Below, in pieces: positions 1 to 26,169 of a stretch of 26,169 nt of DNA. Origin of the DNA: a virus. Where the stretch lies: positions 1 to 26,169 of IMG/VR virus record IMGVR_UViG_3300036045_000140. One strand, given 5' to 3'. Each line of letters begins with the position of its first letter. The stretch's first letter is position 1. Under the pieces are notes generated by a model. It saw only the letters and a list, made by a program, of their open reading frames with translations, did no database searches and was not told where the DNA came from. The translations under genes were made by a program, and so were the position numbers.

Positions 1-279
1 GCTTACGCAACACGGACAATTGCAAGGATTCCACGACGGTGCGAGCCCTTTGCTCGTCTCCGAGTTTTGGGAATACAGACGAGCTTGAGTAACGAGCGTG
101 GCCAACAAGTCATCCAAGCCGCACGTAGCCACGAGCTCGCAGTCCTCTCCCGCGAACACTGGTGGCCGCCAGAGTGTCACGCGGTTGCCGAGCGCTTCTC
201 GCAAGACCCACGCGTGACCCGGGTTCGCGGCCCACAGCTTACGCAACACGGACAATTGCAAGGATTCCACGACGGTGCG
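1..279. repeat. 43-bp exact direct repeat at the left edge (1-43 and 237-279)
   Basis: Bases 1-43 are identical to bases 237-279, a spacing of 236 bp. Both copies fall in the nuclease reading frame, but 236 is not a multiple of three, so the edge copy is read in a different frame from the internal copy. The internal copy encodes a sensible helix just after the ELK motif; the edge copy encodes a Cys/Pro-rich string. The repeat touches the first base of the window, so its real length is unknown. It could be a genuine partial tandem duplication or an assembly artefact. Confidence 0.9.
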
Positions 280-456
280 CTCAGCTTTCAACTCCAGCAA
301 CCAAGAGTGTCCCCTGGCCACGGCGAGGCAGTCAGGCCACCCTGCGGGCGCGCGTATGTTCGCGACGAGAGGGTATACCATCGCGCCCTGTCCGCGCAAT
401 ACCGCGCGCGTTCTCGCGCCGAAGTCACTCTCTAGCCCGCGCTTTCCCCTGGCCAC
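1..456 (-). CDS. PD-(D/E)XK nuclease, VRR-NUC-like (3' end cut by window edge)
   Basis: An open frame of 152 codons runs from a GTG at 454-456 to base 1 with no stop. It shows the PD-(D/E)XK nuclease pattern: Glu9 in an early helix, 'GWPD' with Asp42, then 'LLELK' with Glu55 and Lys57, and Gln67 in the following helix. This order matches VRR-NUC-type nucleases, which cut branched or flap DNA in replication and recombination; that role is inferred from the family. The GTG was chosen because AGGAG lies 10 bases upstream and the 'ESDF' helix follows at once; an ATG at residue 26 would remove Glu9. The last 15 or so visible residues are Cys/Pro-rich and come from an out-of-frame second copy of a 43-bp repeat, so the true C-terminus is doubtful. 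The gene follows the UDG-like gene with a 68-bp gap. Confidence 0.7.
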   Translation of the reverse strand, partial: MARGKRGLESDFGARTRAVLRGQGAMVYPLVANIRAPAGWPDCLAVARGHSWLLELKAERTVVESLQLSVLRKLWAANPGHAWVLREALGNRVTLWRPPVFAGEDCELVATCGLDDLLATLVTQARLYSQNSETSKGLAPSWNPCNCPCCVS

Positions 457-524
457 GTCACCTGCGCTCCTCTCGTCCCGAGGGCCTTGCTCGTCAACTC
501 AATCGCGCGCCGCACCGCTCCGGG

Positions 525-1277
525 CTACTCGGCGCGGAACACGCCCAGGCATGGCTGGCCGTGGCCGTGGTAACCCGCGTCACGGCAGCAGAAGCACGCC
601 TGAGCTCCGCACGCCGCGCACGCGTCTTCTGGCAAGGTCGGCTGCCCACACACCGCGCACGGGAAGTCTTCCCCGCGCAGAGACATGCTCGCTGCCACCC
701 TGCAGCGTATCAGCGCCACTTCCCACTCGTCGTTCCACACGCGCGACAGTCCGCTCGGGTGGGGGACGACTACGTGGCGCGGCGCGCTGTCCGCGGTCAT
801 GACGGCGGGTACCAACCCGCCCCACGGTAGCGCTGCCGGGGCTCCGAAAGCGTCGGCTACCCTACGGCCGACTAGTATCACGCGGCGAGGCCTCTCGCTG
901 GCCGGAGCCGCCGACAGGCTTCTCGCGAGCAGCACGGCGGTCTCCCTGGCCCGCACGGGGTCCCACGCCGAGCGTGGCGGCAGCAGGTTCAGCGACCAGT
1001 CCCACTCGAGACCCAGCTGGCTCAGCTTGGCGCGCGCCATTTCGCCGCGCGGACCCTGGAAGGCGCCCCTGCGTGACGCGAGGGAGAGCCACTCCAGCGG
1101 GCTAGCTGGCGCGCCGAGCGGTTCGGCGCGCGGGTCGCTCTCCGCCACGAGCAGCGGTCCCGCGGCAGCGCGCGTCACGGGAGCCGGAGTCGGAGTCGTA
1201 GCGTCAGCTTCACAAGCGCTGTGAGCGCTGTGAGCGCAGCGCGAGACGGCGCGCAATACGTCAGACAAGCGTGTCAT
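525..1277 (-). CDS. Uracil-DNA glycosylase-fold protein with C-terminal zinc knuckles
   Basis: A 250-residue protein with UDG-superfamily landmarks: 'LNLLPP' near residue 97, 'VILVGRRVADAFG' near 134, and 'PHPSGLSR' near 172, which corresponds to the HPSxxxx leucine-loop motif. UDG-fold enzymes remove uracil or other deaminated bases from DNA. The usual water-activating GQDPY-type motif is not evident, so catalysis is uncertain. The last 45 or so residues hold paired CxxC motifs plus further Cys and His, suggesting a small zinc-binding tail that could touch DNA or protein. The N-terminus is Ala/Thr/Pro-rich and probably disordered; a duplicated 9-bp unit encodes 'AHSAHSA'. The start ATG has AGGAAGG 8-14 bases upstream. 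The gene lies just after thyX, in keeping with a nucleotide/DNA-quality role. Confidence 0.6.
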   Translation of the reverse strand: MTRLSDVLRAVSRCAHSAHSACEADATTPTPAPVTRAAAGPLLVAESDPRAEPLGAPASPLEWLSLASRRGAFQGPRGEMARAKLSQLGLEWDWSLNLLPPRSAWDPVRARETAVLLARSLSAAPASERPRRVILVGRRVADAFGAPAALPWGGLVPAVMTADSAPRHVVVPHPSGLSRVWNDEWEVALIRCRVAASMSLRGEDFPCAVCGQPTLPEDACAACGAQACFCCRDAGYHGHGQPCLGVFRAE

Positions 1278-1329
1278 CAGCTAGCCCTTCCTGGCGAGAT
1301 CACGGTCGCCTGGGTCATGACCGCGAGCG

Positions 1330-2052
1330 TCACGGCGACACCCGCCCGTGCCGGGTGAAAGCTTCGTGCGTCAGTGGCCACCCGCTCTCGAGCGCTTGTT
1401 CGCACGCGCGCGCCGCAAGGTCGATCTCCCACAGCGGGTAGCTGACGAACTTCGCGTCGGGCTCGTGAACGCGCAGCGACAAGAACGCCATGAGCGACCG
1501 TGGATTGCACGTCACCCAGCAGCCAGAGTATATGCCGACCGGGAGGCAGTCGCGAGCCAGCCCGGGATCAACACCGAGCGCGAGGTTCTTCTCGTACGCC
1601 GTGTAAGCGAACGCGTACGACGCTCTCAGGTTGTGGCACAGCGCTTCGTAGGTGCGCTGGTCCTCGCAGCGCGTGAACTTCGGGCGTCCCGGCTTCCAGC
1701 CGTCGACCTTCATCATCGGTCGCTCGCGGTCAGGCAAGTAGAAGACCGGCTCCAGCTGTTTGTAGCGCCCGCTCTCCTCGTTGTACGAGAACCCGATCCG
1801 GTGCCGGTGCCACTCGCGCCACACGAAGACCGGGGCGCGGACGAAGAAAGTGACCGCAGAATGCTCGAAAGGCGTCCCGTGACGGTGTCGCATCAAGTAG
1901 TCGATGAGCCCGGTGTTGTCACTCGCCAGCGCAGGGTCGGCGAACGTCGCCGCGGCTACGCCGCTGACGCTGACCTTGGCCGCGGCGACGACCATGTGGT
2001 CGCCGCCCATGCTCTGGATGACAGACACGTCAATGTCACTCTTGAATTGCAT
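1330..2052 (-). CDS. thyX: Flavin-dependent thymidylate synthase ThyX
   Basis: A 240-residue protein, normal for ThyX. It carries the signature 'RHRIGFSYNEESGRY' (RHRxxSxNExSxRY), which binds FAD and dUMP, and 'NPRSLMAFLSLR' in the C-terminal half, typical of the family. ThyX methylates dUMP to dTMP using methylene-tetrahydrofolate and reduced flavin, and releases tetrahydrofolate rather than dihydrofolate. The ATG at 2050-2052 is preferred because GGGAG precedes it at good spacing. An in-frame TTG at 2068-2070 would add six residues but has no better ribosome site. The start overlaps the end of the DUF3310 gene by 17 bp, and DHFR lies one gene further upstream, so the three form a nucleotide operon. 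A second thymidylate-synthase-fold enzyme of a different family is encoded at 13007-13915. Confidence 0.95.
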   Translation of the reverse strand: MQFKSDIDVSVIQSMGGDHMVVAAAKVSVSGVAAATFADPALASDNTGLIDYLMRHRHGTPFEHSAVTFFVRAPVFVWREWHRHRIGFSYNEESGRYKQLEPVFYLPDRERPMMKVDGWKPGRPKFTRCEDQRTYEALCHNLRASYAFAYTAYEKNLALGVDPGLARDCLPVGIYSGCWVTCNPRSLMAFLSLRVHEPDAKFVSYPLWEIDLAARACEQALESGWPLTHEAFTRHGRVSP

Positions 2053-2251
2053 TCGCGTTCTCCCGTTCAATGAGACGGTTCAGGTACCACGCCGCTTTCC
2101 GCAAGTCCTCTACGCCGTTCTTGTGGCGGAAACGTGCCACGTACTTGACCACGTTCCCGTCGCAGAACCCGAGCCCCCACGCTTCTATCGCGTCGATCAC
2201 TTCTATCGGCCCGGCGTTATAGTGTGCCGGGTGGTGTACCGCGTCACTCAT
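2036..2251 (-). CDS. DUF3310 small phage protein
   Basis: A 71-residue protein matching DUF3310 over its whole length: 'HPAHYNAGPIEVIDAIEAWG', then 'GNVVKYVARFRHKNG' and 'EDLRKAAWYLNRLIE'. The family is widespread in tailed phages, usually beside nucleotide-metabolism or replication genes, and is often labelled as a nucleotide kinase-like protein, but no reaction is well established. The ATG at 2249-2251 has AGGTGAG just upstream. The gene starts 3 bp after the end of DHFR and overlaps thyX by 17 bp, so all three are probably translated from one message. Confidence 0.88.
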   Translation of the reverse strand: MSDAVHHPAHYNAGPIEVIDAIEAWGLGFCDGNVVKYVARFRHKNGVEDLRKAAWYLNRLIERENANAIQE

Positions 2252-2254
2252 CGC

Positions 2255-2791
2255 TCACCTCAGGTAGTAAGTATACACGCTGAACTCCGCGTTCTCCGAG
2301 GAGTGGATCAGCAACGTATCCGCGAGACCAGCGGGTTCTGGCATACGTACGTCGTCTGGACACCGCTCACTGACGTACTCGCCGTCTCGTATCACGCTGA
2401 GTCTGAGCCAGCCGGCCACTTTTCGCGCGAGCGCTTGTTCGTATACTTGTCGGCCGCCGCAGACGTAGACCCGGTCAGAGCCCGAGGCCGAGAGCGCGGT
2501 AGACACGGCCGAAACTAAGCTAGCGCGCGCCACGCGATGCGTCTCGCTGGGCACTGACGCTGGGTCGCGCGTCAAGACTATGGTAAAGCGTCCCGGCAAG
2601 TCTCCGACTAGTTCCCACGTCTTACGGCCCATCACTATGACTCCGCCAGACGTCAGCGCCTTGAAGTCTGTCATTTCCGCGCGACCAGCCCGCGTGTGTC
2701 GCCACGGCAAGTCGCCATTCGCGCGAGCGAGTGTCCCGTGCCTATCAACGCATGCTACTATCATGACGCGTGCTCGCTCCTCGCTCGTCAT
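2255..2791 (-). CDS. Dihydrofolate reductase
   Basis: A 178-residue DHFR of normal length. Visible landmarks are 'NGDLPWR' after the first strand (substrate and NADPH loop), 'VIVMGRKTWE' (cofactor-binding strand), 'IVLTRDP', and 'VYVCGGRQVYEQAL' with the conserved double Gly followed by the VYEQAL helix. It reduces dihydrofolate to tetrahydrofolate with NADPH. The first ATG has AGGAG five bases upstream; a later in-frame ATG at residue 10 sits closer to the usual DHFR start but has weaker spacing. It is first in a compact DHFR-DUF3310-ThyX set. ThyX does not make dihydrofolate, so the need for phage DHFR next to it is not obvious. Confidence 0.95.
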   Translation of the reverse strand: MTSEERARVMIVACVDRHGTLARANGDLPWRHTRAGRAEMTDFKALTSGGVIVMGRKTWELVGDLPGRFTIVLTRDPASVPSETHRVARASLVSAVSTALSASGSDRVYVCGGRQVYEQALARKVAGWLRLSVIRDGEYVSERCPDDVRMPEPAGLADTLLIHSSENAEFSVYTYYLR

Positions 2792-2876
2792 GCAGGCTCC
2801 TGTTAGTTTAGGTAGTTCGTGTCCTGGGTTCCCACGGCCTCCACCGAGGGCTTTTTTCCCTGGGAGGGAGTTATCA

Positions 2877-2912
2877 GGTCTCTCGAAAAGATTTGAGCTT
2901 TTGGTGGAGACC
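2877..2912. repeat. Nested inverted repeat between the DHFR gene and its upstream neighbour
   Basis: GGTCTC at 2877-2882 pairs with GAGACC at 2907-2912. Inside it, AAAAG at 2886-2890 pairs with CTTTT at 2898-2902. The stem is interrupted and has no clear T-run on the minus strand, so a terminator role is only possible. It lies in the 125-bp gap before DHFR. Confidence 0.4.
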
Positions 2913-2916
2913 GTGG

Positions 2917-3150
2917 TCAGCCACGCGGGACCCTGGAAGTGAGTTCCAAGGACGTTTTCTGCCGTTTCAAGCGCGCGACAACGCGCTCAGCCATGCGCAC
3001 GCGCAAGCGCCCGTAGCTGCGTAGCAGCTCTCCGCACTCGGTGGTTGTCAGGAAGTCGTTCTCGTACACTGCCTCGTCCATGTGCTCTGCGAACTGTTTC
3101 AGCGCGCGCAACACGGCAGCGTCCTCTGGCGAAGCTTTGGCGAGTCTCAT
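2917..3150 (-). CDS. Hypothetical 77-residue helical protein
   Basis: I do not recognise this protein. It is rich in Arg, Leu and Glu and looks wholly helical, with a Lys/Arg-rich C-terminus, which could suit nucleic-acid or partner binding. The ATG at 3148-3150 is taken as the start; an in-frame TTG at 3166-3168 would add six residues. Neither has a clear ribosome site, so the start is uncertain. It sits alone between the heptad-repeat protein and the DHFR operon, with small gaps on both sides. Confidence 0.5.
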   Translation of the reverse strand: MRLAKASPEDAAVLRALKQFAEHMDEAVYENDFLTTTECGELLRSYGRLRVRMAERVVARLKRQKTSLELTSRVPRG

Positions 3151-3240
3151 GTTGTTCAGCTCATTCAATATCGCGGGGGGTCTTTTTCTCGAGACGCGGG
3201 TATGCGCGAGCTACCTCTTTGGCGCTAGTCATTAGACCAG

Positions 3241-4086
3241 CTACGAGCCGGCGCGGGACGCCTCGAAACTCAGTTCCTCGCACACCACATCGGCGACGAA
3301 TCGCCAGAACTGCTGCCGCGCCACGCCGGCCTGCAGCAGCGTCGCGTCGGCTTGCTGCCGCGCCACGCAGGTATGCCGCAGCGCCACGCCGGCCTGCTGC
3401 AGCACCACGTCGGCCTGCTGCCACGCCACGCTGGCCTGCTGCCACTTCACGTAGTCCTGCCGCAGCGCTAGGTCGGCCTGCTGCCGCGCTATATCGGCCT
3501 GCCGCCGCGCTATATCGGCCTGCCGCCGCGCCATGCCGGCCTGCTGCCACGTCACGTAGTCCTGCCGCAGCGTCGCGCTGGCCTGCCGCCGCGCCGCGTC
3601 AGCCTGCCGCCACGCCGCCTGCCATTCCGCCTGTTGCGGATCGTCGCCAGCTGCGCGACGACGCCAGAGCGCCGCAACGACGCGCGCGACTTCCGCCACG
3701 CCAGGACGGATCGCGTCGGCCGCGAGCTTGTCGGCCAGTCGCGCCATCACGCGCGGCACAAACCGCGAGTAGTCCGCGCCGGCTCTGACGGCCCGCCAGA
3801 AACGCGGCGGCCATGCGGATCGCTTGACGCTCGGCAGTCCCTCGAAGACGTGATCCGCCAGCCACCACGCGAGTTCGGGCACTCCTGTCGCCTCCGCGAT
3901 CGCAGCGTGATCGGACGGCCGGATCGAGCGGTCCATCAGCCCCAGCCGCTGGCAGTCTTTTATTGAGCAACCGACGGCACAGCCCTTCGACGGCCCGGCG
4001 TCGTAATCGCCGGCGATGTATTCGTCCGCCGCCTGGTGGGCGTCGGCGCATTCGATCAGCTTCTCATGCAGTTCCGCAGTCAGCAT
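3241..4086 (-). CDS. Phage protein with conserved N-terminal domain and long heptad-repeat tail
   Basis: A 281-residue protein in two parts. Residues 1-165 resemble a phage-borne family I know only as hypothetical: 'ELHEKLIECADAH', 'GKGC/GCS'-like Cys pair ('SKGCAVGCS'), 'ATGVPELAWWLADHVFEGLP', 'FWRAVRAGADYSRFVPR', followed by a short helical segment. The tail then runs about 14 copies of a seven-residue unit such as 'ARRQADI' or 'AWQQADV', with Ala, Gln-Ala and a hydrophobic residue in fixed positions. The DNA repeats with a 21-bp period. Family members that I recall also end in Ala-rich repeats of variable length. The last 22 residues are non-repeat ('FWRFVADVVCEELSFEA...'). The ATG at 4084-4086 has AAGGAGG five bases upstream; a TTG just before it is rejected. 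Function unknown. Confidence 0.75.
   Translation of the reverse strand: MLTAELHEKLIECADAHQAADEYIAGDYDAGPSKGCAVGCSIKDCQRLGLMDRSIRPSDHAAIAEATGVPELAWWLADHVFEGLPSVKRSAWPPRFWRAVRAGADYSRFVPRVMARLADKLAADAIRPGVAEVARVVAALWRRRAAGDDPQQAEWQAAWRQADAARRQASATLRQDYVTWQQAGMARRQADIARRQADIARQQADLALRQDYVKWQQASVAWQQADVVLQQAGVALRHTCVARQQADATLLQAGVARQQFWRFVADVVCEELSFEASRAGS
3321..3614. repeat. 21-bp tandem repeat array inside the heptad-repeat gene
   Basis: About 14 degenerate copies of a 21-bp unit built around GGCCTGCTGC. Two neighbouring copies containing GCTATATCGGCCTGCCGC are identical. A module with CACGTAGTCCTGCCGC recurs at 3448 and 3553, 105 bp apart (five units), which points to segmental duplication as well as unit-by-unit expansion. 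Every change keeps the minus-strand reading frame. Confidence 0.85.
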
Positions 4087-4119
4087 CAAACCCTCCTTTC
4101 AAGGGTGAGTTTCGCGGTT

Positions 4120-4152
4120 ACGATCACGACGTTCACGTTCACGATCACAACG
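4120..4152. repeat. Short direct repeats at the end of the ligase gene
   Basis: ACGATCACGACG at 4120-4131 and ACGATCACAACG at 4141-4152 flank a doubled TTCACG. The right copy overlaps the last codons of the ligase gene; the left copy lies in the 58-bp gap before the heptad-repeat gene. No clear function is visible. Confidence 0.5.
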
Positions 4153-4951
4153 TCCTGCACTCTTCCGGGGCTTTGTCGTCTCTCCACCGCACGAAGCGCG
4201 GGTGTCGCAGTCGACCGCGCGCTCCGACGTACTGGTACGCCACTTCGACCACCTGACCTATCACGTGCGGCCCGAGTGCGGCGCGCTCTGCGTCGGTGAA
4301 CCCCGAGACGTCTGCGACTACCGGGCCGCCCCACAGGCTGCACTCAAGCGAGCCAATCAACCCGGCGTACTTGCCGCGACCAGGGGTGAGACCTGTCACC
4401 ACGAGATCCGCCGTACGCGTTGGCTTCCACTTCGCCCAGCCAGTCAGGTTGCCGTCCTTGAACACGTAACCCTCGACGTCCGTGGGTAACGGCGCGCGTA
4501 ACGTGGCCTCTAGCGTGGACTTCGCCATGCTCTCGATGTCGCACCAATCTGATAGCGCCAGTCCGTAAATCAACGCGACGTTCTCGACGTGCCCAAGCGA
4601 CGCGGTCGAGTGGAGCCCGCCTATCGCGAAGCACTCGAGGCGCAAACGATCGAGCGCACCACGAGCTAGCGCGCTCTTGACTTCGCTCGCGGGATGTCCC
4701 GGGCACCAGAGCTCGCACAAGAACGCCAAACCTACCGCGGTCGGGTATTCCCGCAAGCGCGTCAGCGCGTTCCAACCAGCTAGTGACGCGCTGATATCCG
4801 TACCGTGTCGAGTGACGCACGTGACGCGAGGATCGGTTCCATGCTCTCCAGCGGTAGTGACTGTCAGCCAGATACCGTCTCGCTTGACTTGCACAAACCG
4901 GCGTCGCATCTCTGGGGTGTATTCAACGATCGTGGGGCGCGGCCAGTTCAT
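4145..4951 (-). CDS. ATP-dependent DNA ligase, minimal type
   Basis: A 268-residue protein with the nucleotidyltransferase motifs in order: motif I 'VKRDG' with the adenylated Lys23, motif III-like 'FLCELW' with Glu80, motif IV 'VEGYVFKDG' with Glu160, and motif V 'WAKWKP' with Lys174 and Lys176. The C-terminal 90 residues ('LVVTGLTPGRGKYAG', then 'VVEVAYQYVG') look like the OB-fold domain. The enzyme seals nicks using ATP, here most likely during phage DNA replication or repair. It lacks the N-terminal DNA-binding domain of large ligases, as do several phage and bacterial LigE-like enzymes. Its ATG overlaps the upstream TGA as TGATG, and GAGGAG lies upstream, so it is translationally coupled to the coiled-coil gene. 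Confidence 0.88.
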   Translation of the reverse strand: MNWPRPTIVEYTPEMRRRFVQVKRDGIWLTVTTAGEHGTDPRVTCVTRHGTDISASLAGWNALTRLREYPTAVGLAFLCELWCPGHPASEVKSALARGALDRLRLECFAIGGLHSTASLGHVENVALIYGLALSDWCDIESMAKSTLEATLRAPLPTDVEGYVFKDGNLTGWAKWKPTRTADLVVTGLTPGRGKYAGLIGSLECSLWGGPVVADVSGFTDAERAALGPHVIGQVVEVAYQYVGARGRLRHPRFVRWRDDKAPEECRTL

Positions 4952-5778
4952 CAGTCGGCGCTCCTCTCGGTCTCGTGAGGTGCCTCGTGAGGTGCCTCGG
5001 GCGCTTCAACTCGCGCGCAAGTGACCAGCAAGTGCGCTTGCAAGTACTCGAGAGTCACGCCCAAGACTTCCGCCGCGCGTACCTCGCCCAGTTGGACTAC
5101 CAGCTCTTCTATCTGTCGCAACGCGCGCTGGTATTCTTGCGCAACTCCCTGGCGTTCCATCTCGGAAACTAGCGCGCTTAGACGCGTTATCTCAGCCCGT
5201 CGGTCGTTCAAACCCCCAGGACCGTCTTCGCCAGCTCGAACGTTCGCGAGATAAGCATCCCACGCAGCGGTCTCGGTTCGGAGGGCTGCGTCTAGTCTCG
5301 CGAGCGCGGCCTCAGCCCGTACGCGCTCGCGAGACCCGGCGATCTTGAGCTTGCCCGCGTGCGTCGCGTCTTGCTCGTACCATCTGACGAGCATGGACAA
5401 GTCTTGGGTCTTGTCGTTCTGCACGCGTGCCATGGCTTTGCGCACGCGAGAAGTGAGCTGCCGGCGTTTCAGCCCGTTCAGTCGGCCTAGCAGGGTCAGC
5501 ATCTTGCGCACGTTGTGCTTGTTCGCTATCGTCTTCAGCTCCGCGCGCAGTTTCGCCAGCCTGCGTGTAGCGAGGCGTATCCGGGCGTCCGCGTCATCGA
5601 GTTCTAGCGACGCTTGCAAACGAGCGCGCTTAGCTTTCAGTGGCGCGAGAACCCGCGCGTGCGCTTCCATGCGGTACGCCGGATCGGCGGATACGTCACT
5701 TGACGCGATCCGCAGGTTCATCTCGGCGCGAGCCAAGTCTCGGCGCGCCTCCCTCAGTCCGTAAGTGACACTCTGCAT
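4951..5778 (-). CDS. Coiled-coil hypothetical protein upstream of ligase
   Basis: A 275-residue protein that is almost entirely charged helix: long Arg/Lys/Glu/Ala/Leu stretches with heptad-like spacing, for example 'ARIRLATRRLAKLRAELKT' and 'RRAEITRLSALVSEMERQ'. No enzyme motif or membrane segment is visible. The last 20 or so residues contain a short duplication, 'APHEAPHE'. A coiled-coil scaffold or DNA-binding accessory role would fit, but this is inference. The ATG has AAGGAGAG upstream. The stop overlaps the ligase start by one base, which suggests joint expression with it. Confidence 0.7.
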   Translation of the reverse strand: MQSVTYGLREARRDLARAEMNLRIASSDVSADPAYRMEAHARVLAPLKAKRARLQASLELDDADARIRLATRRLAKLRAELKTIANKHNVRKMLTLLGRLNGLKRRQLTSRVRKAMARVQNDKTQDLSMLVRWYEQDATHAGKLKIAGSRERVRAEAALARLDAALRTETAAWDAYLANVRAGEDGPGGLNDRRAEITRLSALVSEMERQGVAQEYQRALRQIEELVVQLGEVRAAEVLGVTLEYLQAHLLVTCARVEAPEAPHEAPHETERSAD

Positions 5779-5830
5779 CAGACTCTCCTTGACCCTCGCG
5801 AGGGTCGCTAGTGACAGGCCCGCGAGCTCG

Positions 5831-5867
5831 GGGAGACACCATCGGAAGGCCGAGCTGGTCGTCTCCC
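5831..5867. repeat. Intergenic hairpin between 5895 and 5778 genes
   Basis: GGGAGAC at 5831-5837 pairs with GTCTCCC at 5861-5867; ACC...CGG then pairs with CCG...GGT around an AAGG loop. It lies in the 116-bp gap between two minus-strand genes. No T-run follows on the minus strand, so it is more likely a message-stabilising or processing structure than a classical terminator. Confidence 0.55.
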
Positions 5868-5894
5868 TTCGCTCCCAGGTCTGAAACGCTCACG

Positions 5895-6371
5895 CTACGC
5901 CGCGACAGCGTCCGCCGGCGGGGAATTCGCGCCCATCGCCTTGCGGAGAGCCGCGATGTCGACGTTGTCGGCGATCAGCTGCTTCTCCAGCGCGGCCATC
6001 TGGTCCTGGAGGGAGCGGAGCTTCTTCGCCGCTTTGCGCTGCTCGGGGCTGCCAAGCGTGTCGCTTTCGACGGCTTGCGCGTCGAGTTGGTCGGCGCGCT
6101 TGCGCAGCATTTTCGCTTGCTCGCGCAAGTAGACGCTCTCTTTCTCAAAGTCGTCCGGACTCAGCGCCTTGTGCTTGACGCTGCTGTAGTCGGCGGGCCA
6201 CTCCGTCAGTTTGACAGTCCGGTTGCCGGCCGCGTCGGGCTTGAGGTTCGGGTGTATGACGCGCTTGATCGGCGGACGCTTTGCCGCCGGAACGGGAGAG
6301 GCGGACGGAACCGCGGGATCGGGGTTGGGAGCGGGAGCGGGAGCGGGAGCGGGAGGGGTCGGCTTGGCCAT
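5895..6371 (-). CDS. Hypothetical protein, paralogue of the 6784-7323 gene
   Basis: A 158-residue protein of unknown function. The N-terminus is an Ala-Pro repeat encoded by a GGGAGC microsatellite. Then come 'RPPIKRVIHPNLKPDAAGN', 'TVKLTEWPADYSSVKHKAL', a charged coiled coil, and 'LIADNVDIAALRKAMGA'. The middle and C-terminal parts are clearly related to the protein at 6784-7323, so the two arose by duplication. The start was placed at the ATG at 6369-6371, with AAGGA eight bases upstream; a GTG 36 bases earlier lacks a good ribosome site. It has its own possible -10 box at 6449-6454 and lies beyond a strong terminator, so it may be a separate transcription unit. Confidence 0.72.
   Translation of the reverse strand: MAKPTPPAPAPAPAPNPDPAVPSASPVPAAKRPPIKRVIHPNLKPDAAGNRTVKLTEWPADYSSVKHKALSPDDFEKESVYLREQAKMLRKRADQLDAQAVESDTLGSPEQRKAAKKLRSLQDQMAALEKQLIADNVDIAALRKAMGANSPPADAVAA
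6327..6356. repeat. GGGAGC hexanucleotide microsatellite
   Basis: Four exact GGGAGC units and a partial fifth. On the minus strand they encode the Ala-Pro repeat near the N-terminus of the 5895-6371 protein. The six-base period keeps the frame, so the number of repeats can vary without breaking the gene. Confidence 0.85.
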
Positions 6372-6448
6372 CGCAGTGTTCCTTGCGCGAGTTTCTTGCG
6401 ACGTCACTCAGCGAGTCTTTGCTCGCTGCCAGCGCGTCGCACATGAAT

Positions 6449-6454
6449 ATTATA
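6449..6454 (-). promoter_or_regulatory. Possible -10 element upstream of the 5895-6371 gene
   Basis: A perfect TATAAT on the minus strand, 78 bp before the chosen start codon and 67 bp downstream of the terminator at 6521-6556. No good -35 box is found at 16-18 bp; TTCGCG is the best at 17 bp. The placement after a terminator supports a promoter more than the sequence does. Confidence 0.4.
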
Positions 6455-6520
6455 CCGAGTCTCGAGAGCCGCGCGAATCCTAAGACTGGGGTTTTTCTTG
6501 GGTTTTCTCAAAGAAACCTG

Positions 6521-6556
6521 AAAAAGACCGGGAAGAGCCTCTCGCTCTTCCCGGTC
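6521..6556 (-). terminator. Strong rho-independent terminator
   Basis: Perfect 12-bp arms GACCGGGAAGAG (6526-6537) and CTCTTCCCGGTC (6545-6556) with a 7-base loop. On the minus strand the stem is followed directly by TTTTT (6525-6521). It closes the message carrying the 6784-7323 and 6599-6787 genes. On the plus strand the stem is followed by TTGTCTTTT, so it may also work weakly in that direction, though no plus-strand gene is present. Confidence 0.9.
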
Positions 6557-6565
6557 TTGTCTTTT

Positions 6566-6600
6566 CCCAGGTCCAGGCCCCAGGTCCAGGTCCCAGGTCT
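6566..6600. repeat. 13-bp tandem repeat beside the terminator
   Basis: CCCAGGTCCAGG occurs at 6566-6577 and 6579-6590, with a partial third copy CCCAGGTC at 6592-6599. The array separates the terminator from the stop codon of the 62-residue gene. Confidence 0.75.
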
Positions 6601-6787
6601 AGTCATCCGGGGGGCGGTCCCTTTCCGCGTAACTTCGCCAGTCTATCGCCTCTATCGTGAAGATGAGAGCCACGAGCAGAGACTCGACTAGCAGCTGTTT
6701 CCACGGGAACGGGACGTCTGGGTCCGGGGGTTCGCGTCGCGTCAGTCGCAACTCGCGGCTCAGACGTCGGGTGTCCCGTGGGCTCAC
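6599..6787 (-). CDS. Small 62-residue protein with one hydrophobic segment
   Basis: An internal GTG at 6785-6787 overlaps the TGA of the upstream gene as GTGA, with AGGAG a few bases before it, the same coupling seen across this window. The 62 residues have an Arg-rich N-terminal part ('MSPRDTRRLSRELRLTRR'), then 'FPWKQLLVESLLVALIFTI' near residues 27-45, then an acidic/basic tail. The hydrophobic stretch is long enough for a short membrane segment, though it contains one Glu. A longer reading of the same frame back to 7102 would overlap the paralogue gene almost completely and is rejected. Function unknown; a small inner-membrane or amphipathic protein is possible. Confidence 0.6.
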   Translation of the reverse strand: MSPRDTRRLSRELRLTRREPPDPDVPFPWKQLLVESLLVALIFTIEAIDWRSYAERDRPPDD

Positions 6788-7323
6788 GAGGAGGTCTCCT
6801 TCCCAGCGCCTGACGGCTTGGCGAACTTCGCGTTCATCGCGCGGCGCAGCGCTTCGACGTCGACATTGTCGGCGCTCAGCTGTTCGGTCAGCGCGGTGAT
6901 CTGCGCTTGCAATGCCAGCAGCTTTTTCGCCGCCGCGCGCTGCTCCCCCGTACCAAGCTTGGCGGTCTCGTCGGCCAAGGTGCGCAAGCGGGTCATCTCC
7001 CGCTCGTGCCACGTGGCTTTGGCGCGGTAGTACGTGACCTCGTCCGTGAAGTCGTCCGAGTCCAGCGCCTTGTGGTAGATGCTGGAGTGGTCCGCGGGCC
7101 ACTCCGTCAGCTTGACCGTCGCGTTACCCGCGGCATCGGGCTTGAGCGCCGGATGCGTCGCACGGCGGATCGGCGGCCGACGGTCTCGCTTCGCGGCCGC
7201 GACTTGCTCTGGCGTCTTCGTGCCGTCAGTGGTGGTCTGCGCGATCGCCTCTTGCGCCATCTGCTGGGCCTCCGGGGTCGGAGCGCTGGCAACGGACGCG
7301 TTTCCTTTCTTCGACTTTCTCAT
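6784..7323 (-). CDS. Hypothetical protein, paralogue of the 5895-6371 gene
   Basis: A 179-residue protein of unknown function. It shares 'RPPIRRATHPALKPDAAGN', 'TVKLTEWPADHSSIYHKAL', a helical 'GEQRAAAKKLLALQAQI' region and 'LSADNVDVEALRRAMNA' with the 158-residue protein downstream. The N-terminus differs: Lys/Ser then Gln/Ala/Thr-rich instead of Ala-Pro. The ATG at 7321-7323 follows GGAGAA. Its 5' leader is nearly the same as that of the unrelated gene at 9456-9803, and upstream lies a palindrome with overlapping promoter-like hexamers. It may therefore be separately regulated. Confidence 0.75.
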   Translation of the reverse strand: MRKSKKGNASVASAPTPEAQQMAQEAIAQTTTDGTKTPEQVAAAKRDRRPPIRRATHPALKPDAAGNATVKLTEWPADHSSIYHKALDSDDFTDEVTYYRAKATWHEREMTRLRTLADETAKLGTGEQRAAAKKLLALQAQITALTEQLSADNVDVEALRRAMNAKFAKPSGAGKETSS

Positions 7324-7364
7324 GACATTCTCCGCAGGACGAGTGATGAGCGGCCTGCTCGCTC
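7321..7364 (-). promoter_or_regulatory. Conserved 5' leader, copy A
   Basis: These 44 bases, from the start codon of the 7323 gene upstream, match 9801-9846 except for two substitutions and a 2-base indel near the ribosome site. The shared core on the plus strand includes GTGATGAGCGGCCTGCTC. In both places a hairpin sits at the upstream border. The proteins that follow are unrelated, so the conservation is of the leader and not of coding sequence. Confidence 0.75.
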
Positions 7365-7395
7365 AGTCTGGCTGTGTTGAAAAGGTCGGCCAGAC
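7365..7395 (-). repeat. Leader hairpin A
   Basis: AGTCTGGC (7365-7372) pairs perfectly with GCCAGACT (7388-7395) around a 15-base loop. It directly adjoins the conserved leader on its upstream side. Confidence 0.6.
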
Positions 7396-7404
7396 TAACG
7401 ACCT

Positions 7405-7433
7405 TATCGTATCAAGTCTCAGGTCGTTTGTAA
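7405..7433 (-). promoter_or_regulatory. Candidate promoter for the 7323 gene
   Basis: On the minus strand TTTACA (7433-7428) and TACGAT (7410-7405) are 17 bp apart. The same CGTTTACA string forms the -35 region of the promoter at 10135-10164. An overlapping alternative is TTGAGA (7454-7449) and TACAAA (7431-7426), also 17 bp apart. Both overlap the palindrome at 7421-7438. Confidence 0.45.
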
Positions 7434-7438
7434 ACGAC
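7421..7438. promoter_or_regulatory. 18-bp operator-like palindrome
   Basis: GGTCGTTTGTAAACGACC has 8-bp arms around a 2-base centre; with one mismatched pair the symmetry continues to CTC/GAG (7418-7441). A related inverted pair GGTCG...CGACC lies at 7383-7402. The overlap with promoter hexamers suggests a repressor or activator site, but no regulator gene is seen in the window. Confidence 0.55.
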
Positions 7439-7478
7439 CCGAGTCAGGTTCTCAAGAGATTTTTCAGGACGTTCGGGT

Positions 7479-7868
7479 TCACCGTGGCTTTCGGTAGCGA
7501 CACTGTGCTGCGTGCTGAAACGCCGCGACATCGGTAGTGTCTGTCGGGTTAGTTACGCGCCGGTGAGTCAGCAGCGCGACGACGCTGGCCCACCCACGGA
7601 GGAGGTCAAAGGGATCGTTCCACTCGCCAATGCGATACGACGACAAGTTGCCGTGCACGCAGCACAAGACCCACCTGAACTCACGTGGTGGTAACCGGTT
7701 TGACGGCCAACATTCGAGCCTGAACACGCGGTCTCTCACGTGCATGTCAAAAGTTCCGTGATCACCGGCATGCCCCGGAGTATGTTTCCACCAGTCCGCG
7801 AGAGCCAGCACGCTGACAGGCGCGCAACAAGAGGCATCGCGACAATTAGTGCAGCTAATCAGCAACAT
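7479..7868 (-). CDS. Hypothetical 129-residue Cys-rich protein
   Basis: Not recognised. The N-terminus has a Cys cluster ('SCTNCRDASCC'), followed by a Trp/His-rich mixed region including 'LADWWKHTPGHAGDHG' and 'REFRWVLCCVHG'. The Cys residues could bind a metal, but the spacing fits no zinc motif I know. The ATG at 7866-7868 has AAAGGAG upstream; an earlier in-frame ATG at 7904 lacks this. It overlaps the preceding gene by 10 bp and is the last gene before the palindrome region. Confidence 0.65.
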   Translation of the reverse strand: MLLISCTNCRDASCCAPVSVLALADWWKHTPGHAGDHGTFDMHVRDRVFRLECWPSNRLPPREFRWVLCCVHGNLSSYRIGEWNDPFDLLRGWASVVALLTHRRVTNPTDTTDVAAFQHAAQCRYRKPR

Positions 7869-8083
7869 TCGGGTGCTCCTTTCACTTGTCGAGAGCGTTT
7901 CCATTGCCGCAGTCTCGAGGCTAGCGACAAGCGAGCCTCACGCAGGGTAGCGTGATACGAGACGCTGCGTTTAGTCGCAGTGTCTCGTACCACGTAAGAG
8001 GTCCAGCCGTATCCGGCCAGCAGTCGTATCTCGTATCGGTGCGCACGACAAACATGCACCAGCAGTTCAGCTTTCAGGAGCAT
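7859..8083 (-). CDS. Hypothetical 74-residue basic protein
   Basis: Not recognised. A short protein with several predicted strands first ('YEIRLLAGYGWTSYVVRDTATKRSVSYHA') and a basic helix after ('LREARLSLASRLRQWKRSRQVKG'). The pattern resembles small nucleic-acid-binding phage proteins, but that is only a guess. The start follows AGGTGATGCC, lies 4 bp after the previous stop, and the gene overlaps the next by 10 bp. Confidence 0.6.
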   Translation of the reverse strand: MLLKAELLVHVCRAHRYEIRLLAGYGWTSYVVRDTATKRSVSYHATLREARLSLASRLRQWKRSRQVKGAPECC

Positions 8084-8087
8084 GGCA

Positions 8088-8597
8088 TCACCTGTCGCAC
8101 GCGAGGGTATAATACGAGGTATCTACCTTGACGACGCGGCAGCGGCCGTTTTCCGACGGGAACGGTCGCGAGTACGTGAACACGAGGTCAGGATACTTGT
8201 CGCACTTCAAGTTGACGCTAAGGCGGCGGTTCCGCGAGTCGGTCACATGCTTGCCGATCACGTGCAGCGGACCGACCCGCTTGCGCACCTCGGGCAGCAG
8301 GGCGCGCGCTACCCAGACGATCGGGCACTGCAGGGCCCCCGGGCTGCACAGTGTGACGCGGATACCAGGGTTCGGCTCCCAGTCCGGGTCGAGGCGCGAG
8401 CGACAGTCACGTGTGGGGTCGTCGCCTAGCCCGTCGAGATCGGCGGCCAGCGCGTCGAGTACGGCGAGCATCTTGGGCATTTCCACAGACTGTTTCTCGA
8501 AAATCGCGACTGCTGAGTTATAGCGCTGCTGGAACTCTTGCAGCGCCACTTGCAGCATAGTGTTGCGATTGAACGTGTCTGTCCATTCGGTTCTCAT
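8088..8597 (-). CDS. Hypothetical 169-residue protein
   Basis: Not recognised. It begins with a Gln-rich helix ('NTMLQVALQEFQQRYNSAVAIFEKQ') and continues with strand-like segments ('GIRVTLCSPGALQCPIVWVARALLP', 'RLSVNLKCDKYPDLVFTYSRP'). The ATG at 8595-8597 is preferred because AAAGGAGAG precedes it. Another in-frame ATG at 8658-8660 overlaps the previous stop as ATGA and would add 21 polar residues; it has no ribosome site but could use coupling. Confidence 0.65.
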   Translation of the reverse strand: MRTEWTDTFNRNTMLQVALQEFQQRYNSAVAIFEKQSVEMPKMLAVLDALAADLDGLGDDPTRDCRSRLDPDWEPNPGIRVTLCSPGALQCPIVWVARALLPEVRKRVGPLHVIGKHVTDSRNRRLSVNLKCDKYPDLVFTYSRPFPSENGRCRVVKVDTSYYTLACDR

Positions 8598-8656
8598 CGG
8601 TCTCTCCTTTCGGGTTTGTTTGTTTGCGCTTCGCGAGAACGTCTCGCGATTTTGCT

Positions 8657-9100
8657 TCATCGTTGAAGTGCAGCGCGAAGACGGTTGGTCATGTCGGGCA
8701 GCTCTCGTCCTAGCTTCTCGAAGTTGCCGTGATACCAGTACATCGCGTGAAGATGGCTGGTCATGGCTTGCAGTTCTCGCTCTAGCTTCTCGAAGTTGCC
8801 GTTATACCAGCACATCGCGTGAAGATGGCTGATCACGTTTCGCAACTCAGGTTCTAGCGCCTCGAACTTGCCGTCGTACCAGCTCATCGCGATGTCGTAG
8901 ATCTCGTCGCCGAACGTGTCCAGGCAGTAGTCCAGCACGCTCTGCAGACGTCGCGCAGTGCCTTCGTCGTAGCTCGGCTCGCCTCCCGGCCGGACGTAGT
9001 CTTCGAGGGGAGTATCGGGATGAAACCCCGGACCGATCTTTCGGCATAACATGACTAAACCATGCAATGCCAAGAGTCGCCGCATTCGCTGTCTTGTCAT
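8657..9100 (-). CDS. Hypothetical 147-residue protein with three 24-residue repeats
   Basis: Not recognised. The N-terminal half is basic then acidic, and the C-terminal half consists of three tandem repeats of 24 residues with the pattern 'SHLHAMxWYxGNFEKLxREL'. The second and third copies (in protein order) are very alike; the first ('YDIAMSWYDGKFEALEPEL') is diverged. Repeating helix-turn units with aromatic residues suggest a small helical solenoid for binding. The ATG has AGGAGG ten bases upstream, and that ribosome site overlaps the end of the preceding gene. Confidence 0.68.
   Translation of the reverse strand: MTRQRMRRLLALHGLVMLCRKIGPGFHPDTPLEDYVRPGGEPSYDEGTARRLQSVLDYCLDTFGDEIYDIAMSWYDGKFEALEPELRNVISHLHAMCWYNGNFEKLERELQAMTSHLHAMYWYHGNFEKLGRELPDMTNRLRAALQR
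8684..8899. repeat. 72-bp tandem repeat, three copies
   Basis: Copies start at 8684, 8756 and 8828. The first two are nearly identical, with a shared CTAGCTTCTCGAAGTTGCCG core; the third is more diverged. They encode the 24-residue protein repeats. The gradient of similarity suggests recent duplication at the 3' end of the gene. Confidence 0.85.
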
Positions 9101-9106
9101 GACGGC

Positions 9107-9424
9107 TCATCCTCCTGTGATCTGCTCAATCATCAGGTCGAGGAGCGACTCCGCGTCGCTCTTGAACAGCTCGACCATGTGTTGACAGAACTCGTTACGG
9201 CCCAGGGTCCTCAGGTGGTAGCTGCCGTGGCACGCCGGAGCCTTGATCGCGAAAGTGTGGTGACGGTGACTGTACGTCACTACGAACACCTCGTCTTCAA
9301 GGTCCAGGTCGTGCCGAACTCGGAGTCGGGTGATGGGTGCCATCTTGCGAAAACACCCGTCGCCGTTCTCGTCTACGCTGGGGTACCACGATATGTTGCG
9401 GCACTCCAGCACGTTCCAGCTCAT
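9107..9424 (-). CDS. Hypothetical 105-residue protein
   Basis: Not recognised. The first two thirds look beta-rich ('RLRVRHDLDLEDEVFVVTYSHRHHTFAI'), and the end is helical ('HMVELFKSDAESLLDLMIEQI'). The His-rich 'SHRHHTF' could bind a metal. The ATG has GGAGG seven bases upstream. It lies in the run of small genes downstream of the 10135-10164 promoter. Confidence 0.62.
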   Translation of the reverse strand: MSWNVLECRNISWYPSVDENGDGCFRKMAPITRLRVRHDLDLEDEVFVVTYSHRHHTFAIKAPACHGSYHLRTLGRNEFCQHMVELFKSDAESLLDLMIEQITGG

Positions 9425-9455
9425 GGGTAAGCCTCCAGGGTCGTAGTCGTCAGGG

Positions 9456-9803
9456 TTACTTCGGCTTCGAGCCGACGACGATCACGTTCCCGCTGAAGCG
9501 AGCGGTCAGCTCGACTCCGTTCACCATCATGGTGATCGGGGTGTTCGCCACCCGCCAGCCGTAAGACCCGGTGCTGAACTTCCGGGGCTCGGCTCGCAGC
9601 TGGTGGTCTCCGAACAGCAAGTCGACCGGCTCGGCGTGCTCCTCGAACTCCTCGGGGCTCATGCCGGTCTTCCGGCAAGCCCGTTCCTTGACTCGCTCGA
9701 CCTCAGCCAAGGCTTCGGCCAGCTTCGCCTCCAGCTCCGACTTTGTCAGCTTAGACTTGACGGATTTCATGGCAGACGTGACGATGGTACCGACGGACAA
9801 CAT
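9456..9803 (-). CDS. Hypothetical 115-residue protein
   Basis: Not recognised. Residues 15-45 form a Lys/Glu-rich coiled coil ('KLTKSELEAKLAEALAEVER'), and the C-terminal 45 residues look like a compact beta domain ('GSYGWRVANTPITMMVNGVELTARFSGNVIVV'). The ATG at 9801-9803 has AAGGAGAA upstream. An upstream extension in the same frame would be Arg/Pro-rich and would overlap the 54-residue gene, so it is rejected. Its leader is the second copy of the conserved 5' element. Confidence 0.65.
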   Translation of the reverse strand: MLSVGTIVTSAMKSVKSKLTKSELEAKLAEALAEVERVKERACRKTGMSPEEFEEHAEPVDLLFGDHQLRAEPRKFSTGSYGWRVANTPITMMVNGVELTARFSGNVIVVGSKPK

Positions 9804-9846
9804 GACGTTCTCCTTGCAGGACGGGTGATGAGCGGCCTGCTCGCTC
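9801..9846 (-). promoter_or_regulatory. Conserved 5' leader, copy B
   Basis: Second copy of the element at 7321-7364, here 46 bases because of a 2-base insertion that improves the ribosome site to AAGGAG. It precedes a gene unrelated to that after copy A. Confidence 0.75.
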
Positions 9847-9848
9847 TG

Positions 9849-9865
9849 CTCGACAGGGTGTCGAG
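9849..9865 (-). repeat. Leader hairpin B
   Basis: CTCGACA (9849-9855) pairs perfectly with TGTCGAG (9859-9865) around a 3-base loop. It lies two bases upstream of leader copy B, the same arrangement as hairpin A although the stem sequences differ. Confidence 0.65.
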
Positions 9866-9897
9866 GCCGCCGGGCCCGCTGCGGCAGTCTCGGCACT

Positions 9898-10062
9898 CTA
9901 GTCCCGAGTCGCAGCTTCGAAGGTCTGTCCAACCCACCGTGTCCTTGGAGTGGGGGACTGGTCGGCTTCCGTGTCTGCGAGGTGCTCCTCCAGGAGCCTG
10001 TCCAGGGCTTCGCACTCGCGCTCCGTCAGCTCGTACCGGTGTTCGTACAACCACTCGTTCAT
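9898..10062 (-). CDS. Small 54-residue acidic protein
   Basis: A 54-residue reading frame from an ATG at 10060-10062 to a TAG at 9898-9900. AAGGAGAT lies five bases before the ATG, one of the best ribosome sites in the window. The sequence begins 'MNEWLYEHRYELTERECEALD', a charged helical stretch, and ends with a polar tail. Not recognised. It is the first gene after the promoter at 10135-10164, so it is probably well expressed. Confidence 0.68.
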   Translation of the reverse strand: MNEWLYEHRYELTERECEALDRLLEEHLADTEADQSPTPRTRWVGQTFEAATRD

Positions 10063-10098
10063 GGCATCTCCTTGTGTGGGTGGGTGAGTGTGCGCGTC

Positions 10099-10114
10099 TG
10101 TGTGCCGTCACACA
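10099..10114 (-). repeat. Small hairpin in the 5' untranslated leader
   Basis: TGTGTG (10099-10104) pairs with CACACA (10109-10114) around a CCGT loop. It would lie near the 5' end of the message made from the promoter at 10135-10164 and might stabilise it. Confidence 0.4.
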
Positions 10115-10134
10115 TGGACGACTCAGACAGGCCT

Positions 10135-10164
10135 ATTATACCTAAGACGTTCTGTCTCTGTAAA
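10135..10164 (-). promoter_or_regulatory. Sigma70-like promoter for the small-gene operon
   Basis: On the minus strand TTTACA (10164-10159) and TATAAT (10140-10135) are 18 bp apart: five of six and six of six matches to the consensus. It faces the run of small genes starting at 10062 and lies in an AT-rich island. The -35 context CGTTTACA recurs at the candidate promoter near 7428. Confidence 0.75.
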
Positions 10165-10260
10165 CGTGTACATTCGTTCTTCCGTAAAGTCTTACGTACT
10201 AACAGCTTATGGCTATTAGTGTGCATTCGTACTAGTGTACAAGCGTATGCTAGTAGTAAC
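10141..10260. other. AT-rich intergenic island between the polymerase and small-gene operon
   Basis: Counting by hand, 71 of 120 bases are A or T, in a window that is otherwise clearly GC-rich. It contains near-repeats GTGTACATTCGT (10166-10177) and GTGTGCATTCGT (10220-10231). The pair TACTAG/CTAGTA also brackets 16 bases near its end. No gene was found in it. It could be a promoter region, an origin or a site for phage regulators. Confidence 0.6.
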
Positions 10261-10281
10261 GCATAGGCCCGGGCCTATGCG
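10260..10281 (-). terminator. Perfect 22-bp palindrome downstream of DNA polymerase
   Basis: Each 11-base half is the exact reverse complement of the other, with CGCATAGGCCC on the left side. Right beside it GGGGCCC (10281-10287) pairs with GGGCCCC (10291-10297) around ATG. Both lie just after the polymerase stop codon, which suggests transcript termination or protection. No T-run follows on the minus strand, so a protein-binding site is also possible. Confidence 0.5.
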
Positions 10282-10327
10282 GGGCCCATGGGGCCCCCCG
10301 CCCCCTGTTTGACCGCGGCTTGGGGCC

Positions 10328-12196
10328 TCAGAATCGCTCTTCGCGCTCCTTGGAAGCCGCGTGTAGCCAGCTGGTCTCAGACCAGCCGATAGACGTGCGG
10401 ACGGGCACGGTCAACGGACGAGAGGTAGCGTTCATCACTTCAACCGCGCGTCGACGCACGTGCTCGGCCCGCAACACGTCCAGGGGGGCGTAGGACAGGA
10501 CCTGGTCGTGGACACAAGCCATCTGCCGGAACTCTGGGACCTCGTCGTCTAACGCTACCATGCGCTCTTTCATCAAGTCGCCAGCGCTAGACTGGCAGAC
10601 CGTACTGAAAGCGGCAAACGCGGCGTGGGCTGGCAGATGCCGACGGCGCCCAAAGTGATTCCTGGTGTACCCGCGGCGCTTGCAAGCGGTCTCGGCAGCG
10701 CGCGCGGTTGGCTTCAGTTCAGGTAGCGTAGCGTGGTACTTGTCGTAGACTTCTAGCGCGCGACGTTCGCAAGCACGAGCTACTGCTAGCTGGACTTGGT
10801 CATCGGGTAGTCCAAGCGCCTTGACCTCGGCGATAGTCGCGCCGACGAGTTCTTCGTTGACCGACAGGACTTGTATCGTCTTCTTCTTGCCGGCTCGGTA
10901 GCCCATCATGAAGTTGATGGTCTTGGCAGGCTTGCGCTTGGTCGGCACCATGTCTGCCACCCAGTCGTGAAAGTCTGTCCACGGGTCCCGCTGGTAAGCT
11001 GCCACGCACGCTCGGTTGCCGATGTAGTGCACGATGTACCGGAACTCGATCTGCGAGAAGTCCATCGACACGATGCCCTCGCCGGGAGGCGGCTGGACTA
11101 GTTCTTTGGCGTCCTCGCTGAGCTGCTGCATGTTAGGCTCGCCGCAGCTCATGCGCCCGGTGCGGACGCACTGGTTGTAGGTCGGGTGCATGCGACCGTC
11201 GGACCCGATCATGCTCTCCCACTGCGACAAGAAAAGCGAGTTCAGCGTGTTTAGTCGACGGTATCTCAGCACCTTTTCGACTATCTGCTTCGGGGCTAGC
11301 GGGTGCGTGAGATACAGTTTCAACGCGTGCTTGTCAAAAGACGGGCTGGGCATGGCAGAGTCTGTGTACGCCAGTACGGGCAAGCCGTACTGCACGCACA
11401 GCACGTCATAGCAGTCCTCGTTCACGTGCGGGCGGAAAGCTCGTCCTGCTAACCGCTCGAGCTCCTCATCGATCTTGACCATCTCAATGAGCGTTTGTAG
11501 CTGCTTCACCCGGAGCTTGACCGGGTCCACGAACACGCCCTCGCGCTCTATGCGGTGCAGCAGGCTCGTGACGCGCCGCTCAGTGGCCCAGACGCCCGCA
11601 GACTCGGCAGGGACTTCGCGTTCCAGGTACTCGGCCAGCTTTCGGTTCGTGACGACGTCCGCGCACGCATAATCGGCGAGTACGTCAAGCGGTACGCGTC
11701 CGTAGTCCTTGTTCCGTTCTAGCCACGGGACGAGTTCCCGGTAGAACGCGCTGATGTCAACGCCGAGCCAGTCCTTGGCCAGCTCGTCTAGACCGTAGCC
11801 CGGGTGTAGGCGGTCGCTGTTTACCAGTTTGCTAGCCGTGAGCGTGCATCGCAGTTCCAGCTCTCGACGCGGTACGACGCTGAGGTCGTTGCCTGACACG
11901 TGTGCGTCATACTTGACGTTGTGGTTGGTCCAGACTTTAGTCGCGCGCAGCAAGTCACGCCACCACCCGGTGACTAGCAAGCGCTTCGGCACGAACCACG
12001 TAGGTGAGTCGTGACCAAACGCTACCGCGGCGCCTATCACTTGGCAGTCGCGCCAGGGATTCACAGATGACTTGCGCGGGTCTCCGGAACTCGTCTCGAA
12101 GTCCGCGAAGAGCTCCGGCACCCCGCCAGCCGGGATGCCGGGTAGCTCTTCCTCGGACTCGAGCAGCAGTCCTCCGCTGCCGCCCAATCGTATCAT
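10328..12196 (-). CDS. Family A DNA polymerase with 3'-5' exonuclease
   Basis: A 622-residue replicative polymerase. The exonuclease domain has 'DFET' (Asp32, Glu34), 'NVKYDAH' (Asp97) and 'DYACAD' (Asp180), so proofreading residues are intact. The polymerase domain has 'TGRMSCGEPNMQQL' (fingers/palm), motif A 'MDFSQIEFR' (Asp379), motif B from Arg421 through Lys425 to Tyr433, 'QSSAGDLMK', and motif C 'VHDQV' (Asp564). Motif C is normally HDE; here the Glu is Gln565, while the metal-binding Asp is kept. It copies phage DNA together with the primase-helicase upstream. The ATG overlaps the kinase stop as ATGA. There is no 5'-nuclease domain, as in T7-type polymerases. Confidence 0.95.
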   Translation of the reverse strand: MIRLGGSGGLLLESEEELPGIPAGGVPELFADFETSSGDPRKSSVNPWRDCQVIGAAVAFGHDSPTWFVPKRLLVTGWWRDLLRATKVWTNHNVKYDAHVSGNDLSVVPRRELELRCTLTASKLVNSDRLHPGYGLDELAKDWLGVDISAFYRELVPWLERNKDYGRVPLDVLADYACADVVTNRKLAEYLEREVPAESAGVWATERRVTSLLHRIEREGVFVDPVKLRVKQLQTLIEMVKIDEELERLAGRAFRPHVNEDCYDVLCVQYGLPVLAYTDSAMPSPSFDKHALKLYLTHPLAPKQIVEKVLRYRRLNTLNSLFLSQWESMIGSDGRMHPTYNQCVRTGRMSCGEPNMQQLSEDAKELVQPPPGEGIVSMDFSQIEFRYIVHYIGNRACVAAYQRDPWTDFHDWVADMVPTKRKPAKTINFMMGYRAGKKKTIQVLSVNEELVGATIAEVKALGLPDDQVQLAVARACERRALEVYDKYHATLPELKPTARAAETACKRRGYTRNHFGRRRHLPAHAAFAAFSTVCQSSAGDLMKERMVALDDEVPEFRQMACVHDQVLSYAPLDVLRAEHVRRRAVEVMNATSRPLTVPVRTSIGWSETSWLHAASKEREERF

Positions 12197-12795
12197 TCGA
12201 AGCGCCTCCCCTCGCGCGAAGCGCTGATCTGTAGCTCGTCCCAGCTAGAGATGTGCGAGAGGTACCTCTCGACCACGGGGCCAGCTAGCTGCGTCGGGCT
12301 CAGCCCACAGTCAGTATGCACTAGCTCGTCCACGCGAACTGGCGGGTACAGTTTCCCGCGGCACGTCACGTACTCTCCGGCCGCGATCTTTTGGAACGTG
12401 GCGTGGTGCTCACGTACTCGTTCCAGTGGGTACATTTGCGTGGATGCGCTCGTCATGTATCGCGCGACCAGCTCCTCGTCGCGTATGGCGCAGACTACTA
12501 CGTAGGCTCCCGCGCGATACAAGATCGCCGCGTCGGTCATCCGGTATCGCAAAGGGTCGAGCTTCTCACACGGGTACGTGTCATTGCAACGATACACGAG
12601 GCCGGACAGGTGGAACCGGTCGCGTACCAGCGACGGCGCGGACAAGTCCAAGTACCCGGAGTAGTAATCAAAGTCTGCTGGCACGCGGCTCAGGTGCTGG
12701 TAGACGTGCGCCATGCCTGTTCGGGACAGCAAGTCTTGGCATGCCTTAGCGAGCGAAGTCTTGCCCGCGCAATCACCGCCTTCTATCACTAGCAT
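12193..12795 (-). CDS. Thymidylate-kinase-like dNMP kinase
   Basis: A 200-residue P-loop protein: 'IEGGDCAGKTSL' with Lys12 is the Walker A motif in the form used by thymidylate kinases. 'RDRFHLSGLVY' with Asp59-Arg60 matches their DR(Y/F)xxS motif, which positions the nucleotide. The usual reaction is phosphorylation of a deoxynucleoside monophosphate with ATP. Here it sits between the ThyA-fold enzyme and the DNA polymerase, so it may act on dTMP or on a modified dCMP, as T4 gp1 does; that choice is inference. GAGGAG precedes the ATG. It overlaps the polymerase gene by four bases. Confidence 0.8.
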   Translation of the reverse strand: MLVIEGGDCAGKTSLAKACQDLLSRTGMAHVYQHLSRVPADFDYYSGYLDLSAPSLVRDRFHLSGLVYRCNDTYPCEKLDPLRYRMTDAAILYRAGAYVVVCAIRDEELVARYMTSASTQMYPLERVREHHATFQKIAAGEYVTCRGKLYPPVRVDELVHTDCGLSPTQLAGPVVERYLSHISSWDELQISASREGRRFE

Positions 12796-12842
12796 GTGAG
12801 AGTCTCCTCTAGAGTGGGAAGGGAAGGGCTCGCGAGAGTGAT

Positions 12843-13016
12843 CTACGTCGGCACGTCAACCCACTCCACTAAGTCTCCCGAGAAGTCGCACATCTCGAAC
12901 TTTCCTTCGTGCTTGATGATGTTCACGACTCCAGCGCGTCCCTCTTCCATGTGCGTGGGGGTCAACTCTTCGACGCACGTGGCTTGTCCGTCTAAACAAC
13001 TGACGATCAGGTACAT
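12843..13016 (-). CDS. Small 57-residue protein in the nucleotide operon
   Basis: Not recognised. It starts 'MYLIVSCLDGQATCVEEL' and ends 'MCDFSGDLVEWVDVPT', with a strand-rich, acidic composition that suggests a small folded domain. The ATG at 13014-13016 has GGAGAG upstream and overlaps the ThyA-fold gene stop by 10 bp; an in-frame ATG 12 bases earlier is a weaker choice. Its place between the hydroxymethylase-like and kinase genes hints at an accessory role, which is only inference. Confidence 0.62.
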   Translation of the reverse strand: MYLIVSCLDGQATCVEELTPTHMEEGRAGVVNIIKHEGKFEMCDFSGDLVEWVDVPT

Positions 13017-13915
13017 AGCACTCTCCATGCCGGCGGTCCTATCGGTGCTACCGTGCCTCCGGCGTGCCAACGGCACGTCTTCACGAGGTCGCGCACCATG
13101 TTCTCCTCGTCGCCGCCAGGTTTCGACAAGGTATAACGATCCCACGATAGCGCAGCTGTGCGGAGATCGAGCAGGGTATCACGTGTCGGTTTCCAAGGGC
13201 ACGGCCGTAGCGAAGGACGGTCCGGGGCGCCAAGAGCTTCGATTGCGCGGGCTAGGTGTCGCTCGTACAGGTGCAACGTACCCGCATGGCGGTGGTAACC
13301 CCCGAGTTCGAGGCCCAGTTCCCACGCGACTACTCGCATGAAGCACGTCGATACGAAGACGTCGTTGGGCAGGCCTACCCACGCGTCGCTGGCACGCGCA
13401 GTCTCTATCATGTGTAACTTGTCGTCTCGCACGAAGAACTGCCAGTTCAAAGTACACGGACACAATACGTTCTCCGTGGCCTCCACTAGGTCAAGACGCG
13501 TGTCAAAGCACTGCACGCACGCCCTACTTGAGTTTGAGTGCTGTCCCAGCCTCGCAATAGCCGCGGGTAAAGCTCCCATGATGCGCGGTCCGTAAGCCCA
13601 GCGCGCGTACGGCTTGCCGTCGCAATACCGCGCTTCGAAGCTCGGGGCAAACCTGGCTATCAAGTGCGTGTCAGTGCATCCGAGAGCAAGCCACAGCACT
13701 TCAGCGCAAGCGTAACCCGGGTTCAGGCGCCTACGTTCGTTCGTGAGCCACGACTGCCCGCCTCCGGCTTGCATGTCAATCGTAAACGAATGACTGAGCA
13801 GTTCTCGCGCTATCTCACCATCTCGCAGGACTCGCGCTGAGGACGGCTTGCGGCTAAGTAAGGCGCGCAAGATCTCTCGCCACGCGTGATCAAGACTATC
13901 GTAGGCATCGTGCAT
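13007..13915 (-). CDS. ThyA-fold pyrimidine methylase/hydroxymethylase, likely dCMP-specific
   Basis: A 302-residue protein of the thymidylate synthase/dCMP hydroxymethylase family. 'NPGYACAEVLWLALG' holds the conserved Glu72, 'SSRACVQCFD' fits the phosphate-binding region, 'LCPCTLNWQFFV' has the catalytic Cys154, 'RASDAWVGLPND' is the specificity loop, and 'HLY' at 215-217 contacts the sugar. Aligned to E. coli ThyA from Cys146, no gap is needed, and ThyA Asn177 falls on Asp185. Asp at this position is what T4 dCMP hydroxymethylase has (Asp179); it selects cytosine over uracil. Transfer of a hydroxymethyl group to dCMP is therefore the best reading; ordinary dTMP synthesis is less likely, given ThyX elsewhere. 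GGAGA precedes the ATG. Flanked by MazG-like and kinase genes. Confidence 0.78.
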   Translation of the reverse strand: MHDAYDSLDHAWREILRALLSRKPSSARVLRDGEIARELLSHSFTIDMQAGGGQSWLTNERRRLNPGYACAEVLWLALGCTDTHLIARFAPSFEARYCDGKPYARWAYGPRIMGALPAAIARLGQHSNSSRACVQCFDTRLDLVEATENVLCPCTLNWQFFVRDDKLHMIETARASDAWVGLPNDVFVSTCFMRVVAWELGLELGGYHRHAGTLHLYERHLARAIEALGAPDRPSLRPCPWKPTRDTLLDLRTAALSWDRYTLSKPGGDEENMVRDLVKTCRWHAGGTVAPIGPPAWRVLCT

Positions 13916-13945
13916 GCGCAGGTTCTCCGCAGTGACGGGTCTAGG

Positions 13946-14482
13946 CTAGCAAAATCTTGCGTTCTGGTATTCGTGCCACACGCGCAGTAAATCTGGCGGG
14001 GTGTACGCGGGGCCTTTGTCAGAGACACGGGACCCGTCAGGCGCGCCAGGAACTACCGGGCGCTTGGTCATGTTACTCCGGTGTACCTCGGCAAAGCCTT
14101 CGCCAACTGGCATCGCGAACTGGACGCCCGTGCCGAGTAAAACGTACAGCCCGTCGCAAACCGCGTCGAGGGTTTCCACATCGTCATATGCCGCCAGTGC
14201 CGCGAACAGCTCGGCTACGCACTCGCTCATCACCAACGCGGCGCGCAACGCTCGGTCATCACGAGTCATCCGATATATTGTCATCAGCTTGTGATACTGT
14301 TGACTCGCGACACCCGAGACTTCTTGAAGGTACTTTGACACCGTCGATTCGTGCTGCGCCGTAGCCGTGTGTTCAGACAGCCGGCGTGGAGCCGGCACAC
14401 GCGCTATCTCGGTCATGAATTCCGTTACCGCGGCTTGCGCCTCGTTCACGGACATGGCTAGTGATATGCTCGCGGTGCTCAT
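13946..14482 (-). CDS. MazG/PRA-PH-type nucleotide pyrophosphohydrolase
   Basis: A 178-residue all-alpha protein. 'ALVMSECVAELFAAL' with Glu87 and Glu91, then 'ETLDAVCDGLYVLLG' with Asp106 and Asp110, form the metal-binding ExxxE...DxxxD pattern of this superfamily. 'FAEVHRSNMTKRP' and 'KGPAYTPPDL' are typical of phosphoribosyl-ATP-pyrophosphohydrolase-like phage proteins. Such enzymes cut nucleoside triphosphates to monophosphates. In this operon it could remove dCTP and supply dCMP, a job done by the unrelated T4 gp56; that is inference. The ATG overlaps the primase-helicase stop as TGATG with GAGGAG upstream. The first 60 residues are extra and unassigned. Confidence 0.78.
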   Translation of the reverse strand: MSTASISLAMSVNEAQAAVTEFMTEIARVPAPRRLSEHTATAQHESTVSKYLQEVSGVASQQYHKLMTIYRMTRDDRALRAALVMSECVAELFAALAAYDDVETLDAVCDGLYVLLGTGVQFAMPVGEGFAEVHRSNMTKRPVVPGAPDGSRVSDKGPAYTPPDLLRVWHEYQNARFC

Positions 14483-17325
14483 CAAAACTTCTCCTCTAGA
14501 GACTGGCGCGCGTGCGCCGGGACTGGAGCCAGACTCAGGTTCTTGAGCCACTGGACGAACTCCGGGGACTTGTGGTACCCGCGGTCACCGCGCTTGTTCG
14601 AGCGGCGCAGCGCTCCTTTGCGGACTAGCAGGCCGAGGAAACGCTGCGCGTCTGCACGCTCTCCGCCGAGCCAGTCTTGCACGTCTACTAAGTCTATCGA
14701 ATCGGCATACAACAAGCTCTCGCGTATCTCAGCTGCGTGCGCGTAGCTCTCGAGCTCGCGCTTCAAGACGTCCGGGTCTTTCAAGACCACTGATCGCCTG
14801 ACTGCCTCGCTGTAGAGCGCGTAACCGAAAGACGGCGACCCGTACGTTAGGCGCAGCTTCTCTACCACGTACTGGACGTGGCACTGACGTATTAGCAGGG
14901 TAGCCTCGCTCTGACCCGTCGAGAACGTGCGCGCAGCTAGCGCTGCAGACAGCCGGCTGAGTTTGTGCCGGGTGCTGCCTTTGTCTATGAGCGGTATCGA
15001 GTCGTCAAATTCTCGACACAGCTGAGTCGCCGAGTCACTTATCAACTCACGCGCGGCGTCTTCAAAGACGATCTCGGTCTCAGCTCGCGTCCAAGCCCAC
15101 AGCACCAAGGCGTGGCACAGCTCGCTAGTGTACTTATGCGGCACCTTAGGAGGGTCGCGAACTAGCTTGTTCAGGACACCCTCGTCCAGGTCCCCTGCCG
15201 TGACGATCAGCGCGGCGTCAAAGCGTCGCACGTCCTCAGGAGCGCCTACCAGGTCTCGTACGGCTTCTATCCCGAACGCGTAAGAGGACATGTTCCGGTC
15301 GCCGCGCGCGTTAGAAGTAGCCAAGAGCCTCGTGCGCGCGCTAGTACGCCGCTTCTCGATCTTGGGTATCTCCGCGCGTCCGCTGGACCGCATGTCTGTG
15401 AGACGCGACAAGACCTCGGTACTGGCCCCTTTCAGCTCTTCGAGCCACACTAACCGTCGGTCATGCGTAGGTATGACCCCCCACGACACGTACCAGGTGT
15501 TGCCCATCTGCTTGAGACCTCCGAGCAAGCCTGCGACAGTCGCGTTCTTGCAGTCGACTTTCTCGCCTAGCAAGTAGTGACCCATCAAGCCAGCCACGGT
15601 CTCAGACTTGCCTTGCGAGGAGTCTCCGAGTATCAACACCTCGGACCACCCCTTTGTGACCTTGTCGTCAACGACAATCAGCAGCGGCGAGTGCCACGCT
15701 AAGTCCGCGAACAAGTGCAGGTCTCTGCGCAAGTAAATGCGCGTCACGTTGTACTCGAAGTCTGCGTATATATCGTCAAGCCGCTCGCGCAGTCCTTCTA
15801 CGGTCCAGGAGTCGGGACGGAACACGCGCAGCTTGTGGGTCTCCCGCGGCACGTGAGTGGTCAGGGCGTCGTGAGAGGCGCGCGTCTTAGACACCAACAG
15901 CGTGGCTTGTTGGGTCTGCGGGTGCGGGTACAGTCGGCCGATCACCTCGTACGTGGCGTTTAGTTCGAGGTCGCACTCGACCCCGATAGCCGCTAGCATC
16001 GTCCGGTCCGTGTCCCGGTTAGTTATCGCAAGGCTTGGGTTGAATCGGACGTCTTCGGCGGAGTAGTGGTCGGTGACGTCAAAAGTCACGCCTTTGCATT
16101 GCTTGGGCACCCCGACAGCGTGCCGCACCGCTGCGTCAAGTGCGTTAGCTGGGACGGCTATCATCTCGAGTATCGCCGGGGATTCCGCGGGCACGTAGAA
16201 CACGCGATCATCGCGCGGGTAGACAGAGCACAGTGCGCATACTTCTCCCTGGTCTTTCTGGCATTGCGTAACTACGCGCTTAGGTACCAGGAACGAGCGG
16301 TCTGCGCACGCCGCGACGACCCCGCTGAACCTCATGCGCTTACCAACGTTAGCAGAACGCACGGTCTCGCTAAACCCGACCGCGAGCGGCTCGTCATCTT
16401 CGGGTGACAGGCGCGCTCGCACCGCAGGTACCCATTGCGGGGCGTCACGAACTACGGGCCACAGGTCCTGACCTTCGCGCCCAACGAAATCATTGACATC
16501 GCCTTTCGGGTACTTGTCCGGGTCTAGCGGTAAGTCGACGAGGCCTGTCCAGGACAGCGCGGGGTGCAGCGCGGCGCACAGTCTCTGCGCTGCCTCTCGT
16601 CCCGCCGGGTCGATGTCTAGACACACCCACGCGCGCTTGCCCTTGAACTGGTCAGTCAATTTCCGGCTCCAGGCGCCCTCGCCGCCGGTCACGCACACCG
16701 CGCCTATCCCGTGAGGATTGAGCTGTCTAGCTGCGACTATCGCCTTCATCTCACCGCCGCAGATCACGACTCCGTCGTACTGCATCTGCTCGACCGGGTA
16801 GAGTCGCATGACGCTGCCACGCCCGCGCGCGTTCTTCATCTTCTGGGAGCCTGGCGCGCCTGGCAGGTACCTGCGCACGTTCACGTACAACCCGGCCGCG
16901 TTTTTGACGGGTATGGTGACACGCTGGTCATCTGCGCCTAGTCGGTAGTGCCGTATCTCCTCGTCTGTGACTCCGCGAACGTAAAGCTCTTTGAGCAGGT
17001 GCGGGTGCGCCCATATGGCCGCGTGCCACCTCTCGATCACCTCGGGTTCTATCGTCTTGACTTGCTCGAGGCCGTAACGCTTCTCGAGGTCCGCATACAC
17101 GACCGCGCGCGTGGTCTTCAGCGCCGCAGCCATGAACGACAGGAAGTCCCCGGACTGTCCGCAGCCCGCGGCAAAGCATTTGAACGAGAACTTCTGCGTA
17201 TTCACTGAGCATGACGGGCTCTCGTCGTCGTGAAACGGGCACCGGCACTTTACCGTCTCCTCGTTGGCGGGTTGGTACGCCCAACCCATCCTCTCGAGTT
17301 CAGCGAGTACGGATACTATCCCCAC
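14482..17325 (-). CDS. Primase fused to an MCM-like AAA+ helicase
   Basis: A 947-residue fusion. Residues 27-60 are a CHC2 zinc finger (Cys29, His32, Cys50, Cys55). Residues 184-281 are a Toprim domain with Glu192 ('GGEMKA') and 'CLDIDPAG' (Asp237, Asp239), so an RNA primase of DnaG type. Residues 325-500 hold a second Cys cluster (355-366) and strand-rich segments, resembling an OB/zinc region. Residues 545-710 form an AAA+ ATPase: Walker A 'GDSSQGKS' (Lys573), Walker B 'RLVWLEE' (Glu629, Glu630), sensor 'LLATSN' and an Arg finger at 'VRRFD'. The layout of the last part is MCM-like, not DnaB-like. The C-terminus ends in a likely winged helix. It starts at a GTG with GAGG upstream. Confidence 0.82.
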   Translation of the reverse strand: MGIVSVLAELERMGWAYQPANEETVKCRCPFHDDESPSCSVNTQKFSFKCFAAGCGQSGDFLSFMAAALKTTRAVVYADLEKRYGLEQVKTIEPEVIERWHAAIWAHPHLLKELYVRGVTDEEIRHYRLGADDQRVTIPVKNAAGLYVNVRRYLPGAPGSQKMKNARGRGSVMRLYPVEQMQYDGVVICGGEMKAIVAARQLNPHGIGAVCVTGGEGAWSRKLTDQFKGKRAWVCLDIDPAGREAAQRLCAALHPALSWTGLVDLPLDPDKYPKGDVNDFVGREGQDLWPVVRDAPQWVPAVRARLSPEDDEPLAVGFSETVRSANVGKRMRFSGVVAACADRSFLVPKRVVTQCQKDQGEVCALCSVYPRDDRVFYVPAESPAILEMIAVPANALDAAVRHAVGVPKQCKGVTFDVTDHYSAEDVRFNPSLAITNRDTDRTMLAAIGVECDLELNATYEVIGRLYPHPQTQQATLLVSKTRASHDALTTHVPRETHKLRVFRPDSWTVEGLRERLDDIYADFEYNVTRIYLRRDLHLFADLAWHSPLLIVVDDKVTKGWSEVLILGDSSQGKSETVAGLMGHYLLGEKVDCKNATVAGLLGGLKQMGNTWYVSWGVIPTHDRRLVWLEELKGASTEVLSRLTDMRSSGRAEIPKIEKRRTSARTRLLATSNARGDRNMSSYAFGIEAVRDLVGAPEDVRRFDAALIVTAGDLDEGVLNKLVRDPPKVPHKYTSELCHALVLWAWTRAETEIVFEDAARELISDSATQLCREFDDSIPLIDKGSTRHKLSRLSAALAARTFSTGQSEATLLIRQCHVQYVVEKLRLTYGSPSFGYALYSEAVRRSVVLKDPDVLKRELESYAHAAEIRESLLYADSIDLVDVQDWLGGERADAQRFLGLLVRKGALRRSNKRGDRGYHKSPEFVQWLKNLSLAPVPAHARQSLEEKF

Positions 17326-17462
17326 GTCAAGCCTCTAGTTGACAGCGAAGATGAGATAATGAAACGAGTGACCGCCACGGGAACACACCCGCTCGTCGGA
17401 AGCCGCCTAGACATGTCCGGCTCCTGCGGTCACTCGCCCGGTTCAGGCGACAAACGCCTGGC
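17326..17462. other. Structured 137-bp gap before the primase-helicase gene
   Basis: Perfect 11-bp inverted arms CGAGTGACCGC (17365-17375) and GCGGTCACTCG (17426-17436) enclose 50 bases. A second small hairpin, CAGGCG (17444-17449) with CGCCTG (17455-17460), lies at the end of the upstream gene. No gene and no clear promoter were found. The arrangement could attenuate transcription or control translation of the primase-helicase. Confidence 0.6.
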
Positions 17463-18344
17463 TCACATGGACTCCGCCGCGGCACTGAGCGGCGCGGACT
17501 GGACCTCGTCAGGGTCTTCGTGCTCGACCTGGACCAGGTTCGCGGCTAGCTGCTCGCGCAAACGCAAGTGCATCTCCTTCATCGCGTCAAACTCGGCTTT
17601 GGCATAGAGCAGCGGGGGTGGCGCGTTCTCGGAGCGCGGGTTTGTCACGTCGATCCCGTGCCAGCGACCTTTCGCGTTGCTGCGCTTAGTCTTGTTGACG
17701 CGTCCTTCGAACACCATCGCCCACATCGGGTACCCGCGCATCTGGATCAGGCTCGCGAACGCCGAGCCGTACTTGTGCTCGCCGCGTGCCCAAGACATCG
17801 CGCACTGCATGCCGGTCGTCTCACCCCCGCCCGCGAGTACGACAATCCACGTCAGGTACTCGACGAACCGCAAGTTTTGGTTGCGGTCTTCCGGGCACGG
17901 CTCGGTGCGCGAATCCGCGTTGCGCGCTTTAGCCGCGATCTCTGACAGCGGGTCGAGCGTGCGCTCGCGAATCATCGGCAGGCGGTCCTTGAGCTCCCAC
18001 GGGTTGATGACGCAGTACTCCGGGAAGAACAACACGGGCACGAACCAGAAGGGCTCGTCGAGCCCAACCAAGCGCAGTCCTTGCGGGGTTAGCACCACGT
18101 CACCCTCGTCAAACTGCTCGTACGCCGGCCCCTTTTGGCTCTGCACGACTTTCAGCCGCGGCGGGGTGACGTGCTGCTTCAGCGTGTCCGTGCCGAGGTC
18201 CCGCTCTTCGCTCAGCCACTCGGGCACGGCCAGCTCGGTCTGTCGCGTCCTCGACAGCACCAGCTCGGCGCCGTTAGCGTCGCGCGGACGCTCGGGTGCT
18301 ACCGTCAAGGCCTGTTCCGTGTCAGTCGTCTTCGTCTTAGCCAT
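17463..18344 (-). CDS. Conserved phage replication-module protein, possibly ssDNA-binding
   Basis: A 293-residue soluble protein. It has a disordered start, 'TPPRLKVVQSQKGPAYEQFDEGDVV' around residues 60-85, a core with 'PFWFVPVLFFPEYCVINPWEL' and 'FVEYLTWIVVLAG', then 'MSWARGEHKYGSAFASLIQMRGYPMWAMVFEG' and a helical end. This order resembles phage proteins often encoded beside polymerase and primase genes and sometimes called ssDNA-binding proteins. I cannot confirm the fold from motifs, so the function is tentative. The ATG has GAGGAGAG upstream. It lies between the acidic-tailed helical protein and the primase-helicase, fitting a role at the replication fork. Confidence 0.6.
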   Translation of the reverse strand: MAKTKTTDTEQALTVAPERPRDANGAELVLSRTRQTELAVPEWLSEERDLGTDTLKQHVTPPRLKVVQSQKGPAYEQFDEGDVVLTPQGLRLVGLDEPFWFVPVLFFPEYCVINPWELKDRLPMIRERTLDPLSEIAAKARNADSRTEPCPEDRNQNLRFVEYLTWIVVLAGGGETTGMQCAMSWARGEHKYGSAFASLIQMRGYPMWAMVFEGRVNKTKRSNAKGRWHGIDVTNPRSENAPPPLLYAKAEFDAMKEMHLRLREQLAANLVQVEHEDPDEVQSAPLSAAAESM

Positions 18345-18435
18345 CTCTTCTCTCCTCGGGACCCCTGTGGTAGTAAGCGCGCGGCGTGTCGGGGCCTGGT
18401 CAAGCCGTGCGCGTCAAACGTGATCGCTCAAGTCT

Positions 18436-19164
18436 TCAGAAGGGCGAAGATTCGTCATTGTCATTGTCATCGTCAGCGCTGAGCACCGAGGCTTCCGCGG
18501 GCTCGTGAGCCGCTGCCGTGTCACGCTCGAGGTCTTCAGCTTTCACAGAAGCTAGGGCAGCTCGAGCCGTTACTAGAACTGGGTCTAGCACGCGAACTAT
18601 CTCGTAAAGACTGCGGAGCAAATCCGGGTCAGGCTGTCGCAATACCTCGTTAGCGGGCAGCAAGCTTTGTTTCAGCCGTGTGGTCACGCGGAACACCTGA
18701 AGCATCCTGGCTGGGTCGCACCCCGGAGGTATCGTCTTGCCAGCGGCAAGGTCCCGCGAAACCGCGTCCAGCAAGCTCGGCCAGTGCGGACGGAACGGAG
18801 AACCTTCTGGTATCCCGTAGTGCTCCAGTAATCGCGCGTACTCCGCGCTGTCTCGCGCAGGTACCGCGGGTACTTGTTTGCAAGTCGGGCTGGCGGTAGT
18901 ATACGGCGTGCGTATCGGCTCGCCGGTCCCGCGAGTGAGCCATGCGAGACAGCACAGTCGCTCGAATAGCTCACACACTTTACCGCATTCTTTGCGCGCG
19001 TCATCTAGCAGCTTGGCTGACTGTTTCAACGCCAAGATAGCGTCCGCTAGCTCTTCCGGGTCCCCGCTGCCGCCTAGCGCGCGCTTCAGGTCCTGGGCGA
19101 GCTGGTACGCTTCAGCGTGCGTGACCCGCGCTCTCTCGTACAGTGACAACGCTTTCAGGTGCAT
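18436..19164 (-). CDS. Conserved helical phage protein with SSB-like acidic C-terminus
   Basis: A 242-residue protein. The first 85 residues are helical and include a Cys-bearing segment ('ECGKVCELFERLCCLAW'). The middle carries 'EPIRTPYTTASPTCKQVP' and 'AEYARLLEHYGIPEGSPFRPHWPSLLDAV', which I associate with hypothetical phage proteins in replication modules. The last residues are 'SADDDNDNDESSPF': a run of acids ending in Pro-Phe, like the tip of bacterial SSB proteins (DDDIPF in E. coli) that recruits partner proteins. No OB fold is evident. The ATG at 19162-19164 has GGGAG upstream; the gene overlaps the preceding one by 53 bp. Confidence 0.62.
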   Translation of the reverse strand: MHLKALSLYERARVTHAEAYQLAQDLKRALGGSGDPEELADAILALKQSAKLLDDARKECGKVCELFERLCCLAWLTRGTGEPIRTPYTTASPTCKQVPAVPARDSAEYARLLEHYGIPEGSPFRPHWPSLLDAVSRDLAAGKTIPPGCDPARMLQVFRVTTRLKQSLLPANEVLRQPDPDLLRSLYEIVRVLDPVLVTARAALASVKAEDLERDTAAAHEPAEASVLSADDDNDNDESSPF

Positions 19165-19489
19165 AGTGGTGTTCTCCCATAGTGACGATCTGGTAGTCTC
19201 TGACGCTCTCACGAGCGTCCCAACACAACGTGCGCACTTCTCCGTACTCGGCTACCGCAGCTGCGACCATGGCCACCATTGAGGACAGCTTGCCGGTCAC
19301 GCACAGCAAGTCGCGTGTGGGTTGAAAGCTTGCTGTGCGCAACTCACGCACTACTGACGCTCCGAACTCTGACGTGAGTGACGAGGGATGCGCGCGCGCG
19401 GACGGAAACAGGAATCGCAAGGGTCCGTGTCGCCCCGCCTTGTCAAGTCCGAGTTCAGTCGGTTCCAACACGAACACTCTTGCGCTCAT
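19112..19489 (-). CDS. Small conserved phage hypothetical protein
   Basis: A 125-residue alpha/beta protein: 'RVFVLEPTELGLDKAGRHGPLRFLFP' at the N-terminus, 'DLLCVTGKLSSMVAMVAAAVAEYGEVRTLCWDARE' in the middle and a polar end. This pattern (a strand, a variable loop, then a hydrophobic helix beside a Gly) recalls short uncharacterised proteins found next to phage helicases. No catalytic residue stands out. The ATG at 19487-19489 overlaps the SNF2 stop as ATGA, with GGGAGGG upstream, so it is coupled to the helicase gene. Confidence 0.65.
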   Translation of the reverse strand: MSARVFVLEPTELGLDKAGRHGPLRFLFPSARAHPSSLTSEFGASVVRELRTASFQPTRDLLCVTGKLSSMVAMVAAAVAEYGEVRTLCWDARESVRDYQIVTMGEHHYAPESVVTVRESAGHAR

Positions 19490-21489
19490 GACACCCTCCC
19501 GACGTCCATCAAGCGGGTCAAGACGTCTTGCAAGTCTTGTATCTTCAGAGCGACCATGCGCTTGTTCAGCACGCGGGCTCTGATCTCCTCGTCGATAGTC
19601 TTGGGCACACACAAGTCAGTGATGCGTACTGGTAGCCGTTGTCCTTTCCGGCACGCGCGATCTTCGCTTTGCGAGCGCTTTGGCGAGGACCAGTCTTGGC
19701 TGAAGTACACCTCGTGCGTCGTGTTAGTCTGTGCCAGTTCAGGCCGTCCGGTAGGATAGCCCAGCAGGTTGATACCAACGCCGCCACAGCCCGGATTGCC
19801 TACGAAGACCCTGGTCTCCGGGTCTTCGTTATAGGCGCGCACAGCTTCAGCACGTGCTTCTTCTGACGTCGCTCCGTAGAACGTCACAGCCTTGATCCCC
19901 TCTATGGCTAGCCGAGCGGCGATGGTCTTGATGTCTTGCACCCAGCACGCCCAGACGATCGTCTTGTCATACGGGGTCTTCTCAGGGTCTTTGAGCAGCT
20001 CAACTAGCGCCTCGAGCTTGGGGTTGGGATCAAACCGGTCGATAGCTTTGTCAAATTCGCAGAACTCCCCGCTGGGGGTCTCGCGCGGCACTTCGTACGT
20101 CATGAACCCGGAAGTCACTTGGGCTAACCGCAGGAGCTTGGTCAAGATATTGTTGACATTCACTATCCTCCGGTCTCCAGCCTCGGCAATGTCGCGCTCA
20201 ATCTCTTCAATAAGCGCGCGGCTCACGCGTTCATAGCATTTTGCCTGTTCAGAGGTCATCTCGACCTCGCAGACGTCGTACATTTTCAGCGGCAAGTCAG
20301 GCAAGGCTTCCGCTTTGCGACACACGAAAGCCATGCGCGCTAGTCGCTCTTGCATGAACGGGAGATTTTGCACGTCTACGAGAGCCTTGTGACCGCCTTC
20401 GCGTATCTCGTAGACCCCGTAGAACTGCCGGAACGCGCTCCAACTGGTGAACCCGCTGCCGCCTTTCTCGAGAAACTCGAACGGCGCGTACAGATCAAGC
20501 GGAGTGTTACACACCGGGGTGCCAGTGAGGATCATCCGCTGCCTGGAACGGTCGCGTAAACGCATCGCGTACTCGTGCCTGCGCACGTCCGGCGCCTTGA
20601 TGTAGTGACCCTCATCAAGGATAGCCAGGTCCCAGATGATCGCTTGCAGGTAGTCCCACATGTTCACGAGCATTTCATACGAGCACACGAATACGGTGTA
20701 TCGCTGTGTCTCGCGCTTGCGTCCGAGCGCTCCCAGTAGCAACTTGACGCGATCCATGGTCAGCCCGCGCAATATGGTCACCTCACCGTCAACACGCGAG
20801 AACTCGCGCAGCTCGTTGGCCCAGTTCGCCTGGACGTTTTTCGGGCACACTACTAGCGCCCGGTACACGTCCTTGTCCCAGCGCTCAGACTCGGAGTCAA
20901 TGCGCCCGATCACCACGTTAGTCTTGCCAGTGCCCTGCTCCATGAACAGCCCGTAGCCAGGGTTGCTCATGCTATTAGCGTGTGCCACACTTTGGTGTAG
21001 CATGGGAGCGTGACCATTGCCGAGGGAATACGGAGTCACGATTGGCGGCGTCGGGATTGCTAACGTAGTGATGACTTCGCGCAAGCGCGCGTAGTCATGG
21101 TACTCTTTGCTGCGGTCCATGGCTACAGACTGGAACGCCAGCTTGACCCGGAGCGCCTCGTACACGAGACGAGCGTTCTCCGTGAACACTACGCTCTCGG
21201 TCCACAGGGTCTCGATCACCCGGACTGATACGTCGGTGCAAGGCACGCGCCACACGCAACTCTGAGAGCCCGCTACTTCGCGACGCTCGGGAAACCTGGC
21301 GAAGAACACGTGTCGAGCGCTGTTAGACGCGAAAGTCTCAGCCGTGCCTACGCGAAGCACGAATTCGTCGGCTTCTCCGTCTCCGCCCGGGTCAAAGTCG
21401 ACGTTCAAGACGTCGAACTCACTGAGTCTCACTGGCTTGAACAGCTCAGCGTGCGTGATGTTAGTCTTGATGACAGTGCGATGTGCCAT
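19486..21489 (-). CDS. SNF2-family DEAD/DEAH helicase
   Basis: A 667-residue superfamily 2 ATPase. After a 160-residue N-terminal extension come 'MLHQSVAHANSM' (Q-motif-like), Walker A 'MEQGTGKT' with Lys189, 'LVVCPKNVQANWANEL', Walker B 'LDEGH' (Asp292, Glu293), 'LTGTPVCN', then the second domain with 'YDKTIVWACWVQDI', 'VTFYGATS', 'GGVGINLLG' and 'RACRKGQRLPVRI'. SNF2 proteins move along duplex DNA and remodel or displace bound proteins; in phages they usually serve replication or recombination. Start ATG with AAGGAG upstream. The gene opens the replication block after a 97-bp gap. Confidence 0.93.
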   Translation of the reverse strand: MAHRTVIKTNITHAELFKPVRLSEFDVLNVDFDPGGDGEADEFVLRVGTAETFASNSARHVFFARFPERREVAGSQSCVWRVPCTDVSVRVIETLWTESVVFTENARLVYEALRVKLAFQSVAMDRSKEYHDYARLREVITTLAIPTPPIVTPYSLGNGHAPMLHQSVAHANSMSNPGYGLFMEQGTGKTNVVIGRIDSESERWDKDVYRALVVCPKNVQANWANELREFSRVDGEVTILRGLTMDRVKLLLGALGRKRETQRYTVFVCSYEMLVNMWDYLQAIIWDLAILDEGHYIKAPDVRRHEYAMRLRDRSRQRMILTGTPVCNTPLDLYAPFEFLEKGGSGFTSWSAFRQFYGVYEIREGGHKALVDVQNLPFMQERLARMAFVCRKAEALPDLPLKMYDVCEVEMTSEQAKCYERVSRALIEEIERDIAEAGDRRIVNVNNILTKLLRLAQVTSGFMTYEVPRETPSGEFCEFDKAIDRFDPNPKLEALVELLKDPEKTPYDKTIVWACWVQDIKTIAARLAIEGIKAVTFYGATSEEARAEAVRAYNEDPETRVFVGNPGCGGVGINLLGYPTGRPELAQTNTTHEVYFSQDWSSPKRSQSEDRACRKGQRLPVRITDLCVPKTIDEEIRARVLNKRMVALKIQDLQDVLTRLMDVGRVS

Positions 21490-21586
21490 ATGTGATACTC
21501 CTTAGTGCCAGGGAACAAGATGCTAGTGACGTGTTTATTGTAGTGATAGTCGCTTGTCGCAGGAATACCAATCCCGGGGAACTCAG
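21490..21586 (-). promoter_or_regulatory. 97-bp gap before SNF2 gene with a possible -10 box
   Basis: The minus strand has TACAAT at 21542-21537, about 50 bp before the SNF2 start, but no acceptable -35 box at 16-18 bp. It is the only sizeable gap between the glycan cluster and the replication genes, so a promoter is expected here. The sequence support is weak. Confidence 0.25.
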
Positions 21587-22498
21587 TTAGTCATCTTCGC
21601 GACGAGCAGGAAAGTACGCGGTTACCGTCTCTATGAGCGCGCGTGACGCGTGCTCGGACCACTCTAACCACCCGCCGGGCGCGATGACTACGTCTCTAGA
21701 AGGGTCGTAGTCATGCGCTTTGATGTACCCCCACCTCTTACGGTAATCGCGGTCTTTGACAGACCCGTGAAACCAGTGAACTAGCGAGCCTTCCACGTAC
21801 CCGAATTCCCCGGTCATCCTCGCGCGCGCTTGATGAGTCCACCGTTCCCAGTGCGCGCGTGTCGCGCTATTGAGCTGGCTATCATGCCACTCGCGGAGTG
21901 GGCGTCCGGTGAAACCCGGAGTCATGAGCGTGTCTCCGCTACCTGTCGCCATGTGCGCATACAGCCCGACTTCTCGTAGCCAGTCCGCTCTCGCTGCCCA
22001 GGCAAACCCCGGGTGACTACGCGTGAAATCGTTCCAGCGTGAGTCTCTCGTCGACCAGTGCCGCCCGCAAGAGCTAATTGCAACGCTACCCAGCTCAGAC
22101 TCCGCATCAGCCCAGTGCGCCTGACCGAACAGCTGAGCCACGCAACTGCGAGATTCTAGTTCTTCGCACGCGCGTTCAACCCAGCGAGGGTTCAGGAACT
22201 GGACATCCGCGTCCACCCACGCCACGTACTTCGTCTCACGCGGTACCATCTCTCGCACCACCGCGTTCAGCAGGGCCTCCTTCTGCCAGAGTAGCGCGCG
22301 CGACCTTAGCGCGCGTAACCGTAGGACGCGCCCGCCTAAGACGTACTCGTCGTCGTCATAAGCGAGCTCCACCGGGTAGAACGCGACGCCAGCGCGTGCC
22401 ATGTCTGTGGTGAACCTCTGGAAGTGTTCCAGCGGCCTGACGTACCCGCAAGGGTTGAAGTGACAGGCTATTACCGCTAAGTCACTGGCCCGTCGCAT
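21587..22498 (-). CDS. Glycosyltransferase-like protein with DxD motif
   Basis: A 303-residue protein with a GT-A-type layout. 'LAVIACHFNPCGY' is the first strand, 'LWQKEALLNAVVREM' a helix often seen in this group, and 'YVAWVDADVQFLNPRW' holds the DxD metal/nucleotide-sugar motif (Asp96, Asp98). Then follow 'PGFAWAARADWLREVGLY' and 'HGSVKDRDYRKRW', common in phage glycosyltransferases. It would transfer a sugar from a nucleotide donor; the acceptor (virion protein, glycan or DNA) is unknown. GGAGG lies upstream of the ATG, and it overlaps the preceding gene by 17 bp. It is the last gene of the glycan cluster. Confidence 0.75.
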   Translation of the reverse strand: MRRASDLAVIACHFNPCGYVRPLEHFQRFTTDMARAGVAFYPVELAYDDDEYVLGGRVLRLRALRSRALLWQKEALLNAVVREMVPRETKYVAWVDADVQFLNPRWVERACEELESRSCVAQLFGQAHWADAESELGSVAISSCGRHWSTRDSRWNDFTRSHPGFAWAARADWLREVGLYAHMATGSGDTLMTPGFTGRPLREWHDSQLNSATRAHWERWTHQARARMTGEFGYVEGSLVHWFHGSVKDRDYRKRWGYIKAHDYDPSRDVVIAPGGWLEWSEHASRALIETVTAYFPARREDD

Positions 22499-22856
22499 TG
22501 AGTCCCTCCTCCGCCTGCGCGGATAACAACTCGAGGTATGGCTTCGTCATCTCATCGATAGCCTCGCGCCCGTTAGCGCGATACGCAATCGCATCGCTTC
22601 GCATCATCTCATGAATTGACGAGTATGACTGACCCAGCTGCAAATACGAGTTCTGGGTCCGACCCCAGCCCCAGCTGAGACACCGGACCCAGCGTCCGTC
22701 TGCTCGGCGTACCGCGCGCGTGAACGGCTCTCCGGAGCTCTCCCGGATCGCTGGTACGCTGACAACCTCGCCAAACCCGAGTTCGCGTAACCACGCGTTG
22801 ACGTGCTGAGCCCCGAACTCGTGCCCTACAAATGATAGAGTGGTATACGCGGTCAT
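22482..22856 (-). CDS. Hypothetical 124-residue protein in the glycan cluster
   Basis: Not recognised. It begins with strand-helix alternation ('TTLSFVGHEFGAQHVNAWLRELGFGEVVSVPAIRES') and has a Trp/Tyr-rich middle ('RWVRCLSWGWGRTQNSYLQLGQ') and a helical acidic end. The ATG overlaps the oxygenase stop as ATGA, and the gene overlaps the next by 17 bp, so it is firmly part of the operon. A role in sugar modification is suggested only by position. Confidence 0.6.
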   Translation of the reverse strand: MTAYTTLSFVGHEFGAQHVNAWLRELGFGEVVSVPAIRESSGEPFTRAVRRADGRWVRCLSWGWGRTQNSYLQLGQSYSSIHEMMRSDAIAYRANGREAIDEMTKPYLELLSAQAEEGLNATGQ

Positions 22857-23575
22857 TGTGCTCGGTCTTTCCGCCAGGCTTCTTTGGCAGGGTCAGGCGT
22901 CTCGTCACGTGTCGCTACGAATAGGGCGCGCGGACGCTTAGCCACGCTCAGTATCTCCGGCTCCCACCAGTATACTGCTAGCGAGTTCCTGGGCTTGCGA
23001 CTCTCAGACACGCTGTGATAAGACACGTCTCCACACTCGAACGCCACGAGACGATTAGCCCGCGGAAACACCTCAATCGCCGGAGTTGACAGGTCAGGAC
23101 GCCAGAACCTCAGTGCTCCGCCGTCTGCCGGCACGAAATCATCAAAAAACAAGATGACGTTCACTGCGCGGCGAAACCCTGTACGCGGGTGTCGATCGCA
23201 GTCCAAGTGCGCGTCAAGAAAACCGCCGCACGGAGTGTGGTGCATGCCCGCTCCATGCGCGCCTGGGTCTGTAACCAGACCTGGCCCGCAGAACGCGTCT
23301 AGCCGGCGGGAGAGCGTCAAGCAGGCCGGAGGCAAGCTGGAAGCCTTAGCCCACTTGCGCTCGCCGGGAGAATCGTATCGTACCCAATCCGGCGCGTACT
23401 CGAGAGCGGCGGAAAACTCGTCTCGGGCGGCGACAATGAGTGCGGCTTCGAAGACTCTATCGGCGACCAACCAGGGGAATGGACTGCGGCCCTCCAGTAT
23501 TCGAACGCCGGGATCAACGCGTGTTTCCAGTATGCCTCGTCGTATGGATTCCCGCAGTTGTCCAAGAACAGACAT
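22853..23575 (-). CDS. 2-oxoglutarate/Fe(II)-dependent oxygenase
   Basis: A 240-residue enzyme of the prolyl-4-hydroxylase-like 2OG-Fe(II) family. The iron ligands are His123 and Asp125 in 'DAHLDCD' and His187 in 'SYHSV'; Arg196 in 'RNSLAVYWW' would bind 2-oxoglutarate. 'VNVILFFDDFVPADGGALRFW' is the typical core between them. Such enzymes hydroxylate proteins, small molecules or nucleic acids; the target is unknown. The ATG at 23573-23575 has AGGAG five bases upstream. The first 30 residues lie before the recognisable domain and overlap the upstream gene, which continues in another frame as far as 23317. Confidence 0.85.
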   Translation of the reverse strand: MSVLGQLRESIRRGILETRVDPGVRILEGRSPFPWLVADRVFEAALIVAARDEFSAALEYAPDWVRYDSPGERKWAKASSLPPACLTLSRRLDAFCGPGLVTDPGAHGAGMHHTPCGGFLDAHLDCDRHPRTGFRRAVNVILFFDDFVPADGGALRFWRPDLSTPAIEVFPRANRLVAFECGDVSYHSVSESRKPRNSLAVYWWEPEILSVAKRPRALFVATRDETPDPAKEAWRKDRAQ

Positions 23576-24147
23576 GGGCTCTCCTGCCTAGTGAAAAGAC
23601 GTCCTGGCCATGATTCGCTTCCCCAGCCGTGTTTATCTACTTTTTGCCACGGTCGCGTTTGCGCTATCGCGTTGTCAAACCAGTAATAAGTGCCCGCGTA
23701 GTGCCACGGCACCTTCAGGCCCTCGTACCGTTTGAGGGAACCAACTATCGGGTACTCGGCCAGCGCGATGTCGACCAGCCCGGGGTAGTCTAGCAAGACC
23801 GTAGACATGACGTCACACCACCACTGACACACGCTCTCTGGAGGGTGCGTGCACCCCTTGCAGTGACACGCGAACGTGTGGCCCGGCTCCCGGATCACTT
23901 GCTCTAGCTGCCACGAGAACGACTGCACTTCCCGCAGCCTGGCGTTGTTAGCGAAGACCGCGTACCGCACGGTCGCGTCTCCGAACGCTTCTCTCACCGT
24001 GTCCGCGTGATCTGTCGTGCTGTCTTGTGCTATCGCTACGGCTTTCACCCCGTCAAAGAGGTGCCACCTCGCTTTGAAGTGCTGTACGGCACGTCTCCAC
24101 GTCCCGTACTGCCGGCGCGGGTAGACGTGGCAGATAAAGTGGTTCAC
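23317..24147 (-). CDS. Glycosyltransferase-like protein with long overlap into the oxygenase gene
   Basis: A 276-residue reading frame. 'NHFICHVYPRRQYGTWRRAV', 'KAVAIAQDSTTD', 'HTFACHCKGCTHPPE', 'WHYAGTYYWFDN' and 'WGSESWPGRLF' follow a pattern I recall from uncharacterised proteins in phage and bacterial glycosyltransferase clusters. The recognisable family seems to end near residue 220 ('FEYWRA'). The last 56 residues are Ser/Pro-rich and read over the oxygenase gene in another frame, so they are probably not constrained. The GTG at 24145-24147 overlaps the methyltransferase stop as GTGA, with GAGGTAA upstream; an in-frame start at 24210 is less likely. Sugar transfer is inferred from family resemblance and neighbours. 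Confidence 0.62.
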   Translation of the reverse strand: MNHFICHVYPRRQYGTWRRAVQHFKARWHLFDGVKAVAIAQDSTTDHADTVREAFGDATVRYAVFANNARLREVQSFSWQLEQVIREPGHTFACHCKGCTHPPESVCQWWCDVMSTVLLDYPGLVDIALAEYPIVGSLKRYEGLKVPWHYAGTYYWFDNAIAQTRPWQKVDKHGWGSESWPGRLFTRQESPCLFLDNCGNPYDEAYWKHALIPAFEYWRAAVHSPGWSPIESSKPHSLSPPETSFPPLSSTRRIGYDTILPASASGLRLPACLRPA

Positions 24148-24833
24148 CTCGTGTTTACCTCTCGTCGGCAGGTTATGACTTGCCCGTGCGGCCACATGCC
24201 CGCGTGACACACTCGCAGGTCAAGCGCGCGCAGCACCTCGACCAAGGCCACGTGAGGCACCAGGAACAGGTGCGAGTCTTGGTAGCAGATGCGGTCCAGA
24301 CACGGGGCGGGCAGCGGAGTCTGTACTTGTAACAACCCCCCGCGACATACCGCGCGCGCAGCTTCCGCGAGCAAGCCTTTCCAGTCCTCGACGTGTTCTA
24401 TGACTTCGCGCAGCATCACGCACCCGAACTTGCGCGAGCCAAACAAGCTCGCCTCGAACTTGGCGGCCACGATTACTTGCGGGCCCGCCGAGGCCATGGA
24501 CACGTCAAATCCGTGCGCGTCATATCCTCTGGCGCGCATGCCCGTCATCGCCGCGCCTACGCACGAACCGATGTCTAAGAACGTGCGAGGCATGAGCGCG
24601 TCCAAGTACAACTCTAGCAGGTCTAGGTTGTACCGGACGTCTTCGACTAGGTCAGCGCAACCGCTGACGAGATGTTTGTGCAAGGCGTCTCCTGCGTATA
24701 ACTCTTCGGGGTACTCCACGTCGTTAGTATCACCCCCGCACCGGAGACACCTCTGCCACGTGCCTTCCGGTACGAATGCTAGCCGGACCGCGTACTCTGA
24801 CGTAGCTTCGCATACTCGGCATTTACTACGCAT
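24144..24833 (-). CDS. SAM-dependent methyltransferase with N-terminal zinc motif
   Basis: A 229-residue class I methyltransferase. The N-terminus has 'CRVC' and, about 25 residues on, 'CLRC', a CxxC pair likely to bind zinc. 'TFLDIGSCVGAAMTGMRARG' is motif I for S-adenosylmethionine, 'AHGFDVS' the acidic loop, and 'CVMLREVIEHVED' the motif common to methyltransferases of type 11/23 in sugar clusters; 'GGLLQVQTP' follows. The acceptor is probably a sugar or nucleotide-sugar, judged from neighbours. The ATG at 24831-24833 has AGGGAGG six bases upstream; a GTG one codon earlier is a weaker start. It overlaps the GT4 gene by eight bases. Confidence 0.82.
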   Translation of the reverse strand: MRSKCRVCEATSEYAVRLAFVPEGTWQRCLRCGGDTNDVEYPEELYAGDALHKHLVSGCADLVEDVRYNLDLLELYLDALMPRTFLDIGSCVGAAMTGMRARGYDAHGFDVSMASAGPQVIVAAKFEASLFGSRKFGCVMLREVIEHVEDWKGLLAEAARAVCRGGLLQVQTPLPAPCLDRICYQDSHLFLVPHVALVEVLRALDLRVCHAGMWPHGQVITCRREVNTR

Positions 24834-26169
24834 CACACACCTCCCTGAGGAACTCTGACCACTTCCTGCCGTGCGCTGCCGCAGACAGCTCTTCCCAAGC
24901 GAACTGTCGCGCGCGTCGCGTGACTTCCGAGTCCCGGCCCTTTGAGAGCAGCGTCGTGATCTTGGCAGCCGTGACCTCGTCTGGGTCTGTCAGGTTGATG
25001 CGCTCGACGACGGGTCCGACTCGCGCTTCTACCTCGGGTATCCCACCCACTGGAGTCGCGGCTACCGGTAACCCTGCCGCCCACGCTTCTGCTATGGCCA
25101 GGCTGAAACCTTCCGAGGGGCTCGGCATCACCAGGCAATCCAGCGCCCCGTAGTAGTCCCCGATACAGTCCGGGGGGTCTACGAACCGGCAGGCTGAGGG
25201 TTTCGCGGGCTCGAACTCGAACCCCGTCATGGCCCAACTCGAGCCTACAAACACCGGCACGCCCCTGTGAACTAACCGGGCCACGCGCTCCACTAGCCCT
25301 GGGTTCTTCTCGCGCGCTAACCGCCCGACAAACCCTATGGCGTGCTGGCCGGGAGACAAGCCTAGCTCGGCGCGGACAGTGTCACGCGAGCGGCTAGGAG
25401 TGATCCGGTCGAATTCTACCGGGTTATGTATCACGCGGCACTCGTGACGTACCGCTAAAGGCCACGTAGCTAGCGCGGCTTGGCTGACCGCGACGTAATG
25501 GCTAGTCACTGGCAAGCTTGCCGTCACAACGTCAGCAGTCCAGCGACAGCACCCTTGCGCCACTACTACGAGCGGGCCTGTGAAAGACGGAGGTATGAAA
25601 TTCACGTACGCAGCCGTGCCCCACGTCACGAGGACGTCGCTTTGCGCAGCCACGCGTTCCACGGCTTCTTGATCCGTCGAATGGCACACTATGTTGTGAC
25701 GCGCGTACCGGCCGTGTCCGAGGTTCTGGTGCCCCGAGTACACGGTACAGTACCTCGCGGCCTCTTCGCACATCACGTCGTCACTGGCATTCGGATAGAT
25801 GAGAGCTATGCCCGACGGTCGGATTCCCGGCGACAAGAATTTCAGCAAGCTGAGCATCCACCGCTCTGCCCCGCCAGGATGGCACAGCGACGGCGTGATG
25901 AATCCCACTCGTAGCGCGCGCCCCGTTACCCGCGGCGCAACTGTCACTCGCGCTTTGCGGTCTGTGCACGTCAAGCAATTCGCGCGCGTGGGTTCGCCCT
26001 TGCCGACCGTGCATTCCCCGTGCTTCTCGCAGGCGAAAACCTTCAGTCGAGTGCGGTTACCCCCGCACGTGACGCAAGTAGACTCGGAGCCAGTCGGCTC
26101 TCCGCGGTACACGCACGGGGGCACTTGCTTGGGAGGCCCAGCGGCCGGAACCGCTTGGCCTCCCAAGCA
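24826..26169 (-). CDS. GT4-type glycosyltransferase with N-terminal zinc-knuckle region (5' end cut)
   Basis: The frame is open to the window edge, so the start is probably missing; a TTG at 26164-26166 is the only internal candidate near the edge. The first 75 visible residues contain 'CVTCGG', 'CEKHGECT' and 'CLTCTD', a Cys-rich pattern shared by many phage glycosyltransferases. Then comes a two-domain GT-B enzyme: 'VGFITPSLCHPGGAERWML' starts the acceptor domain, 'IHNPVEFD' and 'IGFVGRLAREKNPGL' start the donor domain, and 'PSPSEGFSLAIAEAWAAGLPVAATPVGGIPE' holds the retaining EX7E motif of GT4. It transfers a sugar from a nucleotide donor. It is the first gene of the visible glycan operon. 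Confidence 0.85.
   Translation of the reverse strand, partial: CLGGQAVPAAGPPKQVPPCVYRGEPTGSESTCVTCGGNRTRLKVFACEKHGECTVGKGEPTRANCLTCTDRKARVTVAPRVTGRALRVGFITPSLCHPGGAERWMLSLLKFLSPGIRPSGIALIYPNASDDVMCEEAARYCTVYSGHQNLGHGRYARHNIVCHSTDQEAVERVAAQSDVLVTWGTAAYVNFIPPSFTGPLVVVAQGCCRWTADVVTASLPVTSHYVAVSQAALATWPLAVRHECRVIHNPVEFDRITPSRSRDTVRAELGLSPGQHAIGFVGRLAREKNPGLVERVARLVHRGVPVFVGSSWAMTGFEFEPAKPSACRFVDPPDCIGDYYGALDCLVMPSPSEGFSLAIAEAWAAGLPVAATPVGGIPEVEARVGPVVERINLTDPDEVTAAKITTLLSKGRDSEVTRRARQFAWEELSAAAHGRKWSEFLREVCDA
26126..26169. repeat. 44-bp hairpin ending at the last base of the window
   Basis: TGCTTGGGAGGCC (26126-26138) pairs perfectly with GGCCTCCCAAGCA (26157-26169). After one mismatched pair the stem continues with five more base pairs, closing on a 6-base loop. 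It lies inside the glycosyltransferase frame and encodes a Gly/Pro/Ala-rich stretch. Because one arm ends exactly at the window edge, a fold-back or assembly breakpoint is a real possibility. Confidence 0.8.

Follow-up and report, generated by a model that had tools for sequence, protein, structure and literature searches.

A probable phage cytosine-nucleotide modification cassette whose ThyA-fold enzyme lacks the hydroxymethylase signature and may form a different base

We describe a run of phage genes that probably forms a cassette for the modification of cytosine nucleotides, judging from its gene content and residues. Its central enzyme, a protein of the ThyA fold, combines a cytosine-type aspartate with a leucine at the position of the signature aspartate of dCMP hydroxymethylases. 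The window, which is the whole stretch of DNA that was analysed, is an entire IMG/VR fragment of 26,169 bases, with every gene treated below on its minus strand. All functions given below are predictions from residues, folds and gene content. A first-pass annotation had read the run as a possible operon for 5-hydroxymethylcytosine synthesis. The cytosine modification cassette coupled to replication genes, a set resembling that known from MetaGPA, was borne out, but the hydroxymethyl-dCMP product was not, and the residues suggest that the base in the phage DNA may be other than 5-hydroxymethylcytosine.

The gene run and its surroundings

In the order of transcription, the run comprises a primase-helicase (14482..17325), a MazG/PRA-PH-type nucleotide pyrophosphohydrolase of about 178 aa (13946..14482), the ThyA-fold enzyme of 302 aa (13007..13915), a small ORF of 57 aa (12843..13016), a P-loop nucleotide kinase (12193..12795) and a family A DNA polymerase (10328..12196). 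The genes are tightly coupled by short or 4-base overlaps or nearly touching ends, and most are preceded by a Shine-Dalgarno-like leader. The span of the first-pass annotation, 12193-14482, is bounded by the stop codon of the kinase and the start codon of MazG, and the five genes named in it were all found in the run.

The hydrolase matches PF01503 (E 2.9e-8) and starts with an ATG behind an AGGAG leader. The ThyA-fold enzyme matches PF00303 (E 3.3e-13), and the polymerase, with a 3'-5' exonuclease-like N-terminus, matches PF00476 (E 2.5e-38). For the small ORF, which has a GGAG leader, neither a family match nor a known relative was found. The kinase, with a GGDCAGKTS P-loop and a DRFH motif, stays under the Pfam cut-off by itself (E 0.016), but thymidylate kinase is matched by 25 of 35 homologues, and the folds nearest to its AlphaFold model (pLDDT 93.8) are 2axp/3kb2 (YorR) and thymidylate kinases. 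The MCM-like helicase of the earlier annotation could be upheld in part: the primase-helicase has a CHC2 zinc finger (PF01807), Toprim matches and an AAA/MCM-like ATPase, but the latter is only the C-terminal part of this protein, and its MCM match is sub-threshold (E 0.03). A frameshift or pseudogene was ruled out for the ThyA-fold enzyme, whose 302 codons are open without an internal stop and follow a normal leader.

A separate small operon contains ThyX, a flavin-dependent thymidylate synthase (1330..2070; RHR(x)nS-type motif, RHRIGFSYNEESGR; PF02511 E 3.2e-37), a dihydrofolate reductase (DHFR, 2255..2791; PF00186, 65.9 bits, over the cut-off), a DUF3310-like ORF, an SNF2-type helicase and a PF14743 ligase. 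Elsewhere in the window, a protein with a long stretch of RRQADIARQQADLALRQ-like heptad repeats is encoded at 3241-4089, and a weak match to the uracil-DNA-glycosylase superfamily (E 0.007) lies at 525-1277. A cluster beside the replication genes (21587-26166) encodes a GT4 glycosyltransferase, a methyltransferase, a 2OG-Fe(II) oxygenase and other, unassigned proteins; the oxygenase and two of the latter, at 21587-22498 and 23317-24210, have relatives in the same place in the related locus L092 (38-43%).

Conservation of the cassette among related phages

Scans of viral contigs placed the enzyme in 80 loci and the primase-helicase, 35-55% identical, in 62. The gene order is identical in dozens of IMG/VR phages, and since these include many independent contigs, the run is not due to chance. 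The same recurrence, together with the deposited genome MW202657, which has this order and in which the enzyme is annotated as 'pyrimidine hmase', also means that the gene set is not new. MazG, enzyme and kinase were found together in 26 of the 52 loci with both primase-helicase and polymerase, and all three were absent in 13. Fisher tests of co-occurrence gave p values of 3e-6 for enzyme and kinase and 1e-4 for enzyme and MazG, which are optimistic because related contigs were counted. The cassette is gained or lost nearly en bloc among relatives. Judging from their residues, most relatives of the window enzyme look like true dCMP hydroxymethylases.

In environmental phage DNA, a combination of PF00303, PF01503 and a deaminase has been linked to cytosine modification (PMC8670742), which makes the cassette one of a known kind. 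As in the TS-PRA-PH-deaminase set of modified phage contigs from that work (MetaGPA), PF00303, PF01503 and a PF14743 ligase occur on one contig. Unlike that set, the window fragment has no dCMP deaminase, present in 33 of the 41 records tested, and no carbamoyltransferase, while it does have ThyX and DHFR.

In such a cassette, the MazG-type hydrolase would convert dCTP to dCMP, and the ThyA-fold enzyme, with a preference for cytosine suggested by Asp185, would alter C5 of dCMP. The kinase would then begin re-phosphorylation, and the polymerase would incorporate the modified deoxycytidylate. The earlier proposal that a MazG-type enzyme stands in for T4 gp56 is supported, as is the presence of a kinase of thymidylate-kinase/YorR type.

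Active-site residues of the ThyA-fold enzyme

The best solved match of the enzyme is the CMP hydroxymethylase MilA, both by sequence (E 7e-22) and by fold (TM about 0.78, model pLDDT 91). Residues were compared across 89 different relatives, including T4 gp42, SPO1 gp29 and E. coli thymidylate synthase (EcTS), whose numbering we use. E58, Y94, C146, R166, D169, D177, H207 and Y209 are all kept. The catalytic cysteine is Cys154 (EcTS 146), and Asp185 corresponds to Asn177 of EcTS, confirming the cytosine-type residue of the first-pass annotation. Fold, catalytic residues and Asp177 are therefore those expected of a phage dCMP hydroxymethylase, and the fold, the cysteine and Asp177 are shared with T4 gp42 and with the phage relatives in loci L002, L004, L013 and L092.

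The enzyme has five active-site departures, at four of which its residue was seen in none of the 89 relatives. Two residues before the catalytic tyrosine, at EcTS 92, glycine is found in 83/89 and Trp106 in the window enzyme. Arginine at EcTS 126 (89/89), methionine at EcTS 165 (83/89) and serine at EcTS 167 (88/89) are replaced by Ser130, Ala173 and Ala175, respectively. At EcTS 143, three residues before the catalytic cysteine (position -3), 85 of the 89 have aspartate, and the Leu151 of the window enzyme recurs only in E. coli TS. Leucine at -3 combined with Asp177 is confined to the window enzyme among the 89, and a DNA pattern covering CGN arginine codons only detected no sister with the same Leu/Asp motif spacing in 2.9 million viral contigs. 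Phage enzymes with Ala167 were found, but they have Asn, Asp or Arg at -3; three of them (L157, L164, L189) carry Asn143 with Ala167 and Asp177. Six divergent phage TS-fold proteins (L165, L167, L168, L173, L177, L182) with Arg at -3, RAxD and mostly Phe209 possibly have a separate activity.

The roles of the altered positions are known from related enzymes. In T4 gp42, Asp145 (EcTS 143) binds and activates the water that becomes the hydroxyl group, and it holds Ser94, which lies two residues before the catalytic tyrosine; D145N makes no 5-hydroxymethyl-dCMP, S94N blocks activity, and Asp145, Ser94 and Tyr96 were named as the hydroxymethylation signature (PMC6400193). In E. coli TS, Leu143 supports Trp83, so that solvent is restricted in the active site (PMC6400193). 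Lys133 and Ala176 of MilA correspond to EcTS 126 and 167, and reverting both shifts the preference from CMP to dCMP (PMC5175136). The changes in the window enzyme therefore hit two physically coupled pairs, a product pair and a phosphate/ribose pair.

The claim that the enzyme makes hydroxymethyl-dCMP is contradicted by these residues: the signature aspartate is Leu151, against the rule of Asp or Glu at -3 (PMC6400193), Trp106 occupies the place of its Ser94/Gly partner, and the phosphate/ribose end differs at two residues (PMC6400193, PMC5175136). Trp106 in place of Ser or Thr is in itself a weak indicator, as glycine is the common residue in the relatives. Since leucine at -3 is the residue of the methylating TS, where it restricts solvent together with Trp83, the most likely product is 5-methyl-dCMP. 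We tentatively favour the reading that a former hydroxymethylase now methylates dCMP, giving 5-methylcytosine as in Xp12. The water-activating pair (Asp with Ser/Gly) of a dCMP hydroxymethylase ancestor would have been replaced by Leu151 and Trp106, the by-product dihydrofolate would be recycled by the phage DHFR, and ThyX, encoded elsewhere in the window, would be the source of dTMP.

The combination of Asp177 with a non-acidic residue at -3 is that of a dCMP C5-methylase, and a precedent exists in the TS Asn177Asp mutant, which has Leu143 and Asp177 and forms 5-methyl-dCMP according to work cited in PMC8670742. The window enzyme would be its natural counterpart, but for the absence of Trp80 and Trp83. 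These tryptophans have roles in hydride transfer and water exclusion in TS, and their positions are taken by Phe and probably Arg in the window enzyme. Trp106 sits elsewhere, and we infer that it may have taken over their role.

DHFR and ThyX as clues

ThyX synthesizes dTMP without a ThyA fold. Its presence in the window leaves the ThyA-fold enzyme available for a different task and makes a dTMP role for it unlikely. If the enzyme were a conventional thymidylate synthase with dUMP as its substrate, Leu151, which is the TS residue, would be explained, but the enzyme has Asp177 and Thr147 instead of Asn and His and is nested among cytosine-type enzymes. We regard this reading as highly improbable, and a plain TS role was rejected on Asp177 and the separate ThyX.

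Methyl transfer by TS-fold enzymes yields dihydrofolate and requires DHFR, whereas hydroxymethylation produces tetrahydrofolate and has no need of DHFR (PMC6400193). In contrast to the window, none of the 65 records with an Asp143 enzyme was found to contain DHFR. Because PF00186 alone overlooks some diverged phage DHFRs, this absence was rechecked with two DHFR proteins in 49 of the 65 records, with only two chance-level matches. Of the 14 records in the Asn143/Trp80 (Xp12-type) branch, which are not independent as they belong to one clade, 12 have DHFR adjoining the enzyme. Xp12, in which 5-methylcytosine replaces all cytosine (PMC9206674, PMC7653180), is itself (MT664984) outside the phage collection, and the branch is represented by its relatives. 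The DHFR of the window belongs to the operon of ThyX, some 10 kb away from the ThyA-fold enzyme, and so may serve other folate needs, and the contigs of the three phage enzymes with Asn143, Ala167 and Asp177 have none. As an independent clue to methylation, the presence of DHFR is suggestive. ThyX and DHFR share one operon (1330-2791), although ThyX should not need DHFR.

Descent and relation to named enzymes

The tree nests the window enzyme in the hydroxymethylase branch and not with Xp12/DLP4, so that methylation would be convergent. This position inside the hydroxymethylase clade led us to reject horizontal acquisition of the enzyme from a different family. Close Asp-type relatives have the same operon neighbours as the window enzyme; compared with the T4 gp42 type, the signature Asp is Leu, Ser94/Gly is Trp, and R126, M165 and S167 are Ser, Ala and Ala.

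This nesting among Asp-type relatives that share the operon also fits an enzyme that is still a dCMP hydroxymethylase, in which another residue would activate the water and 5-hydroxymethylcytosine would be present in the phage DNA. Asp185 and Thr155 (EcTS 147), both tied to modified-cytosine DNA, are kept, position 80 has Phe in place of Trp, as in other hydroxymethylases, and the nearest solved structure is that of MilA. Continued hydroxymethylation is nevertheless rather unlikely, as the defining aspartate and its partner are Leu and Trp, D145N of T4 gp42 is dead and S94N blocks activity, and Leu with Asp177 occurs in no other of the 89 sequences.

The enzymes of the Xp12 type, from the Bradleyvirinae DLP4, DoCa5, Mallos and A1432, kin of the 5-methylcytosine phage Xp12, resemble the window enzyme in having Asp177 without an aspartate at -3. 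Their genomes contain DHFR like the window, and a MazG-type enzyme is found in DLP4 and AXL1. Unlike the window enzyme, they carry Asn at -3, a Pro that follows the cysteine, and Trp80, they form a separate branch of the tree, and their gene order is TS-deaminase-DHFR.

MilA (5b6d, 5jnh), from mildiomycin biosynthesis, shares with the window enzyme Asp177 and the alanine at the Ser167 position, which is its ribose-preference residue. This alanine, with Ser130 in place of the phosphate arginine, could point to another reaction or substrate, such as CMP or another cytosine nucleotide. Flavin-dependent C5 chemistry is a variant of the same idea, as the dCMP hydroxylase of phage HY126 (PDB 9iqu, 9iqc) ranks with the best matches by both sequence and fold; the literature searched yielded no paper on this hydroxylase or on arabinosyl-hydroxycytosine. 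Either form is quite improbable. The Lys and the -3 Asp of MilA are Ser and Leu in the window enzyme, positions -3, 169 and 209 are Glu, Asn and Phe in the HY126 enzyme but Leu, Asp and Tyr in the window enzyme, and Ala167 also occurs in other phage enzymes, so that alanine alone is no proof of CMP use.

Divergence of the cassette and a missing neighbour

When primase identity is matched, identity to the relatives averages 31.7% for the window enzyme, compared to 37.6% (SD 5.3) for the relatives among themselves. MazG and the kinase trend likewise toward excess divergence, but the polymerase does not. The EExxE...D/ExxD metal motif of MazG reads SE..E and D...D in the window; the first Glu is Ser (E109S in the numbering of the 201-aa ORF), where 47 of 48 relatives have E or D.

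In the nearest relatives (L013, L092, L142), MazG and the enzyme are separated by a C5-methylase-like gene (PF00145). This gene is present in 16 of 37 non-redundant loci, and no trace of it was detected in the window. The protein of about 420 aa (L004:8746-9987, L013:8737-10005, L092:13648-14991, L142:13360-14733 and others; PF00145 E 3.6e-14) has altered motifs, with NPRCT for PPCQ and ESV for ENV. It could act on hydroxymethylcytosine instead of methylating, and relatives may use it downstream of 5-hydroxymethylcytosine.

These observations would also be expected of a decaying cassette, with a (nearly) inactive enzyme and ordinary cytosine in the phage. Five departures fall within one active site, MazG has lost a conserved Glu, the cassette diverges faster than primase and polymerase, the adjacent C5-methylase-like gene is gone, and the whole cassette is absent from 13 of the 52 related loci. 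We consider decay unlikely because ORF and leader are intact despite a long branch (1.33 changes per site), the core catalytic residues and kinase motifs are kept, and the changes are concentrated on two pairs of residues that are known determinants of product and substrate.

Discussion

Methylation of dCMP is favoured by Leu151, at a position that is Asp in most relatives, Leu in TS and Asn in Xp12-type enzymes, by the inactivity of D145N and the TS Asn177Asp precedent, by DHFR and ThyX in the window, and by an intact ORF with its core residues nested in the hydroxymethylase clade. The over-divergence of the cassette but not the polymerase and the loss of the C5-methylase-like partner point the same way. 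Against it stand the missing Trp80 and Trp83, of which Xp12-type enzymes, with Asn rather than Leu, retain Trp80, the distant DHFR and its absence beside the three Asn/Asp177 enzymes, Ser130 and Ala175, which methylation does not explain, and the single sequence of the Leu/Asp type. It is conceivable, if somewhat doubtful, that, independently of Xp12, a hydroxymethylase became a dCMP methylase or another cytosine-nucleotide enzyme by coupled changes of Asp-Gly/Ser to Leu-Trp and of Arg-Ser to Ser-Ala, with loss of its C5-methylase-like partner.

TS-fold enzymes set which modified base enters phage DNA, and their annotation leans mostly on residue 177. The window enzyme illustrates that a second mechanistically understood position, at -3 of the cysteine, can contradict the call made from residue 177, and it offers a natural test of the determinants of hydroxymethyl versus methyl transfer. 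The conserved C5-methylase-like neighbour in relatives hints at a further putative step of cytosine hypermodification. If the window enzyme methylates, it would represent an independent origin of nucleotide-level 5-methylcytosine in phages.
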